From Capnocytophaga periodontitidis (GTDB lineage Bacteria; Bacteroidota; Bacteroidia; Flavobacteriales; Flavobacteriaceae): a stretch of DNA of 64,000 bases. The notes beneath the pieces are model-generated. The model did not search any database. It was not told where the DNA came from and saw only the letters and a list, made by a program, of their open reading frames with translations. Each line of letters opens with the position of its first letter. Position 1 is the stretch's first letter. The stretch is from positions 62,001 through 126,000 of the forward strand of contig NZ_JAEFDB010000006.1 of the NCBI RefSeq assembly GCF_016126015.1. Direction: 5' to 3'. The position numbers and the translations under genes were made by a program. Positions 1-64,000 of the stretch are shown in pieces.

Positions 1-1
1 T

Positions 2-376
2 ACTCACGGGGCAGCAATCTTGCTCTGTGGTGATTGCAATGGTTGGTACGAAACGGGCGCTTGTCGTAATGTGAGTATCAAAAACAATCGTTTTATAAAT
101 GCACTTACTGCCAATTATCAGTTTACGAATGCTATTATCTCTATCTACCCCGAAATCCCTAATTTAGAGGCACAACAAAAATATTTTCACTCTAATATAC
201 GCATTGAAAACAACCTCTTTGAAACTTTTGACGAACCTATTCTTTATGCTAAATCAGTAGAAAATCTTATCTATCGCAATAATAAGATTATCAAAAATGA
301 GGACTTCAAACCCTTTCATTGGAATAAAGAACGCTTTAAGTTGGAACGTGCTAAAAATGTAAAGATACAGGATTAG
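2..376 (+). CDS. C-terminal part of a right-handed beta-helix glycosidase, probably GH110 alpha-1,3-galactosidase (5' end outside window)
   Basis: The frame is open from base 2 to the TAG at 374-376, so the first methionine at base 20 is internal and the gene begins outside the window. The visible part has the N-rich, repeating short-strand pattern of a parallel beta-helix (VSIKNNRF, IRIENNLF, LIYRNNKI). The stretch FTNAIISIYPEIP resembles the C-terminal rungs of GH110 exo-alpha-1,3-galactosidases of Bacteroidota, which remove terminal galactose from blood-group B and linear alpha-Gal epitopes. The next gene, 29 bases downstream on the same strand, is a GH20 hexosaminidase, which fits a host-glycan degradation unit. 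The catalytic region is not visible, so the family call rests on memory of the C-terminal sequence; another beta-helix family is possible. Confidence 0.7.
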   Translation, partial: THGAAILLCGDCNGWYETGACRNVSIKNNRFINALTANYQFTNAIISIYPEIPNLEAQQKYFHSNIRIENNLFETFDEPILYAKSVENLIYRNNKIIKNEDFKPFHWNKERFKLERAKNVKIQD

Positions 377-405
377 AGAATTAGAAAATTAACAAATCTA
401 TTATT

Positions 406-1914
406 ATGAAACTATATTATATACTACTGCTTTTAGCTTTTCCTCTTTCAGCACAAATAAATGTAGTGCCACAGCCTAATGAAGTGCATTACTATAAAGG
501 CAGTTGTAAGGTGAATACCCCCATTACTTATATAACAGAACCTACTATTGCCAATCCTGAAGGTTATCAGTTAGTTATTCAACCTCGAAAAATAACGATT
601 AAGTACAGCGCTGAAGCCGGAAAGTACTATGCAACACAAACGCTTAAACAATTGATATTTCAGGCAAAAAAAGAATACAAAGAATCCTTGCCTTGTCTCA
701 CCATTACCGATGCCCCTCGTTTTGCTTATCGCGCCCTAATGGTAGACCCCGCGCGTCACTATTGGAAAATAGAGGATTTGAAAAAGTATATCGATGTGAT
801 GTCGCAATACAAATTCAACTACTTACATTTGCATCTGAACGACGACCAAGGCTGGCGCATAGAGATTAAAAAATATCCCAAGCTGACAGAAATAGGGGCT
901 AAGCGAACAGATTTTGAAGGAAGCAAGCGCAATAATGAAGGCTTTTATACCCAAGAAGAAATGAAAGACTTGGTGCGGTATGCTTTAGAGCGTAATGTAC
1001 AACTCATCCCTGAGTTTGATGTGCCAGGACATAATGATGCTGCAGTGGCTGCCTATCCATTTCTCAGTTGTAACGATACGATTATAGGGGTGCGCACTAC
1101 TGCTGGGGTTTCTAAGAATTTGTTATGTGTATCCAAAGAAGAAGTTTTTACTTTTATAGATGATGTCATCAGCGAGTTATCAGAGGTATTCCCTTGTAAA
1201 TATTTTCATATAGGTGGCGATGAAGCTCCTTTGGATAAATGGCTTGAAAATCCGAAAGTGCAACAGCTTAAGAAAGAATTACAAACTACTAATGACCAGC
1301 AACTGATGAGTGAGTTTTTCAAAAGGGTAAATGAGTTCTTAGTAAAAAATGGCAAGCAACCTCTCATTTGGATGGAACTCGAAGTGCCTACTTATCCTCA
1401 AAATAGTGTAATGTATTTGTGGCGGATGCACACGACCCCTCAGGTATTAGAACGCGCTAAAAAAGATAACTTCAAAGTAATATGTTCACCGGGAGAGTAT
1501 GCTTATTTTGATTATCCTCAAGCTAAAGACGATTTACCTAATGTAGACTGGATGCCTACCCTCACGCTACAACAAGTATATGAATTTAACCCCGCTTTTT
1601 CTCTCACTCCACAAGAAGAAAAACAATACATTTTAGGGGTAGAAGCTACCTTATGGGGCGAAAGTGTAAAAGACCTTTTTAGAGCTTTTTATATGACCTA
1701 TCCGCGTGCCCTCGCCCTCTCCGAAGTAGGTTGGACAAAAATGCAACAGCGTTCTTGGAAGTCGTTTACCAATAGGTTAGAAGGTCAATTGAGTTATTTA
1801 TTGCAACAAGGAGTCAATTACAGACCTCCTGTGGAGTTATCTCCTTTTTTTCGTAATTCGTATTTCGTATTTCGTAATTATTTATTACTTTTGCCCTCTG
1901 TAACAAAAATTTAA
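406..1914 (+). CDS. secreted GH20 beta-N-acetylhexosaminidase
   Basis: This exo-acting enzyme removes terminal GlcNAc or GalNAc from glycans. Residues 1-17 form a signal peptide ending in SAQ, so export is expected. The small GH20 N-terminal domain (about residues 20-100) precedes the TIM barrel, which opens with PRFAYRALMVDPARHYW and HLHLNDDQGW. HIGGDEAP carries the catalytic Asp272-Glu273 pair used in substrate-assisted catalysis. At 502 residues it is near the usual length for single-module GH20 enzymes. The start is the ATG 29 bases after the upstream glycosidase, so the two are probably co-transcribed. The last roughly 20 residues (from about FFRNSYF) are translated from AT-rich spacer-like repeats and overlap the promoter of the next gene, so the tail looks acquired by stop-codon loss. 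Confidence 0.93.
   Translation: MKLYYILLLLAFPLSAQINVVPQPNEVHYYKGSCKVNTPITYITEPTIANPEGYQLVIQPRKITIKYSAEAGKYYATQTLKQLIFQAKKEYKESLPCLTITDAPRFAYRALMVDPARHYWKIEDLKKYIDVMSQYKFNYLHLHLNDDQGWRIEIKKYPKLTEIGAKRTDFEGSKRNNEGFYTQEEMKDLVRYALERNVQLIPEFDVPGHNDAAVAAYPFLSCNDTIIGVRTTAGVSKNLLCVSKEEVFTFIDDVISELSEVFPCKYFHIGGDEAPLDKWLENPKVQQLKKELQTTNDQQLMSEFFKRVNEFLVKNGKQPLIWMELEVPTYPQNSVMYLWRMHTTPQVLERAKKDNFKVICSPGEYAYFDYPQAKDDLPNVDWMPTLTLQQVYEFNPAFSLTPQEEKQYILGVEATLWGESVKDLFRAFYMTYPRALALSEVGWTKMQQRSWKSFTNRLEGQLSYLLQQGVNYRPPVELSPFFRNSYFVFRNYLLLLPSVTKI
1886..1893 (+). promoter_or_regulatory. Bacteroidota -7 element for the acyl-CoA ligase gene
   Basis: TACTTTTG fits TAnnTTTG and is followed by the typical GCCC. It lies inside the last codons of the GH20 gene, about 25 bases before the ligase ATG. 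No clean TTTG -33 element is present at the expected distance, so the promoter is plausible rather than certain. Confidence 0.5.
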
Positions 1915-1918
1915 ACCA

Positions 1919-3691
1919 ATGAATACCGTAAATCGTTTATTCGATATACCTTATTATCAACAATCTAAACACCCTTTAGAGGTCGCTTTTGCTACCAAAT
2001 ACAACGGTGAGTGGGCAAAAACCTCTACTGCCGAATATATCCAAAAAGCGAATACCGTAAGCCGAGGCTTATTGCGCTTAGGCATTGAAAAAAATGATAA
2101 AATAGCGGTCATTTCAAGCACTAATCGCACCGAATGGCACGTGCTCGACATCGGGATTTTACAAGTAGGCGCACAGAATGTACCTATCTATCCCACAATC
2201 AACTTAGAGGATTTTGAGTATATCCTCAACCATTCGGAATGTAAATACTGTGTTGTTTCCGATAAAGAACTATGGAAAAAAATCTCTTCTATCCAAGATA
2301 AATTACCTCATCTAAAAACTATCTTTACCTTCAACGAAGTACCTTATGCTCACCATTGGCAAGAAATCCTCGATTTAGGCGCCGATGAGAGTAATCAATC
2401 TGAAGTGGAAACACGCAAAGATAGTATTCAAAAAGACGATTTAGCAACTATCATCTACACTTCCGGCACTACCAGCCGCCCAAAAGGGGTAATGCTCTCT
2501 CATTGGAATATCATCTCTAACATACTGAACTGCCAAGACCGTTTGCCTATTAGTGAAGGCTCTACAGCGCTCAGCTTTTTGCCTGTGTGCCACGTGTTTG
2601 AACGTATGCTCACCTACTTGTATCAGTACGATTGCCTAAATGTTTATTTTGCCGAATCTCTCGATAAAATCAGTGATAACTTACGCGAAGTAAAACCGCA
2701 TATCATTACAGTAGTACCCCGACTCATAGAGAAGATTTACGACAAAATCTTCGCAAAAGGGGCAGAACTTAAAGGGATTAAACGCAAACTCTTCTTTTGG
2801 GCACTCAATTTGGGCTTTCAATACGAACCTTATGGCGCTAATGGTGCTTGGTATGAGTTCAAACTGAAAATTGCACGCAAACTCATCTTTAGCAAATGGC
2901 GCGAAGCCTTAGGTGGACGCATACAAATGATTGTCTCTGGTAGCGCTGCCCTCTCACCGCGTTTGGCTAAGGTGTTCTCTGCCGCAGGACTCAAAATTAT
3001 GGAAGGTTATGGTCTTACCGAAACCGCTCCCGTTATTGCAGTAAACCGCGAATCGGGAAGATTCTGGAAAATAGGCACCGTAGGGAAACCTATTGTGAAT
3101 ATAGATGTAAAAATTGCCGAAGACGGTGAAATACTTGTGAAAGGAGAAAACGTAATGTTAGGCTACTATAAAGACCCTGAGCAAACAGCTGAAAACATCA
3201 CCGATGGATTCTTCCACACGGGCGATATAGGCGAGCTTGACGCTGATGGCTTCCTTAAAATCACCGACCGCAAGAAGGAAATCTTTAAAACTTCAGGCGG
3301 TAAGTACGTATCACCTCAGCTAATAGAAAACCAATTGAAACTCTCTCGTTTCATCGAGAATGCAATGGTAGTAGGCGAAGGTGAAAAGATGCCTGCTGCT
3401 ATTATTCAGCTCAACTTCCCATTTGTAAAAGAATGGGCACGCCGCCACAAAGTACAATTAGGTAAAACCAACGAAGAGATTATACAAAATCAAGCCGTTC
3501 ACAATCGTATTGCCCAAGAAGTCGAAAAAGTAAACAGCCATCTCGGCAAGTGGGAACAAGTAAAACTTTTTGATTTCACCCCCGATGAATGGACAATAGA
3601 TGGTGGTCACCTCACCCCTACCCTCAAACTTAAACGACGCGTGATTAAAGAAAAATATATAGACATTTACAACAAGTTCTACAACAAGTGA
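1919..3691 (+). CDS. long-chain fatty acid-CoA ligase (AMP-forming)
   Basis: This is an ANL-superfamily adenylating enzyme that activates fatty acids to acyl-CoA through an acyl-adenylate. The phosphate-binding motif YTSGTTSRPKGVMLSH lies near residue 180, the adenine-binding motif GYGLTETAP near 365, and the hinge and C-terminal domain start at TDRKKEIFKTSGGKYVSP. The length of 590 residues matches the FadD15-type long-chain ligases common in Bacteroidota. There is no signal peptide, so it acts at the cytoplasmic side of the membrane. Its TGA stop overlaps the GTG start of ribF (GTGA), which indicates translational coupling. Confidence 0.93.
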   Translation: MNTVNRLFDIPYYQQSKHPLEVAFATKYNGEWAKTSTAEYIQKANTVSRGLLRLGIEKNDKIAVISSTNRTEWHVLDIGILQVGAQNVPIYPTINLEDFEYILNHSECKYCVVSDKELWKKISSIQDKLPHLKTIFTFNEVPYAHHWQEILDLGADESNQSEVETRKDSIQKDDLATIIYTSGTTSRPKGVMLSHWNIISNILNCQDRLPISEGSTALSFLPVCHVFERMLTYLYQYDCLNVYFAESLDKISDNLREVKPHIITVVPRLIEKIYDKIFAKGAELKGIKRKLFFWALNLGFQYEPYGANGAWYEFKLKIARKLIFSKWREALGGRIQMIVSGSAALSPRLAKVFSAAGLKIMEGYGLTETAPVIAVNRESGRFWKIGTVGKPIVNIDVKIAEDGEILVKGENVMLGYYKDPEQTAENITDGFFHTGDIGELDADGFLKITDRKKEIFKTSGGKYVSPQLIENQLKLSRFIENAMVVGEGEKMPAAIIQLNFPFVKEWARRHKVQLGKTNEEIIQNQAVHNRIAQEVEKVNSHLGKWEQVKLFDFTPDEWTIDGGHLTPTLKLKRRVIKEKYIDIYNKFYNK

Positions 3692-4614
3692 GAGAAATAA
3701 CCGATATTACTACTTTTACTACCCAGCAGCCTACGGTGCTCACCATAGGTACATTTGATGGTGTGCATTTAGGACATCAAAAAATTGTTGAAAGAGTTGT
3801 AACAACCGCACACCAAGAAGGGCTTTTGGCTACTGTATTCACTTTTTTCCCGCATCCGCGAATGGTAGTGCAACACGACAAAGGCTTAAAACTCATTCAC
3901 ACTTTGGAAGAGAAAAAGCAACTACTCCAGCAATTAGGGGTCGATTTGCTCGTCGTGCAACCTTTTAATGAGGCTTTTGCCCAACTTACTGCCGAAGAGT
4001 TCGTAAGTACTATCTTAGTACAACGCCTCAATGTGAAAAAGGTGATTATCGGTTACGACCACCGTTTTGGGCGCAATCGCACAGCCAATATAGACGATAT
4101 GCGTTTATTTGGTGAAAAGTATGGATTTGCTGTAGAAGAAATATCGGTGCAAGAAGTAGATGAAGTATCAGTGAGCTCCACCAAAATCAGAGAAGCGTTG
4201 AATAAAGGCGATGTTACCACTGCCGAGCATTACCTCGGGACTCCTTACAGCCTCACAGGCACGGTAGTACACGGACTCAAATTGGGGCGCACCTTAGGCT
4301 ACCCTACTGCTAATATACAAGTAACCGAAGACTACAAACTCATTCCCAAAGATGGCGTATATGCCGTGTATAGCTACATTGGCGGTCGTAAAGTCTATGG
4401 AATGATGAGCATTGGCAAGAACCCTACTATCAAAGGAAAAGGAGCGTCTATCGAGGTGTATTTCTTTGACTTCAACGGCGACCTTTACGACCAAAAACTC
4501 ACCATTGAGTTTGTACAATACCTACGTGAAGAACAGAAATTCGATACTATCGACCTCCTTAAAAAACAATTACAAGATGACGAAACAGCAGCGCGCAAAG
4601 CAATTGCGGTATGA
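3688..4614 (+). CDS. ribF: bifunctional riboflavin kinase / FAD synthetase
   Basis: RibF phosphorylates riboflavin to FMN and adenylylates FMN to FAD. The N-terminal nucleotidyltransferase domain shows GTFDGVHLGH at residues 21-30, and the C-terminal riboflavin kinase domain carries GRTLGYPTANI. The length of 308 residues is normal. The start is GTG, sharing bases with the stop of the upstream ligase; no ATG lies nearby and the protein begins just where RibF proteins do. The next gene starts inside its last codons, so the three genes form a tight operon. Confidence 0.95.
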   Translation: MREITDITTFTTQQPTVLTIGTFDGVHLGHQKIVERVVTTAHQEGLLATVFTFFPHPRMVVQHDKGLKLIHTLEEKKQLLQQLGVDLLVVQPFNEAFAQLTAEEFVSTILVQRLNVKKVIIGYDHRFGRNRTANIDDMRLFGEKYGFAVEEISVQEVDEVSVSSTKIREALNKGDVTTAEHYLGTPYSLTGTVVHGLKLGRTLGYPTANIQVTEDYKLIPKDGVYAVYSYIGGRKVYGMMSIGKNPTIKGKGASIEVYFFDFNGDLYDQKLTIEFVQYLREEQKFDTIDLLKKQLQDDETAARKAIAV

Positions 4615-5017
4615 CAAAGCCTATATGCGTATGGCAATGGAATGGGCTAAACTCTCCTATTCACAACGCAAGCAAGTAGGTGCTATAATGGTAAAAGACC
4701 GTATGATTATTTCTGACGGTTACAATGGTACGCCCACTGGTTTTGATAACTGTTGCGAAGATGAGGATGGCAATACTCATTGGTATGTATTGCACGCCGA
4801 AGCCAATGCAATAATGAAAGTCGCCTCATCTACCCAATCGTCAGAAGGAGCAACGCTCTATATCACAATGTCACCTTGCAAAGAGTGCAGTAAGCTCATC
4901 TATCAATCGGGTATCAAGCGCGTGGTGTATAAGGAAGGCTATCGCGACAACGAGGGCTTAGCTTTCCTCGAAAAAGCAGGCGTAGAACTCGTCCACTTAG
5001 AAGATGTAAGTGAATAA
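4577..5017 (+). CDS. comEB: dCMP/cytidine deaminase family protein (ComEB-like)
   Basis: This is a zinc-dependent deoxycytidylate deaminase, expected to convert dCMP to dUMP for dTTP synthesis. The zinc ligands and proton shuttle are visible as HAEAN (His73, Glu75) and SPCKEC (Cys101, Cys104). The ATG at 4577 gives 146 residues, normal for the family. The frame stays open upstream to 4412, but that part only re-reads ribF and carries no homology. The start therefore overlaps the end of ribF by 38 bases, suggesting coupled translation. Confidence 0.9.
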   Translation: MTKQQRAKQLRYDKAYMRMAMEWAKLSYSQRKQVGAIMVKDRMIISDGYNGTPTGFDNCCEDEDGNTHWYVLHAEANAIMKVASSTQSSEGATLYITMSPCKECSKLIYQSGIKRVVYKEGYRDNEGLAFLEKAGVELVHLEDVSE

Positions 5018-5040
5018 AAAATAAAAATAAGTGCTATTTC

Positions 5041-5071
5041 TTTGGTAGTTAGAAAATATTTACTACCTTTG
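5041..5071 (+). promoter_or_regulatory. consensus Bacteroidota promoter of rpsO
   Basis: TTTG at 5041-5044, a 19-base spacer and TACCTTTG at 5064-5071 match the TTTG-N19-TAnnTTTG consensus exactly. The rpsO ATG follows at 5117, leaving a leader of about 40 bases. Confidence 0.88.
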
Positions 5072-5116
5072 CGCCCGAAAAAATTTGTACATAATAATCA
5101 TTAAATTAATATTGGA

Positions 5117-5386
5117 ATGTATTTAACTAAAGAAGTAAAAGCGGAAATTTTTAAAAAGTACGCAGGTTCAGAAACCAACACTGGTTCAGCAGAAGGGCAA
5201 ATCGCTCTTTTTACCCTTAGAATCAATCACCTTACAGAACACTTAAAGGTAAATCGCAAAGATTTCAATACCGAGCGTTCATTGGTGAAATTGGTAGGTA
5301 AACGCAGAAGTTTGCTCGATTATTTGAAAAATAACGATATCGAGAGATACCGTGCGATTATCAAAGAACTAAACATCAGAAAATAA
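5117..5386 (+). CDS. rpsO: 30S ribosomal protein S15
   Basis: S15 is a primary 16S rRNA-binding protein of the small-subunit platform. The 89-residue length is exactly that of bacterial S15, and the core GSAEGQIALFTLRI...HLK...DFNTERSLVKLVGKRRSLLDYL is diagnostic. It has its own consensus promoter and a strong terminator directly after it. pnp lies downstream, the same order as rpsO-pnp in many bacteria, but separated here by the terminator. Confidence 0.98.
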   Translation: MYLTKEVKAEIFKKYAGSETNTGSAEGQIALFTLRINHLTEHLKVNRKDFNTERSLVKLVGKRRSLLDYLKNNDIERYRAIIKELNIRK

Positions 5387-5394
5387 GCAATACT

Positions 5395-5417
5395 AAGGAG
5401 GCTTTGTGCCTCCTTTT
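5395..5417 (+). terminator. Rho-independent terminator after rpsO
   Basis: AAGGAGGC (5395-5402) pairs perfectly with GCCTCCTT (5408-5415) across a five-base loop and is followed by a T-rich run. It sits 9 bases after the rpsO stop. Confidence 0.88.
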
Positions 5418-5497
5418 GTTTATTACAGCAGTTTTTCATTGGTTAATCCCTAAAGCCCTCAACACAACAATTATTAATTTATTAATTCACAAAAAGA

Positions 5498-7714
5498 ATG
5501 ATTCCAGAAGTTAAAAAAGAAATCATCGATTTAGGCGATGGTCGTACCATCTCTATCGAAACTGGCAAGTTGGCTAAACAAGCCGACGGCGCTGTTGTGG
5601 TGCAAATGGGCAATGCGATGCTATTGGCAACCGTAGTATCGGCTAAAGAAATCAATCCTGAAACTGACTTTTTACCTCTTACAGTAGACTATCGTGAGAA
5701 GTTTGCAGCGGCAGGTCGTTTCCCTGGGGGCTTCTTCAAACGCGAAGCACGCCCTAGCGATCAAGAAATCTTGACAATGCGCTTAGTTGACCGCGTATTG
5801 CGCCCGCTATTCCCCAAAGATTATCACGCTGAAACACAAGTGATGATCCAGCTTATCTCTCACGATGAGAATGTAATGCCCGATGCTTTAGCAGGTCTTG
5901 CTGCTTCCGCTTGTTTGGCTGTGTCTGACATTCCGTTCGATGGTCCTATTTCCGAAGTACGCGTAGGTCGTGTGAACGGTCAATTTATCGTAAACCCAAG
6001 TCGTGAACAATTAGAAGCTTCTGACATCGATATTATGGTAGGTGCTTCTAAAGACTTTGTGGCAATGGTAGAAGGTGAAATGGACGAGGTTAGCGAAAAA
6101 GATATGGCTGAAGCTATCAAATTTGCACACGAAGCTATCAAACCTCATATCGAAGCGCAATTGCGTTTGGCTGAAAAAGTAGGTAAAACTGAAAAACGCA
6201 CCTACGAGCCTGAAGTAGAAAACGAAGAAGTAAAAGCAAAAGTATACGATTTTGCCTATAATAAATGTTATGCTATAGCCAAAGAAAACACTACTAAACA
6301 AGAACGCGGTGAAAAGTTCGCCGCAGTAAAAGAAGAGTGTTTGGCGCTCTTTACTGAAGAGGAATTAGAAGAGCTTACTCCTATCATCACTCGTTATTTC
6401 GGAGATGCTGAAAAAGAAGCTGTTCGTAACCTTATCTTAAACGAAAATATCCGTTTAGATGGTCGTAATACTACCCAAATACGTCCTATCTGGTGCGAAG
6501 TAGGCTACTTGCCATCTGCTCACGGTTCATCTATCTTTACACGTGGTGAAACCCAATCACTTACTACTGTTACCTTGGGAACTTCACGCGAAGCAAACGT
6601 AATTGATTTGCCTTCAGAACAAGGTGAAGAACGTTTCTACTTGCATTACAACTTCCCTCCTTTCTCTACTGGTGAAGCTCGTCCGTTACGCGGAACATCA
6701 CGTCGTGAGATAGGTCACGGTAACTTGGCACAACGCGCCCTCAAACGTATGATCCCTGAGGATTGCCCTTATACCGTTCGTGTAGTTTCTGAGATTTTGG
6801 AATCTAATGGTTCATCTTCAATGGCAACTGTGTGCGCAGGTACTTTAGCCTTGATGGATGCAGGGGTACAAATGGTAAAACCTGTTTCTGGTATAGCTAT
6901 GGGACTCATCACCGATGGCGAACGTTATGCAGTACTTTCCGATATCTTAGGTGATGAAGACCACTTAGGTGATATGGACTTCAAAGTAACCGGTACAGCC
7001 GATGGTATTACCGCTTGCCAAATGGACATCAAAATTAAAGGTCTTTCTTACGAAATACTCGAAAAAGCTTTGAACCAAGCCCGCGAAGGACGTATGTACA
7101 TCTTAGGCAAAATCACCGATACGATTGCAAAACCTAACCCTACTGTGAAACCTCACGCACCTAAAATTGTTAAGATGGATATGCCTAAGGAATACATCGG
7201 AGCATTTATCGGTACGGGTGGTAAGAACATTCAAGATTTGCAAGCGCGCACAAATACTACTATTGTGGTAGAAGAAGTGGGCGAATTGGGCATCATAGAA
7301 ATCTTAGGTACCGACGAAGCTGGTATTCAAGAAGCTATTGAGGCAGTAAACGCAGTGAAATTTGAACCTGTAGAAGGAGAAACTTACACTGTAAAAGTAG
7401 TGCGCTTGGTAGAATTTGGGGCTTTTGTAGAGTTTGTTCCTGGTAAAGACTCTTTGCTCCACATCTCTGAAGTATCTTGGGATAGAATCGACAAAATAGA
7501 AGATGCTCTTAAAGAAGGTGATATCATAGAAGTGAAATACCTTGGCATCGACCCTAAAACCAAGAAAACAAGAGTATCACGCAAAGCCTTGTTGCCACGT
7601 CCACCACGCGAAGAGCGCCCTGACCGCCCAAAATCAGATAAACCTTACAACGGTAAACCTCGCAACGACCGCCCTAAAGGACACAATAATAACCAAAAAC
7701 CACGTCAAGAATAG
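5498..7714 (+). CDS. pnp: polyribonucleotide nucleotidyltransferase (PNPase)
   Basis: PNPase is a 3'-5' phosphorolytic exoribonuclease of mRNA decay. Two RNase PH-like domains flank an all-alpha linker (about residues 1-215 and 320-550). A KH domain with the GxxG loop as GTGG ([16 protein letters not shown]) and an S1 domain ([27 protein letters not shown]) follow. The protein ends in a basic tail rich in Pro, Arg, Asn and Lys, probably a disordered RNA- or protein-contact region. At 738 residues it is normal. The spacer from rpsO contains the rpsO terminator, so pnp probably has its own promoter, which I could not place clearly. Confidence 0.98.
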
Positions 7715-7785
7715 CAAAAAACTTTGTCAAAGTCTCAAAATTTAACAAAGCCTATCATAGAATTTTTGTATTCATAATATTTTTT

Positions 7786-7832
7786 AAACCGAAGATTTGG
7801 TACTTTTATAGTATAAAGTTTTCGGTTTTTCT
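7786..7832 (+). terminator. long-stem hairpin, probable pnp terminator
   Basis: AAACCGAA (7786-7793) is the exact reverse complement of TTCGGTTT (7821-7828), and the second arm runs into a T tract. The 27-base loop contains a further imperfect stem (CTTTTAT with ATAAAG). It lies about 70 bases after the pnp stop. Confidence 0.65.
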
Positions 7833-7841
7833 TTTTTTTAG

Positions 7842-7849
7842 TATCTTTG
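7842..7849 (+). promoter_or_regulatory. -7 element for the SRPBCC gene
   Basis: TATCTTTG matches TAnnTTTG and is followed by CC. It is 23 bases before the ATG at 7873. The -33 region is only TTTT/TTTC at the expected spacing and overlaps the 3' arm of the preceding hairpin. Confidence 0.6.
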
Positions 7850-7872
7850 CCTTCAGATAAAAGATTTCAAAA

Positions 7873-8286
7873 ATGAAACCCTTTCTAATTTCAATAATAA
7901 CTGATGTGATTGATGCACCTGTAGCATTGGTATATAATATTGTTACTGATAATAAGAACTTTCAGTGGCGAAAGGAAGTGGAAAACATTGAGTTATTAGA
8001 AGACGGTTTTATTGAATATTATAAAGGTGGGGGACACACGTTTTTTAAGAATATTCAGAAGAAAGAAAATGAGTATTATGCCTTTACAATGCAACACAAA
8101 CTATTCTATGGAGAATGGGAAGGAAAGTTTGAATCGTATAACGGAGGTACTAAAGTTTGCTTTCAAGAGAAAATACATATCAAAAACTTCTTTTTAAGAC
8201 TCATAGCGTCTCTCTTTTGGAATTTAAAACGGATACAACAAAACTATATTACCGCATTAAAAGCAGAAGTATATGGAAAGCAATAG
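7873..8286 (+). CDS. SRPBCC (START-like) family protein
   Basis: This is a 137-residue single-domain protein. It opens with the strand pattern of polyketide-cyclase/START-like folds (IITDVIDAPVALVYNIVTDNKNFQWRK) and ends with the long amphipathic C-terminal helix (FFWNLKRIQQNYITALKAEV type). Such proteins bind hydrophobic ligands in a central cavity; the ligand cannot be predicted here. There is no signal peptide or membrane segment. The 3' end overlaps the next gene by 14 bases, so the two are probably co-translated. Confidence 0.7.
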   Translation: MKPFLISIITDVIDAPVALVYNIVTDNKNFQWRKEVENIELLEDGFIEYYKGGGHTFFKNIQKKENEYYAFTMQHKLFYGEWEGKFESYNGGTKVCFQEKIHIKNFFLRLIASLFWNLKRIQQNYITALKAEVYGKQ

Positions 8287-8692
8287 ATACATACATTTGT
8301 GGTTACCCATAATGGGACTACACGCTTTGCATCAAGTAGAAGAGAGTATTTCATTCTGGCAATGGTATATTGACTTTGTAGATAAGATACCCCAATGGTT
8401 GCAACTCCCCAGAATTGCTGAGAATGCTCATTTAGCTAATGAACACCCTGAATATTTTATAGGAGCTTCTATAGGACAACTCACTTTGGTAGCGGTCATT
8501 GCTTTTTTATGTCGAAAGAGCGAAAAAGCTACAAGAATTGCTCTTAGCTCATACCTCGCAGGATTGACTTTCTTCTTAGTATGGCATATCTTGGTAAGCT
8601 ATTTCACCCATTCTTATTCTCCCGTAATGGTAACCTGCCTCATAGGGGTTTATCTCATTCCAAAATGGGGGTATATGTTGTTTAAAAGATAG
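8273..8692 (+). CDS. HXXEE-domain small membrane protein
   Basis: The 139-residue protein carries the sequence HQVEE near its N-terminus, matching the HxxEE signature that names this family. Hydrophobic segments at about 55-75, 85-107 and 113-133 predict three to four transmembrane helices. The biochemical role of the family is unknown. It overlaps the SRPBCC gene by 14 bases and is followed 6 bases later by the Fic gene, so all three are probably one transcript. Confidence 0.72.
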   Translation: MESNRYIHLWLPIMGLHALHQVEESISFWQWYIDFVDKIPQWLQLPRIAENAHLANEHPEYFIGASIGQLTLVAVIAFLCRKSEKATRIALSSYLAGLTFFLVWHILVSYFTHSYSPVMVTCLIGVYLIPKWGYMLFKR

Positions 8693-8698
8693 AACCCA

Positions 8699-9493
8699 AT
8701 GACTATTTCAGAAATTATACAAACTTACAGAGCACTTGGTTTAGAATCCTCGTTGAATTATAATGAGTTCAACAAGATTCTTATTACCAGTCACTCTACC
8801 CGTATAGAAGGCTCTACTTTAACTTTAAACGAAACTCGCGTACTGATTGAAGAAGGCAACACTCCTAATGGTAAGCCTCTATTGTTTGCCAATCAAACCA
8901 AAGATCATTATGAGGCATTGAATTTTGTACTAAAAGAAGCTACACAACAACGACTTCTATCAGTAGCTTTTATTCAGGAAATAGCTGCCAAAGTTATGAA
9001 AACTACAGGAGAAGTGCTTACTAATGCCTTAGGTACTGTAGATGCCAGCAAAGGCGAATTGCGTAAGGTGAGAGTAACCGCAGGAGGAGTATCGTTTATG
9101 AGTTTTGAAAAAGTACCAGCTGCGTTAGAGCAGTTAGTAAAAAAACTAAATGACCTACTCCCTGAGCAAACTACCGAAGAAACTCAATTAGCACTGTCAT
9201 TTTATGCTCATTATGAGTTAGTGAACATTCTCCCTTTTCTCGATGGCAATGGCAGAACCTCACGCCTGCTGATGAACTTTATTCAGCAGTGGTATGGTCT
9301 GCCTTTGGGTATTGTATTTGCAGAAGATAAAGCTGCTTATTACGAAGCTTTGAACTCTGTGCGAACAAACGAAAACTTTGAGACATATAATGCTTTTATG
9401 TTCAGTCAGTATACTAAACATTTACAAAATGAGATTGCTAAAGAAAAGGAATTTCGAGAAAAAGAAGACAAAATCATAGAATGGAAATTTTAA
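8699..9493 (+). CDS. Fic-fold protein with substituted catalytic histidine
   Basis: Fic enzymes transfer AMP or other nucleotide moieties to proteins. The protein (264 residues) has the fold-defining region ending in PFLDGNGRTSRLL, but the essential catalytic His of HPFxxGNGRxxR is Leu178 (codon CTC; a His codon CAC is one base away). The N-terminal inhibitory helix motif (S/T)xxxE(G/N) is present as STRIEG (residues 33-38), which places it in the class with an N-terminal inhibitory helix. The rest of the nucleotide-binding loop is intact. The protein may therefore bind nucleotide without catalysing AMPylation, or be a decaying gene. Confidence 0.85.
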   Translation: MTISEIIQTYRALGLESSLNYNEFNKILITSHSTRIEGSTLTLNETRVLIEEGNTPNGKPLLFANQTKDHYEALNFVLKEATQQRLLSVAFIQEIAAKVMKTTGEVLTNALGTVDASKGELRKVRVTAGGVSFMSFEKVPAALEQLVKKLNDLLPEQTTEETQLALSFYAHYELVNILPFLDGNGRTSRLLMNFIQQWYGLPLGIVFAEDKAAYYEALNSVRTNENFETYNAFMFSQYTKHLQNEIAKEKEFREKEDKIIEWKF

Positions 9494-9509
9494 AATAGAA
9501 ATACAGAAA

Positions 9510-10016
9510 ATGAAAAGATGTATATTGTTATTGTTATTGTTTTTTGTGGGAGTAGCATCCTATGCACAAACCAATAAAGAAGAAGCTGCAAAGTTAAAGA
9601 AAATACTTAAAGCTAATCATCCTAAAGATATGTACAAATACGCCGAATATCTGTTAATAAACAAACCTAATGGTTTTGAAAAAGATTTAGAAACAGCTAT
9701 TGATTTATATAAAAAAGCTGCTGAGCAGGATTATATACCTGCCCTGATGGCTTTAGCCGATTTTTGTGTTACCTCTGATAATTTAGACCAAGTGTACTTA
9801 GGTTTTAAATATTTAATGGAGGCTTGTGATAATCTATACCCTACTGCTTGTGAGATATTAGGCAGGATAGATTATAAGGAACTTAAAGAAAAAGGCATTA
9901 CTACTGAGTTTAGAAACTGGCTTTGGAACGAATTTGAAAATGCTAAAGACCCTTATTTAAGACCTAATAGGTATAAAGCCTTACGAGATTCGTATAGGAA
10001 AGCTCTTGCAGAGTAA
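9510..10016 (+). CDS. secreted Sel1/TPR-like repeat protein
   Basis: A signal peptide (about residues 1-20, ending SYAQ) precedes a 150-residue helical domain. Segments such as AIDLYKKAAEQDYIPALMALADF resemble Sel1-like repeats, which act as protein-interaction scaffolds. The C-terminal third is less regular. It lies 16 bases after the Fic gene on the same strand. The partner and function are unknown. Confidence 0.6.
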   Translation: MKRCILLLLLFFVGVASYAQTNKEEAAKLKKILKANHPKDMYKYAEYLLINKPNGFEKDLETAIDLYKKAAEQDYIPALMALADFCVTSDNLDQVYLGFKYLMEACDNLYPTACEILGRIDYKELKEKGITTEFRNWLWNEFENAKDPYLRPNRYKALRDSYRKALAE

Positions 10017-10042
10017 ACTATGAGTTATTCAATTAGCAAGAT

Positions 10043-10123
10043 ATGAAAAAAATCAATAAACTATATGAGCAATGGCAAGCTCTGCAACCTTTGAGTGAGA
10101 ACAAACAACACTTGCTCTGCTAA
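10043..10123 (+). pseudogene. 5' remnant of a second Fic gene
   Basis: An ATG at 10043 opens a 26-codon frame reading MKKINKLYEQWQALQPLSEN and ending at TAA 10121-10123. From memory, this is very like the start of a different Fic subfamily (xLYxxWQxLQPLxxExxxRL...), in which the sequence would continue into a helix with an HIEGNTLTYG-type motif. Nothing of that continuation is visible in any frame downstream, so this is probably the stub of a deleted gene. A short functional peptide is possible but less likely. Confidence 0.5.
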
Positions 10124-10188
10124 TATATGGTGCTATGGTGGATAACTCATCACTTTTTGAAGTCTCTCCTCAACAAAATAGAAAATAT

Positions 10189-10560
10189 ATGAACAATACA
10201 GATAAAGAACAATGGTTTTGGAATATTATAGCTAATGCTAAAGAAGATAGAGAGCTATTGCGAACTATTCTTATGGAATTTAGCAAGGATAATATCGTTG
10301 CATTTCAAGAAATTTTTGTAGATTTAGCAGCTGAATTGCAATGTGAACCCTTTACCGATTATATCGAAGAATCTGAAGATGGTGTGGAAGATGTGTCACA
10401 TTGGGTAGTGAGCAAAGGTAGAACATATTATGAGAAAATACTCAAACATCCTGAGCTAATACCCTATAGTATAAAAGGGAACGATAGTGATACTATTCTT
10501 TATGGAATTGCCGATGAAGTATGTTTAGACAAATATAATGATGTAACAGGTATTTATTGA
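10189..10560 (+). CDS. DUF4240-domain protein
   Basis: The 123-residue protein matches the DUF4240 pattern: a start of the type xxFWxIIxxA, a middle IVAFQEIFVDLAAEL, and the closing SEDGVEDVSHWVVSKGRTYYEKIL. The family has no established function. The frame stays open to 10135, but the ATG at 10189 starts right at the domain (MNNTDKEQWFW), so I chose it. It lies just after the Fic remnant in the accessory stretch. Confidence 0.68.
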   Translation: MNNTDKEQWFWNIIANAKEDRELLRTILMEFSKDNIVAFQEIFVDLAAELQCEPFTDYIEESEDGVEDVSHWVVSKGRTYYEKILKHPELIPYSIKGNDSDTILYGIADEVCLDKYNDVTGIY

Positions 10561-10635
10561 TAATAGGTTCAACTCTTGATTTGTGATTTTAGATAATAAT
10601 AGATAAAAAAGATAACGACAAATAGAAAAACAACT

Positions 10636-11661
10636 ATGAAAAAATGGATTATAGGAGCGGTTATAGCCGCTGTAGCCGTAGTAGGCTTCTTTATTTATCG
10701 CGCTGTATTGGTAGGCAATACAGCTTTTCAAACCCAAGAAGAAATAGTATATATCCCTACAGGAGCTGATTTTAGCGAGGTATTACACCTGATAAGTCCG
10801 CTACTGAAAGACCCTACCTCTTTTACTCAAGTAGCCAAACGTATGGGCTATGCCGATAAAGTGAAAGCAGGTAAATACATCATCAAAAAAGGGGCTACCA
10901 ATATAGATATCGTACGCACACTTCGCAATCGCAATACTCCTGTAAAACTCAAATTCAACAATCAGGAGCGATTAGAAGACTTTGCTGGGCGCATTGCTGC
11001 TCAAATAGAACCCGATAGCGCTACTCTAATGCGTGCTTTCTTAAACCCTAACTTCCTCAAAGAAAACGGTTTCACCGATGCTACTGCATTGGCGATGTAC
11101 ATTCCTAATACCTATGAGTTTTATTGGAATACCTCGGCAGAAGAATTTCGCGACCGTATGCTCAAAGAGTATGAGCGTTTTTGGACGCCTGAACGCAAAG
11201 CTCAAGCCCAAAAGCAAGACCTTACACCTATAGGAGTCAGTATATTGGCTTCTATCGTACAAAAAGAAACTGCTAAAGTTGATGAGCGTCCGCGCATTGC
11301 TGGGGTTTACCTCAACCGCTTGCATAGCAATATGATGCTACAAGCCGACCCTACTGCTATTTTTGGTTACAAAAACCATCTGGGAGACTACACACTCGTT
11401 ATCAAACGCGTTACAGGACTGCATACAAGTTTGGAAAATCCTTATAATACCTATCAAAATTACGGTTTGCCTATAGGTCTCATCACAATGCCCGATATTT
11501 CGTCTATCGAGGCGGTACTCAACCCCGAACAACACGATTATTTCTTCTTTGCTGCCGATACCGAAAATTTTGGTTATCACAAGTTCTCACGCACCTTTTT
11601 GCAACACTCTCAAGAAGCTAAAAAATATCACAAATGGGCTGATGAAAAAGGCGTTAAATAA
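10636..11661 (+). CDS. mltG: endolytic murein transglycosylase MltG
   Basis: MltG cleaves nascent glycan strands in the periplasm and sets their length. One N-terminal transmembrane helix (about residues 4-25) anchors it. A LysM-like region follows, then the YceG catalytic domain with SIVQKETAKVDERPRIAGVY (catalytic glutamate Glu211), LQADPTAIFG and YNTYQNYGLPIGLI. The length of 341 residues is normal for the family in Bacteroidota. Confidence 0.93.
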   Translation: MKKWIIGAVIAAVAVVGFFIYRAVLVGNTAFQTQEEIVYIPTGADFSEVLHLISPLLKDPTSFTQVAKRMGYADKVKAGKYIIKKGATNIDIVRTLRNRNTPVKLKFNNQERLEDFAGRIAAQIEPDSATLMRAFLNPNFLKENGFTDATALAMYIPNTYEFYWNTSAEEFRDRMLKEYERFWTPERKAQAQKQDLTPIGVSILASIVQKETAKVDERPRIAGVYLNRLHSNMMLQADPTAIFGYKNHLGDYTLVIKRVTGLHTSLENPYNTYQNYGLPIGLITMPDISSIEAVLNPEQHDYFFFAADTENFGYHKFSRTFLQHSQEAKKYHKWADEKGVK

Positions 11662-11669
11662 AAATAATT

Positions 11670-12053
11670 ATGAAACAGAAATTACGCAAATTAGTTCATA
11701 AAGGTCAAGAGTATTTATATCGTGTAAATACTGCTTACAACACTAAAGGAGATAATACCTCATTACTTTCTGTGCGTATTTTCTTAAGTGGAGAGAAAAA
11801 TACGCCCTTGTGTATTGATTTTATTACCATTGAAGATGAGTTTATGGGACAACCCCTCAATGGCAATATCAATTTGTTGAATAAAAATACACAAACCGAG
11901 GATAATATCAACCTTAATGAACCTAAATATATCCCCAAACTTATTGATTGGGCAGAAACACAAGGCTGGACAAGCAGCAACAAAACATCTTCTTTAAACG
12001 GTTTACTTTTTTTGCAATCATTGGGTTATGATACCTCTCCTTTACAAAAATAA
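11670..12053 (+). CDS. conserved small protein of unknown function
   Basis: I do not recognise this 127-residue protein. It lacks a signal peptide and membrane segments. The N-terminal half is a likely beta-rich domain (LRKLVHKGQEYLYRV, TSLLSVRIFLSGEKNTP) and the C-terminal end is YIPKLIDWAETQGWTSS, a pattern like integron-cassette style small proteins. It starts 8 bases after mltG and is followed 8 bases later by another unknown gene. Confidence 0.55.
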   Translation: MKQKLRKLVHKGQEYLYRVNTAYNTKGDNTSLLSVRIFLSGEKNTPLCIDFITIEDEFMGQPLNGNINLLNKNTQTEDNINLNEPKYIPKLIDWAETQGWTSSNKTSSLNGLLFLQSLGYDTSPLQK

Positions 12054-12061
12054 GACAAATA

Positions 12062-12601
12062 ATGATACAAAAAGCCTTCCCCTCTTATTTACACAAAGAT
12101 GCTACTAAAATTGCAGATTTTCTACAGCAAAATGACCCTAAGAATTTTAAAACCATAGGAACGGAAGTTGTTTGCCTCAATGGGGAAGTTTTAGAGTTAC
12201 CTCAAAGAGTCTATTTTGGGGAGTTCAACACTCAAAACCTGACTTTAGTTCAAGAACAAATGCTTAATTGCTTGTATTTATGTCATAGTAATGGTCATTT
12301 AAGAGAGTATTATCTAAGAGAATTATTAGCAGTAAAAGAAGATTTTGTCTTGCCCTTTATAGCCAAACTTTTTGGTGATTATGTCATAGAAATAGTAGAA
12401 GTGCTTCACCGTGAACTTCCTAATAACACTCGCTCCCTACTAAAAGACTTCTTCAATAAAAACCCACGCTTCAAACTTCGTATAGAAAGCCGAATTACAA
12501 GTTATTGGGATTGTTTCTATAAAAATACACACCCCAATTTCAAAAAATATATAGGATATAAATTATTCCAATCAATCATTAACAACCAACAAATTTGCTA
12601 A
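12062..12601 (+). CDS. helical protein of unknown function
   Basis: The 179-residue protein is not recognised. From residue 60 onward the sequence is almost wholly helical (LVQEQMLNCLYLCHSNGHLREYYLREL and later segments), reminiscent of HEAT-like repeats. There is no signal peptide. It directly follows the gene at 11670 and its 3' end contains the -33 element of the next promoter. Pairing with the gene at 11670 suggests a joint role that the sequence does not reveal. Confidence 0.55.
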   Translation: MIQKAFPSYLHKDATKIADFLQQNDPKNFKTIGTEVVCLNGEVLELPQRVYFGEFNTQNLTLVQEQMLNCLYLCHSNGHLREYYLRELLAVKEDFVLPFIAKLFGDYVIEIVEVLHRELPNNTRSLLKDFFNKNPRFKLRIESRITSYWDCFYKNTHPNFKKYIGYKLFQSIINNQQIC

Positions 12602-12625
12602 TTTGCTAATTAACCATTACCTTTG
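12594..12625 (+). promoter_or_regulatory. promoter of the PLD-like gene
   Basis: TTTG at 12594-12597 (inside the previous gene's last codons), a 20-base spacer, then TACCTTTG at 12618-12625. Transcription would begin near 12632, so the upstream start at 12603 cannot be used and the ATG at 12648 is the start. Confidence 0.78.
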
Positions 12626-12647
12626 CCTCATAATAAAAAAATATACT

Positions 12648-13583
12648 ATGGATTTTTTAACAGGAAAACCGCTATCCGACACTATTTACGACACTCTTTT
12701 TAAGGCAGAAAAGGAGCTTATCATCATTTCACCTTATATTCAGTTAGGTGATTACCTCAAAGATAATATCTTTAAACAGCTTTTAAACAACTCCAAACTG
12801 CATATACTTATTGGGTTTGGAAAAACTTCTTCCAACGGAGATGATAACTTTAAGCGTGAAGATATTGAGTACTTCTTGAACTTCCCGAATATCACAATGG
12901 TGTATATTCCACAGTTACACGGACAATATTATGCTAACGAGAAACAATCGGTGATTACCTCTATGAACTTGCTGGATTACTCGCTGGAAAACAAAGTAGA
13001 GTTTGGCGTACTTGCCGAAAAAGCCCTCACCGACCTTGTGAACAAAAACAACTTCTTCGAGACTTCCAAAAATACCATTATGAGTGTACTCGACAGTGGT
13101 TACACTGTCTTTGCCAAACGCCCTAACTACAACAAGAAGTTTTTAGGTTTGGCAAAAGATTACGTAGGCTCTACCGTACATTTGGATTTAGTAAATGATG
13201 TATTGTCTAACAGAGCCGTAAAACCTATACGTTACTCTTCTTTTGTACCCGAAAACTATACAAATACCGATAACAGACTGCCTATAGAACCTGAACCTAC
13301 TCCTGAAAAAACAGTACAAGAGGAAGCGCCACAAGCTACTCCACAAGAAACAGTACAACCCATTGCTCAAGCTGCTTCACAAGAAAAAAAAGGACATTGT
13401 ATTCATTGTCATACCGAGATTCCCTTTAACCCATTGATGCCTTTATGCGAGAGCTGTTATCAAGAGTGGGCGAAGTACGGCAATCGTTTTTATGAGGAAA
13501 AATACTGTCATTGTTGTGGTGAAGAGAAAAAAGTAACCGTAGCAACGCCTTTGTGTTATAGTTGTTATGCCAAACAATCGTAA
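12648..13583 (+). CDS. phospholipase D-like protein with two C-terminal zinc ribbons
   Basis: The N-terminal domain (about residues 1-150) has the PLD/HKD fold pattern, beginning with TLFKAEKELIIISPYIQLG and reaching the active-site strand. The expected HxKxxxxD motif reads HGQYYANE (His91, Gln93, Glu98), so the catalytic Lys and Asp are replaced. A Pro/Glu-rich linker (about 220-260) leads to two zinc ribbons with paired CxxC motifs (CIHC/CESC and CHCC/CYSC) up to the C-terminus. A nucleic-acid or phosphodiester-binding role is an inference. Its last 17 bases overlap the next gene. Confidence 0.75.
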   Translation: MDFLTGKPLSDTIYDTLFKAEKELIIISPYIQLGDYLKDNIFKQLLNNSKLHILIGFGKTSSNGDDNFKREDIEYFLNFPNITMVYIPQLHGQYYANEKQSVITSMNLLDYSLENKVEFGVLAEKALTDLVNKNNFFETSKNTIMSVLDSGYTVFAKRPNYNKKFLGLAKDYVGSTVHLDLVNDVLSNRAVKPIRYSSFVPENYTNTDNRLPIEPEPTPEKTVQEEAPQATPQETVQPIAQAASQEKKGHCIHCHTEIPFNPLMPLCESCYQEWAKYGNRFYEEKYCHCCGEEKKVTVATPLCYSCYAKQS

Positions 13584-14709
13584 AATAAAAGAAATGACCT
13601 CACTCATTACTCAAAAAGACCAAATCATTGCGCAAATGCGTGCAGAACTCTCAACAACTATTGAGGAAGACCGTTACTATACTGAAGAAAATATAACCGA
13701 TTGTAACACATATTTGGAGGCTTTCTTGGCTAAATTAGAAAAAGCTGACCAAGCCACTGATAAACAGTCCTACCTCGCAGAAGCTATACAAACCCTCTGC
13801 GAGCAGCTCTCTACTTTTAATAACCCAGAGGAAGAAGAAATGCCTGAATTCCTTTGGGGATTTTTGTATCTTGGCTATACCAAAGAACTTACTGATTTTA
13901 TTCGTGAAGCAGCCTTGGCGTATGGCTTTAAGCCTATCCCTACAGTAATAGATTTGTATTATTGCAGGGTAGAAATAGGTGGTTTTGATTGGTTTTCAGT
14001 AGTATTAGGAGGTATAGAAGAGGAAAACTTTGCGTGTTTGGATTATGATCCTGATACACATCAATTCTATTATGACGAAAACCCTTATGGTGATCCTTAT
14101 CCCCTACCTCTTTACAATGTACAAGTAAAACCTGACTATAGTGAACTATCTTTCGAAGTGCTTTCAAGCGATAAACTTCAACACCTCTGCTTCTTGGCAC
14201 AATATCCATCGGATAAGGTGTGGATTAAAACTATTTACGATTTGCATACTAAGCAAGTACTCTTACATAGACGAGAAAAACACTGGAGTAGTATTACATT
14301 TGCAACAGAAAAGGGAAAGCTGTATGACTTAGATGCTACTCAATATGATAACGAAGGGCATATAATTCCCTCTGCTGAAGAAGGTGGTGGTTTTAGTGTA
14401 TTTACTACGGGAATCAATGAAGAGAATAAACTACAAAGTCGTTATGAAATTGCCGATACAAAGATTCTATTTGAAAAAACATTCTTTACCAATCCCCGTG
14501 AAGAAGAATGGCGACTTTATGAACTTCAGCATATTGCTATACAAAATGGAGTAGTAACCATTACTTCTACTGATGTAGTTAGAACACGTGACGAAAATTG
14601 GCAACTAATAACAGGAACTATCACTCCTATAAGTCTCAGTTACGAACTGAAAAACAGCGATTTTGTATTACACTTCATTGAAGAAGTAATCAATGTAGCA
14701 AACCAATGA
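13567..14709 (+). CDS. uncharacterised protein
   Basis: I do not recognise this 380-residue protein. An N-terminal helical part (1-100) is followed by a mixed, acidic region with strand-rich segments. There is no signal peptide or membrane helix. The ATG at 13567 overlaps the PLD gene by 17 bases; the in-frame ATG at 13594 (MTSLITQKDQ) is an equally good start. The stop overlaps the start of the carrier gene (ATGA), so translation is probably coupled through all three genes. Confidence 0.6.
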   Translation: MPNNRKIKEMTSLITQKDQIIAQMRAELSTTIEEDRYYTEENITDCNTYLEAFLAKLEKADQATDKQSYLAEAIQTLCEQLSTFNNPEEEEMPEFLWGFLYLGYTKELTDFIREAALAYGFKPIPTVIDLYYCRVEIGGFDWFSVVLGGIEEENFACLDYDPDTHQFYYDENPYGDPYPLPLYNVQVKPDYSELSFEVLSSDKLQHLCFLAQYPSDKVWIKTIYDLHTKQVLLHRREKHWSSITFATEKGKLYDLDATQYDNEGHIIPSAEEGGGFSVFTTGINEENKLQSRYEIADTKILFEKTFFTNPREEEWRLYELQHIAIQNGVVTITSTDVVRTRDENWQLITGTITPISLSYELKNSDFVLHFIEEVINVANQ

Positions 14710-16184
14710 AAAAATTAAAATTCCCTACTCCCTATACGGTACTAATGCTGGTAATTATTTTAGCTGCCAGCCTTACTTTTTTATTGCCTTCAGGAACTTA
14801 TAACACTTTACAATATAACAAAGCTAACGATTCTTTTATAATTCACACTTCCGATAGTATTTATGTGCTACCTGCTACACAAGAACAGCTCAATCATCTG
14901 GGTATCAATATTCAGTTGAGCAAATTCAAAGAGGAGAAAATACGCAAACCTATCTCAATTCCCAATACGTATGTACAGAGCAAACCACATCATCAAGGCG
15001 TTAAATCCGTGCTCTTTGCCCCTATCAAAGGGATTTACGACACTATTGATATTATATTGTTCGTGTTAGTATTAGGGGGCTTTATAGGGGTTTTCAACAG
15101 TTCGGGAGCTCTAAATATGGGAGTTGGTTATTTGGCGCACAAACTCAAAGGGCGTGAGGGGCTCCTCATCATTCTGCTCACTACACTTTTAGCATTAGGA
15201 GGAACATCTTTTGGCTTAGCCGAAGAAACTTTTGTATTCTACCCTATGATAGTTCCTATTTTTTTGGCAGCAGGCTACGACCTAATGGTACCGTTGGCTG
15301 TAATCTACATAGGTGCTAACATAGGTACATTGGCATCAACTACCAATCCATTTGCAGTGATTATCGCTTCCGATGCCGCTGGAGTAGATTGGACATCAGG
15401 ATTGAGTATTCGCATCATAGCTTTGGTTTTATGTATTGTGATAAGCATTATTTATATTATCCACTACGCCGAAAAAGTACGCAAACATCCCGAAAAATCA
15501 ATTGTATATGGAGTAGCCATCCCCGAAATATACGCTTCTAACAGCTCCGAACCTACCACTTCACTCAAACTTTCTACCAAAATAGAGCTCTTAGTATTTG
15601 CACTCTCATTTGTAATTATGATCATAGGCGTATCGCAGTGGGAATGGGATTTTATGGATATGACTGCACTCTTTTTGGTAGCAGCCATTGCTATTGCATT
15701 GTTGCAACGCTGTAGTGAACAGCAATTTATTACTCAATTTATGGCAGGAGCTCGTGATTTATTGGGCGTTGCTTTTATCATTGGGATAGCCAGAGGAGTA
15801 TCGTTTATATTGAATGACGGACAAATATCAGGTACTATTTTGCATTACGCTACCGACCTTGTACAAGGAATGTCGCCAATGGTCTTTCTGCCAATGTTAA
15901 TGCTTATTTTTGGGCTACTCAGTTTGTTTATAGCTTCCTCCTCAGGAATGGCAGTGCTGACGATGCCTATTATAGGCTCATTGGCTTCGGTTGTGGGAGT
16001 AGAAGGTCACAGTGTGGTGAGTGCCTACCTTTTTGGAATGGGGATAATGGCTTTTATCACCCCTACCGGACTGATATTGCCTTCATTGGCAATGGTAAAT
16101 ATCAACTACAAACAGTGGTTGCGTTTCATCTCGCCATTAGCACTCATTCTTATAGTAGTACTCACTATTTTATTATGGATTTAA
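14706..16184 (+). CDS. YfcC-family basic-amino-acid/C4-dicarboxylate type carrier
   Basis: This is an integral membrane carrier of the DcuC/YfcC superfamily (492 residues). It opens with the family start FPTPYTVLMLVIILAA...LPSGTY, has a periplasmic loop of about 80 residues after the first helix, and then 11-12 hydrophobic segments. GGTSFGLAEETFVFYPM and the glycine-rich helices match the family. Substrates in related proteins include arginine/ornithine or short dicarboxylates; the substrate here cannot be assigned. Confidence 0.82.
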   Translation: MKKLKFPTPYTVLMLVIILAASLTFLLPSGTYNTLQYNKANDSFIIHTSDSIYVLPATQEQLNHLGINIQLSKFKEEKIRKPISIPNTYVQSKPHHQGVKSVLFAPIKGIYDTIDIILFVLVLGGFIGVFNSSGALNMGVGYLAHKLKGREGLLIILLTTLLALGGTSFGLAEETFVFYPMIVPIFLAAGYDLMVPLAVIYIGANIGTLASTTNPFAVIIASDAAGVDWTSGLSIRIIALVLCIVISIIYIIHYAEKVRKHPEKSIVYGVAIPEIYASNSSEPTTSLKLSTKIELLVFALSFVIMIIGVSQWEWDFMDMTALFLVAAIAIALLQRCSEQQFITQFMAGARDLLGVAFIIGIARGVSFILNDGQISGTILHYATDLVQGMSPMVFLPMLMLIFGLLSLFIASSSGMAVLTMPIIGSLASVVGVEGHSVVSAYLFGMGIMAFITPTGLILPSLAMVNINYKQWLRFISPLALILIVVLTILLWI

Positions 16185-16197
16185 AAATACAAAACTT

Positions 16198-16824
16198 ATG
16201 AATATCACTTTTATCATTATTCTTGTTGCTACAATTGCAATAAGTTATCACGGTTTCAACAACCCTACTTTCTTCAACCGCTACAAATTTAATGTAGGAG
16301 CGGTGCAAAAAGGCGATTATGTGCGTCTGTTATCTTCTGGTTTCCTCCATGCCGATTGGCAACATCTCATTCTTAATATGGTTTCACTCTATTTCTTTCA
16401 AGATGTGATTATCGGTTCTATGGGTAACCTACTATTCTTGCTCATCTATTTTGGCTCAATGCTACTGGGGAGTATCTTTAGTTTGCGTATCTATAAACAT
16501 CAACCCTATTACTCTGCCATAGGAGCTTCAGGAGCTGTATCGGGGATTATCTTTGCCGCTATTGCTCTATATCCTAAAACATTGAGTGTAAACTTCTTAC
16601 CGGGTTGGCTCTTTGGAGCATTGTATTTTGGCTATTCGGTATTTATGATGTTCAACCCACAAAAAGGTGACAACTTAGGGCACGCAGCTCACTTAGGGGG
16701 GGCACTCTTTGGCTTAACGGTCGTAGTAGTTTATGCCCCTGAGATAGTGATACACCACGCTTTCTATTTGGGAGTTATGGCATTGCCTTTAGGCTATATG
16801 GGAGTGCGGTTGTTGAAAAAATGA
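16198..16824 (+). CDS. rhomboid-family intramembrane serine protease
   Basis: The 208-residue protein has six hydrophobic segments and the rhomboid catalytic elements: HADWQHLILN (His51, His56, Asn60), the serine motif GASG (Ser111) and the late histidine AHLGG (His165). This gives a complete Ser-His dyad, so an active intramembrane protease is expected. It starts 13 bases after the carrier gene. The substrate is unknown. Confidence 0.9.
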   Translation: MNITFIIILVATIAISYHGFNNPTFFNRYKFNVGAVQKGDYVRLLSSGFLHADWQHLILNMVSLYFFQDVIIGSMGNLLFLLIYFGSMLLGSIFSLRIYKHQPYYSAIGASGAVSGIIFAAIALYPKTLSVNFLPGWLFGALYFGYSVFMMFNPQKGDNLGHAAHLGGALFGLTVVVVYAPEIVIHHAFYLGVMALPLGYMGVRLLKK

Positions 16825-16855
16825 GGAAATTAGAAAATGTGAAAATTAGAAAATT

Positions 16856-17671
16856 ATGGGCTCTTCTATTATCTACATACTTCTTTTAATAGCAATTATT
16901 CTCACTTATTACTTTGTAAAGCGATTTCGCCCTCAATCAGGTATTTTTACTTATCTTATCACTTTTGCAATAGTATCCCCCATTACTTTGGCTGGAATAT
17001 TGCTCCCTATAACTGTTTTTGAATATGTTAAAGACCTATACCAAAGTGAAATTTACAACGCTAAAATAGTAGATTTCACCTACGAAACGAGAGAGAGGAA
17101 TGACGACGATGGTAACCATTACGAAATAACCGTAAAACTCCCTATTGTTCAGTTGGTCACAACTCAAGGAGATACGATTACAAAGGAAGTTGTGCATTAC
17201 AATAGTTTATATTCCTACAAGGGGGAAGCAATGTATTGCAAAGTAAACTACAATCCCTCTACAGGAAATGTGTTTATAGCAGATAAAAGGGGATTCTATA
17301 AAATGCTATCAATAATGGTTTTCTTTGCCTTGTTTTTTGATTTTCTCCTTGTGGGAATTGTGCTTTATGCCTTGGGTAAAAATATGACGCGTTATAAGCA
17401 AATGTTGGGGATTGTACTTTTTCGTATCACTATTCCAATGGCAATACTTGGCTTTGCGGCAATCCTTTTGTTTGCTGCCTATGAAGAAAGTGATATGTCC
17501 TTATTTGCCAAAATAGCTTGTATTGGTTTTGGAGTACTCCTTTTATTAGCTTTTATAGGTTTAATAATACTATCCAACTCTAAAAACAAAAAGAGAAATA
17601 GAAAGAGAAATAACAACAACCATCAAAACAACCACCGCTCTCACCCATCTTTCTTAGAATTCAGAAATTAA
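16856..17671 (+). CDS. DUF3592-like membrane protein
   Basis: The 271-residue protein has two N-terminal transmembrane helices (about 5-22 and 30-55), an external beta-rich domain (about 60-145: KIVDFTYETRERNDDDGNHY...VKVNYNPSTGNVFIAD pattern) and two to three further helices, ending in a basic tail rich in Asn and Arg. The middle domain resembles DUF3592, a small extracytoplasmic domain of unknown role. It lies 31 bases after the rhomboid gene. Confidence 0.55.
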   Translation: MGSSIIYILLLIAIILTYYFVKRFRPQSGIFTYLITFAIVSPITLAGILLPITVFEYVKDLYQSEIYNAKIVDFTYETRERNDDDGNHYEITVKLPIVQLVTTQGDTITKEVVHYNSLYSYKGEAMYCKVNYNPSTGNVFIADKRGFYKMLSIMVFFALFFDFLLVGIVLYALGKNMTRYKQMLGIVLFRITIPMAILGFAAILLFAAYEESDMSLFAKIACIGFGVLLLLAFIGLIILSNSKNKKRNRKRNNNNHQNNHRSHPSFLEFRN

Positions 17672-17706
17672 AATATAAAAAACTTTATACAACGCCAATT
17701 TACAAA

Positions 17707-17761
17707 TTGTCCCCTTTCAGGAAAGCTAACGAGTGCTCACTGTTAGGTATGTAGAGGACAA
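17707..17761. terminator. nested inverted repeat after the DUF3592-like gene
   Basis: The inner stem CTAAC-g-AGTG/CACT-GTTAG (17726-17746) has a two-base loop and one bulge. It is enclosed by TTGTCC (17707-17712) and GGACAA (17756-17761). The structure lies between two plus-strand genes and probably ends the first transcript, although the T tract is weak. Confidence 0.5.
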
Positions 17762-17800
17762 ATTGTTAATTGTTAATTGTTAATTGTTAATTGTTAATTG
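17761..17800. repeat. tandem 7-bp repeat (TTAATTG, five copies)
   Basis: Five perfect copies of TTAATTG at 17766-17800, preceded by AATTG, run up to 3 bases before the ATG of the AddB-like gene. This is a simple-sequence tract that could change in copy number by slippage and so alter the leader of the downstream gene. Confidence 0.85.
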
Positions 17801-17803
17801 ATT

Positions 17804-20533
17804 ATGAGTTATTTACAAGAAGTTATTACCGATGTTTTAGAAAACTATCCTGATAAGATAGACCGCCTTGTGTTCGTTACTACGGGAAAACGCCCTGCGC
17901 TCTTCCTCAAAAAACACTTTGCCGAGCAAGTAAGGCACGCTACAATTGCCCCTGAGTTCATAGGTATAGCCGACCTATTTACGCGTATTTCGGGGGTACA
18001 ACCTATCAGTAACTTGCCTTTGCTTTTTGAGTTTTACGATTGCTACACAAAAACTTGTAAAGACACCCCCGATAGTTTTGAAGAGTTTCTCAGCTGGGGA
18101 CAAACAGCCCTCAAAGATTTTAGCGAAATCGACCAATATTTGGTAAACCCCGATAAGATTTTTCCTTATATCCACGCCCTCAAAGAAGCCGAACACTGGT
18201 CGGGTATGGATGAGCTTAGTGAGATGCAGAAAAAGCACTTAGCTTTCTGGAATAGCCTCGGCGATTACTATTTCGCTCTCAACAACAAACTCACCGAAAT
18301 GGGTAAAGGTTATGGCGGTTTCATCGCTAAAAAAGCTGTTGAAAAACTCCCCGAATACCTGCAAACACACAGCAATAGCATTCATATATTCGTCGGTTTC
18401 AACGCCCTTTCCAAAGCCGAACAGCACGTGATTCAATCTATATTAATGGATATAGGCGGTGAAATTTATTGGGATGGCGATACTTATTTTTTGAACAATC
18501 CTACTCACGATGCAGGGTTCTTCTTGCGCAAATATACTAACAGTTGGCGCTATTACCAAACCCATAAACCTAAGTTCATACAAAGCAATTACGAAAAAGA
18601 AAAAGAACTCTATCTCACGGGAGTACCCAAAAGCATCAATCAGGCACATAGTGTAGCCGAACTACTTAAAAACACTCCTTCAAATGAATTAGAAAAAACC
18701 GCCCTCATCATCGCTGATGAGAATCTGCTCATCCCCGTGCTACAAGCCGTACAACCCAAAACAAGTGTGAACATCACGATGGGCTACCCTTTGCAGCAAA
18801 CGCCTCTCAACGACCTTTTTGTTGCCTATTTTCGATTGCATCTCTCCAAAAGTTTTTACCATAAAGATATACTGAACCTGCTCTCTCAACCTTTCTTGCA
18901 CACCTTGCTAAAAGAAGAAGTAGTGCGCAATATTTCACAGCATATCAAAACGCACAACCTCACCTATATCACTCGTAAAAAGCTATTCGAGTCGGTAGAT
19001 GAAACCGAACACGAAATGCTTACTTTGCTATTTCCCGATGCCAAAGGCAAAGCACTCATCACTACCCTTATCGACAATGCTATTACGCTTATCTATCGCC
19101 TAAAAGCACAAATCGACCCTGAAAGCAATACTCACCTACTCACTCAAGAGTATGCTTATCGTTTCTTTCAGTTATTCAATCAGTTGAAGCAGTTGCAAGA
19201 ACAATACGGCTATATCGATTCGGTGAAAACACTTTATCATTTCTATTTAGATGTCTTACAGAAGAGTTCACTCAATTTCCGCGGTGAGCCTTTGGAAGGC
19301 TTGCAAGTGATGGGGGTGCTGGAAAGCCGTAGTTTGGATTTCGACCGCGTGATTATCACCTCAGTAAACGAAGGGGTACTTCCGTTAGGCAAAAGTGGTG
19401 ATTCACTTATTCCTTACGATGTGAAACACGTGTTAGAACTGCCTACTTTCAAGGAACGAGATGCCGTGTATAGCTATAACTTCTACCGCATTTTGCAGCG
19501 CGCCAAGCAAGTACACTTGTTTTACGACACTGAGATGGACAGCCTGAAAAGCAAAGAGAAAAGTAGGTTTATCCTCCAATTGTTAGCTGAGAAAATCCCT
19601 ACCCACAAGGTAATACACCAAATCAAAGCTCCTGAAGTATATCCAGCAGTACTGCGACCGCTCAACATCGAAAAAACAACCGCTGTAATCGATGCGCTAA
19701 AAACCCTTGCCGAGCAAGGCATTTCACCTTCAGCATTAACTACTTACATCCGCAATCCGCTCACTTTCTACGAGCAACAAGTACTGCACATATACGAAGA
19801 AAAAGAGGTAGAAGAAACTGTTGAAGCTCGTACTTTTGGAAATATCGTTCACGGTACTTTGGAAGATTTGTACACACCTTTCTTAAACGAAATACTCACT
19901 GAAGAGCACATCAAAAAAATGCAACTTTTGGTACTCCCTACTATCGAAAAACGCTTTGAAGAAGAGTACCGAAGTACTGATTTCAGAACGGGCAAAAACT
20001 GGCTCATCTTCAATGTGATAGAAAAGTACATACACAGTTTTTTAGCCTTAGAACTCAACGAAATAAAGAGTGGTACCGAAATTATTCCTCTGTATTTAGA
20101 ACAGAAAATAAAGATACCTTTCCAAGCTCCTCACCTCCCCTTCCCTATCTATTTCAAGGGGATTATCGACCGTGTAGACAGACGCAATGGGGTGTTGCAC
20201 ATTATCGACTACAAAACGGGTATTGTAGAAGAAACCGATGTGCGCATCAAAGATTGGAATAACCTCATTACCGATATTAAGTACGGCAAAGCATTCCAGC
20301 TGCTCACTTATGCTTATATGATTACTAAGCACTTAAATATCAATGAAAAAATGATAGTTGCTAACCTATCATTCAAGCGTTTGCAAAAAGGTCTCTTGCC
20401 ATTCCATACCTATTTCGACAAGGTAAAAGACTATGATGTAACCGCTCAAACTCTGGCTTTGTACAGTGAATACACCGAAGAACTATTGCGCGAAATCTTT
20501 GATATCAACACCCCTTTCTATGAAAAATACTAA
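17804..20533 (+). CDS. AddB-like PD-(D/E)XK nuclease / inactivated helicase
   Basis: The 909-residue protein has the layout of AddB-type recombination proteins: a degenerate superfamily I helicase body and a C-terminal RecB-like nuclease. The nuclease motif is visible as GIIDRVD then DYKTG (Asp789, Asp802, Lys804). LEGLQVMGVLESRSLDFDRV matches the helicase-derived core of the family. The iron-sulfur cysteine cluster of Firmicutes AddB was not seen. A partner AddA/UvrD-like helicase is expected but is not in the window. The ATG at 17804 is preferred over a TTG six bases upstream that lies in the tandem repeat. Confidence 0.85.
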   Translation: MSYLQEVITDVLENYPDKIDRLVFVTTGKRPALFLKKHFAEQVRHATIAPEFIGIADLFTRISGVQPISNLPLLFEFYDCYTKTCKDTPDSFEEFLSWGQTALKDFSEIDQYLVNPDKIFPYIHALKEAEHWSGMDELSEMQKKHLAFWNSLGDYYFALNNKLTEMGKGYGGFIAKKAVEKLPEYLQTHSNSIHIFVGFNALSKAEQHVIQSILMDIGGEIYWDGDTYFLNNPTHDAGFFLRKYTNSWRYYQTHKPKFIQSNYEKEKELYLTGVPKSINQAHSVAELLKNTPSNELEKTALIIADENLLIPVLQAVQPKTSVNITMGYPLQQTPLNDLFVAYFRLHLSKSFYHKDILNLLSQPFLHTLLKEEVVRNISQHIKTHNLTYITRKKLFESVDETEHEMLTLLFPDAKGKALITTLIDNAITLIYRLKAQIDPESNTHLLTQEYAYRFFQLFNQLKQLQEQYGYIDSVKTLYHFYLDVLQKSSLNFRGEPLEGLQVMGVLESRSLDFDRVIITSVNEGVLPLGKSGDSLIPYDVKHVLELPTFKERDAVYSYNFYRILQRAKQVHLFYDTEMDSLKSKEKSRFILQLLAEKIPTHKVIHQIKAPEVYPAVLRPLNIEKTTAVIDALKTLAEQGISPSALTTYIRNPLTFYEQQVLHIYEEKEVEETVEARTFGNIVHGTLEDLYTPFLNEILTEEHIKKMQLLVLPTIEKRFEEEYRSTDFRTGKNWLIFNVIEKYIHSFLALELNEIKSGTEIIPLYLEQKIKIPFQAPHLPFPIYFKGIIDRVDRRNGVLHIIDYKTGIVEETDVRIKDWNNLITDIKYGKAFQLLTYAYMITKHLNINEKMIVANLSFKRLQKGLLPFHTYFDKVKDYDVTAQTLALYSEYTEELLREIFDINTPFYEKY

Positions 20534-20551
20534 CAATTGACAAATTGACAA

Positions 20552-20583
20552 ATTGGCTAATTGACAAATTATTCGTAATTTTG
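20552..20583 (+). promoter_or_regulatory. promoter of metG
   Basis: TAATTTTG at 20576-20583 fits TAnnTTTG and is followed by CG. ATTG at 20552-20555 is a near match to the -33 element with a 20-base spacer. The ATG follows at 20609. The region also holds repeats of AATTGACAA. Confidence 0.62.
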
Positions 20584-20608
20584 CGACTTGTAATTCAAAA
20601 CTCAAAAA

Positions 20609-22675
20609 ATGTCTAAACGTTATACCATTACAGCGGCTTTACCCTATACCAATGGACCTATCCACATTGGTCACTTGGCGGGAGTATATGTGCCCGCCGA
20701 TATTTTTGCACGCTATCAACGATTGAAAAACAACGATGTAGCCTTTATTTGCGGAAGTGATGAACACGGAGTAGCAATCTCTATTAAAGCTAAAAAAGAA
20801 GGTACTACCCCTCAGGCTATTATCGATAAATACCACGCAATTATCAAGCAATCATTTGCCGATTTTGGCATTTCATTCGATAATTATTCGCGCACTTCTG
20901 CCCCTATTCATCACCAAACAGCTTCCGATTTCTTCAAAAAACTATATGAACAAGGTGATTTTATCGAAGAAATATCCGAACAACTCTACGACGAAGAAGC
21001 GCATCAATTCCTTGCCGACCGCTTTGTGATTGGTACTTGCCCAAAATGTGGCAACCCCGAGGCTTATGGCGACCAATGTGAGCGTTGTGGTAGTTCGCTC
21101 AACGCTACCGACCTTATCGACCCTAAATCGTCAATCACTGGTAGCAAACCTACGCTAAAAGCTACCAAACACTGGTTTTTGCCCCTCAATCGCTACCAAG
21201 AGTTTTTGGAAAAATGGATATTAGAAGGTCACAAATCCGATTGGAAACCTAATGTATATGGGCAGGTGAAAAGTTGGTTAGATGACGAACTCAAACCGCG
21301 TGCTGTAACCCGCGACCTCGATTGGGGAATTCCCGTACCCATAGAAGGTGCTGATGGTAAAGTGCTCTACGTGTGGTTTGATGCGCCTATCGGTTATATC
21401 TCATCTACTAAAGAATGGGCTGAACGCGAAGGCAAAGATTGGCGTCCTTATTGGCAAGATAAAAACACTGAATTAGTGCACTTCATAGGAAAAGATAACA
21501 TCGTATTCCACTGCATTATCTTTCCCGCAATGCTCAAAGCCGAAGGCAGCTATATATTGCCTACTAACGTGCCTGCCAATGAGTTTCTCAACTTAGAAGG
21601 CAACAAACTCTCTACCTCTAAAAACTGGGCAGTGTGGTTACACGAGTACTTGCAAGATTTTCCTAATCAGCAAGATGTATTGCGCTATGCCCTTACCGCC
21701 AACGCTCCTGAAACCAAAGACAACGACTTTACGTGGAAAGACTTCCAAGCGCGCAACAACAACGAGCTTGTAGCTATCTTTGGAAATTTTATCAATCGCG
21801 TGGCTGTGCTAACGCAGAAATATTACGAAGGAGTTATACCTGCTGCAGGAGAATTCAACGACATAGATTCCGAAACACTTCGCCAAATCACAGAACTTAC
21901 CGAGAAAATAGAACAATCATTAGAGCGCTACCGTTTCCGTGAAGCTCAACAAGAACTGATGAATATGGCGCGTTTAGGCAATAAGTATTTAGCCGATGAA
22001 GAGCCTTGGAAACTCATCAAAACCGACCCTGAACGCGTAAAAACAGTAATGTATGTCGCTTTGCAAATTGCCACTGCTTTGGCAGTTGCCAGCGAACCTT
22101 TCTTGCCTTTCACATCCGAGAAACTGAAACGTATGTTGCAATTGGGCGCTATCACTTGGGAGAACCTAAAAACAAATGCCACCGAATTGCTAAAAGCAGG
22201 ACATCGCATTGGTACTGCGGAACTTCTTTTTGAAAAAATTGAAGATACTGCTATCGAAAAACAATTACAGCGTTTAGAAAATACCAAATTAGCTAACAAA
22301 CAAGAAGCGCAAGCCAATACCGAAGTAACTGTTGCTCCACAAAAAGAACTCATCAGTTACGATGATTTTGCAAAAATGGACATTCGTATTGGTACTATTT
22401 TAGAAGCTGAGAAAATGCCTAAAGCTGATAAACTTCTTATCTTAAAAGTAGATACGGGCATCGACCAGCGCACTATCGTCTCAGGAATTGCGCAAAGTTT
22501 TGCTCCTGAAGAGATTATTGGCAAAAAAGTAACCGTATTGGTAAACCTTGCTCCTCGCAAACTACGCGGTGTAGAAAGTCAAGGAATGATACTAATGGTA
22601 GAGAATAGTGAAGGCAAATACACCTTCATCAACCCTGATATCGAAGGCATTGCCAATGGTACTGAAGTGAAATAA
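20609..22675 (+). CDS. metG: methionyl-tRNA synthetase
   Basis: MetRS charges initiator and elongator tRNA-Met. The class I signature HIGH is at residues 19-22 and the KMSKS equivalent is KLSTS at 333-337. The zinc knuckle shows two CxxC pairs ([17 protein letters not shown]). The C-terminal Trbp111-like tRNA-binding domain begins at about residue 575 ([18 protein letters not shown]). The 688-residue length with appended dimerising domain is usual for Bacteroidota. A strong terminator follows the stop. Confidence 0.98.
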
Positions 22676-22694
22676 GTTTTTTCATTAAATAAAA

Positions 22695-22730
22695 AGCCCC
22701 CAAGAGTATTTGCTCTTTGGGGGCTCTTTT
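22695..22730. terminator. bidirectional terminator between metG and serC
   Basis: AGCCCCCAAGAG (22695-22706) pairs with CTCTTTGGGGGCT (22713-22725) with one bulged T and a six-base loop. A-rich sequence precedes it and T-rich sequence follows, so it can stop transcription from both converging genes. Confidence 0.92.
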
Positions 22731-22754
22731 ATTGTTTCAACTAAAAAAAATGTA

Positions 22755-23816
22755 TTACGCTGTGCGTTCAAATTCTTTGAGTACATCCACTAATACTTGT
22801 ACGCTTTCTAAAGGCAAAGCATTGTAGATAGAAGCGCGATAGCCTCCTACGCTGCGGTGCCCTTTTATCCCACTGATATTGGCTTCTTTACACAAAGTAT
22901 CAAAGCGTTCTTTGGTGTTTTCGTCAGTGAGGTTGAACACTACATTCATTAGAGAGCGATCTTCTTTGTTAGCATAGCCTACTACTAATGGGTTGCGGTC
23001 GATTTCTCCATAAAGCAAATCGGCTTTAGCTTGGTTGCGTTTGCCTAAAGCTTGCAATCCACCTTGTGCTTGTATCCACTCGAGTACCAATAGGTTTACA
23101 TATACTGCAAAAGTAGAAGGTGTATTGTACATACTATCGTTTTTGATATGCAACTGATAGTCCATCATTGAAGGTAGTTTACGGCTTACCTTCCCCAATA
23201 TATCCTTCTTCACAATCACCAAAGTAGACCCTGAAGCGCCTAAATTCTTCTGTGAACCTGCATAAATTAAACTGAATTGCTTGTAGTCTAACGGACGTGA
23301 GAAAATATCGGAACTCATATCGGCTACCAAAGGAATATCAGTTTGTGGCAAGCTGTGAAATTCGGTGCCATAAATTGTATTATTGGTAGTGATGTGCAGA
23401 TAGTTAGCATCTGTAGGGACAGTCACATTTTTTGGAATGTACTTATAACCATCGGCTTTAGAGGAAGCAATTACTTCGGCATTACCAAAGAGAGCAGCTT
23501 CTTTTTGTGCTTTGTTAGCCCAAGTACCTGTATCTATATAAGCAGCTTTGGTTTCGAGGAGGTTGTAAGGTACCATCAAGAATTGGATACTAGCACCTCC
23601 TTGCAAGAAGAGTGTAGTGTACGAATTGTCCAATCCGGCGATTTCCAATGCCAATGCACGAGCGCGTTCTATCACACGTACAAACTCTGGACTGCGGTGA
23701 GATATTTCTACTACTGATAAGCCAGTTCCTTCAAAGTCTAACAAGGCCTGAGAGGCTTTTTGGAATACCTCAGGTGCTAAGATAGAGGGACCAGCGCTAA
23801 AATTATGCTTTTTCAT
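22755..23816 (-). CDS. serC: phosphoserine aminotransferase
   Basis: SerC transaminates 3-phosphohydroxypyruvate to phosphoserine with glutamate. The protein opens with NFSAGPSILAPEV, and the PLP-binding lysine is Lys190 in GSQKNLG. The C-terminal GHRSVGGYRASIYNALP is the phosphate-binding end of the family. The length of 353 residues is normal. It overlaps the upstream dehydrogenase gene by 14 bases, giving a serine-biosynthesis operon. Confidence 0.97.
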   Translation of the reverse strand: MKKHNFSAGPSILAPEVFQKASQALLDFEGTGLSVVEISHRSPEFVRVIERARALALEIAGLDNSYTTLFLQGGASIQFLMVPYNLLETKAAYIDTGTWANKAQKEAALFGNAEVIASSKADGYKYIPKNVTVPTDANYLHITTNNTIYGTEFHSLPQTDIPLVADMSSDIFSRPLDYKQFSLIYAGSQKNLGASGSTLVIVKKDILGKVSRKLPSMMDYQLHIKNDSMYNTPSTFAVYVNLLVLEWIQAQGGLQALGKRNQAKADLLYGEIDRNPLVVGYANKEDRSLMNVVFNLTDENTKERFDTLCKEANISGIKGHRSVGGYRASIYNALPLESVQVLVDVLKEFERTA

Positions 23817-24768
23817 TTTGTTTGTGTTCAGCCTTATATTTTACTATAAAATCTTCAACTTGGCGTTTGAGGGTACGCCATAATTTATCTTGTGCGTACT
23901 CACTTGCCCAAGCTACGTGAGGGGTATAAATCACACGAGGGTGGTCGGTTATTTTTAGAAGAGGATCAGTAGCCAAAGGAGGTTCACTTTCAAACACATC
24001 GGTAGCAAAGCCCATAATACGGTTACTTTCGATAGCTTCGTATACTGCTTGAGGATCGACTATTGCCCCACGTGCCATATTGATGAGCAACGGTTTTTTG
24101 CGAAGTTTAGACACAAACTCTTCATTTACTAAATGTTTAGTTTCAGGGGTAAGCGGGCAGTTGAGGGAGATAATATCACTCTGTGCTAATACCTTATCAA
24201 AATCAGTATATTCTTTGCTGCGTGGTACTCTGCCTTGTCGTTCAGCCCATAGCACTTTCATACCAAAGGCTTCAGCTACTTTGCTAATAGCTTTACCGAT
24301 ATTACCTACGCCTATGATTCCTAAGGTTTTGCCGTGCAGTTCAAACACTGGAGGCTCAGTAAGACAAAAGCGACCATCTTTTTGCCAAGTGCCATCGCTT
24401 ACATTTGCGTGATAGGTTTTGAGAGAGCGCATAGCTGAAAGCAACATCATAAAAAAGTGTTCAGTAACACTCTCGGTAGAGTAGCCAGCTACATTTTTCA
24501 CTTCTATGCCCAATGCTTTGGCCGCTTCTTTATCGATATTATCCATACCAGTAGCGGTGAGGTGAATGAGCTTGAGGTTAGGCAGCTGCCTGAGGATACT
24601 CTCATCGAGTTTCACCTTGTTTACGATAGCTATATCAGCAGGTTTAAGGCGTTGAACAATTTCGTCGGGGGCAGTTTTTTGGAATGCGACCCATTGTACT
24701 ACCCCTTTAGGAATATCCACATCTATACGCTCGGAGAGCGTATTGCGGTCTAAAAATACGGCTTTCAT
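23803..24768 (-). CDS. D-2-hydroxyacid dehydrogenase (SerA-like)
   Basis: This NAD-dependent dehydrogenase of the D-isomer-specific family has 321 residues. The Rossmann motif GVGNIG is at 153-158. The catalytic Arg (NMARGA), Glu (VFESEPP) and His (TPHVAW) are all visible. It lacks the ACT domain of classical SerA. Its position directly ahead of serC suggests it is the 3-phosphoglycerate dehydrogenase of the serine pathway, although glycerate or other D-hydroxyacid activity cannot be excluded from sequence alone. Confidence 0.9.
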   Translation of the reverse strand: MKAVFLDRNTLSERIDVDIPKGVVQWVAFQKTAPDEIVQRLKPADIAIVNKVKLDESILRQLPNLKLIHLTATGMDNIDKEAAKALGIEVKNVAGYSTESVTEHFFMMLLSAMRSLKTYHANVSDGTWQKDGRFCLTEPPVFELHGKTLGIIGVGNIGKAISKVAEAFGMKVLWAERQGRVPRSKEYTDFDKVLAQSDIISLNCPLTPETKHLVNEEFVSKLRKKPLLINMARGAIVDPQAVYEAIESNRIMGFATDVFESEPPLATDPLLKITDHPRVIYTPHVAWASEYAQDKLWRTLKRQVEDFIVKYKAEHKQNEKA

Positions 24769-24795
24769 ATAATTGACAATTAATGATTAACAACT

Positions 24796-25077
24796 TTATA
24801 TTCGGATGCCAGCGGGTAATACATCTTTATATTCCTTATTGCGTTTAAAAAAAGCTATAGCTACAGGACATACAGGCACAACCCTATATTTTTTTTGAGC
24901 TACCAGCGCTAAGACCCCTTTGAAGAACTCATCAATAAGGGCTTCATCGGTTGCTTCGGGCAATAAGGTTTTGGTAAAGAATATTTTGCGCTCTTGTATA
25001 GCGTAGTCTACAAAGGCAAGTTCACCATTGATTTTGGCTTGGTACTGGCGTGAGAATTCACTGTCTATTACTTCCAT
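24796..25077 (-). CDS. small GNAT-like N-acetyltransferase (Acetyltransf_CG family)
   Basis: The 93-residue protein fits the short YidJ/Gcn5-related family: FVDYAIQERKIFFTKTLLPEA, then a helix and VVPVCPVAIAFFKRN, where the conserved PxC and aromatic positions of the acetyl-CoA site lie. Such proteins contain only the C-terminal half of a GNAT fold. It is the first gene of the serine operon on this strand; the link to serine synthesis is unclear. Confidence 0.8.
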   Translation of the reverse strand: MEVIDSEFSRQYQAKINGELAFVDYAIQERKIFFTKTLLPEATDEALIDEFFKGVLALVAQKKYRVVPVCPVAIAFFKRNKEYKDVLPAGIRI

Positions 25078-25132
25078 TGTATTGCGTTTTTTAGTTTTTC
25101 AATTAGTAATATGTATTATTCAACAAAAAGTT

Positions 25133-25202
25133 GTAACTTTGCTTTTGTTAGGAAAGAGATAAGAGGTAAGGTTCTTACCAAATTATTTCGCTGCAAAGTT
25201 AC
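25133..25202. promoter_or_regulatory. face-to-face promoter pair in a perfect 10-bp inverted repeat
   Basis: GTAACTTTGC (25133-25142) and GCAAAGTTAC (25193-25202) are exact reverse complements, and each contains a TAACTTTG -7 element. The plus-strand element would serve the hydrolase gene and the minus-strand element the GNAT-serA-serC genes. Between them lies a perfect hairpin, GGTAAG/CTTACC at 25165-25179. The two transcripts would overlap at their 5' ends. Confidence 0.6.
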
Positions 25203-25229
25203 TAATTTTTCGTAAAAAAACAATATCAA

Positions 25230-25901
25230 ATGAATATAAAAGATAATCTTTCTATTTATTTAATGCCTGGAATGGCTGCCAGCCCTAAGATTTTTGAGCA
25301 TTTACAATTCCCGAACAACTATCGCGTGCATTTATTAGACTGGATTACGCCTGAAAAAAACGAGAGTTTGGCGCACTATGCAGGACGTATTGCTGAAGAA
25401 ATTACTGATCCGTCGCCAGTGCTATTGGGGGTATCGTTTGGAGGGATTATCGTACAAGAAATTGCTAAACAACACAACAATTATAGGAAGTTGGTAGTTA
25501 TATCGAGCGTAAAAACACAATACGAACTACCTAAGAAAATGCTTTTAGCGCGCTATACAAATTTGCATAAGTTATTACCTACACGCACTATTAGCAATTT
25601 AGAATTTTGGAAGCGATTTTCATTTTCTGAGGTGCTGAGCAAGCGCATAGCCTTATACGAAAAGTACATCGGGATGCGTTCGCCTGCTTACCTTGATTGG
25701 TCGATAGATCGCATTGTGAATTGGCAACAAAAAGAGCCTTTACCTCGCACGATTCACATTCACGGTGACAAAGACCCTGTTTTTCCTATTCAGTATATAA
25801 AAAATGCCGTTGTAGTAAAGAACGGCACTCATATTATGATTATCAATCGGTATAAATGGTTTAACGAGAATCTAATTCCACAATTAGCAATTGAGGATTG
25901 A
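25230..25901 (+). CDS. alpha/beta hydrolase
   Basis: The 223-residue protein has the nucleophile elbow GVSFGG (Ser69), the acid loop HGDKDPVFP and a C-terminal catalytic histidine in NGTHIMI. The oxyanion region is MPGMAASP near the N-terminus. There is no signal peptide. The substrate cannot be predicted; small-ester hydrolases and thioesterases share this layout. Its stop lies 3 bases from the stop of mraY, which converges from the other strand. Confidence 0.8.
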   Translation: MNIKDNLSIYLMPGMAASPKIFEHLQFPNNYRVHLLDWITPEKNESLAHYAGRIAEEITDPSPVLLGVSFGGIIVQEIAKQHNNYRKLVVISSVKTQYELPKKMLLARYTNLHKLLPTRTISNLEFWKRFSFSEVLSKRIALYEKYIGMRSPAYLDWSIDRIVNWQQKEPLPRTIHIHGDKDPVFPIQYIKNAVVVKNGTHIMIINRYKWFNENLIPQLAIED

Positions 25902-25904
25902 AGA

Positions 25905-27143
25905 TTATCTAATTTTCAGTGTTACTATACTGATAACTGCTAAAAAGATACCTACAATAAGGAAACGCATTACAATTTTGCTTTCGTGATAGCCTCTTTT
26001 TTGATAATGGTGATGCAAAGGCGACATCAAAAAGATGCGTTTGCCCTCGCCATATTTTTTCTTCGTATATTTAAAATAGGCTACTTGTAGTATCACCGAT
26101 AAGTTTTCAATTAGGAAAATGCCGCAAAGTACAGGAATGAGCAATTCTTTGCGTACAGCGATAGCAATCACAGCGATGATGCCTCCTATGGTCAAACTAC
26201 CCGTATCGCCCATAAACACTTGAGCAGGATAGGTGTTGTACCATAAGAAACCTACCAAAGCCCCTGCAAAAGCAGCGATGAACACCGTCATTTCTCCTAC
26301 TCTTGGAATATACATAATATTGAGGTATTCTGAGAAGATAATATTACCTGAAATCCAAGCAAAAATACCCAAAGTCAGGACTATAATTGCCGAGCTTCCC
26401 GCCGCCAGTCCGTCGATACCATCGGTAAGGTTTGCGCCGTTAGAAACAGCAGTAACAATGAGAATGACGATAGGGATAAAGATGAGCCACACATAGTGGT
26501 GATAGTTATCACCCGTCCACGCAATAAGGTCGGCATAGTCGAACTCGTTATTTTTTACAAATGGAATGGTAGTTTTAGTAGATTTTACTTCGGGGACGAC
26601 CACATTATCGGTATTGTTTTGGGCAACTACTTCAGTACGTGCACGACCAATACCCGTTTTTTCATTTTTAATAGTTACATTGCTATTGAAATAAAGAGTT
26701 GCCCCTACGATAATCCCCAAGCCTACTTGTCCTAATACTTTAAAACGCCCTTTAAGACCCTCTTTATTTTTGCGGAAAGTTTTGATATAGTCGTCGATAA
26801 AGCCAATAGTTCCCATCCATACAGTTGTGATGATGAGGAGCAAGGTATAGACATTATCTAACTTTGCGAGGAGCAATACGGGAATGAGAGTTGCAAGGAT
26901 GATGATAATCCCTCCCATTGTAGGTGTTCCTGCTTTTTCATTCTGACCGCTAAGACCTAAATCGCGCACCGTTTCGCCTATCTGTTTGCGTTGTAAGAAA
27001 CTGATAATGCGTTTCCCATAAATAGTGGAAATCAGCAGAGAGAGCATCAAAGCCAAACCTGCACGAAACGACAAGTATTTATATAATCCCGACCCTGGAA
27101 AGTCGTAATATTTTTCAAGATTTTCTAGTAAATGGTATAACAT
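25905..27143 (-). CDS. mraY: phospho-N-acetylmuramoyl-pentapeptide transferase
   Basis: MraY forms lipid I from UDP-MurNAc-pentapeptide and undecaprenyl phosphate at the inner face of the membrane. The family motifs are all present: [33 protein letters not shown] and [13 protein letters not shown]. The 412-residue length includes the extra loop (about 150-205) common in Bacteroidota. The gene stands alone here, flanked by a hydrolase and a lipoprotein, rather than between murE and murD of a dcw cluster. Confidence 0.97.
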
Positions 27144-27187
27144 TTTTCAATGAACAATTAACAATTAACAATTAAAATGGGGCTTCT

Positions 27188-27306
27188 CCTTATTTTACTT
27201 TTTCACCAAAAACGAAAATAACGCACCTTCTTATTTTACTTTTTCGCTAAAAACGAAAATAACGTATCTCCTTATTTTACTTTTACCTCAAAAACGAAAA
27301 TAACAA
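27188..27306. repeat. three tandem 41-bp repeats, each a hairpin
   Basis: TATTTTAC recurs at 27191, 27232 and 27273, giving a 41-base period. Each unit contains TTATTTT...AAAATAA as an imperfect palindrome with two mismatches and a four-base loop, separated by short variable linkers. The array lies between the lipoprotein stop and the mraY start on the minus strand. Confidence 0.88.
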
Positions 27307-28005
27307 TTATTTTGTTATAATTACAATTTCACTATCACGTTTCTTTTTCTTTTTGCCTTCTGGAGCATTTACATCTATTTTTATAGTGTGTGCATCTATT
27401 TTTTGAATAAAAGGATGTTTGCCTTTTATTTTCTTTATTTTATTTTCAAAAACAAGGGTATTATTGAGCTCTATGTTGAACATTTTTTTCATTTGTGCAA
27501 GACGCTCTGCTTGTTCATCATCTTTTTTGGAATCGAAAACATTCATATCAATATGCAATTCTTTACCTTCCCATTTAAAAGATGGCAATTGCAGTGGAGT
27601 GTTTTTCTGCTTTCCTTTGTCTAAAATAGTAGTGATAGAAGCGAACTGTTTAGGAGGAAAATGACTAAAATGAAGTTCAAATCCCACTTCTTTATCGTCT
27701 TTAAACAGTCCTTTAATCATAGAGCGTTTGAACAAATCAGCCTCTTCTTCTGAGATAGAATCCTTACTACCTATATTTTTTTGAAAGTCATATACCGATT
27801 GCCATTCTTTAGAAAATTTGGGCATATTCACATTTCTCAGGCTATTTTCACCTTGTTTTGCTTTAGCTTCCATAGCGAGCATTTCGCTCATATCTAAGGT
27901 CATATCAGTGGAAATAGTTCCATCGTTATGAAAAGTGAATACATTAGTTACACTGCAAGACTGCAAGGTGATGAACGCTATAGCTAATAGAATAAATTTC
28001 TTCAT
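27307..28005 (-). CDS. lipoprotein of unknown function
   Basis: The signal peptide ends in a lipobox (TLQSC, Cys17), so the protein should be lipid-anchored. The mature part (about 215 residues) is polar, with an early acidic VFTFHNDGTISTDMTLDMSEM segment, a lysine-rich middle and a highly basic C-terminus (PEGKKKKKRD). I do not recognise the family. A -7 element at 28043 points to its own promoter. The stop is followed at once by the 41-bp hairpin array. Confidence 0.7.
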   Translation of the reverse strand: MKKFILLAIAFITLQSCSVTNVFTFHNDGTISTDMTLDMSEMLAMEAKAKQGENSLRNVNMPKFSKEWQSVYDFQKNIGSKDSISEEEADLFKRSMIKGLFKDDKEVGFELHFSHFPPKQFASITTILDKGKQKNTPLQLPSFKWEGKELHIDMNVFDSKKDDEQAERLAQMKKMFNIELNNTLVFENKIKKIKGKHPFIQKIDAHTIKIDVNAPEGKKKKKRDSEIVIITK

Positions 28006-28042
28006 TTGTTATATAAGTTTAAGAAAGCAGCAAATCAAGGCG

Positions 28043-28050
28043 CAAATGTA
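28043..28050 (-). promoter_or_regulatory. -7 element for the lipoprotein gene
   Basis: CAAATGTA reads TACATTTG on the minus strand, matching TAnnTTTG and followed by GCGCC. It is about 38 bases upstream of the ATG. The -33 region (CGAAA) is a partial match. Confidence 0.55.
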
Positions 28051-28124
28051 CAAAATAATTATGAATGACGAAAAATTTTAGGAATTAGGATTTAGAAATT
28101 GGGAAATAATTGGCAAAATATCTG

Positions 28125-28132
28125 TATCTTTG
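28125..28132 (+). promoter_or_regulatory. -7 element for the ABC-2 permease gene
   Basis: TATCTTTG followed by CCCCC matches the Bacteroidota -7 element and lies 18 bases before the ATG at 28151. It overlaps the alternative TTG start at 28130, which rules that start out. Confidence 0.65.
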
Positions 28133-28150
28133 CCCCCTATTCAAACCATT

Positions 28151-29407
28151 ATGTTTCAATCTATAAAAAAAGAAGCCTTATTGCTGTTGCGCGATGTGGG
28201 GGCACTTATCATTCTCTTTGCAATGCCATTGCTATTGGTGGTAACCATTACGCTTTTGCAGGACGGGGCTTTTAAGAATATCAGTGAGCAGAAAACAGCT
28301 GTTCTGTTAGTGGACAACGATGGCGGTGAAATTGCCAAAAATATCAGTAAGAGCTTAGAAGGAAGTGCTTTCGAAATGGTGAAAACGCTGGACGGAAAAC
28401 CTATAGGCGAAGCTATGGTACGTGAGCAGGTGCTGAAAGGCAACTACTTACTGGCTATTGTAATCCCTGCTGAACTCTCCTCTAGCTTGCAAACTAAAGT
28501 GCAACAGAATGTTGAGACGATTATCAGCACTTTTGCAGGCGAGACCGTAACGCCTACTGAAACGGCTTATACTACCAAAGAAATACGCCTCTATTTTGAC
28601 CCTACTTTACAGACTTCGTTTAAAGAAAGTGTGAAGAGTGGCATTGACAAATTGCTATACCAAATAGAAAATCAGTATATTTATAAAGCCTTTGAGAGTC
28701 AGTTAGAGGAAGGAGTGAGTTTACCAAAAACTGAAGCATTAGTGAGTTTTAGAGAAATCAATCCTAATACGGCTACTGCTGCTATCCCCAACGCTACCCA
28801 GCACAACGTACCCGCGTGGGCTCTCTTTGCTATCTTCTTCATTACCATACCGCTATCGGCGAGTATTGTAAAGGAAAAAACACAAGGCACGGGACTCCGA
28901 CTCTTCACGAGTCCCCTACCCTACTGGGCATTACTCACCGCTAAAATCATTGTTTTTCTGATGATTAGCTTACTACAATTCGCTTTGATGGTAGTAATGG
29001 GCGTGTTCGTATTTCCTTACTTAGGCTTACCAATGTTGGACGTGGGAGGTAAACTTTTACCCTTGCTGTTAGTCGCCATAGCCTCAGGACTTTCGGCAAT
29101 AGGATTGGGGGTACTCTTAGGGACTTTAGCAAAAACACAAGAACAATCAGCGCCCTTGGGAGCTACCCTCACAGTGCTTTTTGCAGCCATTGGTGGTGTG
29201 TGGATACCTACCTTTGCAATGCCTCATATTATGCAATTGCTTTCTAATATTTCCCCTATGAACTGGGGATTACAAGCCTTCTACGAGGTATTACTAAGAG
29301 GAGGCTCTGCGAGTAGTTTGTTGCCTAAAATAGGAGCTTTACTGCTCTTTTTCATCACTTGTATTCTTATCTCTATTTATTATGACAAAGCCAAAAGAAA
29401 CGTATAA
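28151..29407 (+). CDS. ABC-2 family transporter permease
   Basis: The 418-residue protein has an N-terminal transmembrane helix (about 17-36), an extracytoplasmic domain of roughly 190 residues, and five to six C-terminal helices with the coupling segment SIVKEKTQGTGLRLFTSPLPYWALLTAK. This is the YhgE/DrrB-like arrangement of ABC exporters. No ATPase gene adjoins it. It overlaps the thioesterase gene by 26 bases, so the two are co-expressed; with the ligase and halogenase-like genes nearby, a role in exporting or processing an acyl product is conceivable. Confidence 0.85.
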   Translation: MFQSIKKEALLLLRDVGALIILFAMPLLLVVTITLLQDGAFKNISEQKTAVLLVDNDGGEIAKNISKSLEGSAFEMVKTLDGKPIGEAMVREQVLKGNYLLAIVIPAELSSSLQTKVQQNVETIISTFAGETVTPTETAYTTKEIRLYFDPTLQTSFKESVKSGIDKLLYQIENQYIYKAFESQLEEGVSLPKTEALVSFREINPNTATAAIPNATQHNVPAWALFAIFFITIPLSASIVKEKTQGTGLRLFTSPLPYWALLTAKIIVFLMISLLQFALMVVMGVFVFPYLGLPMLDVGGKLLPLLLVAIASGLSAIGLGVLLGTLAKTQEQSAPLGATLTVLFAAIGGVWIPTFAMPHIMQLLSNISPMNWGLQAFYEVLLRGGSASSLLPKIGALLLFFITCILISIYYDKAKRNV

Positions 29408-29831
29408 ACCTGCGAATTTATCTGAGAGTCTTATTATTACGGTACGCTTTAGCGAAACCGACCCGCTTGGTATTGTGTGGCACGGCAACTACATCAAATA
29501 TTTTGAAGACGGACGAGAAGCGTTTGGCAGAAAATTCGGTATTTCTTACCTCGATGTAGAGCGCGAAGGCTATGCAACTCCTATTGTAAAAAGCGTATGC
29601 GAACACAAGAAAATGGTGCGCTATGGCGAACGCCTGCGTATTGAAACTCACTATATTCCCTCCAATGTAGCGAAACTCATCTTTCAGTATTTTATCTACA
29701 ATGAAGCCAATGACTTGGTTTGTACAGGAGAAACTGTACAAGTGTTTACTTCTCTAAAAGATAATAGCTTATCGCTATATAAACCGACTTTCTATGAAGA
29801 ATGGGAGAAAAAAATAACAAGTAACAGGTAA
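29382..29831 (+). CDS. hot-dog fold acyl-CoA thioesterase (4HBT/YbgC type)
   Basis: The 149-residue protein shows the 4HBT signature VRFSETDPLGIVWHGNYI, with the catalytic aspartate replaced in context by the typical SETDPLGIVWHGNY arrangement, and YFEDGREAFGRKFGI as the long helix. It is expected to hydrolyse acyl-CoA or acyl-ACP thioesters in the cytoplasm. Its start lies inside the permease gene. Flexirubin and aryl-polyene loci of Bacteroidota contain a thioesterase of this type. Confidence 0.88.
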   Translation: MTKPKETYKPANLSESLIITVRFSETDPLGIVWHGNYIKYFEDGREAFGRKFGISYLDVEREGYATPIVKSVCEHKKMVRYGERLRIETHYIPSNVAKLIFQYFIYNEANDLVCTGETVQVFTSLKDNSLSLYKPTFYEEWEKKITSNR

Positions 29832-29873
29832 CAATATACTACTGCTAATAGATTTTTTGTTTTCATATACAAT

Positions 29874-31184
29874 TTAATTTAAGGGTTTGCGTTTATCTAC
29901 AAATTTCATCGGTTTGCGACTGCCCAACGGATAGAGCTGTTGCTCGATGAGGGCTATATCACAGAACTCAATCTTAGGAACTACCCTGAGTTTAGCGCGG
30001 AAATGATGACTTATTTGCTCGCGAAGAGCTTCGGTAGGGGTTTTTGTCCCTATTTTGATAAGAATTTCATCGGTGAGGATATCATTGGTATTGATTTCTA
30101 TAATGTAATTCTCTATGGTTTCAAACCCCGTAAGCAAATCCATTAGGGCTGGCGGGTAAAGAGTAGTTCCTTTGTATTTAATCATCTGCTGTTTGCGACC
30201 CAGTATAGGACTCACTCGTACCGTATGTCGCCCACACTTACAAGGGGTACTGTGCATCGCTACTATATCGCCTGTGCGAAAACGCAACAATGGCATACCT
30301 TCCACTCCCAAGGTAGTAATCGTGAGCTCGCCACTCTCACCATCGGGTACGGGGTGTCCTTCGTCGTCTAATACTTCAGTAATGATGAGCTCGGGGTGGT
30401 GATGCCCTCCGTGTTGGTACTCACACTCGGTGAAAGTAGTGCTCATCTCGGTAGAAGCATAAGTAGAGTAAAGTTGCAATCCCTGCCATTTTTCAGTAAT
30501 CTTTTTCGCTAAGAGTGTAGGGCTAAAATCCTGATTGCGCAACGCCTCTCCTATACACACTACTCCCTTTACGGAAGAGGCGCGATAGTCGATACCATTC
30601 TTTTCGGCATATTCTATCATTTTCAGCACAAAAGAAGGCACTGCAATAAGGTATTTAGGTTCATACAATCGGATAGAATCCCATTGCAATTCAGGTATTC
30701 CTGCCCCTACCCTAATGATGCTCGCTCCCATTTGGCGTATGCCTAAGAAATAAGCCAAGCCTGCCATAAAACGGCGGTCGATAGTGGTCATCAGTTGGAC
30801 TACATCGCCTTTTTGAATGCCTGCACAAGCCAATGAGATAGCTTCGTTGTACGCCAAACGGTCTAAATCCTTGTCGGTAAGACCGAAAGTAACAGGCGTT
30901 CCCATAGTACCTGAGGTAGAAGCATAGTCTACAATAGCAGTTTTAGGTACGCAGAGAAAAGCATCGTTCTCACGTTGCAAATCGTCTTTATGGGTTGTGG
31001 GTATTTTTTGTAAATCGGCAAGGGTGTGGATATCCTCTATACGGATATGGTGCTTGCGGAAGAGATTTTGATAAAAAACCGATTTTTCATTGAGATATTG
31101 CAATAGCTCTCGCAGTTTTTCTTCTTGAAAAGCTACAATCTCGGCTTCCGATTGGGTTTCTATGGTTGGAATAAGTGCACTCAT
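29874..31184 (-). CDS. phenylacetate-CoA ligase (PaaK)-like adenylate-forming enzyme
   Basis: This ANL-superfamily enzyme activates an aromatic or fatty acid. The P-loop-like YASTSGTMGTPVTFGL, the YASTEMS adenine motif and RFRTGDIV are visible; the C-terminal lid closes with RVVPKIEFCDIALIE. The ATG at 31184 gives about 436 residues, normal for PaaK-like ligases; a start further upstream would lie inside a hairpin and has no homology. Close relatives sit in flexirubin/aryl-polyene clusters, where they load an aryl starter onto an ACP. Confidence 0.85.
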   Translation of the reverse strand: MSALIPTIETQSEAEIVAFQEEKLRELLQYLNEKSVFYQNLFRKHHIRIEDIHTLADLQKIPTTHKDDLQRENDAFLCVPKTAIVDYASTSGTMGTPVTFGLTDKDLDRLAYNEAISLACAGIQKGDVVQLMTTIDRRFMAGLAYFLGIRQMGASIIRVGAGIPELQWDSIRLYEPKYLIAVPSFVLKMIEYAEKNGIDYRASSVKGVVCIGEALRNQDFSPTLLAKKITEKWQGLQLYSTYASTEMSTTFTECEYQHGGHHHPELIITEVLDDEGHPVPDGESGELTITTLGVEGMPLLRFRTGDIVAMHSTPCKCGRHTVRVSPILGRKQQMIKYKGTTLYPPALMDLLTGFETIENYIIEINTNDILTDEILIKIGTKTPTEALREQISHHFRAKLRVVPKIEFCDIALIEQQLYPLGSRKPMKFVDKRKPLN

Positions 31185-31199
31185 TATTTTTGTTAATAA

Positions 31200-31250
31200 A
31201 ACTTTGCCAAAGGTTCTAATGTCCGTGTGGCTCACACCTTTGGCAAAGTT
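31200..31250. terminator. perfect 15-bp inverted repeat, terminator after the DUF3857 gene
   Basis: AACTTTGCCAAAGGT (31200-31214) is the exact reverse complement of ACCTTTGGCAAAGTT (31236-31250), with a 21-base loop containing a small hairpin. Read on the minus strand it is followed by TTTTATT, as in a Rho-independent terminator. The arm on that strand also carries CAACTTTG, one base from a -7 element, which could start the ligase transcript. Confidence 0.8.
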
Positions 31251-31264
31251 GTATGTAAATTTCC

Positions 31265-33268
31265 TTATTTAAAAAGTCGTTTTAAGGAATTTAAGAATCC
31301 TTTTTCTACCACATCGATACCGATACCAAAGTTGCTATCAGCCATAGTGTGATAATCTTCACGGATAGGTTCTAATTTATGCAAAGGCAATTCGATATTT
31401 GTGAGCGGATTGTACTCTACAATCACCTTACCAGAGTTTTTAGTGATGAATTTTTGGGTTTTATGAGTAAAATACTCATTTTTGATATCACACTCTTGTA
31501 CGGTGTATTTTTCCTTAGTATCGATATTTTCATCAGTTTTGAGTTCAATTTCATAACGTTCGCTATCGAAGTTGTGCCAGAAGCTCGCATCGCTGTGCTG
31601 GTGTTCACGAATACTATTTTTCAGCACACTACCATCGTAGTACATCAAGAAACGACGACCTTCGCTATCAATGAAGTAAGGTTGCTCAATAGTTGCTTCG
31701 TACTTCACTACAAATTCGTTTTCCACCTTGTCATCCTTTACTATTTGCAAGGTAGCATCTTTGAAAATCTCGCGGAAATCTTTGCCTTTGCGGTCATTTA
31801 CATAGTTGAGTGCGTAGAACAAAGAGTTGTTCCAGCTGTCCAAACGTTCGTTTTTATTGCTCGACTTGAAGTAACTACGCATAGAATTAGCGCGATTATA
31901 ACGATAAGTAGTAAGCAGTTGGATTTTACCTATATTGCCTTTGGCTTCTAAGGTAATGCGTTCATCTATACAAAAATCATCGAAATAAGTAGGTTTACGT
32001 ACTTGTAGCTCTTGGTTAGGCAAGATTTCCATAAAGTGACAGAAAGAAATCACAGCGCGTTTCTCCAATCTACCAAACTCATTACGAGCGGTAGCGTCCA
32101 CAAAGTACTCTTTCCCTTTATAGTTGATTTTCACTATCACGTGGTTGAACGAAAGCAATGAAGGGAGGTAGAACTGCATATAATAATCGGAATTGTAGTT
32201 CACCAATACCACTGAAGCCTCTACACCAAGATAGTTGAGTATAGATTTTAACAATACACATTTCGCCTTACAGTCACCTTGCTTATTTTGGTAAGTAAGT
32301 GCAGGCGCTTGAGGTTTGTGTCCGTTCATCTCATCGGCGTTGTACACGTAGTAGATATTGTTTTGCACAAACTCTATAGCGTATTGCAATTTCTCATCGA
32401 GGGTAGCCATACCATTGAGTTTCTCCACTAAATCAGGGGCAAAATCAGCGGGTTGCGCTTTGAATACCTCTTCGTAAAGCGGATAGATATAGTTAGACAA
32501 GTCTTTCCAAGTACTATCGGTAGCGAAATCTATAAAAGGGAAGATTTCGCGGTTAGGGTCTACTGGGTTGATGTAGTTTTCTTGTACTATTTCAAATGCC
32601 TCTCCTTGCGCTAAGTATTTCACCTGACTTGGGATTACGTTACCTTGCTCGTCGCGGAAGAACACATCTTTATAAGCTACGCGTTTGTTGCGATTGTTGA
32701 TGAGCTTGAAGTGGTATTTGCCATACGCCCAATAAGTATCGGGGGTTACATATACGTACTTCATAAAGTCACGGCGCAAAAACTCTTTTTCAGTAAACAC
32801 TTTTTCTTTGGTGTCTTCCAAAATGAGGATATCGTCGAGGTGAAGGTCTTTGATTGAGAAGTTCAGCTTTTTAGAACTGCTGATAATACCACGACCGCTT
32901 TGTCCTTCGTTATCCAATACTTTTATAGTGGTATCGGCAGTTTTATCAATGAGCTGACCATTGCGATACACACTAATACGATGGATGCTAAAGTACTCAT
33001 TTTCCTCAAGTACCATATCGTACATAGAGGCACGTTCCAAGTTTTCGGGTTGAGTGAGGGTGTAAGCCATCAACGTATAATCGGAAGTACTATTATTATC
33101 TACTTTGCTGTATTTATGTAAGAAATAGCAGTAGTCACGTCCCTCATCAGTTTGTTCACGAGAGAAATCAGTTTCTACTAAAAGTTGTACCATTTCATTA
33201 TCTGAAAGGGATTTAGCCCAATCAGGTGCTTCTGAGAAGCTGTATAGTTCTTTTTCTTCTGTTTGCAC
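31265..33268 (-). CDS. DUF3857 / transglutaminase-like protein
   Basis: The 667-residue protein has an N-terminal DUF3857 beta domain (about 60-240) and a papain-like transglutaminase core with Cys (QGDCKAKCVLLKSI), His (FNHVIVKI) and Asp (FVDAT) all present, then a C-terminal beta-rich domain. The start is GTG, the only possible start between the promoter at 33311 and the domain. No signal peptide is visible, although most DUF3857 proteins are secreted. Proteins of this type may act as peptide hydrolases or cross-linkers; the role is unproved. Confidence 0.85.
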   Translation of the reverse strand: MQTEEKELYSFSEAPDWAKSLSDNEMVQLLVETDFSREQTDEGRDYCYFLHKYSKVDNNSTSDYTLMAYTLTQPENLERASMYDMVLEENEYFSIHRISVYRNGQLIDKTADTTIKVLDNEGQSGRGIISSSKKLNFSIKDLHLDDILILEDTKEKVFTEKEFLRRDFMKYVYVTPDTYWAYGKYHFKLINNRNKRVAYKDVFFRDEQGNVIPSQVKYLAQGEAFEIVQENYINPVDPNREIFPFIDFATDSTWKDLSNYIYPLYEEVFKAQPADFAPDLVEKLNGMATLDEKLQYAIEFVQNNIYYVYNADEMNGHKPQAPALTYQNKQGDCKAKCVLLKSILNYLGVEASVVLVNYNSDYYMQFYLPSLLSFNHVIVKINYKGKEYFVDATARNEFGRLEKRAVISFCHFMEILPNQELQVRKPTYFDDFCIDERITLEAKGNIGKIQLLTTYRYNRANSMRSYFKSSNKNERLDSWNNSLFYALNYVNDRKGKDFREIFKDATLQIVKDDKVENEFVVKYEATIEQPYFIDSEGRRFLMYYDGSVLKNSIREHQHSDASFWHNFDSERYEIELKTDENIDTKEKYTVQECDIKNEYFTHKTQKFITKNSGKVIVEYNPLTNIELPLHKLEPIREDYHTMADSNFGIGIDVVEKGFLNSLKRLFK

Positions 33269-33310
33269 TTTTTTTGTTTAGAGTTTTTAAATTAAGAGTT
33301 ATGAAAGGCG

Positions 33311-33342
33311 CAAAGGTAATACTTTTTTACTATTTAGCCAAA
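33311..33342 (-). promoter_or_regulatory. promoter of the DUF3857 gene
   Basis: On the minus strand TTTG (33339-33342), a 20-base spacer and TACCTTTG (33311-33318) match the consensus. The GTG start lies 43 bases downstream. The spacer holds a 19-base sequence shared with the promoter of the next upstream gene. Confidence 0.75.
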
Positions 33343-33348
33343 AAACAC

Positions 33349-34602
33349 TTACGCTTCTTTCATTCCTAAGCCGTTATTGATTGCATACGCCATATTTTCG
33401 ATGATATGCTTATGTTTGGCTACAAACGGATTGGTGGTATCCCATACATAACCCGCTAATACAGCACAGATTTTTTCTTTTACATCTTCATTACCTGGTT
33501 GATGGAAGAAAAGTGTTTGCAAATTACCTGTATACCACTCTTTTACGTAAGATGTGAACACATCGATACCACGTTGCATATAGTCGGTGTATTCTTTTTG
33601 CCAATCTACTTTTTCTCCCGCAAGTTCGCGTTTTACCAATTTAGCTGCCAACATACCTGATTCAGTTGCAAAAGCCACACCTGAGGAGAATACAGGGTCT
33701 AAGAACTCGGTGCTATTACCGGTGAGTACAAAGCCATTGCCAAAGAGTTTTTTCACTGAACAAGAATAGCTTTGTATCTTGTTAGGCTCAAATAGAAAAT
33801 CGGAATGCTGGAAGCGCTCTCTGTAAAAATCTGAGGTTACGATAGCCTTACGCAAAGCTTCAGCAGTATCACCAGAAGCCGATAGACTATTGATGTAGTG
33901 CGTAGGCCCTACGACTCCTACACTGGTATTGCCATTAGAGAAAGGAATCACCCAGAGCCATACTTCTCTCTCTAAAATATCAAAAGAAATCAAAGTACCT
34001 TCTTCACCTACCGGGCGCACATTTTCTTCTTTGATATGCGTGAATATAGCAGAGTGGTCGTCTAATTTAGAAGGAGAATTCAAGTCTAACAAGCGAGGCA
34101 ATACACGACCGTAGCCACTGGCATCTATTACGAATTTAGAGGTAATTTCATACACCTCTCGATTCTTGTCTTTAACAGTAGTAACTTGATGATCATCAAA
34201 AAACTGCACGTTCGTAACTTCAGTTTCAAAACTAAGAGGTACGCCTTTGCGGATGATTTCTTGAGCCAAAACATTATCGAAATCGGCGCGAGGTACTTGC
34301 CACGTCCAATCCCAACCTTTGCCGTATTTCTTACCAAAATCAAACTGGCATACTTGTTCTCCACGGATAAAACGAGCCCCCCATTTTACTTCATATTTTT
34401 GAGCTTCCAAGGCAGGCAAAAGTCCTGCTTCGTCAAAATGATCCATCACACGTGGAATAAGGCTCTCCCCTACTACCAAACGCGGAAATTTAGTTTTTTC
34501 TACTACGCGTACTTTTACGCCATTGTTATGCAAATAGGCAGCTGACACACAACCTGAAGGTCCTGCGCCTATTACTAATACATCAGTTACTTCTTTTTTC
34601 AT
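33349..34602 (-). CDS. FAD-dependent oxidoreductase of the tryptophan-halogenase-like family
   Basis: The 417-residue flavoprotein starts with the dinucleotide-binding motif GAGPSG (residues 12-17) and contains WLWVIP at 215-220, which matches the WxWxIP signature of flavin-dependent halogenases that separates them from monooxygenases. A halogenase-like oxidoreductase of this size is a regular member of flexirubin/dialkylresorcinol loci. Whether it chlorinates or only oxidises is not decided by these motifs. Confidence 0.85.
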   Translation of the reverse strand: MKKEVTDVLVIGAGPSGCVSAAYLHNNGVKVRVVEKTKFPRLVVGESLIPRVMDHFDEAGLLPALEAQKYEVKWGARFIRGEQVCQFDFGKKYGKGWDWTWQVPRADFDNVLAQEIIRKGVPLSFETEVTNVQFFDDHQVTTVKDKNREVYEITSKFVIDASGYGRVLPRLLDLNSPSKLDDHSAIFTHIKEENVRPVGEEGTLISFDILEREVWLWVIPFSNGNTSVGVVGPTHYINSLSASGDTAEALRKAIVTSDFYRERFQHSDFLFEPNKIQSYSCSVKKLFGNGFVLTGNSTEFLDPVFSSGVAFATESGMLAAKLVKRELAGEKVDWQKEYTDYMQRGIDVFTSYVKEWYTGNLQTLFFHQPGNEDVKEKICAVLAGYVWDTTNPFVAKHKHIIENMAYAINNGLGMKEA

Positions 34603-34628
34603 AAAAACTTTTTTTTTAAAGCACGGGG

Positions 34629-34660
34629 CAAATATAGTATTTTTTTACTATTTAGCCAAC
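34629..34660 (-). promoter_or_regulatory. promoter of the halogenase-like gene
   Basis: On the minus strand TATATTTG (34629-34636) fits TAnnTTTG, with GTTG (34657-34660) as a one-mismatch -33 element at 20 bases. The -33 element overlaps the last codons of the VWA lipoprotein gene. Confidence 0.6.
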
Positions 34661-36321
34661 AATTTTGCACTTTTTACCAAGCGCACAAATTCTTTGCGAT
34701 AGCCTTCTTCATCTTTGCCTATAGCACCATTAGCTAATTCTACTACTTGGTCATAAGTAGCTTGGGCTTTATTGCTATTGCCGCGCAAGAGAATACCAAA
34801 CTCGGCTACACTGGCTGCAAAGCGAAAATCTACAGAAGTCTCATTTAAAGATTTCTTAGCAAATAACAAAGGTTCGGTTACTTCTACACTTTTAGCATCT
34901 TTTACCTTAGGGTCTTTATAACGTATTTTGAGGAATCCTAACTCATTGCCTTTACCTTTTTCGTTGAGTTCTTTTGTTTGGTAGCGGAGATTTTGAGCCA
35001 CTTTACCTTCCGATGGAATGAGTTCATAGAGGGCTGTAACAGTATGCCCTGCGCCTATTTCACCTGCATCTTTCTTATCATCAGTAAAATCCTCATTAGC
35101 AAGTATACGGTTTTCATAACCTATGAGCTTATACTCTTTCACGTATTTAGGGTTGAACTCGATTTGCAGTTTCACATCTTTGGCTACGGCGAAAAGCGTA
35201 CCGCTAAACTCGTTTACCAATACTTTTTTAGCTTCGGTAAGATCATCGATATAAGCGTAATTACCATTGCCTTTATCGGCTATGGTTTCGGCCATATCAT
35301 CGCGATAATTACCCATACCAAAACCTAAAACTGACATATAAATACCACTTTCGCGCTGTTTTTCAATGAATTTTTCTAACTCTCTTGGATTACTAATCCC
35401 CACATTGAAATCGCCATCAGTAGCTAAAATAATACGGTTATTACCATTTTTAATGAAGTTTTTTTGAGCTTCTTTGTAAGCTAACTGAATACCACTACTA
35501 CCTGACGTAGAACCACTTGCATACAGATTATCAAGTACTTTTTCTATTTTTTGTCTCTCTTTTACAGGAGTAGACGAAAGGGCTACTTTTGTACCGCTGG
35601 CATAAGTTACAATCGCCACTCTGTCGGTAGGTTTGAGCTGAGTGAGCAAGAGTTTGAATGAAGATTTTAGCAAAGGGAGCTTGTTAGGCTCATCCATTGA
35701 GCCCGATACATCAATTAGGAAAACAATATTAGAAGGTGGAGCTTGAGCCAAATCCAATTTTTTAGCTTGCAAACCAATGCGCAATAGCAAATGCTTAGGA
35801 TTCCAAGGTGTAGGAGCTAATTCGGGGGTCACGCGCAAAGGAGAAGTAGCCTCCTTAGTAGGTGCAGGATAGTCGTAATCGAAGTAGTTTATCATCTCCT
35901 CTATGCGAATGGCATCTTTAGGAGGTAACTGACCATAACCTAACATACGACGCAAATTAGCATACGAAGCGCGGTCTACATCGGCAGAAAAAGTGGTAAC
36001 GGGTTGTTGCGCTACTGCTACAAATGGATTTTCAGAAATCTCTTTGTAGGTTTCATTACTACGCGGTTGCTGTTGAGAAGGTTCTTCAGAATTGGCAATT
36101 TCCATTTCTTCTACTACAGCATCATACGCAGGTGGTGGGGGTGGCGGAGGTGGTGTTTCAGGCGAAGCCATTTTGTTCGCTGTAAGTTCTTCCACTGTTG
36201 TAGCAGGTGCAGGAGGTGGAAGCTGGTTGGCTGAATTGCTTGAATTTCGGTGACCTTCGGGGTTACCACAAGCCGCTAATAACAAAGCTGATAACAGCAT
36301 TAAAGATACATTTGTTTTCAT
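34648..36321 (-). CDS. VWA-domain lipoprotein (YfbK-like)
   Basis: The signal peptide ends in the lipobox LAAC (Cys18). A Pro-rich stretch (residues 35-65, including a run of prolines) precedes the VWA N-terminal domain (about 92-180), then the VWA domain with MIDAS DVSGSM (Asp204, Ser206, Ser208), and the C-terminal DUF3520 domain. VWA/MIDAS domains bind a metal ion and a protein ligand. The two proteins at 53414 and 55264 share the same VWA and DUF3520 region but have different N-terminal domains. Confidence 0.88.
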   Translation of the reverse strand: MKTNVSLMLLSALLLAACGNPEGHRNSSNSANQLPPPAPATTVEELTANKMASPETPPPPPPPPAYDAVVEEMEIANSEEPSQQQPRSNETYKEISENPFVAVAQQPVTTFSADVDRASYANLRRMLGYGQLPPKDAIRIEEMINYFDYDYPAPTKEATSPLRVTPELAPTPWNPKHLLLRIGLQAKKLDLAQAPPSNIVFLIDVSGSMDEPNKLPLLKSSFKLLLTQLKPTDRVAIVTYASGTKVALSSTPVKERQKIEKVLDNLYASGSTSGSSGIQLAYKEAQKNFIKNGNNRIILATDGDFNVGISNPRELEKFIEKQRESGIYMSVLGFGMGNYRDDMAETIADKGNGNYAYIDDLTEAKKVLVNEFSGTLFAVAKDVKLQIEFNPKYVKEYKLIGYENRILANEDFTDDKKDAGEIGAGHTVTALYELIPSEGKVAQNLRYQTKELNEKGKGNELGFLKIRYKDPKVKDAKSVEVTEPLLFAKKSLNETSVDFRFAASVAEFGILLRGNSNKAQATYDQVVELANGAIGKDEEGYRKEFVRLVKSAKLLAK

Positions 36322-36373
36322 AAGGGTAATACATTAAAAATCTTACCTTTATAAAGTCAAATGTTATGCCAAA

Positions 36374-36730
36374 CTAAGCTTCTTCGTTGTGAATAAAGCG
36401 TTTTTTAGCATAGAGTTCATCTTCTGTTTCTTGGTGGGCATCATCGGGCACGCAACAATCTACAGGGCACACCGCAGCACATTGAGGTTCATCGTGGAAA
36501 CCTATACACTCGGTGCATTTATCGGCAATGATAAAATAAATATCATCGCTAATAGCTTGTTGAGGCTCATCGGCATCTACTTCCAATCCGCTCGGTAATA
36601 CCACACGTCCTTTTAAGGCAGTACCATCACTATAGCGCCAATCATCAGCACCTTCGTAGATAGCATTGTTAGGGCATTCGGGTTCACAAGCCCCGCAGTT
36701 GATACAATCATCAGTTATTATTATAGCCAT
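36374..36730 (-). CDS. 4Fe-4S dicluster ferredoxin
   Basis: The 118-residue protein has the first cluster motif [12 protein letters not shown] and the second set CTEC...[10 protein letters not shown], so it binds two 4Fe-4S clusters. Between them is an insert of about 60 residues, longer than in simple clostridial-type ferredoxins. It acts as a soluble low-potential electron carrier; the partner is not encoded nearby. Confidence 0.93.
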
Positions 36731-36783
36731 TTTTAGTTGTTAGTGATTAGAGAGTTTTAGAGGTTGGGAGGTAGGAAAGGGCG

Positions 36784-36791
36784 CAAAGATA
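36784..36791 (-). promoter_or_regulatory. -7 element of the ferredoxin gene
   Basis: CAAAGATA reads TATCTTTG on the minus strand and is followed by GCGCCC. The ATG lies 54 bases downstream. No good -33 element is visible at 19-20 bases. Confidence 0.55.
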
Positions 36792-36810
36792 ATATTTTTT
36801 TGTTAATTTG

Positions 36811-37461
36811 CTACTTTTTGAATTTTGGTTGTACCTCGAACCACAAGTCTACAAAGAGTTTAGTGCGTGCTAAATACTCGCGTACACGTGTTTTAAAACC
36901 GTAGTAGGCAGTAACATCTTGCGCATCAAAACCAATAGCTTGTATGCCGTGGTGCTTTGCCAAGAAAAGGGCTCGCTCATTGTGAAAACGTTGTGAGATA
37001 ACAATAAATGTATCATAGCCAAATACTTCTTTAGCTCGCACTACCGAGTCTAAGGTTCTGAAACCTGCATAGTCTAAGACAATACGTTCTTCAGGGATTC
37101 CCTTATTTATTAAGGCTCTTTTCATTTCTTCGGGCTCGTTGTAGTCATTTCTATGATTGTCGCCACTGACCAAAATATATTCAATTTTTCCTGCCTCATA
37201 TAGCTGCACGGCAGCCTCTATTCTATAAAGAAAATACTTGTTGGGCGCCCCACTTTTTAAATAAGGATTGGTTCCTAAGAGCAAACCTACTTTATGCGCA
37301 GGCACCTCAGCAACTTGAGTGTACAACAAGTTTTTAGTCTCTTTGGTTACCTGCACGTTACAAGCGATGATTACTAAGAGTAACCACAGCGATAGTAGAG
37401 CGGTCACTTTCCAGAAACGTTTGGTTTTTAAGGGTTTTAGAAAAGATTTTATTTTGTTCAT
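36811..37461 (-). CDS. SanA/YdcF-like DUF218 membrane protein
   Basis: The 216-residue protein has an N-terminal transmembrane anchor (about 17-35), then the DUF218 fold with GLLLGTNPYLKSGAPN, YILVSGDN and the helix-strand pattern that ends in FIVISQRFHNERALFLAK. SanA proteins of this family affect envelope permeability to vancomycin in Escherichia coli. The biochemical activity is not established. Confidence 0.8.
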   Translation of the reverse strand: MNKIKSFLKPLKTKRFWKVTALLSLWLLLVIIACNVQVTKETKNLLYTQVAEVPAHKVGLLLGTNPYLKSGAPNKYFLYRIEAAVQLYEAGKIEYILVSGDNHRNDYNEPEEMKRALINKGIPEERIVLDYAGFRTLDSVVRAKEVFGYDTFIVISQRFHNERALFLAKHHGIQAIGFDAQDVTAYYGFKTRVREYLARTKLFVDLWFEVQPKFKK

Positions 37462-37499
37462 TTTGTTTAGGTAAGAAGTAAGAGGTAAGAAGTAAAAGG

Positions 37500-38663
37500 T
37501 TACTTACCGGCAAAAGCTTTGACATCGTCTTCTGAGATTTCTTTACCTCCTAAGATGATAAGTCGCTCTACTACATTGCGCAATTCGCGAATATTACCCG
37601 TCCAATCTTGCTTTTGAAGGAGTTCTACCGCTTTTTTACTAAATTTTTTGGGACTAATACCTTGTTCTTCGGCTATTTTTACTGAAAAATAATCAATAAG
37701 TAATGGAATATCATCTCTTCTTTCATTGAGTGAAGGCACACGAATAAGAATTACTGCCAAACGGTGGTACAAATCCTCGCGAAAACGACCTTCGGCTATT
37801 TCTTTTTTCAAATCCTTATTGGTTGCGGCTATCACACGTACATCTACATTGATATCTTTATCACTACCTACACGAGTAATCTTATTTTCTTGCAAAGCGC
37901 GCAATACTTTGGCTTGTGCGGAGAGACTCATATCTCCTATCTCATCTAAGAAAATCGTACCATTGTTAGCAGCCTCAAACTTACCTGCGCGGTCTTTTAC
38001 CGCCGAAGTAAACGCTCCTTTGATATGTCCGAAGAGTTCACTTTCTATCAGTTCTGAAGGGATAGCAGCACAGTTCACCTCTATCATAGGGGCTTCACTG
38101 CGCTCACTTTGGTAGTGAATAGCGTGAGCTACTAACTCTTTACCTGTACCATTAGAGCCCGTGATGAGGACACGCGCTTCGGTAGGCGCTACTTTTTCTA
38201 TCATCTGACGGATTTGTTGCAAAGGAACACTCTCTCCTATCATCTCATAGCTTTTGCTCACCTTCTTTTTGAGGTGTTTATTCTCTACTACTAATTTTTT
38301 CTTATCGAGAGCATTGCGTACTGTATTGAGCAAACGGTTCAAATCGGGTGGTTTTGAGATATAGTCGTAAGCCCCTAAGCGCATTGCATTTACAGCGGTC
38401 TCAAGGTCGCCGTGACCAGAAATCATTACAAAAGGGATTTCAGGTTTCACCTTCTTAATCTCGGTGAGTACCTCCATACCGTCCATTTTAGGCATTTTGA
38501 TGTCGCAAAGTACCAAGTCGTAGTCCTCTTTTTTGAGTTTCTCTACGCCTTCGATGCCATCAACCGCCTCTTCTACTTCGTACTCTTTGCTTTCTTCTAC
38601 TAATATTTTGCTGAGCACACGGCGAATAGCCGATTCGTCTTCTATGATAAGTATTTTTGCCAT
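37500..38663 (-). CDS. sigma-54 activator-type response regulator lacking a DNA-binding domain
   Basis: An NtrC-like regulator. The receiver domain has the acidic pocket (Glu8, Asp9), phospho-acceptor Asp54 (LVLCDIKMP) and the SKP lysine. The AAA+ domain follows with Walker A GSNGTGKE and DEIGDMS. The loop that contacts sigma-54 reads GAFTSA in place of the usual GAFTGA. The protein ends at residue 387, right after the AAA+ arginine region (NIRELRNVVERL), so the Fis-type helix-turn-helix domain is missing. It may act without binding a specific enhancer. No cognate histidine kinase adjoins it. Confidence 0.88.
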   Translation of the reverse strand: MAKILIIEDESAIRRVLSKILVEESKEYEVEEAVDGIEGVEKLKKEDYDLVLCDIKMPKMDGMEVLTEIKKVKPEIPFVMISGHGDLETAVNAMRLGAYDYISKPPDLNRLLNTVRNALDKKKLVVENKHLKKKVSKSYEMIGESVPLQQIRQMIEKVAPTEARVLITGSNGTGKELVAHAIHYQSERSEAPMIEVNCAAIPSELIESELFGHIKGAFTSAVKDRAGKFEAANNGTIFLDEIGDMSLSAQAKVLRALQENKITRVGSDKDINVDVRVIAATNKDLKKEIAEGRFREDLYHRLAVILIRVPSLNERRDDIPLLIDYFSVKIAEEQGISPKKFSKKAVELLQKQDWTGNIRELRNVVERLIILGGKEISEDDVKAFAGK

Positions 38664-38723
38664 AATTCTAATTTGTCAATTTAGTGCGAGCTGCACGGGC
38701 GATTAATTTGCCAATTTATGTGG

Positions 38724-38731
38724 CAAAGATA
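38724..38731 (-). promoter_or_regulatory. -7 element of the sigma-54 activator gene
   Basis: CAAAGATA reads TATCTTTG on the minus strand. The nearest TTTG (38755-38758) is 23 bases away and lies in the loop of the terminator of the thioredoxin gene, so the -33 assignment is uncertain. Confidence 0.5.
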
Positions 38732-38742
38732 ATAAAAAATTA

Positions 38743-38773
38743 AAAAACTCTTGGCAAAATGTCAAGAGTTTTT
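38743..38773 (-). terminator. terminator of the thioredoxin-like gene
   Basis: AAAAACTCTTG (38743-38753) and CAAGAGTTTTT (38763-38773) form a perfect 11-base stem with a nine-base loop. On the minus strand it is followed by a long T-rich run. It lies about 30 bases after the stop of the thioredoxin gene. Confidence 0.88.
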
Positions 38774-38801
38774 CGCGTGTGTTTATGAAAAAGTGTATTT
38801 A

Positions 38802-39353
38802 TTAGTTTTTGAATGTAGGTTTGAACTTTGATTGATATACTTGGAACTCTTGTTGGGTAGTAATACTTTTATGTTCGTCGTTTTTAAACATTTTTAAGTA
38901 GAGTTCTAATTGGGTAGGTGACATATAGCCAGTAAGCCCTGTTATCAAATCGTTTTTCTCGTCTAAGAACACCATTGTAGGGTATGCTTGTACTTGCAAG
39001 TAATTAGTGAGCGGGTGGAGAGAGTTGCGTGATTGAGCTCTTGCAGGATCATAATCCTTATTCTCAAACTTTTGACCTTTGTAGTTCACTACTTCATTAC
39101 CTTCACCATTGAATTTTACAGCGTAATAATTATCGTTCACATAGTTCACTAAGTCTTTGTTTTTAAAGGTGTTGTTAGCTAACATTTTGCAAGGTCCACA
39201 CCAATTAGTGTATACATCGACGAATATTTTTTTAGGTTTTTTCTTTTGAGCGGCAATAGCTTGGTCAAAAGTCATCCATTTAATTTCCTGAGCTTCGAGG
39301 GTAGCAGTAGCTGTTAAAACAAAAGCTACAATAGCGATGAGTTTTTTTGTCAT
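38802..39353 (-). CDS. secreted thioredoxin-family protein
   Basis: A signal peptide (about residues 1-22) precedes a thioredoxin fold with the redox motif WCGPC (Cys52, Cys55). The 183-residue protein is of the type with a C-terminal extension found in periplasmic thiol reductases of Bacteroidota. Its role is probably oxidation state control of exported proteins; no cytochrome maturation gene adjoins it. Confidence 0.88.
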   Translation of the reverse strand: MTKKLIAIVAFVLTATATLEAQEIKWMTFDQAIAAQKKKPKKIFVDVYTNWCGPCKMLANNTFKNKDLVNYVNDNYYAVKFNGEGNEVVNYKGQKFENKDYDPARAQSRNSLHPLTNYLQVQAYPTMVFLDEKNDLITGLTGYMSPTQLELYLKMFKNDEHKSITTQQEFQVYQSKFKPTFKN

Positions 39354-39383
39354 AGTTGATAAAAGTTTGTAATTATTTTGTTT

Positions 39384-40415
39384 TTAGAGATTTTCAAAAA
39401 CCGTGCCAAATATATGTTCATCAGCGGGGGTGAGGAATTGCATTGCTATAGGCAAGTAATATAAGTTTTGCAAATGAGGTTGGAGGCGCACATAGTCTTT
39501 CTCAGTAGTTAGGATGCGTTTGCTTTGTAATTGTTCCAATTCCTTATTAGTAAAATGATGATGATCGGGGTAGTTGAGGTGCTCAAAAGTAGCATCTTTA
39601 TCTATCAAGAAACTGAGTAAAGGTTTGGGATTGGCGATGCCTGTTACTAAGGTAAAAGGTTCTTGTATAAACATTTCCAACGGGATTAGTTTTTCTTTGC
39701 CATACACTTGTTGGTTATAAACTATGGTAGCAAATGCGATAGGTGCTATTGTGTGCTGTTGTAGTTTTTGAGTAATAGCAGTACGTTCGGCTACTGATAA
39801 AGTAGGGGGACATTTGGTTACTACTACTATATCAGCTTGTTGCACACGGCTCACTACATCGCGGAGTCGCCCCATTGGCAGTAGCCAGTCATCTGTAAAG
39901 AGCTGTGCATAAGCGGTGAGTACTATGTTGATTTTTGCTTTTACGGGGCGATGTTGGAAAGCATCGTCTAAAATGATTACTTCGGGAGGCTCTGGTAACG
40001 CAAGCATCTGCTCTATTCCTTCCACCCTATTACCACATACAGCTAATATAATATTATCTTTAAATTTCTTCCAGAACTGAAAAGGTTCATCGCCTAAATC
40101 ATATACTGTGCTATTTCCAGCAGCCAGTACAAAACCTTTAGATTTGCGTTTATACCCTCTGCTCAACACCCCTACTCTACACTTGATAATCCACTGCCTG
40201 ATAAGATATTCTACCATTGGGCTCTTCCCTGTTCCCCCCACAGCGACATTCCCCACGCAAATAGTAGGCACTGCAAAGGTATGTACTTTAAAAATGCCAA
40301 CATTGTAGCACCAATGGCGCAGACGGACAATAAGACCGTAAAGCACAGCAAAGGGGAAAAGCAAAGGACGAATGACAAATGACAAATGACGTATTATTAA
40401 GTTGTTAATTCTCAA
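39384..40415 (-). CDS. lpxK: tetraacyldisaccharide 4'-kinase
   Basis: LpxK phosphorylates the lipid A precursor at the inner membrane. Walker A is GNVAVGGTGKS, and DDAFQH is the catalytic segment. There is no ATG at the expected position. Possible starts are TTG at 40415, 40385 or 40364; the last would begin MLFPFAVLYG, which fits the family start best. The first residues of the longer forms come from the AT-rich spacer repeat (TGTCATTTGTCATT), so the 5' end is uncertain by up to 17 codons. Confidence 0.92.
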   Translation of the reverse strand: MRINNLIIRHLSFVIRPLLFPFAVLYGLIVRLRHWCYNVGIFKVHTFAVPTICVGNVAVGGTGKSPMVEYLIRQWIIKCRVGVLSRGYKRKSKGFVLAAGNSTVYDLGDEPFQFWKKFKDNIILAVCGNRVEGIEQMLALPEPPEVIILDDAFQHRPVKAKINIVLTAYAQLFTDDWLLPMGRLRDVVSRVQQADIVVVTKCPPTLSVAERTAITQKLQQHTIAPIAFATIVYNQQVYGKEKLIPLEMFIQEPFTLVTGIANPKPLLSFLIDKDATFEHLNYPDHHHFTNKELEQLQSKRILTTEKDYVRLQPHLQNLYYLPIAMQFLTPADEHIFGTVFENL

Positions 40416-40422
40416 TTATTAA

Positions 40423-41100
40423 TTATTTATAATGCCTAAATATTCCTGAATCGGTGGCTGTCCAGAGGGCGTATTTTTGTCCGGCAGCGCGAAGCCCATA
40501 GTCTGCCCAAGTATTGCAGGTATAGAGAAAGTTGTAAGTACTTTTGGCTTCGTAGAAAGCATCGGTAGTGCCATAAACGGCATTGGTGGGTATAGGGATG
40601 TATTTACCTTGTACATCTTTGTCGAACTGCTGATCGATATAGCTTACCAAACGCTTGTATTGTGCAGCTGTAAGACTTAGTTGTGCTACTTTTTCATATC
40701 CTTCTGTACCTCCTAAATAGGTGGTGTGCATAGCCGAATCACTCATCCAAAAAGCAGCTTTTACTGCTGTAGAGAACTTTAAATCAGCCCAAGTAGGGGT
40801 ATTAAGGTAAAAGCCTTTGTCACCCCAACCAAAAGCCAACCAATCACCTCTCTTTTTTCCTTTGGTATCATCAGGAGAAACTTTGGTAGTCCAATCTATA
40901 AACTCATTTTGAGTAGGTAGTACCAAATCGGTGTGCATTCCGTTAGAGAGAAGGTAGATGGTAATAGTTTTGGGTTCAGTTGTTTTTTCTGCAGAAATGG
41001 GAATTAATGGCAACAACAAGCACAGCACCCCATAGAGCACTACAAAACCTACCACAAAGAGTAGGGTTTTTAGGAAATATTTTAAAAGTTTTTTAATCAT
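40423..41100 (-). CDS. TIGR02117 (DUF2459) membrane-anchored protein
   Basis: The 225-residue protein has an N-terminal transmembrane segment (about 10-32) and an extracytoplasmic domain with NGMHTDLVLP, FGWGDKGFYLN and TCNTWADYGLRAAG. These are the family motifs, with conserved Cys and His residues suggesting an active or metal site. The function is unknown. It overlaps the epimerase-like gene upstream by 4 bases (ATGA) and lpxK starts 7 bases after it. Confidence 0.8.
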   Translation of the reverse strand: MIKKLLKYFLKTLLFVVGFVVLYGVLCLLLPLIPISAEKTTEPKTITIYLLSNGMHTDLVLPTQNEFIDWTTKVSPDDTKGKKRGDWLAFGWGDKGFYLNTPTWADLKFSTAVKAAFWMSDSAMHTTYLGGTEGYEKVAQLSLTAAQYKRLVSYIDQQFDKDVQGKYIPIPTNAVYGTTDAFYEAKSTYNFLYTCNTWADYGLRAAGQKYALWTATDSGIFRHYK

Positions 41101-42119
41101 AGAGAGCTTCCGAGAGTTGTAGTTTTTATTTTATGACAAATCTCTTGGATTACTTCATCAATGTCGCTGTAATGAAAATCGATAAACTCTTTTATTTTAT
41201 CGCCATTATAAGTCCTTATTAAGCCGAGAGCATCAGCTGTTTGGAGAGTGAGGGTTCGCTTTTTGATACCCAAGAAACTTAAAAAGCCGTCTAAACGCGC
41301 GAAACGACGCAATACTTTATGAGAAATCTTTTTAGTAGGAGCTTTCACTCCTAATCCTTTGGCTATCTTCTCAAAAAGTGATTGATAAGTAAGGTTAGCC
41401 GTATTCAGCACAAAGCGTTCTCCCGTAACTTCGGAGAATTGTAAGGCAATCATTGCGCGTACGACATCGTCTACCGCGACAAAACCTGTACCCCCTGTGG
41501 GATAATATTTCTGTCCATCAGCTACTTTTTTAAACCACAAGCCAGAGCCTTGTTCGGAGAAATCAGCAGCCAACACCACTGAAGGATTTACAATAACCAC
41601 TGGCAATCCTTCTTGCGAGCCACGCCATACCTCCATTTCGCCACCGTTCTTACTGATAGCGTAATCAGTGTTATTGTCCTCACTATTCCAATCGTTTTCC
41701 TCGTCAATAGGTGTGTGAGGCAAAGCCGAAAGGGTAGCTACAGAGCTCACATAACAGAGTTTTTTTACCTTAAAGTCAATACACAAGTTTACAATATTAG
41801 CCGTTCCTTCGACATTTACTTTGATGAGCTGAGCAAAATCTTTAGGTTGGAAAGAGATAAAGCCTGCACAGTGAAAAACAAAAGTAACATTCGCAAACGC
41901 TTGTTCGAGTGCAGGAATGTTACTTATATCGGTTTGTATCCACTCAATAGAGCGGAATTGTTCCGCTCCATTGGGGGATTGTTGTATAAAAAGTTGTTCG
42001 ACTTTCTCTAACGAATGGGCATTACGATAGATAGCCCTTACTTTATGCGCCTTGTTTTGAGTAAGGTAAAAAAGCAAGCAACTGCCAATCAGCCCTGTTC
42101 CGCCAGTTACTAAAATCAT
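41097..42119 (-). CDS. NAD-dependent epimerase/dehydratase family protein
   Basis: The 340-residue protein has the extended SDR fold with TGGTGLIGS at the N-terminus, the YxxxK motif (YAISK) and a downstream substrate domain. It may act on a sugar nucleotide or be a dihydroflavonol-4-reductase-like enzyme. The frame is open to 42254, but the upstream part only re-reads the ferritin gene; the ATG at 42119 shares its A with the ferritin TAA stop (TAATG), a clear coupling signal. Confidence 0.85.
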   Translation of the reverse strand: MILVTGGTGLIGSCLLFYLTQNKAHKVRAIYRNAHSLEKVEQLFIQQSPNGAEQFRSIEWIQTDISNIPALEQAFANVTFVFHCAGFISFQPKDFAQLIKVNVEGTANIVNLCIDFKVKKLCYVSSVATLSALPHTPIDEENDWNSEDNNTDYAISKNGGEMEVWRGSQEGLPVVIVNPSVVLAADFSEQGSGLWFKKVADGQKYYPTGGTGFVAVDDVVRAMIALQFSEVTGERFVLNTANLTYQSLFEKIAKGLGVKAPTKKISHKVLRRFARLDGFLSFLGIKKRTLTLQTADALGLIRTYNGDKIKEFIDFHYSDIDEVIQEICHKIKTTTLGSSL

Positions 42120-42649
42120 TATTTTTCGTCTAAAGGAATACGTTCGTCGATAAGTTTGAGAGCTATAGGCGAATCGTTCTCGTTGTAGAATTCGAAGAGG
42201 TCGAGGATAGAGTGTACCAAACGTTCTTCTTCTAACTGTTCTTGAACGAACCATTGCAAGAAGTTTTCGGAAGCGTAATCATCTACTTGGCGTGCTTTTT
42301 TGAAAATTGCGAAGATAGATTGAGTAACTTTGATTTCGTGTTCCAAAGTTTTTTCGTAAACTTCTTTAAGTGAATCAAATTCTTGTTGTACCTCACCTAC
42401 TTTAGGAGCAAAAGCACGTGCGCCATTTTCGTTGAGGAAGCGGAAGATTTTCATCATATGATCTCTTTCTTCTACAGCGTGGTCATAAAAGAACTCGGCA
42501 CTGCGAGAGTAGCCATTATATTCAGCCCAAGAAGCCATAGCTAAGTAGAGAGAGCTTGCTTCAGCTTCTTTACTTACTTGGTCGTTCAATAGGTCGATAA
42601 TTTCAGGGTGCAAACTAGTTTGCGATCTGGTGTACTTGTGTTTTGTCAT
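42119..42649 (-). CDS. ftnA: ferritin
   Basis: The 176-residue protein is a four-helix bundle ferritin. The ferroxidase ligands fit the family pattern in SKEAEASSLYLAMASW and EERDHMMKIFRFL, with the later EQLEEERLV segment supplying the remaining ligands. It stores iron as a mineral core in a 24-mer cage in the cytoplasm. The start is the ATG directly after a -7 element at 42684. Confidence 0.95.
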   Translation of the reverse strand: MTKHKYTRSQTSLHPEIIDLLNDQVSKEAEASSLYLAMASWAEYNGYSRSAEFFYDHAVEERDHMMKIFRFLNENGARAFAPKVGEVQQEFDSLKEVYEKTLEHEIKVTQSIFAIFKKARQVDDYASENFLQWFVQEQLEEERLVHSILDLFEFYNENDSPIALKLIDERIPLDEK

Positions 42650-42683
42650 TATAAAAAATTGTTTTTAAGTTTTTTAGTGGGCG

Positions 42684-42691
42684 CAAAGATA
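42684..42691 (-). promoter_or_regulatory. -7 element of the ferritin gene
   Basis: CAAAGATA reads TATCTTTG on the minus strand, followed by GCGCCC. The ATG is 35 bases downstream. The -33 region shows no clear TTTG. Confidence 0.58.
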
Positions 42692-42728
42692 GTAATTATT
42701 TGCTAAATACGGATAAAAGAGTTGTAAT

Positions 42729-43496
42729 TTAGACGTGTTCTTCCAAATACGCCTTTCGCACTTTTTTGAAGAGTTCCGATGAATACACGAAATCGGTAAC
42801 GGCTTCATTGTCTGTACGGAAAATAGTATCTTTAGAGCCTTCCCACTCTTTGTATCCATTTTTCAAGAAAACAATCTTAGCCCCTATTTCCATTACGGAG
42901 TTCATATCGTGAGTGTTGATAACAGTGGTAATATTGAACTCTTGAGTAATTTCCTGAATAAGGTTGTCTATTACGATAGAGGTTTTAGGGTCGAGACCTG
43001 AGTTAGGTTCGTCGCAGAACAAGTAGTTAGGATTGTTTACAATAGCGCGAGCAATAGCCACCCGTTTTTGCATACCTCCAGAAATTTCGGACGGTAATTT
43101 GTTTTCGGCATTTACCAAATTCACCCTACTGAGCACTATATCAGCGCGTTCACGGATTTCATCAGCTGATTTTTGGGAAAACATCTTCAAAGGAAACATT
43201 ACATTTTCGAGTACCGTCATCGAATCGAATAAGGCACTACCTTGAAATACCATTCCCATTTTTTGGCGTAGAGCTACTTGTTCTTTGCGTTTCATATCGG
43301 CATACTTCACCCCATCGTAGATAATGTCACCTGAATCGGGGGTAAAGAGTCCTAAGAGTGATTTGAGGAATACTGTTTTTCCTGAACCACTTTGTCCAAT
43401 AATAAGGTTTGTTTTGCCTTTCTCGAATGTAGTGGAAATGCCTTTCAGCACTTCAGTTCCATTGAAAGATTTATGTAAATTTTCTACTTGTATCAT
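42729..43496 (-). CDS. ABC transporter ATP-binding protein (MlaF-like)
   Basis: The 255-residue ATPase has Walker A GQSGSGKT (34-41), signature SGGMQKR and Walker B FCDEPNSGLDP. The substitution of the signature and its overall match resemble MlaF/Mkl proteins, which drive phospholipid movement between membranes. The permease partner (MlaE) normally adjoins it but is not found here. Its ATG overlaps the fabD stop by 4 bases. Confidence 0.87.
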   Translation of the reverse strand: MIQVENLHKSFNGTEVLKGISTTFEKGKTNLIIGQSGSGKTVFLKSLLGLFTPDSGDIIYDGVKYADMKRKEQVALRQKMGMVFQGSALFDSMTVLENVMFPLKMFSQKSADEIRERADIVLSRVNLVNAENKLPSEISGGMQKRVAIARAIVNNPNYLFCDEPNSGLDPKTSIVIDNLIQEITQEFNITTVINTHDMNSVMEIGAKIVFLKNGYKEWEGSKDTIFRTDNEAVTDFVYSSELFKKVRKAYLEEHV

Positions 43497-44374
43497 AGTT
43501 CAGCCGAGGCTACCACAGCCTCTTTATTTATCTTTTTCACCAAACCTTGTAGTACTTTACCAGGTCCTACTTCAATAAATTCGGTAGCGCCATCAGCAAT
43601 CATTTGTTGTACGCTTTGTGTCCATTTCACAGGAGCGGTAAGTTGCTTGATAAGGTTGGTTTTGATAGCGTTTTCATCGCTTATGGCTGTAGTGGTTACA
43701 TTTTGATATACAGGGCATAATGGTTTGTGGAATGCTGTTTGCTCAATTGCTGCAGCTAATTCTTCTTCAGCAGGTTTCATCAATACAGAATGGAAAGCCC
43801 CACTCACAGATAAGATAAGAGCTTTCTTAGCGCCTGCTTCTTTCATCTTTTCACAAGCCGCTTCTACTGCTTTGAGTTCGCCTGAAATCACCAACTGACC
43901 TGGACAATTATAGTTGGCAGGAGTTACAATCCCATCAATTGTTGCACAAAGTTCTTCCACTTTGGCATCCTCTAAGCCCAATACAGCAGCCATTGTACCA
44001 GGTTGTAATTCGCAAGCCTTTTGCATTGCAGCTGCACGTTTGGCTACTAATTGCAAGCCATCTTCAAATGAGAGGGTTCCATTGGCTACTAAAGCAGAAA
44101 ATTCACCTAATGAATGTCCTGCAACCATTTGAGGAGCAAAATTTTTACCGAGCACCTTACTAAGGATTACTGAGTGCAAGAAGATTGCAGGCTGGGTAAC
44201 TTTAGTTTGCTTAAGGTCTTCATCGGTACCACTGAACATTATATCGGTAATAGAGAATCCGAGAATGCCATTAGCCGCTTCAAAAAGCGCTTTGGCTTCA
44301 GCAGATTTTTCATATAAGTCAAGCCCCATACCTACAAATTGGGCTCCTTGACCAGGGAAGATGTATGCTTTCAT
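43493..44374 (-). CDS. fabD: malonyl CoA-acyl carrier protein transacylase
   Basis: FabD moves the malonyl group from CoA to ACP to feed fatty acid synthesis. The nucleophile motif GHSLGE holds Ser88, and FPGQGAQFVGM opens the protein. The later histidine sits in GAFHSVLM. The 293-residue length is normal. A consensus promoter lies just upstream. Confidence 0.97.
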   Translation of the reverse strand: MKAYIFPGQGAQFVGMGLDLYEKSAEAKALFEAANGILGFSITDIMFSGTDEDLKQTKVTQPAIFLHSVILSKVLGKNFAPQMVAGHSLGEFSALVANGTLSFEDGLQLVAKRAAAMQKACELQPGTMAAVLGLEDAKVEELCATIDGIVTPANYNCPGQLVISGELKAVEAACEKMKEAGAKKALILSVSGAFHSVLMKPAEEELAAAIEQTAFHKPLCPVYQNVTTTAISDENAIKTNLIKQLTAPVKWTQSVQQMIADGATEFIEVGPGKVLQGLVKKINKEAVVASAEL

Positions 44375-44402
44375 TTATTTATATTTTTATTGTTAGAAAT
44401 TA

Positions 44403-44433
44403 CAAAGCTACTGTTTTTTTATAGAATTACAAA
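44403..44433 (-). promoter_or_regulatory. consensus promoter of fabD
   Basis: On the minus strand TTTG (44430-44433), a 19-base spacer and TAGCTTTG (44403-44410) match the consensus. The fabD ATG follows about 29 bases downstream. Confidence 0.85.
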
Positions 44434-44450
44434 ATATTGAGTGGAATATT

Positions 44451-45722
44451 TTATTTTTTTATCTCACTATAATAAAAATGCAGTTCATATTGTTTTTGAT
44501 ATTCTCCTTGCCGTTTATCGTAAAATGTAGCACTAAAGAGGGCGTGAGTAGTATCAAAACCTACAGTTCCTAATGCACCTTCATCTACTATTGATTTACG
44601 CAAGATAGAAGTGTTATACTCATAGATTATTTTATTCTCTTCTTCCCAGTTATCAGTGTCAAAATTATAGCGATAATCAATAGTGAGTATGCGGTTATTT
44701 TGTGCGTCGTATTGGTTTACGGTTTTTATTTTATCTTTTTTTACTTCGTTAAAAATAGAGAGTTTTTCAGTCATATTCTTATGAGTATCATACTGGTAAG
44801 ATTGTTGTTCTATCATTGCAAAAACATCTTTTTCTTTATCCCAGTTACTATGAATATACGCTTGCAAGCAATCATTTTCATTATATTTTTCTTCTAGAAG
44901 GTAGTCGTTTTCCCACTGTTGTTGTTTTTCATTCCATTTTTGTCTTAAACGAGATATTTTTGTAGGGTTAAGAGTTAATTTTGTGCTGTTTTTCTCTTTA
45001 GGAATCCATTTGCCATTAAGCATTTCACTGTAAATAGAATAAGCGCCAACAATAGTATCCTCAGCATATTCATATTTTGCTTCTTCAACCCATTTATCAG
45101 TTTTATAAGTAGATTTTAACTCTGATTTTTTTATAGTATCATTCTCATAAACTGTTATGATTCTCTTTTGAGGCAACCACTGATTTTTATTTTCATCTCT
45201 ACTATAATGAGTAAGTTCAGTAGTTTTGTTTTGTTTATTCTGTAAGTATATACTTTGGGTTTTGGGTTGCCATTTAGAGCCTTCAGTACATTCATATTTT
45301 GTATAAAAGAAGAACTTTCCTTTTTTGATAAGTTCTTCTTTTCGTTCTTTTATCCATTCATTTCTAAAAGCATTATAAGAAGAAGTAATTTTCTTATCTT
45401 TATCATTCACATACTCTTCTTTTTTCACTTTTTTCCACTTATTACTATCTTTATTTCGAGTGTATTCTTCATATAAAACCAGTTGATTTTGTTTATCATA
45501 GAAATAAATAGACTTTGTAACATAAGGTTTTCTTATCATCAAAGAATATTCCTTAATAAGTTTACGTTTGGAGGAGTCATAGTATTGTTTAGTAGTATAG
45601 CTTCCCTCTCTGTCATATCCATTTATAGCAAAGAGTTTTCTTTGTACACTATCCAAATGCACTTTTTGAGCTTGCAACGTTATACTTGCAAATAAGATCA
45701 AAAACAGAGTGATATTTTTCAT
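44451..45722 (-). CDS. secreted repeat protein of unknown function
   Basis: The 423-residue protein has a signal peptide (about 1-18, ending LQAQ) and a mature part made of short repeats with Tyr, Asp and Trp, such as YxxxNxxW..xxK, resembling YD-like or DUF3836-type repeats. The ATG at 45722 overlaps the coaBC stop (ATGA), so it is translated with coaBC. No T9SS C-terminal signal was recognised. Its biological role is unknown. Confidence 0.65.
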   Translation of the reverse strand: MKNITLFLILFASITLQAQKVHLDSVQRKLFAINGYDREGSYTTKQYYDSSKRKLIKEYSLMIRKPYVTKSIYFYDKQNQLVLYEEYTRNKDSNKWKKVKKEEYVNDKDKKITSSYNAFRNEWIKERKEELIKKGKFFFYTKYECTEGSKWQPKTQSIYLQNKQNKTTELTHYSRDENKNQWLPQKRIITVYENDTIKKSELKSTYKTDKWVEEAKYEYAEDTIVGAYSIYSEMLNGKWIPKEKNSTKLTLNPTKISRLRQKWNEKQQQWENDYLLEEKYNENDCLQAYIHSNWDKEKDVFAMIEQQSYQYDTHKNMTEKLSIFNEVKKDKIKTVNQYDAQNNRILTIDYRYNFDTDNWEEENKIIYEYNTSILRKSIVDEGALGTVGFDTTHALFSATFYDKRQGEYQKQYELHFYYSEIKK

Positions 45723-46891
45723 ATATTTAAGCATTCTTTTAAAATATTAAAAGCTACTGTAGATTTATGTTGGAGTGGAAAAGCTTTTTGCTCGTTTTTA
45801 GTAATAAAAGTAACTTTATTAGTATCAGTACCAAAGCCCGCCCCTGCATCACGCAAGGAGTTGAGTATAATGCCATTTAAGTTCTTTTTCTCTAATTTAG
45901 CTTGGGCATTAGCTACCTCATTTTCAGTTTCTAAGGCGAAACCTATGAGTATCTGGTTCGTTTTGATTTTCCCTAAAGATGCTAATATATCGACGGTAGG
46001 CACTAAGGTAAGACTGAGATTACCACCTTTCTTTTTAATTTTTTCGGGGGCTACAGTTTCGGGGGTATAATCGGCGACGGCTGCGGCGAGGATAGCGATA
46101 TCACAAGTAGGGAATTCGGTTACAGCAGCTTCATACATTTGCTGCGCGCTTACCACACGATGCAAGTGTATTTGTGAGTGAATATTCTTTTCAGAAGATG
46201 GTCCTAACACTAAATGTACTTCAGCACCTTGTTGTACGGCTTCATTAGCAAGAGCAATCCCCATTTTGCCAGAGGAGAAGTTTCCTATAAAACGCACAGG
46301 GTCGATAGCCTCATAAGTAGGACCAGCGGTGATAAGTATTTTTTTACCCTTAAGAGGAAGATTTTTGGAGAGTGTATTCTCTAAAAACAGCACTATATCT
46401 TCGGGTTCAGCCATACGTCCTTGTCCTACAAGTCCGCTAGCAAGTTCGCCATAAGTTGCGGGAATAATGTGATTACCATAGGATGCTAATTTTGCTAAAT
46501 TCTCGGTAACCGTAGGGTGGGCATACATATCCAAATCCATTGCAGGAGCAATGAATACGGGTGCTTTAGCGGAGAAATAAGTAGCCAATAGTAAGTTATC
46601 ACATACCCCGTGAGCCATTTTAGCAATGGTATTAGCCGTAGCAGGAGCGATGAGCATTGTATCAGCCCAGAGTGCTAACTCCACGTGGCTATGCCAATTA
46701 CCCTCGGGAGATGAGAAGCTTGTAAGCACAGGATTTTTAGACACAGTGCTAAGGGTAAGAGGCGTTACGAACTCCTTTGCTTTTTCGGTAAGGATTACCT
46801 TTACATTGTATCCTTTTTTAGTGAGCAAGCGCACTAACTGAGGCGTTTTATAGGCGGCAATTCCAGCTGTGACACCAAGTACTATATTCAT
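45719..46891 (-). CDS. coaBC: phosphopantothenoylcysteine decarboxylase / phosphopantothenate-cysteine ligase
   Basis: CoaBC makes 4'-phosphopantetheine from phosphopantothenate and cysteine with CTP. The flavoprotein CoaC half opens with GVTAGIAAYK and has the PAMDLDMYAHP motif; the CoaB half begins at KKILITAGPTYEAIDPVRF, followed by GNFSSGKMG. The length of 390 residues is normal. In many Flavobacteriia it follows rpoZ and bamD, as here. Confidence 0.97.
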   Translation of the reverse strand: MNIVLGVTAGIAAYKTPQLVRLLTKKGYNVKVILTEKAKEFVTPLTLSTVSKNPVLTSFSSPEGNWHSHVELALWADTMLIAPATANTIAKMAHGVCDNLLLATYFSAKAPVFIAPAMDLDMYAHPTVTENLAKLASYGNHIIPATYGELASGLVGQGRMAEPEDIVLFLENTLSKNLPLKGKKILITAGPTYEAIDPVRFIGNFSSGKMGIALANEAVQQGAEVHLVLGPSSEKNIHSQIHLHRVVSAQQMYEAAVTEFPTCDIAILAAAVADYTPETVAPEKIKKKGGNLSLTLVPTVDILASLGKIKTNQILIGFALETENEVANAQAKLEKKNLNGIILNSLRDAGAGFGTDTNKVTFITKNEQKAFPLQHKSTVAFNILKECLNI

Positions 46892-46910
46892 AATTAAAAT
46901 AGATTGAAAA

Positions 46911-46950
46911 AGGCTTTAAACGGCAAGCGAGTGCTTACTGCTTAAAGCCT
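46911..46950 (-). terminator. terminator after rpoZ
   Basis: AGGCTTTAA (46911-46919) pairs with TTAAAGCCT (46942-46950); the 22-base loop has its own AAGC/GCTT hairpin. On the minus strand the stem is followed by TTTTTC. It lies between rpoZ and coaBC and probably ends the bamD-rpoZ transcript. Confidence 0.82.
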
Positions 46951-46976
46951 AACAAACAATTTATAAATACCCATTT

Positions 46977-47291
46977 TTATTCGGTTTCACGGTAGTATAC
47001 CTTACCGTCTAACCATTCTTTTACAGCGATGGCTTGAGGTTTAGGCAAACGCTCGTAGAAACGAGATACTTCTATTTGTTCTTTGTTCTCAAAGATTTCC
47101 TCTAAGCTATCGTTATTAGTAGCGAAAGCCTCTAACTTTTCTACCAATTCTTTTTTAATTTCGGCGTTTATTTGGTTAGCACGTTTGGCAATAATAGAGA
47201 TGGCCTCGTAAATATTACCAGTAGGTGCTTCTATAGCCGATTTGTTGTAAGTAATCGTAGAGGTAGGAGCATCTATTTTTTTAAAATCCAT
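46977..47291 (-). CDS. rpoZ: RNA polymerase omega subunit (Bacteroidota type)
   Basis: Omega supports RNA polymerase assembly. The 104-residue protein has the Rpb6/omega core (GNIYEAISIIAKRANQI) and the longer C-terminal part typical of Bacteroidota. It starts 7 bases after bamD on the minus strand, so they are co-transcribed. Confidence 0.9.
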   Translation of the reverse strand: MDFKKIDAPTSTITYNKSAIEAPTGNIYEAISIIAKRANQINAEIKKELVEKLEAFATNNDSLEEIFENKEQIEVSRFYERLPKPQAIAVKEWLDGKVYYRETE

Positions 47292-47298
47292 AATGTAA

Positions 47299-48099
47299 TT
47301 ATTTTTGTGATGTAAAACTTTTTAGTGATGTATTAATTTTAACGAGCATATTCTCAGCTTCCTTTTTGAATTTGCTTTCAGGGTAAGCACGCAACAAGTT
47401 GTCGTAGGCTTCTTTAGCTGTATTGAGGCGTTCTTCTTTTTTGCTTTCCACACTATTGATCGCCCACTCATAAGCTGAGTGCAAACGGGTGTACAAGGCT
47501 TCTTCTCTGAAAGGGCTTCCAGGATTATCGGTCAAGAAATTATCTAATGATTTCATCGCTGCCTGATAGTCACGAATCTTATCGTATTGTTTGGCAATTT
47601 CAAAATCTTTTTTCTCTAAACGCGTTACCAAATCTAAGGTAAGTTCGTTAGCTTCTTTGGTATACTCACTATTAGGATATCTATCCAAAAAGTACTGCAG
47701 TTTTTCGAGTGCCTGATAAGTATAGGTTTGATCTACACTATACTTAGGTGTTTCTAAGTATAGTGATTTAGCTTCTAAAAAGGAAGCTTCGGTAGCTTTT
47801 TCACTACGAGGGTACAGCTTCTGCAAACGTTCGAATTGATAGGAAGCTAAACTGTACTGCTTGAGTTGATAACAAGCGTCACCATACATATAGTAGATGC
47901 GTTCCCCTTGAGGTTTTCCTGCATATTCGGAGGCTATTTGTTCAAAAAGGCGATTCGCTTTTTTGTATTTTTTAGCCTTATAGAGCTTTTCAGCTTCGAT
48001 GTATTTGACACTTCCATCTGTAGATTTGAGGGCTTTTTGGTACTCACCACAGGAGGCAAAAAGCACACCGATCAGACCGATGATGATATATTTTTTCAT
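47299..48099 (-). CDS. bamD: outer membrane assembly lipoprotein BamD
   Basis: BamD is the TPR lipoprotein partner of BamA in outer membrane protein insertion. The lipobox FASC follows a short signal peptide. Tetratricopeptide-like repeats fill the mature part (AEKLYKAKKYKKANRLFEQIA and later copies). The promoter lies only about 10 bases from the start, so the mRNA has almost no leader; ATG at 48105 is also possible (adds two residues). Confidence 0.93.
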   Translation of the reverse strand: MKKYIIIGLIGVLFASCGEYQKALKSTDGSVKYIEAEKLYKAKKYKKANRLFEQIASEYAGKPQGERIYYMYGDACYQLKQYSLASYQFERLQKLYPRSEKATEASFLEAKSLYLETPKYSVDQTYTYQALEKLQYFLDRYPNSEYTKEANELTLDLVTRLEKKDFEIAKQYDKIRDYQAAMKSLDNFLTDNPGSPFREEALYTRLHSAYEWAINSVESKKEERLNTAKEAYDNLLRAYPESKFKKEAENMLVKINTSLKSFTSQK

Positions 48100-48109
48100 T
48101 AACATTCGG

Positions 48110-48140
48110 CAAAAGTAAAAAGTTTTTCTGAAATAACAAA
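48110..48140 (-). promoter_or_regulatory. consensus promoter of bamD, close to the start codon
   Basis: On the minus strand TTTG (48137-48140), a 19-base spacer and TACTTTTG (48110-48117) match the consensus exactly. The expected start of transcription falls within a few bases of the bamD start codon. The -33 element lies beside the fabG stop. Confidence 0.82.
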
Positions 48141-48141
48141 A

Positions 48142-48888
48142 TTATGTGAGCATTCCGCCATCTACATTGAGTACTTGCCCAGTGATATAAGCAGACATAT
48201 CGGAGGCTAAAAACACGCAAGCATTGGCTACATCTTCAGGCTGTCCGCCACGTTTAAGAGGAATAGCATCACGCCATCCTTGTACTACTTTTTCATCGAG
48301 TACAGCAGTCATTTCAGTTTCGATAAAACCTGGCGCAATGGCATTACAGCGGATGTTACGAGAGCCTAATTCCAAGGCTATCGATTTAGTAAAGCCGATA
48401 ATTCCTGCTTTAGAGGCAGCATAGTTAGACTGACCAGCATTACCTTTCACTCCTACCACGCTACTCATATTGATAATAGAGCCTTTGCGCTGTTTGAGCA
48501 TAGTACGTTGTACCGCTTTGGTCATATTAAACACAGATTTGAGGTTTACTTCGATTACTTTATCGAAATCCTCTTCACTGATACGCATCAGTAGGTTGTC
48601 CTTAGTGATACCAGCGTTGTTTACGAGGATATCAACGGTGCCAAACTCAGCAACAACGGCATCGACAAATTCTTGAGATTGAGCAAAGTTAGAGGCATCA
48701 CTTTGGTAGCCTTTCACTTTTACACCTTGTGCAGCTAATTCATTTTCTAAAGTTTTTGCAGCTTCTACTGAAGAGCTGTATGAAAAAGCAATGTTCGCTC
48801 CGTGAGCGGCAAATACTTCGGCTATACCACGACCGATGCCACGACTAGCACCAGTGATAATAGCGGTTTTTCCTTCTAATAATTTCAT
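48142..48888 (-). CDS. fabG: 3-oxoacyl-ACP reductase
   Basis: FabG reduces 3-oxoacyl-ACP with NADPH in fatty acid elongation. The SDR motif GASRGIG is at residues 13-19 and the catalytic residues are Ser143, Tyr156 and Lys160 (SNYAASK). The length of 248 residues is normal. It is preceded by the eIF1-like gene. Confidence 0.95.
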   Translation of the reverse strand: MKLLEGKTAIITGASRGIGRGIAEVFAAHGANIAFSYSSSVEAAKTLENELAAQGVKVKGYQSDASNFAQSQEFVDAVVAEFGTVDILVNNAGITKDNLLMRISEEDFDKVIEVNLKSVFNMTKAVQRTMLKQRKGSIINMSSVVGVKGNAGQSNYAASKAGIIGFTKSIALELGSRNIRCNAIAPGFIETEMTAVLDEKVVQGWRDAIPLKRGGQPEDVANACVFLASDMSAYITGQVLNVDGGMLT

Positions 48889-48908
48889 ATTATAATTGTT
48901 AATTATCT

Positions 48909-49232
48909 TTAACCTCCTACGCGTTTTACTTTTAATCCTTTTTCTTTAAGGAGTTGCATAATAGTATCGCGGTAATCACCTTGTATGAGGATAGAGTCGT
49001 CTTTCACTGTTCCTCCTACTCCAAGGTATGTTTTGAGCTCTTTTGCTAATATTTTGAAATCGCTATCTGCTCCATTGTAACCTTCGATTACAGTTACGGG
49101 TTTGCCTTTGCGCTTTTCGTATTTACAAAGCAAAGGCTCATCTTGCAACCATATAGGAGAAGGAGTTTCTTGAGGAGTTTCCTCTTCTATATGATCAGGA
49201 AAAAGATTTTTAAGTTGGTCTCTTAAGTCCAT
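48909..49232 (-). CDS. SUI1/eIF1-like translation factor (YciH family)
   Basis: The 107-residue protein matches the SUI1 fold: KGKPVTVIEGYNG, FKILAKELKTYLGVGGTVKDD and ILIQGDYRD. The family acts at the small ribosomal subunit and affects start-site fidelity. It sits 2 bases from the end of the DUF4270 gene and 20 bases from fabG, so it is co-transcribed. Confidence 0.92.
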   Translation of the reverse strand: MDLRDQLKNLFPDHIEEETPQETPSPIWLQDEPLLCKYEKRKGKPVTVIEGYNGADSDFKILAKELKTYLGVGGTVKDDSILIQGDYRDTIMQLLKEKGLKVKRVGG

Positions 49233-49234
49233 AC

Positions 49235-50758
49235 TTATTTTACTTTGGTGTAATTGATAATCAATTTTATATCTTTAATCACCACGCCTAAGGGGGTAGC
49301 GAGAGCTGTTTTAGCTATTTTACCATCACCACTTGCACTTTTATAACTACCTACAGCAGTTTGCTTGATATTAGATCCTATAGCAATTGCTAAAGGAACA
49401 TTGGTAGTATTATTTGTTACCATATTGAGGATGTGATTGGTAATTCTCAGTTGATAATATTTACCTACTCCGTTTTCTTTTTGCAATCTACCTAAGTGCA
49501 CCAAGTGTGAATAGGAAGATTGATTGTTATTAGCAGTAGGGTCGTACTGATAATCGGCTAATACAGCGCCCGTTTGAGCATTGTAGATATAGAGGCGGTC
49601 GGGGGTTTTAGTATAAGTAACACTATTATCTACATAGAAAAATAGACTTGCATCGGTAACTAACCACTTTTCAGATTTGATGCGAGCAATATCGGTATCT
49701 GAAATGGTAATAGAAGCAGTTTGCCCTAAAGCACCACTCAAATAGATTTTACTAGTATCGGTAAGGCTTTCACCAGCATTGTTGAAAAGGTTTAGAGCAA
49801 TGCCATTGAGGGGCAAATCATAACGGCTATATTGTGTTTTAGTAGCAGTGCTACCACTTACATAAGCGGTATAGCTATATTCTAACTGTATTTTGGCATT
49901 TGCTATATTGAGGAGCATCATCACATCTTTAGAGAAGTTAGAGGTACTGATTTGTATCCCTTTAAAATACTTTTTAAAGTCGTTTACATTTGCCAATTCG
50001 TTGCTTCCTTCCTTATCTAATATTTTTGTTTGGAAGAAAGTAGTGTTAAGGGGGATGCGCAATCCAGGAGCTAAATTATCGTATACTGTTTTAGACTCAT
50101 CGGTAGTAGTTTTAGGATCATCAAACTGGAAGCGTGTAATCGTTTTATTACTAATAGTAGTAGCTGAAGTAGTAGCTGAAACGATGGAACTACCTAAATT
50201 TGTAAGTACTTCAGTATTATTAGAATAATAGACTTTAGCTTTCAGGTCGGTACCTATATCACTAAGGAAGTAATTTGTTTCTTTTACTTCTACACGGAAA
50301 GAAGCACTTTTGTCGCCATAAATAGAATCTAATTGGTATTCAGCATTTTGGCTATAGGTAGCTTTACTATTTGAAGTATTAGGATTGAAGAAAGGAATGT
50401 ACAAAAATGCCTTAGTTACTTTTTCGTTTTCAGGTTTGTTTTCGCTATTTTCTAACGCTTGAGTTTTGCTACCAAAAGTAGGGGCAGCCGTTGAGAGCCC
50501 TACTTGTGCTACAATAGTAGCTGATTTAGTACCAAAAGGCGCTTGAGTGTATTGCCCAAGCAAATATCCACCTAAGCCATTGGTTTGTACGGCAGTTTGT
50601 TTGATTTGGTTCACCGAAATAGTAGGGGTGAAGACACTGGTTTCGTAGTTAGGATTTTTGAGGAGTGCGCCATCTATTTCGTTGAAATCGTCGGAAGAGC
50701 AGGCGCTAAAAAGCGTTAGTACAGTGAGGGAAAAAAGTAATTTGTAAGTGTTATTCAT
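49235..50758 (-). CDS. DUF4270 lipoprotein
   Basis: The signal peptide ends in the lipobox FSAC (Cys20). The rest is about 490 residues of beta-rich sequence matching DUF4270, a Bacteroidota-specific family. The function is unknown; surface or outer membrane location is probable. It is followed at 2 bases by the eIF1-like gene and preceded by the starch-synthase N-domain gene, an arrangement seen in other flavobacteria. Confidence 0.82.
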   Translation of the reverse strand: MNNTYKLLFSLTVLTLFSACSSDDFNEIDGALLKNPNYETSVFTPTISVNQIKQTAVQTNGLGGYLLGQYTQAPFGTKSATIVAQVGLSTAAPTFGSKTQALENSENKPENEKVTKAFLYIPFFNPNTSNSKATYSQNAEYQLDSIYGDKSASFRVEVKETNYFLSDIGTDLKAKVYYSNNTEVLTNLGSSIVSATTSATTISNKTITRFQFDDPKTTTDESKTVYDNLAPGLRIPLNTTFFQTKILDKEGSNELANVNDFKKYFKGIQISTSNFSKDVMMLLNIANAKIQLEYSYTAYVSGSTATKTQYSRYDLPLNGIALNLFNNAGESLTDTSKIYLSGALGQTASITISDTDIARIKSEKWLVTDASLFFYVDNSVTYTKTPDRLYIYNAQTGAVLADYQYDPTANNNQSSYSHLVHLGRLQKENGVGKYYQLRITNHILNMVTNNTTNVPLAIAIGSNIKQTAVGSYKSASGDGKIAKTALATPLGVVIKDIKLIINYTKVK

Positions 50759-50768
50759 TCGTTTATTG

Positions 50769-51578
50769 TTATTTCTTTAGTATTTTAGTGTAAAATTCGC
50801 GGTAAGACTCTTGGAAGGTTTCTTTATCGCTATTGTAAATCACTGGTTTTCTCAAGTTTTTGAGATAAGTTTTGAAATCATCGGGCATCTTTTCACTCAC
50901 TACAATTACGCCATCGGAGTGCTTGATAGCGATGCGCATCAGGTTGTAGTAAGTAGGGTTTTTGAGGGGGTCGATTGTTTTTTTGCTAATACCATCAAAA
51001 GCTACTTTGTTGATTAAGGCAGAATCGAGAGCACCATCGTAATCACTATCGAACACAGAGGTAATGATTTTACTTTCGGAAAAGATAGGTTCATCTTTAT
51101 AGTAAGTGCGCAAATAGAGAGGTAACAAAGCAGACACCCAGCCGTGTATGTGGATGATATCGGGTAACCAATTGAGTTTTTTCACTGTTTCGACGATACC
51201 TTTGGCGAAGAAGATACAGCGCTCATCGTTATCGGGATACATATTGTTTTCTTCATCAAAGAGTGTGCCAGTACGTGTGAAATACTCGTCATTATCAATA
51301 AAGTACACTTGTATGCGTTCCTTAGGGATAGAAGCTACTTTGATGATAAGAGGTACATCGATATCGTTGATGACAATATTCATACCCGATAGGCGTATCA
51401 CTTCGTGTAGCTGGTGACGGCGTTCGTTGATATTGCCAAATTTAGGCATAAAGATACGTATTTGACCGCCGTTAGCATTCACCATTCTGGGGGCTTCAAA
51501 CGACATTTTAGCTAATTCACTATAAGGTGAATAAGGCAATACTTCAGACGATACGTAGAGTACTTTTTTATCTTTCAT
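50769..51578 (-). CDS. GT5-type starch/glycogen synthase N-terminal domain protein
   Basis: The 269-residue protein carries only the N-terminal Rossmann domain of glycogen synthases: VLYVSSEVLPYSPYSELAK and the DIIHIHGW segment are visible. The C-terminal half with the ADP-glucose-binding site is absent. A full-length enzyme would be about 480 residues, so catalysis is doubtful and a regulatory or carbohydrate-binding role is possible. It is divergent from panC. Confidence 0.8.
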   Translation of the reverse strand: MKDKKVLYVSSEVLPYSPYSELAKMSFEAPRMVNANGGQIRIFMPKFGNINERRHQLHEVIRLSGMNIVINDIDVPLIIKVASIPKERIQVYFIDNDEYFTRTGTLFDEENNMYPDNDERCIFFAKGIVETVKKLNWLPDIIHIHGWVSALLPLYLRTYYKDEPIFSESKIITSVFDSDYDGALDSALINKVAFDGISKKTIDPLKNPTYYNLMRIAIKHSDGVIVVSEKMPDDFKTYLKNLRKPVIYNSDKETFQESYREFYTKILKK

Positions 51579-51617
51579 AAAGAGTATTTCTTTAAATTAT
51601 TTTGCTCTTAGAAGGCA

Positions 51618-51665
51618 CAAAAGTACAAAAAAATATGCACATATCCATAAAATTATATAAGTTTG
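51618..51665. promoter_or_regulatory. divergent promoters between the GT5-like gene and panC
   Basis: CAAAAGTA at 51618-51625 is TACTTTTG for the minus-strand gene. TAAGTTTG at 51658-51665 is the -7 element for panC on the plus strand. Their -33 regions overlap in the 32 bases between; neither has an ideal TTTG. This also shows that panC cannot start at 51602. Confidence 0.6.
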
Positions 51666-51688
51666 CACCCAAAAAAGATTTTATATCG

Positions 51689-52531
51689 ATGATTTACACA
51701 CAGCAAAAGGAACTCCATTTACTTATGGAAACCCTTAGAAATCAAGGGAAAACAATAGGTTTAGTACCTACTATGGGTGCTTTACACGACGGGCATTTAT
51801 CGCTTGTAAAAAAAGCTAAAGAAGAGAACGACATAGCCGTTGTGAGTATTTTTGTGAACCCAACACAATTCAACAATCCTACCGATTTAGAGAAGTATCC
51901 ACGTACCTTAACAGCCGATGCTGATAAGATTGCCCAATATAGCAAAGAGGTAATTATTTTTGCTCCTGCTGTTAGCGATATTTACGGCGATGAAGTAGTA
52001 GCTCAGCCATTTGACTTTGCTGGATTAGACAAAGTAATGGAAGGCACATCGCGACCCGGGCATTTTGATGGTGTAGGTACGATTGTTAAAAAACTTTTCG
52101 AAATTGTAATGCCCGACAGAGCTTACTTTGGTGAAAAAGACTACCAACAACTGCTCATCATCCAGCAAATGGTACGACAAACAGGCTTACCTGTGACTAT
52201 CGTCCCCTGCCCTATCGTGCGCAATAGCGAAGGGTTAGCCCTCAGTTCACGCAATGCTTTACTAAGTGAAGCTATGATACATCGCGCTTCTTTCATTTAC
52301 CGTACCCTACTCGCTGCCAAAGAGCGTTTCGCTACTCATACTCCTGCTGAAGTAGAAGCGTGGGTGGTGGATACTTTTAACAAAGAACCCGATTTTACTT
52401 TAGAGTATTTTACTATTACTGATGCTCATACCTTGCAACACGCAACTACCAAAGAAGCAGGGAAAGAGTACCGCGCTTTTATAGTGGTACACGCTGAGGG
52501 AGTGAGACTCATAGATAATTTGGCGATGTGA
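51689..52531 (+). CDS. panC: pantothenate synthetase
   Basis: PanC joins pantoate and beta-alanine using ATP. The motif PTMGALHDGHL is at residues 27-37 and the KMSKS-like SSRNALL region follows later. The ATG at 51689 gives 280 residues, the normal length; the upstream in-frame start lies in the promoter and is rejected. Confidence 0.95.
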   Translation: MIYTQQKELHLLMETLRNQGKTIGLVPTMGALHDGHLSLVKKAKEENDIAVVSIFVNPTQFNNPTDLEKYPRTLTADADKIAQYSKEVIIFAPAVSDIYGDEVVAQPFDFAGLDKVMEGTSRPGHFDGVGTIVKKLFEIVMPDRAYFGEKDYQQLLIIQQMVRQTGLPVTIVPCPIVRNSEGLALSSRNALLSEAMIHRASFIYRTLLAAKERFATHTPAEVEAWVVDTFNKEPDFTLEYFTITDAHTLQHATTKEAGKEYRAFIVVHAEGVRLIDNLAM

Positions 52532-52620
52532 TGATTTGGCAATTAGCCCCTGAAGGGGACAATCTGGAAAAGTGGGAGGTGCGGGAGCGACAGATAACGA
52601 TTTGATGATTTGATGATTTG

Positions 52621-52647
52621 GTAGGGGCGTTTGCAAAACGCCCCTAC
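52621..52647. repeat. palindromic GTAGGGGCG-type repeat
   Basis: GTAGGGGCGTTT (52621-52632) is the perfect reverse complement of AAACGCCCCTAC (52636-52647) around a GCA loop. Palindromes of this kind, with GTAGGGGCG ends, occur as scattered repeats in many bacterial genomes. It lies 90 bases after panC and may also end its transcript. The same spacer holds three copies of GATGATTT. Confidence 0.75.
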
Positions 52648-52736
52648 ATAACATACTCTAAACAGAGTATTCAATTCTGCAAAAGGTATGAGCTCACGGG
52701 TAGTTTTTGTTACTTGTTACCTATTGTTACTTGAAC

Positions 52737-53360
52737 TTAATTTCCTTTGGTTACTATAAATATATTTTCTTTCTCAACTCCTATCACTTCGTGTTCTACA
52801 TCTACAGGGATTTGATAGGTATCGAGGTCTTTGAGTACAACTTCTTCACCATTAATAAGAAAACGCACAGTTCCTTTTACCATAATAAGGGTTGCAGGGA
52901 TATTAGTAGTATGTTTTTTTAGTACAGCTCCTTCACCTAAAGCTATGGCTACTTGTCTCACATTTTGACCATCTTTTACGAAATAGGTAGTTTGTTTATC
53001 GTTGCGGAAAGTAAGTTTATCGGCTAAATTTACTTTTTGCAAAGATTTTATATGCTCTACAGTTTTGCCATTGACGGCTGTAATATTGTGCTTCTTGAGA
53101 ATATCTTGTGCTTTGCCTGCACGAATGCCTCGACGACAAAAGAGTACAACATTCTCTTTTCCTCTTAATTCTTGCCATCGAGCTCCTATTTCTTCCAATG
53201 GGATATTAATTGCTCCTTCGGCTGTACCTTTAGCAAATTCTTCAGGGGTACGCACATCAATTAAAGTAGCATTTTTAGCATTAACACGCTCGGCGAGCGT
53301 TTGGGATTTTGCTGTAATCATTGTAAGCAAAAACATTCCTAAAGTTATTGAATATTTCAT
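52737..53360 (-). CDS. exported rhodanese-cupin fusion protein
   Basis: A signal peptide (about 1-20) is followed by a rhodanese domain with the active-site loop CRRGIRA (Cys75), then a C-terminal small beta-barrel domain of cupin type (about 130-207: VKGTVRFLINGEEVVLKDLDTY). Rhodaneses carry sulfur on the active-site cysteine. Having a periplasmic rhodanese fused to a cupin is unusual and the substrate is unknown. Confidence 0.78.
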   Translation of the reverse strand: MKYSITLGMFLLTMITAKSQTLAERVNAKNATLIDVRTPEEFAKGTAEGAINIPLEEIGARWQELRGKENVVLFCRRGIRAGKAQDILKKHNITAVNGKTVEHIKSLQKVNLADKLTFRNDKQTTYFVKDGQNVRQVAIALGEGAVLKKHTTNIPATLIMVKGTVRFLINGEEVVLKDLDTYQIPVDVEHEVIGVEKENIFIVTKGN

Positions 53361-53413
53361 TATTGTTAGTTTGTTTGTTAGTTTACTACGTTTTAGGGGC
53401 AGGGGTTAGTTTA

Positions 53414-55237
53414 TTATTTTATTTTTTCGGAAAGTTCGACCAAGCGAATGAACTCTTTGCGATAGCCCTCCTCATCTTTTCCAGTCGCATTCTTAGCTAA
53501 ATCTATTACTTGTTTATATGAGGATTTTGCTTTGTATTTAGAATTTCTTAGGAGCATTCCCCATTCGGCAACAGCGGCGGCAAAGCGATAATCATCATCG
53601 GTTTGGGTGAAGTCGGTGAGAGTAAAAGGAATAGGAGTGCTTTCTTCTACGCTTTTAGCATCTTTTACCACAGGGTCTTTATAACGTATTTTGAGGAAAG
53701 CTAATTCATTAGCAAATCCTTCTTTCACTTGTTTTTGATAACGCAACCCATCGGTAGTAGCTCCTTTGGTAGGTATCAATTCATACAAAGCAGTTACAGT
53801 ATGTCCTGCACCTATCTCACCAGCATCTTTCTTGTCGTCTTCAAAATCTTCATTGGCTAAAGTGCGGTTTTCATAGCCTACCAAGCGGTATTCTTTCACG
53901 TATTGAGGGTTGAATTCTAACTGTAGTTTCACATCTTTGGCTACGGTGTAAAGTGTACCACCAAATTCATTTACCAATACTTTTTTGGCTTCGGTAAGAT
54001 TATCGATATAAGCATAGTTACCATTTCCTTTGTTGGCAATGGTTTCTACCATATCATCGCGGTAATTTCCCATACCATAGCCCAATACCGAAATATAAAT
54101 TCCATTGTTGCGCTTCTCTTCTACCAATCGTTGCAACTCATCACGTGAAGAAATTCCTACGTTGAAATCACCATCGGTAGCCAAGATAATACGGTTATTA
54201 CCTTTTGGCAAAAAGTTTTTTTCGGCTACTTCATAGGCAGTTTGTAATCCTGCTCCTCCTGCTGTAGATCCACTAGCTACCAAATCGTCTATCACTTTGG
54301 AGATTTTCTCTTTTTCTTTCGCTGGAGTAGAAGGTAAAGCAATACCTGTTTGACTTGCATAGACTACAATCGCTATCCTATCTTCTGGACGTAAGTTATC
54401 CAAAAGCAATTTGAACGATGCTTTGAGTAGAGGCATTTTATTGGGCTCGTCCATAGAACCTGAGGTATCTATTAGAAACACTATATTAGAAGGTGGCGCT
54501 TTGGTAAGATCTATTTTCTTTGCTTGTAATCCAATGCGCAACAGATAATTATCAGGATTCCAAGGACAGCTACTTAGCGTTGTTGTAGCATTGAGAGGTG
54601 TTTTGCTACCTTCGGCTGGAGGTGTATAGTTATAATCAAAATAGTTGATAAGCTCCTCTATGCGCACAGCATCTTTATGAGGCTTTTGTCCGTAGTTGAG
54701 CATACGGCGCACATTGCTATAAGAAGCTCTATCCACATCGGCAGAGAAAGTTGTTACGGGGTCTTTCGCTGTTTTCTTAAAGCCGCCTTCATCTATTGCT
54801 TTATAAGTCTCGCGAGAAGTATTTAAAGTATAGCCGTTTTTTGTTCCATAATTTCCACTAACACTTCCTGCACCTCTTATACGTATAGAAGAACTAGTTA
54901 CGTCTCGTCTTTTTGCAGTTTCATAACTTGTTACCACCACTTCTTGAAGGGCAACGTTATCTTCTTCTAAAACTACATTGATGACTTTTTGCCCATTAAC
55001 TTTCACTTGTTTGGTTTTCATTCCTAAAGAAGAAAACTCTAGGATATCACCATTCTTTACTTTGATAGTGTATTTACCATCAAAATCAGTAGAAACTCCT
55101 TGGGTAGTTCCTTTGATGAGTACTGAAACTCCAGGTAAAGGATTGTTAGAAACATCAGTAACCTTTCCTGTTACTTCATACTCTTGTGCGTAGAGGCTTC
55201 CTATAAATAGGAAGCAGAATAATAAAATTTGTTTCAT
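53414..55237 (-). CDS. CarboxypepD_reg-like/VWA fusion protein (copy 1)
   Basis: The 607-residue protein starts with a signal peptide (about 1-18). A carboxypeptidase regulatory-like domain follows (about 20-92), then a short sequence like the start of a TonB-dependent receptor plug (ALQEVVVTSYETAKRRDVT). After that come the VWA N-terminal domain, the VWA domain (MIDAS DTSGSM at Asp257) and a C-terminal DUF3520 domain. It is 26 bases after a second copy and shares long near-identical stretches with it, so the two arose by tandem duplication. Confidence 0.87.
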   Translation of the reverse strand: MKQILLFCFLFIGSLYAQEYEVTGKVTDVSNNPLPGVSVLIKGTTQGVSTDFDGKYTIKVKNGDILEFSSLGMKTKQVKVNGQKVINVVLEEDNVALQEVVVTSYETAKRRDVTSSSIRIRGAGSVSGNYGTKNGYTLNTSRETYKAIDEGGFKKTAKDPVTTFSADVDRASYSNVRRMLNYGQKPHKDAVRIEELINYFDYNYTPPAEGSKTPLNATTTLSSCPWNPDNYLLRIGLQAKKIDLTKAPPSNIVFLIDTSGSMDEPNKMPLLKASFKLLLDNLRPEDRIAIVVYASQTGIALPSTPAKEKEKISKVIDDLVASGSTAGGAGLQTAYEVAEKNFLPKGNNRIILATDGDFNVGISSRDELQRLVEEKRNNGIYISVLGYGMGNYRDDMVETIANKGNGNYAYIDNLTEAKKVLVNEFGGTLYTVAKDVKLQLEFNPQYVKEYRLVGYENRTLANEDFEDDKKDAGEIGAGHTVTALYELIPTKGATTDGLRYQKQVKEGFANELAFLKIRYKDPVVKDAKSVEESTPIPFTLTDFTQTDDDYRFAAAVAEWGMLLRNSKYKAKSSYKQVIDLAKNATGKDEEGYRKEFIRLVELSEKIK

Positions 55238-55263
55238 ACCATTAGTTATTTGGATTTAGGTTA

Positions 55264-57075
55264 TTATTTTATTTTTTCGGAAAGCTCAACTAAATCTATA
55301 AATTCTTTACGGTAGCCTTCTTTGTCTTCACCGAGAGCGTTTTTGGCTAATTCAAGTACTTGATTATAAGAAGATTGTGTTTTGTGTTTAGAATTTCTTA
55401 GGAGCATTCCCCATTCGGCAACAGCAGCGGCAAAGCGATAATCATCATCGGTTTGGGCGAGGTCGGTGAGAGTAAAAGGAATAGGAGTGCTTTCTTCTAC
55501 GCTTTTAGTGCGTTTGATGTAAGGGGCTTTATAGCGTATTTTGAGGAAAGCGAGTTCATCTTTATGAGCTTGTGTATTTTGCTTTTGGTAGCGCAACTCG
55601 TCAGTTGTTTTTCCTTTAGCAGGCACTAATTCATAGAGCACTGTTACAGTATGTCCTGCACCTATTTCGCCAGCATCTTTACTATCATCTTTAAAGTCTT
55701 CATTGGCTAAGGCACGGTTTTCATAGCCTATTTGGCGGTATTGTTTCACATATTGGGGGTTGAATTCTAACTGTAGTTTCACATCTTTGGCTACGGTGTA
55801 GAGCGTACCACCAAATTCATTCACCAATACTTTTTTTGCTTCGGCGATATTATCGATATAGGCATAATTACCATTTCCTTTATTGGCTATAGTTTCGAGC
55901 ATATCATCGCGATAATTACCCATACCATAGCCCAATACAGATATATAGACTCCGCTTTGGCGTTCTTTTTCTACCAAGCGTTTCAATTCGCCATCGGAGC
56001 GCACACCGACATTAAAATCACCATCGGTAGCTAATATAATGCGGTTGTTTCCTTTTTCGATAAAGTTCTCGCGGGCAATTTGATAGGCTTTTTGAATACC
56101 AGCTCCTCCAGCGGTAGAGCCACCTGCTTCTAAGTTTTCTAAAACCTTAATAATTGTATCTTTTTCTTTGGCAGGTGTAGAAGGCAAAGCTACCCTTTCA
56201 GCTCCCGCATAGACTACAATCGCTACCCTATCTTCAGGTCGCAAGCTCTCCAAGAGTAGCTTAAACGACTCTTTAAGTAAGGGCAATTTGTCGGGTGAAT
56301 ACATAGAGCCAGAGGTATCTATCAAAAACACTATATTAGAAAGAGGTGCTTTAGTAAGGTCTATTTTTTTTGCTTGCAACCCGATACGCAACAAATAGTT
56401 ATCTGGATTCCAAGGACATTTACTTAGGGTAGTGGTCGCATTGAGAGGTGTTTTACTACCTTCGGCTGGAGGAGTATAGTTATAGTCAAAATAGTTGATA
56501 AGTTCCTCTATGCGCACCGCATCTTTATCGGGTTTTTGCTTATCATTGATCATACGACGTACATTGCTGTAGGAAGCATTATCTACATCGGCGGCAAAGG
56601 TAGTAAGAGGGTCGGTAGCAGTGCTTTTAAAGCCATTCTCATCAATAGCTTTATAAGTTTCGGTTAGTCTTCTCCCTTGGGGTTTACGTTTTCGTTGTCT
56701 TCCTGCTGAGTAACTTTTTACGGCTACTGCACAAGAAACAAAAGATGCTTTCCTTACAGGAGCATAGCCAACTAATACGGTTTCTTCTATCTCGGAAATT
56801 TCTTCTAAAGCTATATCAATTACTTTTTGCCCAGTAATTTTGACTTCTTGAGTTTTATAGCCCATAGCAACAAATTGCAAGGTTTTTCCTTTCTTTACCT
56901 TAATGGAGTATTTACCTTCTTTATTGGTAGTAACTCCTTGAGCAGTACCTTTAATCACTACTGATACGAATTGCAAAGCTCTGTTTGAAGTATCGGATAC
57001 AGTACCAGTTACTTCGTACTCTTGCGCGTGGAGACTTCCTATAAACAGAAAGCAGAATAATAAAATTTGTTTCAT
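55264..57075 (-). CDS. CarboxypepD_reg-like/VWA fusion protein (copy 2)
   Basis: The 603-residue tandem paralog of the gene at 53414. It shares the signal peptide, the CarboxypepD_reg domain and the VWA/DUF3520 region, including the MIDAS DTSGSM. The segment after the regulatory domain differs (EETVLVGYAPVRKASFVSC and basic residues), with much less resemblance to a receptor plug. Both probably bind surface or envelope partners. Confidence 0.87.
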   Translation of the reverse strand: MKQILLFCFLFIGSLHAQEYEVTGTVSDTSNRALQFVSVVIKGTAQGVTTNKEGKYSIKVKKGKTLQFVAMGYKTQEVKITGQKVIDIALEEISEIEETVLVGYAPVRKASFVSCAVAVKSYSAGRQRKRKPQGRRLTETYKAIDENGFKSTATDPLTTFAADVDNASYSNVRRMINDKQKPDKDAVRIEELINYFDYNYTPPAEGSKTPLNATTTLSKCPWNPDNYLLRIGLQAKKIDLTKAPLSNIVFLIDTSGSMYSPDKLPLLKESFKLLLESLRPEDRVAIVVYAGAERVALPSTPAKEKDTIIKVLENLEAGGSTAGGAGIQKAYQIARENFIEKGNNRIILATDGDFNVGVRSDGELKRLVEKERQSGVYISVLGYGMGNYRDDMLETIANKGNGNYAYIDNIAEAKKVLVNEFGGTLYTVAKDVKLQLEFNPQYVKQYRQIGYENRALANEDFKDDSKDAGEIGAGHTVTVLYELVPAKGKTTDELRYQKQNTQAHKDELAFLKIRYKAPYIKRTKSVEESTPIPFTLTDLAQTDDDYRFAAAVAEWGMLLRNSKHKTQSSYNQVLELAKNALGEDKEGYRKEFIDLVELSEKIK

Positions 57076-57110
57076 ATTGTCAGTTATTAGATGTTAGTTT
57101 ATTAGAGGTT

Positions 57111-57143
57111 AATTGTTAGTCCTTAGGGGACTACCTAACAATT
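57111..57143 (-). terminator. inverted repeat after glmM
   Basis: AATTGTTAG (57111-57119) pairs with CTAACAATT (57135-57143), with an alternative inner stem TAGTCC/GGACTA. It lies between glmM and the VWA gene on the minus strand. A T tract is weak, so the assignment as terminator is tentative. Confidence 0.5.
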
Positions 57144-57270
57144 GATTAAGTACTAAAATTTATTTTATTGGACAAGTTAGACGAGTCAGACAATTCGGAC
57201 TAGTTGGGCGGGTATTTTACAAAGGAAATGTAGTGTTAAAAGAGTACAACTGATTATCAAGCAATCAACC

Positions 57271-58656
57271 TTAACTAATCGCTGCCATTTCCTCCATAAA
57301 GCGAGTGGCTAAAGCATCGGCTTCTGCCTGAGATTTAGCCTCAGTATAGATGCGGATAATCGGCTCGGTATTCGATTTGCGCAAGTGTACCCAGCTGAAA
57401 GGAAAATCAATTTTAAGTCCGTCGATAGTGGTGATTTGCTCGTGTGCGTACTTTTCTTGCATTGCGTGCAACACCTTGTCCGGATTAAGTCCGCTAGTGA
57501 GTTGGATTTTATTTTTGCTCATAAAATAAGCAGGATAACTACGACGCAAAGCACTCACAGTAGTATCTTTTTCAACCAAAAGAGAAAGGAAAAGCACTAC
57601 CCCCACTAAGGCATCACGACCATAATGCAATTCGGGGAAAATGACACCACCATTGCCTTCACCTCCTATCACAGCATTTACTTCTTTCATTTTGGTTACT
57701 ACATTCACCTCACCAACAGCAGCCGTAGCATATTCTACCCCATGTTTTTCGGCTATATCGCGCAAAGCACGTGAAGAGGAGAGGTTTGACACCACATTAC
57801 CTTTCTTTTTACTGAGGTAATAATCGGCGCAGGCAACAAGGGTATATTCTTCACCAAACATTTCGCCTTCTTCGGTAATAAGCGCAAGGCGGTCTACATC
57901 GGGGTCTACCACCACCCCTAAATCGGCTTTTACTTCCACTACCTTAGCACAGATATCGGAAAGATGTTCTTTAAGAGGTTCGGGATTATGCGGGAACTGA
58001 CCGTTAGGTTCACAGTAGAGTGGTACCACCTCAGCCCCCAAGCGTTCTAACAAAAGTGGGATAGCGATACCTCCGGTAGAGTTTACAGCATCGACCGCTA
58101 CTTTGAATTTGCGTTTGCGAATAGCTTCCAAAGTTGCCAATGGCAAGAGTGAAAGCACCGCGTCGATATGGCGTTGTATATAAGTATCGTTGTGAGTGAT
58201 ATGCCCCAGAGCATCTACTTCGGCAAAAGTAAACTCATTGGCAGCAGCAATGCGCAAGATTTCTTCGCCTTCCTGAGCGTTGAGAAACTCACCTTTGTTG
58301 TTCAGCAATTTGAGGGCATTCCACTGTTTAGGATTATGACTGGCAGTGAGGATAATACCGCCATCGGCTTGTTCCATAGTAACCGCCACTTCTACGGTAG
58401 GGGTGGTACTCAAACCTATATCTACCACATCAATTCCTAAACCTACAAGGGTGTATTGGACGAGATTCTGCACCATTTCACCCGAAATACGCGCATCGCG
58501 ACCTACAACCACCTTCACACGGGTTTTATAAATATGTTTTTTGAGCCAAGTGCCATAAGCAGCGGCAAATTTTACAGCATCAATGGGGGTTAAGTTGTCA
58601 TCGGGTACTCCCCCTATAGTACCGCGAATGCCTGATATAGATTTTATTAGAGACAT
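57271..58656 (-). CDS. glmM: phosphoglucosamine mutase
   Basis: GlmM interconverts glucosamine-6-phosphate and glucosamine-1-phosphate for peptidoglycan and lipid A synthesis. The phosphoserine loop TASHNP has Ser106; the metal loop is DPDVDR and the sugar loop GEGNGG. The length of 461 residues is normal. The start is the ATG preceded by a promoter at 58698-58727. Confidence 0.95.
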   Translation of the reverse strand: MSLIKSISGIRGTIGGVPDDNLTPIDAVKFAAAYGTWLKKHIYKTRVKVVVGRDARISGEMVQNLVQYTLVGLGIDVVDIGLSTTPTVEVAVTMEQADGGIILTASHNPKQWNALKLLNNKGEFLNAQEGEEILRIAAANEFTFAEVDALGHITHNDTYIQRHIDAVLSLLPLATLEAIRKRKFKVAVDAVNSTGGIAIPLLLERLGAEVVPLYCEPNGQFPHNPEPLKEHLSDICAKVVEVKADLGVVVDPDVDRLALITEEGEMFGEEYTLVACADYYLSKKKGNVVSNLSSSRALRDIAEKHGVEYATAAVGEVNVVTKMKEVNAVIGGEGNGGVIFPELHYGRDALVGVVLFLSLLVEKDTTVSALRRSYPAYFMSKNKIQLTSGLNPDKVLHAMQEKYAHEQITTIDGLKIDFPFSWVHLRKSNTEPIIRIYTEAKSQAEADALATRFMEEMAAIS

Positions 58657-58697
58657 ATTCTTACAATTAAAATTTTATAATTTAGAATTAATAAGCG

Positions 58698-58727
58698 CAA
58701 AGGTAATAAATTATTGCGAATTACAAG
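58698..58727 (-). promoter_or_regulatory. promoter of glmM
   Basis: On the minus strand TACCTTTG (58698-58705) fits TAnnTTTG. CTTG (58724-58727) is a near match to the -33 element at 18 bases. The ATG is about 40 bases downstream. Confidence 0.65.
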
Positions 58728-58755
58728 TTACGAAAGTGATTTTTTTTATCGTTAA

Positions 58756-58787
58756 TTTGCTAATTTACTAATTATTGACTACTTTTG
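58756..58787 (+). promoter_or_regulatory. promoter of the ABC ATPase locus
   Basis: TTTG (58756-58759), a 20-base spacer and TACTTTTG (58780-58787) match the consensus. The ATG at 58808 follows. The start at 58775 would lie upstream of the transcript and is rejected. Confidence 0.78.
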
Positions 58788-58807
58788 TCGCATCAAACCA
58801 TTCGTTT

Positions 58808-59962
58808 ATGACAAAACATCAACTCCGCGTACAAAACGCTCTTAAATTCTTTACACAAAAAGATACTGAATTAGGCTTTCGCAAACTCTTAGATTGTGTA
58901 GCCGACACACAACAAATGCCTCTCTACCTAAAGGCTATAGAACTTACCAACTGGAAGGAAAACAATCCTAATGAGTTGGATCAACTTACGGAAAAGGCTT
59001 CTGCCTTACTTGAAGAAGTAGGGCGATGCACCGTAGAGGAGGTAATAACTGAAAAAGCTGTGCTTGTTGCTAAAGACATTAAAAAAACCTACAATTCGGG
59101 AATGTTTTCATTAGGTCCTGTATCACTTACTATTAATAAAGGACAAGTTTATGGCTTAGTAGGTGAAAATGGCAATGGGAAAACAACCCTTTTGCGCATC
59201 TTAGCGCACGACCTCTCTTATAATTCGGGCGAAATAACCTATTACTTCAAAAAAACGCCCACTAATGAATACGATTTACGCACTAAATTAGCTTACATAC
59301 CCCAACGCACCGACAAATGGTATGGTAGTTTGAAAGACAATCTCAAGTTTACTTTGGCGTGCTATGGCATCCCCGCTGAAGAAAACGAACCACGCACTCT
59401 GCTAATGATTGCCCGTTTAGGTTTGTGGAAATATCGCAACCTAAACTGGAATGCACTATCATCGGGGTATAAAATGCGTTTTGAATTAGCGCGTACCCTA
59501 TTACGCCAGCCAGAATTATTGCTTTTAGATGAGCCTTTAGGGAACTTAGATGTATTGGCACAACAAGTAATATTAGAAGACCTCAAAATGATAGCTAACT
59601 CAGTAAATCACCCTATCGCTTTGATATTGAGCTCTCAACAACTCTTTGAAGTAGAAAAAATATCTGACAAGGTAATTTTCCTCAAAAATGGACAATACCG
59701 CGAAAATGTTGAGACTACCCAAGAGGATACCCCTACCCCACTCATCGTAGAAATTGACACTACTAACAGCAGAGAGGAATTATTAGCAGTATTTAGCACT
59801 TTTAATCTTGAAAAATTGCAGTACAATGGAGGTATTTACATCGCTTATTTTGCTGAAGGTACAGAATATTCTACTGTGTTAGAAGCTCTTGGTAAAGCTA
59901 AAATAGAGCTTACTTATATACGAAATATTTCAGCTTCTACCCGCCGTTTCTTTGTGAGTTAG
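58808..59962 (+). CDS. ABC transporter ATPase with an N-terminal helical extension
   Basis: The 384-residue ATPase has about 85 extra residues in front of the ABC domain, mostly helical (LKFFTQKDTELGFRKLLD). The ABC domain then shows Walker A GENGNGKT (119-126), the signature LSSGYK (217-222) and Walker B LLLLDEP (237-243). A C-terminal extension of about 75 residues follows. Such ATPases usually pair with ABC-2-type permeases. It is followed at 87 bases by four tandem membrane-protein genes on the same strand. Confidence 0.88.
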   Translation: MTKHQLRVQNALKFFTQKDTELGFRKLLDCVADTQQMPLYLKAIELTNWKENNPNELDQLTEKASALLEEVGRCTVEEVITEKAVLVAKDIKKTYNSGMFSLGPVSLTINKGQVYGLVGENGNGKTTLLRILAHDLSYNSGEITYYFKKTPTNEYDLRTKLAYIPQRTDKWYGSLKDNLKFTLACYGIPAEENEPRTLLMIARLGLWKYRNLNWNALSSGYKMRFELARTLLRQPELLLLDEPLGNLDVLAQQVILEDLKMIANSVNHPIALILSSQQLFEVEKISDKVIFLKNGQYRENVETTQEDTPTPLIVEIDTTNSREELLAVFSTFNLEKLQYNGGIYIAYFAEGTEYSTVLEALGKAKIELTYIRNISASTRRFFVS

Positions 59963-59998
59963 TTTTTAGGGGATAGGTGTCAGGTGTCAGGGGACAGG

Positions 59999-60090
59999 TG
60001 TTAGGTTTTAGGAGGTATAGGTTATTAATTATAAAACACTCATTATCAATTGAAAAAATATTTATTAGAACGTTATCCAGCAATTTGGAA
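59999..60090 (+). repeat. 92-bp leader/5'-coding block, copy 1
   Basis: This block spans the leader and the first 13-14 codons of the first membrane protein. It is the same 92 bases as copies at 61101, 62221 and 63311, except for two bases that differ in copy 3. The sharp boundaries against diverged flanks suggest gene conversion. Confidence 0.9.
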
Positions 60091-61078
60091 CATTCAGATT
60101 GTGTGGCTATTTCCATTAATACTCTTATCCCATTTAGTCTTTTTTGGATTGGGATTTATAATGCTCACTGATAGTACGTTAGGGAATTCCTATTACCTGT
60201 GGGGAAGCTTGTATAATGGCTTACCTATGTTGTTAAACTTTATTATAATTGTTTTGTTATTGGTAGGTTGCCTTATTTATTTGTTTAGAAACAATGCTTT
60301 TGAGCGTTTCTACCCTGTGAGTCGTTGGCAATTGTTTGGGCGTTTTGTAGCGTACCTTGTGATTATCTTTGGAATGACAAGCACTCATATTTCGTTTATA
60401 GCAGGTGAGAAAGCTAAAGTTCATTGGCGGTATAGTGATAGCTATATCCATAGTATTTTGCAACAGTATCCTGAGAATTTTGACTCTTCTTACGAAGAAG
60501 TACGATATAGTAATAAAAACCAAATAAATGAGTTCTTTATCGCGCGAAATGCTAAGAATATGAAGACCAATACGTTTATAGAAATAGTAAAAGACAAATT
60601 GAATACTATTACAGTTATAGTTTTTGTACTCACATTGTTGCTCTTCACGGTACGCATCACCTCATTGCGCACAGTGCTATTAGCTATTGTTTTTGGAGGT
60701 TTGTTTCTTCTATTTATCCATTTGTTAGGTTTACTTATTTTATATCTTGTGGGCAATAAAAATGATTTGTTCACTTCTATCACAATAACATGCGCAAGTT
60801 TCCTCGTTCTACTCGGCATTTCAGTAAATTCTAAAAACAAACTATATAGAGAGATTGCTATAAATAATGCTATTTACACTTTTTTTCCTATAATAGCTGT
60901 TATTTTTACAGACATTGTGGATAAATTTTATTTGTGGCACTTTATAAAAGACCATTATGGAAAGTTTTGGGATAACCTACGAGAATTGCTTTTTTTGGAT
61001 ATTGGTATATTGCTAACCATACTTTTTATAGGACTTTATACAGGAGTTATCAAGAGGTGTAAAGCAATGCCAGAGTAG
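60050..61078 (+). CDS. multi-pass membrane protein, tandem paralog 1 (probable ABC-2 permease)
   Basis: The 342-residue protein has about eight hydrophobic segments (roughly 17-39, 58-79, 97-118, 185-202, 206-235, 240-260, 275-292, 312-332). A polar loop of about 60 residues lies between the third and fourth. The motif NNAFERFYPVSRWQLF after the second segment is like the coupling region of ABC-2 permeases, and VRITSLRT precedes the fifth. The start is TTG; the frame is closed upstream by TAA at 60032-60034 and no ATG or GTG lies between. It is the first of four paralogs behind the ATPase. Confidence 0.75.
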   Translation: MKKYLLERYPAIWNIQIVWLFPLILLSHLVFFGLGFIMLTDSTLGNSYYLWGSLYNGLPMLLNFIIIVLLLVGCLIYLFRNNAFERFYPVSRWQLFGRFVAYLVIIFGMTSTHISFIAGEKAKVHWRYSDSYIHSILQQYPENFDSSYEEVRYSNKNQINEFFIARNAKNMKTNTFIEIVKDKLNTITVIVFVLTLLLFTVRITSLRTVLLAIVFGGLFLLFIHLLGLLILYLVGNKNDLFTSITITCASFLVLLGISVNSKNKLYREIAINNAIYTFFPIIAVIFTDIVDKFYLWHFIKDHYGKFWDNLRELLFLDIGILLTILFIGLYTGVIKRCKAMPE

Positions 61079-61100
61079 AGGTTAGGTGTCAGGGGACAGG

Positions 61101-61192
61101 TGTTAGGTTTTAGGAGGTATAGGTTATTAATTATAAAACACTCATTATCAATTGAAAAAATATTTATTAGAACGTTATCCAGCAATTTGGAA
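61101..61192 (+). repeat. 92-bp leader/5'-coding block, copy 2
   Basis: Identical to copy 1 over all 92 bases. The coding sequence diverges at once after it. Confidence 0.9.
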
Positions 61193-62177
61193 TACGCATT
61201 TAATATGGGCGTTGCCTCTCATTCTTGCAATCCACTTATTCTTTTTCTTGTGGGGATTTGCTACTATTACCGATGAGAATATGAGCAACTATTCTTTTGG
61301 TTTGGAAAACCATTTTGAAGGGTTGCCTATGGTGATGAGCTTTATTATCATTGTACTAATGTTAGTAGGATGGTTCATTCGTTTGTTTAAGAATAATGCT
61401 TTTAAACGTTTTTATCCTGTGAGTGAGTGGCAATTATTCAGGCAATTTGTGATATATCTCTTTATTATGGGAGGCATACTCAGTTCAGGGCTTTCGTTTA
61501 CAATAGGTGAATCGGCTAAAGTACATTTGCGATATACCGACAGCTATATACACAATGTATTACAACAATACCCTAAAAATTTTAACTTTGAAGATGTAGA
61601 GAGACTCCCTGAAGCACAACAAAGGGAATACAACATAGCTAACAATGCTAAAGATATCAAGAAACGCTTGTTTGTAATGGAGCTCAATGAGGAAATTACA
61701 ATGGTAGAAACAGCTGTTTTTATACTCACATCGTTGCTCTTTATAGTACGTATCACTTCATTACGTACAGCATTGCTAACTATTTTATTTAGTGGATTGT
61801 TATGTTTATTATTCGCTCTGTTAGTAGTATTCATATTATTTATGGATATTGAAAATTATGGAGAAGATAGTATATTGTTTTTTCTCTTATGGATTATCTA
61901 TCTCTCAATACTTTTATACTCTACTACCTCCTCTAATAAACTACAGAGAGGTATCGCTATGAATATCACAATATTAGATTTCTTTCCTATCATAATAGCT
62001 ACTCTTTTCTTTTTAGAAAAGAGATACTTTAGAAGGAATTATGATAATGATATTCATTATTCACTCTGGCATAACTTCGAGGAACTTATCATTTTTAGCT
62101 GTAGCATATTGCTTTCAATTGGATTTATAGGACTTTATACGAATGTTATCAAACGATGGAGAGCAATGCCGGAATAG
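61152..62177 (+). CDS. multi-pass membrane protein, tandem paralog 2 (probable ABC-2 permease)
   Basis: A 341-residue paralog with the same layout and motifs (NNAFKRFYPVSEWQLF, VRITSLRTALL, ending in KRWRAMPE). After the 92-bp block it is the most diverged of the copies, including the polar loop (about 130-175) and the last third. The start is TTG. Confidence 0.75.
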   Translation: MKKYLLERYPAIWNTHLIWALPLILAIHLFFFLWGFATITDENMSNYSFGLENHFEGLPMVMSFIIIVLMLVGWFIRLFKNNAFKRFYPVSEWQLFRQFVIYLFIMGGILSSGLSFTIGESAKVHLRYTDSYIHNVLQQYPKNFNFEDVERLPEAQQREYNIANNAKDIKKRLFVMELNEEITMVETAVFILTSLLFIVRITSLRTALLTILFSGLLCLLFALLVVFILFMDIENYGEDSILFFLLWIIYLSILLYSTTSSNKLQRGIAMNITILDFFPIIIATLFFLEKRYFRRNYDNDIHYSLWHNFEELIIFSCSILLSIGFIGLYTNVIKRWRAMPE

Positions 62178-62220
62178 AGGTCAGGTTTCAGGTGTCAGGT
62201 GTCAGGGGACAGGGGACAAG

Positions 62221-62312
62221 TGTTAGGTTTTAGGGGGTATAGCTTATTAATTATAAAACACTCATTATCAATTGAAAAAATATTTATTAGAACGTTATCC
62301 AGCAATTTGGAA
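62221..62312 (+). repeat. 92-bp leader/5'-coding block, copy 3
   Basis: Differs from the other copies by two bases in the leader (one A to G, one G to C); the coding part is identical. Confidence 0.9.
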
Positions 62313-63294
62313 TACACACGTGGTATTGTTATTACCACTGATACTCTTATCCCATTTAGTCTTTTTTGGATTGGGATTTATAATGCTCACTGATAGCACG
62401 TTAGGAATTTCCTATTACCCGTGGGGAAACTTGTTTAATGGCTTGCCTATGTTGTTAAACTTTATTATAATTGTTTTGCTATTAGTAGGTTGGCTTATTT
62501 ATTTGTTTAGAAACAATGCTTTTGAGCGTTTCTACCCTGTGAGTCGTTGGCAATTGTTTTGGCGTTTTGTAGTATACTTTGCTGTTATTGGCGGAATTAC
62601 AAGTTCTAGTTTTTCATTTATGGCAGGTGAGAAAGCTAAAGTATACTGGCGGTATACCGATAGCTACATTCATAGTGTATTACGACAATACCCTGAGGAT
62701 ATTCGCGATTCTGAAAGGGAACAATTATCTGATGATCAACTAAAGGAATATCACATAGTTCATAATGCATCACAAATAAAAAAACAAGTGTTTATAGAAA
62801 ATTTTGATGATGAAATTTTTCTTGTAATCATTATTGCTTTTGTTTTAACTATATTGATTTTTACAGTACGTATCACCTCATTGCGTACAGTGTTGCTCTC
62901 TATTGTTTTCAGTGGCTTGTTGTGCTTGCTGCTTGGCTTAGTGCTCATATTGGTTTTGGAGAGCAATATGTTTGCAATACGAGATGTATATGTAGTGCTG
63001 ACAATCTTATGGTTGACTTACCTTTCAGTGATTGCTTTATCTATTTTCTCTAACAAAAAACAATACCGAGGTATTGCAATGAATACTTCACTATTTGGTT
63101 TTTTGCCTATGACAATTGTTACTCTAATAGCTATCTGTGAGAGATATAATTGGTGGTATTTTTTAGAAAAGAATTACAGTTATTGGTACGATATAAGAGA
63201 ACTTATAATTTCAATAGTAGGGATACTGCTTTCATTTGTGTTTGTAGGGCTTTATACGAATATTATCAAACGATGGAAGGCAATGCCGGAGTAG
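62272..63294 (+). CDS. multi-pass membrane protein, tandem paralog 3 (probable ABC-2 permease)
   Basis: A 340-residue paralog. The N-terminal third is nearly identical to paralog 1 at the DNA level (for example the SHLVFFGLGFIMLTDSTLG region), while the loop and C-terminal parts differ. Motifs NNAFERFYPVSRWQLF and VRITSLRTVLL are kept and the end is KRWKAMPE. The start is TTG. Confidence 0.75.
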   Translation: MKKYLLERYPAIWNTHVVLLLPLILLSHLVFFGLGFIMLTDSTLGISYYPWGNLFNGLPMLLNFIIIVLLLVGWLIYLFRNNAFERFYPVSRWQLFWRFVVYFAVIGGITSSSFSFMAGEKAKVYWRYTDSYIHSVLRQYPEDIRDSEREQLSDDQLKEYHIVHNASQIKKQVFIENFDDEIFLVIIIAFVLTILIFTVRITSLRTVLLSIVFSGLLCLLLGLVLILVLESNMFAIRDVYVVLTILWLTYLSVIALSIFSNKKQYRGIAMNTSLFGFLPMTIVTLIAICERYNWWYFLEKNYSYWYDIRELIISIVGILLSFVFVGLYTNIIKRWKAMPE

Positions 63295-63310
63295 AGTGTC
63301 AGGGGTCAGG

Positions 63311-63402
63311 TGTTAGGTTTTAGGAGGTATAGGTTATTAATTATAAAACACTCATTATCAATTGAAAAAATATTTATTAGAACGTTATCCAGCAATTTGG
63401 AA
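63311..63402 (+). repeat. 92-bp leader/5'-coding block, copy 4
   Basis: Identical to copy 1 over all 92 bases. It precedes the fourth, partly visible paralog. Confidence 0.9.
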
Positions 63403-64000
63403 TACGCAGGTGATACTGTTATTACCACTGATATTCTTATCTCATTTAGTCTTTTTCGCTTTGGGATTTATAATGCTCACCGACGGAAAGTTATGTAAGG
63501 GGTATTACCCGTGGGGGGACTCGTTTAATGGCTTACCAATGTTGTTAAACTTTATTATAATTGTTTTGTTATTGGTAGGTTGGTTTATCTATTTGTTTAG
63601 AAACAATGCTTTTGATCGTTTCTACCCTGTGAGTCGTTGGCAATTGTTTTGGCGTTTTGTAGTGTATTTCGCTGTTATTTTGGGGATTATCAGTACTGGT
63701 TTTTCATTTATGACAGGTGAGAAAGCTAAAGTATATTGGCGGTATACTGATAGTTACCTTCACAGTGTGCTACAACAATATCCTGAGTATATTAGCGATT
63801 CTGAAATGAAACAATTTTCTGAAGCTCAGCGAGAAGAGTATTACATAGCTCATAATGCATCACTTATAAAAGAGCGAGTGTTTATAGAAAAATTTGATGC
63901 GCAAATTAACTTTATAATTATTATCGCTTTTTTACTCACATTATTACTCTTTGCGGTACGTATTACCTCATTGCGTACAGTGTTACTCTCTATTGTATTT
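63362..64000 (+). CDS. multi-pass membrane protein, tandem paralog 4 (3' end outside window)
   Basis: From the TTG at 63362 the frame is open for 213 codons to the end of the window. It reads MKKYLLERYPAIWNTQV, keeps NNAFDRFYPVSRWQLF and VRITSLRTVLLSIVF, and is closest to paralog 3. The missing part would hold the last four transmembrane segments. More copies could follow beyond the window. Confidence 0.75.
   Translation, partial: MKKYLLERYPAIWNTQVILLLPLIFLSHLVFFALGFIMLTDGKLCKGYYPWGDSFNGLPMLLNFIIIVLLLVGWFIYLFRNNAFDRFYPVSRWQLFWRFVVYFAVILGIISTGFSFMTGEKAKVYWRYTDSYLHSVLQQYPEYISDSEMKQFSEAQREEYYIAHNASLIKERVFIEKFDAQINFIIIIAFLLTLLLFAVRITSLRTVLLSIVF

Follow-up and report, generated by a model that had tools for sequence, protein, structure and literature searches.

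The ATPase gene and the permease array

The window, a 64,000-nucleotide stretch of the genome of the oral bacterium Capnocytophaga periodontitidis (contig NZ_JAEFDB010000006.1), ends in an ABC ATPase gene followed on the same strand by a tandem array of paralogous genes for putative permeases. The ATPase gene occupies 58808..59962 on the + strand. Its open reading frame spans 58775-59962 in the ORF list; ATG 58808 is the likely start because homologue alignments begin there, and the protein counted from this codon has 384 amino acids. It matches PF00005 (E 2.2e-26, 93.5 bits, cut-off 25), as do 12 of 12 aligned homologues. An N-terminal extension (58808..59059, + strand, residues 1 to ~84), which genome searches revealed to be conserved in the family, precedes an ABC domain that begins at about residue 84, giving an extension of about 85 residues. 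The ABC domain contains GENGNGKT, LSSGYKMR and LLLLDEP, and is followed by an H-loop SSQQ with glutamine and by a C-terminal region. Among the 12 aligned ATPases, Walker A (GENGNGKTT) and the DEP of Walker B were found in all 12, together with the signature LSSGYK. Orthologues in genomes G007 and G011 are 77-81% identical to the window ATPase.

The switch histidine expected of ABC ATPases is absent from all 47 ATPases read, i.e. 32 from the host order (Flavobacteriales) and 15 from distant Bacteroidia, and glutamine takes its place in each. The H-loop reads [ST]SQ in 32/32 ATPases of the host order (29 by pattern and three by eye) and in 15/15 distant ones (14 by pattern and one by eye). Its position was placed via the distance to the following glutamate, with reference to the canonical H-loop motif. 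Glutamine at the position of the H-loop histidine raises doubt about ordinary ATP turnover in this family.

The permease array consists of six tandem copies. P1 (60050..61078, 342 residues), P2 (61152..62177, 341 residues), P3 (62272..63294, 340 residues) and P4 (63362..64000, the first 213 of 341 residues) lie on the + strand of the window; P4 ends at contig position G000:C52 126387. P5 (G000:C52 126446-127309) and P6 (G000:C52 127369-128214) lie beyond the window on the same contig and comprise 287 and 281 residues, respectively, from the aligned TTG; an in-frame GTG is also present upstream in P5. TTG is the aligned start codon of all six, including P1. The starts of P1-P4 are 1102, 1120 and 1090 bp apart, and the + strand spacers ATPase-P1 (59963..60049, 87 bp), P1-P2 (61079..61151, 73 bp), P2-P3 (62178..62271, 94 bp) and P3-P4 (63295..63361, 67 bp) share GTCAGGT-type heptamers and a leader common to P1-P4. 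Scanning the array for promoters and terminators was uninformative: 34 promoter-like sites turned up where 29.0 were expected, and three terminator-like sites where 4.7 were expected. A seventh permease copy of the host genome is unlinked, on G000:C1, and has no ATPase.

P1-P4 are 49-70% identical to one another in pairwise protein comparisons. Each shows eight hydropathy segments, and the loops predicted to be inside carry positive charge. Two motifs, FYPVS[RE]WQLF and RITSLRT, occur in all four. In P1, FYPVSRWQLF (60308..60337, + strand) falls in the predicted cytoplasmic loop between TM2 and TM3, and RITSLRT (60653..60673, + strand) between TM4 and TM5, so that both motifs map to the predicted cytoplasmic side. 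Across the family, 20 of 38 members were scanned by hydropathy, with eight segments in 17, seven in two and six in one (P6). The first-pass annotation of this DNA had thus been right about an ATPase with an extension of about 85 residues, about the 340-342-residue paralogues spaced about 1.1 kb apart with both motifs, and about the eight-segment layout of P1-P4; its four paralogues are those of the window, and extension along the contig raised the number to six in the array plus the unlinked copy.

Within the window, the array has as neighbours a phosphomannomutase-like gene, a SpecificRecomb-domain gene and two genes for vWFA proteins, the last two forming a second tandem pair nearby (53414-57075).

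Relationship to known transporter families

Ranked by E-value, the ATPase comes closest in NCBIfam to the models for GldA, DrrA and lantibiotic protection; PmtC is within the best ten, and the cut-off was reached for none of these four; for GldA of the gliding system GldAFG, the ATPase scored 101.1 bits against a cut-off of 402.6. In a search of solved structures, the ATPase profile aligned with residues 3-279 of the 290-residue chain 6xjh_C, which is presumably of the PmtC type. PADLOC returned 18 matches for the ATPase, the best being mad3 at 6.7e-18; these are read as shared ATPase sequence.

The paralogues had also been linked to the ABC-2 permeases at the outset, and neither Pfam, NCBIfam nor profile comparison bore this out. 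No permease passed a Pfam cut-off or matched an NCBIfam transporter model. PF13346 (ABC2_membrane_5) matched one of the 38 members at 8.1e-5, with 22.7 bits below a cut-off of 25, in a stretch that lacks the FYPVS motif. No NCBIfam ABC-2 model was found for the permeases at E up to 1, nor any ABC-2 model for 10 distant relatives at E up to 0.1. Hhalign comparisons with two ABC-2 sets, 18 GldF-like sequences and 23 of ABC2_membrane_2, gave E-values of 0.21 and 0.043, and the reversed controls scored better (0.007 and 0.003), in a test of weak sensitivity owing to the small profiles. Among solved structures, permease profile A1 found nothing up to E 1, and profile A5 found nine weak matches up to E 10 (best 0.11) with no named transporter among them. 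ABC-2 permeases have six TM segments, and 17 of the 20 members scanned here have eight. Membership of the paralogues in the ABC-2 permeases is plausible.

The system resembles ABC-2 exporters of the DrrAB, GldAF and PmtABCD types in that, of the NCBIfam models, those of the DrrA/GldA kind come closest to the window ATPase, and in that its permeases have multiple TM segments, a predicted inside N-terminus and a short conserved motif after TM2, FYPVSxWQLF, which resembles the ABC-2 motif at that position. It differs from the six-TM ABC-2 permeases in the eight predicted segments of most family members, in a sizeable outer segment that separates TM3 from TM4 and in a lack of profile similarity.

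FhuC and MsmK serve uptake systems that have binding proteins and permeases encoded at separate loci. In the window, by contrast, the permeases are tandem paralogues behind the ATPase gene. That a single ATPase can energise several permeases is described for FhuC (PMC10147376) and for MsmK (PMC4519317). In the lantibiotic transporters LanFEG, CprABC and NsrFE1E2G, a single ATPase gene is accompanied by two or three genes for membrane proteins; the subunits have six TM segments (or 2+4+6) and form a fixed set, with lantibiotic or two-component genes nearby (PMC5786555). The window array differs in that as many as six paralogues recombine, and lantibiotic or two-component genes are absent from among its named window neighbours. 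Against the two membrane proteins of LanFEG and CprABC, G007 has two permeases per ATPase, and the other genomes of the host order have one, three, four or six. BceAB-type systems are described as one ATPase with one permease bearing an outer domain of 200-250 residues, which in the 10-TM BceB lies between TM7 and TM8 (PMC5786555). The long single-permease form of the array family likewise has a large outer segment, although it is predicted to have eight TM segments and carries the outer segment between TM3 and TM4. The array layout was undescribed in the literature searched, whose coverage excluded most subscription papers.

Divergence and recombination among the permeases

The permease copies are recombinant with each other, as judged from their alignments; recombination between copies was absent from the first-pass annotation. 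The first copy of the array in Capnocytophaga sputigena is a mosaic, P2-like up to residue ~196 and P3-like beyond, so that P2 is closest to its front and P3 to its back. Max chi-square reached the permutation limit (p 0.0005) in seven of 12 triplets, including that of this copy (P2 to P3, residue 196). No window copy is more than ~75% identical to this mosaic (74.6-75.4% for P2 or P3), whereas the ATPase, P4 and P5 are 96-98% identical between the host and C. sputigena and P6 is 94% identical; the phosphomannomutase-like neighbour is 97.1% identical. The slot adjoining the ATPase is therefore variable on an otherwise closely matching locus. A recent simple deletion was considered as the origin of this copy and has the right shape, with a P2 front and a P3 back. 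It was rejected because a copy recently deleted from an identical array would not stand at 74.6-75.4% to P2 and P3 while the orthologues of P4-P6 stand at 94-98%.

Divergence is unevenly spread along the genes. The DNA identity of P1, P3 and P4 is 77-96% in the first ~110 codons and 36-83% past RITSLRT, and dN peaks in residues 230-340 for nine of 10 pairs. The earlier view that the paralogues differ in the polar loop thus needs revision, since the highest divergence lies in the C-terminal third. The reading frames are intact and whole-gene dN/dS is 0.09-0.34 where dS < 1; the copies therefore appear to be kept as proteins. No whole-gene or regional dN/dS exceeded 1 among pairs with defined dS, several dS values being saturated or undefined. 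Positive selection on the permeases was accordingly rejected, the C-terminal third reaching at most 0.66-0.68 in three pairs.

Distribution in Bacteroidia

A locus-by-locus comparison of 32 genomes of the host order placed the ATPase gene directly upstream of at least one permease gene in every case. A same-strand permease also directly follows the ATPase in 15 of the 20 distant Bacteroidia loci read, which were drawn from 34 newly added genomes. A single permease is present in 28/32 genomes of the host order, and these counts did not change when a broader profile (E 1e-3) was used. Tandem permeases occur in this order only in four of the eight Capnocytophaga genomes that bear the system, with two, three, four and six copies; the system is missing from 12 of 20 Capnocytophaga genomes. 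At two distant loci (L201 and L209), a single ATPase is accompanied by two permeases. Intergenic gaps in G007 and G011 are 2-29 bp and operon-like.

The N-terminal extension, at first regarded as unusual, is usual within this ATPase family. It is present in 31/32 genomes of the host order, the ATPase of the remaining one (L174) being too near a contig end to judge, and absent from two of 14 distant ATPases with a readable N-terminus. Among 100 related genomes it was found in 13, of which 12 are the genomes that hold the permease in the matching search; in the thirteenth (G072), the permease was recovered only by profile search. An array away from any ABC ATPase had been named as evidence against a linked system, and this was seen in part: two genomes have single orphan permeases without an adjacent ATPase, and two distant genomes have tandem pairs with no ATPase within the ~9 kb examined.

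A conserved functional neighbour was considered as a general feature and rejected, since the largest neighbour groups reach only eight of the 32 loci. A protein of one family lies 3' of the permease in four of the 32 loci; two of these four were scanned, and both are SBP_bac_5.

A proposed model and its alternatives

We propose, at about even chances, that the array is an inner-membrane ABC transporter operon of an uncharacterised Bacteroidia family in which one ATPase powers interchangeable permeases. The linked unit in 32/32 genomes, the co-occurrence of extension and permease in 12/100 and the operon-like gaps make one ATPase serving several permeases the natural reading; linkage and co-occurrence bear out this part of the first-pass annotation, and use of several permeases is what they suggest. 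The ATPase would work as a dimer on paired permeases, which it would contact at the two motifs on their cytoplasmic side, FYPVSxWQLF (TM2-TM3) and RITSLRT (TM4-TM5). The older form in the host order was probably one ATPase with one larger permease, whose TM3 and TM4 were separated by an outer segment of up to ~320 residues. This segment may have shrunk in a Capnocytophaga lineage, in which the permease gene would also have been duplicated in tandem. Unequal recombination would then join conserved, motor-facing N-terminal halves to differing C-terminal halves, and the outcome would be a constant motor served by variable permeases, which would probably export or remove a variety of compounds of hydrophobic or peptide nature. 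That crossing-over in the array homogenises the N-terminal halves and exchanges ligand-facing C-terminal halves, building a repertoire, is a more tentative proposal that we hold to be rather doubtful. Several points speak against the one-motor model, namely the lack of a convincing sequence link to known permease families, the ATPase-less copies, the H-loop glutamine, the single permease of 28/32 genomes and the 12/20 Capnocytophaga genomes without the system.

An unlikely alternative is a fixed heteromer, in which subfamilies A (P1-P4) and B (P5 and P6) are the two halves of a transporter, like LanE and LanG, and extra A copies are spare or serve dosage. The tree does split the short permeases into A and B groups, although support for these forks is not strong (93/97 and 87/97). 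G007 has one A and one B, the host has four A then two B, and L201 and L209 pair one ATPase with two permeases; however, only B is present in G002, G003 and G019, G011 combines two A with one divergent copy, and most genomes of the host order have but one permease. LanFEG and CprABC are precedents (PMC5786555). It is improbable that the permeases are instead a hypervariable membrane family selected for recognition of phage, bacteriocin or host molecules, with transport secondary or lost. The variable slot beside the ATPase (at most 75% identical between sister genomes), the predicted outer TM7-8 loop within the most divergent third, and the C-terminal dN/dS of 0.66-0.68 in three pairs with dS < 1 would fit such a role, but dN/dS never exceeds 1 among pairs with defined dS and the TM segments diverge too. 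The putative inner-membrane location is also less exposed than that of an outer-membrane receptor, PADLOC gave nothing for the five permeases submitted (E up to 0.01), and P3 was unmatched in plasmid records and in phage records.

We give little credence to neutral tandem duplication, i.e. dosage amplification with occasional recombination and no new specificity. Unequal crossing-over expands and contracts tandem arrays, the spacers' heptamers and leader supply homology, and the vWFA pair lies nearby; yet dosage copies would not be expected to drift apart to 30-70% identity, nor neglected ones to keep all six reading frames intact. Glutamine at the H-loop histidine position may slow ATP turnover. 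The universal glutamine in the ATPases read and a membrane part unmatched in Pfam and NCBIfam would suit a sensor, or a machine for membrane remodelling, in place of a transporter, but Walker A and the Walker B glutamate are intact and the LSSGYK signature is present in the 12 aligned ATPases, and we consider this reading very improbable.

Implications

For the permease members tested, neither Pfam nor NCBIfam offers a model. If the proposal is right, they belong to a Bacteroidia transporter family, and the unusual H-loop of its ATPases makes these a place to probe the need for the switch histidine. If the one-motor model and the recombination-built repertoire are true, a hypervariable slot would lie beside the motor gene, and homo- and heteropairs of permeases would give many transporter types with one ATPase. 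The bacterium would then diversify an ABC transporter by shuffling its membrane half while keeping the motor constant, and the rise of new specificity might be traced in living strains.

Organization of the permease array

In Capnocytophaga periodontitidis, where the window spans positions 62001-126000 of contig C52, an ABC ATPase reading frame (58775-59962, plus strand), which likely starts at the ATG at 58808 because homologues align from that codon, lies upstream of the same-strand permease genes P1 (60050-61078), P2 (61152-62177), P3 (62272-63294) and P4, which runs from 63362 across the window end and encodes 341 residues when completed from the contig. The first-pass annotation had noted four paralogues; extension of the contig added P5 (287 residues from the aligned TTG) and P6 (281 residues), giving an array of six members, after which comes a SpecificRecomb-domain gene on the opposing strand. 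A seventh copy (273-279 residues) lies alone on another contig, C1. No ATPase relative was found in the 12 kb surrounding this orphan, nor in the 13 kb surrounding the same orphan in the sister genome, C. sputigena. Single orphans with no ATPase relative found nearby occur in both genomes; the six-copy array stands directly 3' of its ATPase. Elsewhere in the window (53414-57075, minus strand), two tandem vWFA/YfbK_C proteins of 607 and 603 residues have 24 of their first 26 residues in common; C. sputigena has a single such protein at this place.

Permease proteins and family identity

P1 to P4 are 49-70% identical in pairwise protein comparisons, and P5 and P6 are 28-35% identical to these and 41% to each other. 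Chance likeness among P1 to P4 is of no concern, since a search with P1 matched P2, P3 and P4 at E <= 2.9e-89 each. Hydropathy predicts eight transmembrane (TM) segments in each of P1 to P5, where the loops that should be intracellular are positively charged, and only six in P6 by the same rule; among 20 scanned members of the 38, 17 have eight segments, two have seven and one has six. In the predicted topology, the common motifs FYPVSxWQLF (TM2-3) and RITSLRT (TM4-5) lie on the cytoplasmic side, with the polar loop (TM3-4) on the outer one. Single permeases that do not belong to the short Capnocytophaga group, the one of Capnocytophaga genome G016 among them, have 445-637 residues; in those scanned, the extra length (up to about 320 residues) lies between TM3 and TM4, and in the remainder the profile match is broken at this place.

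In the permease tree, the short permeases of Capnocytophaga fall into one group (support 98/95). Within it, P1 to P4 cluster with C. sputigena copies Sa (the first) and Sb and with G11_2, G11_3 and G07_1 (numbered copies of genomes G011 and G007) as group A; P5 and P6 cluster with C. sputigena copies Sc and Sd, the orphans, G07_2 and the copies of G02, G03 and G19 as group B. The support of these two groups (93/97 and 87/97) is regarded as open. G11_1 forms a long branch.

The first-pass annotation had treated these proteins as ABC-2 permeases, a plausible membership for which profile comparison gave no support. Among the 38 members and 10 distant ones, no permease passed a Pfam cut-off or matched an NCBIfam transporter model. 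Weak matches below cut-off were scattered among the permeases; one of the 38 matched ABC2_membrane_5 (8.1e-5, residues 161-299), also below its cut-off and with the FYPVS motif outside the match. Profile comparison by hhalign gave E 0.21 against 18 proteins that we take to be GldF-like and E 0.043 against 23 ABC2_membrane_2 proteins, both worse than the respective reversed-profile controls (0.007 and 0.003); shuffled profiles scored 0.21-0.9, and a set of unrelated VTT proteins 0.46. The ABC-2 label therefore derives only from the partner ATPase and the general layout.

Divergence, recombination and the variable slot

The proposal that the copies differ mainly in the polar loop is contradicted by alignment of P1 to P4 and Sa, in which the C-terminal third is the most divergent. 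In nine of 10 pairs, dN peaks in residues 230-340 (0.39-0.59); the polar loop has lower values of 0.10-0.42, and the N-terminal third of 0.09-0.34; the P3/Sa pair, with a segment in common, has a dN of 0.14 in residues 230-340. Whole-gene dN/dS is 0.09-0.34 where dS < 1, and that of the C-terminal third reaches 0.66-0.68 in P2/P3, P2/Sa and P3/Sa. The copies are thus maintained as proteins, with the C-terminus under weaker constraint; neither whole-gene nor regional dN/dS gave proof of positive selection.

Codon alignments revealed mosaicism. P1, P3 and P4 have 77-96% DNA identity over the first ~110 codons, falling to 36-83% beyond the RITSLRT region, while Sa is 76-94% like P2 at the front and 74-90% like P3 at the back. 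The switch from P2 to P3 falls at residue 196 (maximum chi-square 123.5 over 324 informative sites; p 0.0005, the permutation limit). Twelve triplets gave p values of 0.0005 to 0.035, uncorrected and partly mirror images of each other. Rate variation along the gene could add to single tests of this kind; it does not explain a change in the nearest relative of Sa. Because of this recombination, no single tree can be relied on for the A copies.

Between C. periodontitidis and C. sputigena, DNA identity is 97.1% for the phosphomannomutase-like gene upstream, 97.4% for the ATPase (99.5% in a separate comparison), 98.3%, 96.3% and 94.3% for P4, P5 and P6, 90.5% for the gene 3' of P6 and 91.9% for the orphan. 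Sa is at best 75.4% identical to any of P1 to P3, which makes the slot between the ATPase and P4 the array's most variable part; the 3' flank is also less conserved. The P1 to P4 spacers carry a common leader that, with the first ~50 coding bases, is nearly unchanged (a 114-nt unit, 92-94%; 66 and 76% at P5 and P6), and runs of the heptamer GTCAGG[TG] lie near 59979, 61081, 62194 and 63298. The 14-base heptamer pair occurs 12 times in the genome, four of them in array spacers; 4 of 18 C. sputigena occurrences lie in array spacers (two places, overlapping), and the other 18 Capnocytophaga genomes have one match in total. This clustering arises because the spacers were duplicated along with the genes. 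The common leader and heptamer sequence could be a site of crossing-over.

Spread of the ATPase-permease unit

The permease was present in 12 of 100 related genomes and the N-terminal extension of the ATPase in 13, namely the same 12 and G072, whose more diverged permease was detected by profile. The system occurs in 8 of 20 Capnocytophaga genomes and in 22 of 395 genomes sampled from the order. Loci were fetched for all 32 distinct genomes found among the relatives and in the order sample, and in every one the ATPase is followed by at least one permease on the same strand. Tandem sets were found in G007 (two copies), G011 (three) and C. sputigena (four) besides the six here; the other 28 genomes have one, and these counts did not change when a wider profile was applied at E 1e-3. 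Of the 32 loci, 31 carry the extension, counting L181 by its first piece; the remaining locus, L174, gives no reading because its ATPase runs into a contig end. In G279 (L081/L181), the ATPase frame beside the permease is split by a stop that was not read through.

A sample of the class gave permease matches in 37 of 395 genomes, 34 of them new, and loci were fetched for 20 of these. The ATPase adjoins the permease in 15, two of which (L201 and L209) have two permeases; it is absent from the 7-9 kb fetched in the other five. Two of those five (L197 and L198) have tandem permease pairs, the second L198 protein being below the profile threshold yet 28.7% identical to the first. The extension is missing in 2 of 14 distant ATPases with a readable N-terminus (L201 and L208), L206 being cut by the contig. 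L194-L196 carry single permease relatives of 388-405 residues, and the 7-8 kb fetched there contain no ATPase relative. In L059, L060, L061 and L171, proteins of one family lie 3' of a long single permease, and upstream, in divergent orientation, is a gene whose family is common to the four loci; of the four, two were scanned, and the L061 and (partial) L059 proteins are SBP_bac_5.

ATPase features and proposed mechanism

An ABC domain is clearly recognizable in the ATPase. Ranked by E-value, the best NCBIfam matches are GldA, DrrA and lantibiotic-protection ATPases, all far below cut-off, with importer ATPases close behind. Walker A and the Walker B glutamate are intact in 12 aligned ATPases, with the signature LSSGYK. 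Glutamine occupies the expected H-loop histidine position in all 47 ATPases read, comprising the 32 order loci (29 by pattern, three by eye) and all 15 distant ones, of which 14 were read by pattern and one by eye. Replacement of this histidine by glutamine may bear on catalysis.

Use of one ATPase with several permeases has precedents in FhuC (PMC10147376) and MsmK (PMC4519317), and lantibiotic immunity and resistance systems pair two or three membrane genes with a single ATPase (PMC5786555). No description of a tandem recombining permease array was found in the literature searched. Newly described here are the complete array of six copies, its mosaicism with a variable slot, a wide family that has no model, and glutamine in the H-loop. 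The observation is real, and the ATPase-permease linkage is conserved at 32 of 32 loci; the interpretation first proposed, one ATPase serving several permeases, holds in outline. Gene order, co-occurrence, hydropathy-based topology and mosaicism are direct results; the pairing with each permease, like transport direction and substrate, is what we infer. With moderate confidence, the best reading is an ABC transporter whose single ATPase would power a choice of permeases.
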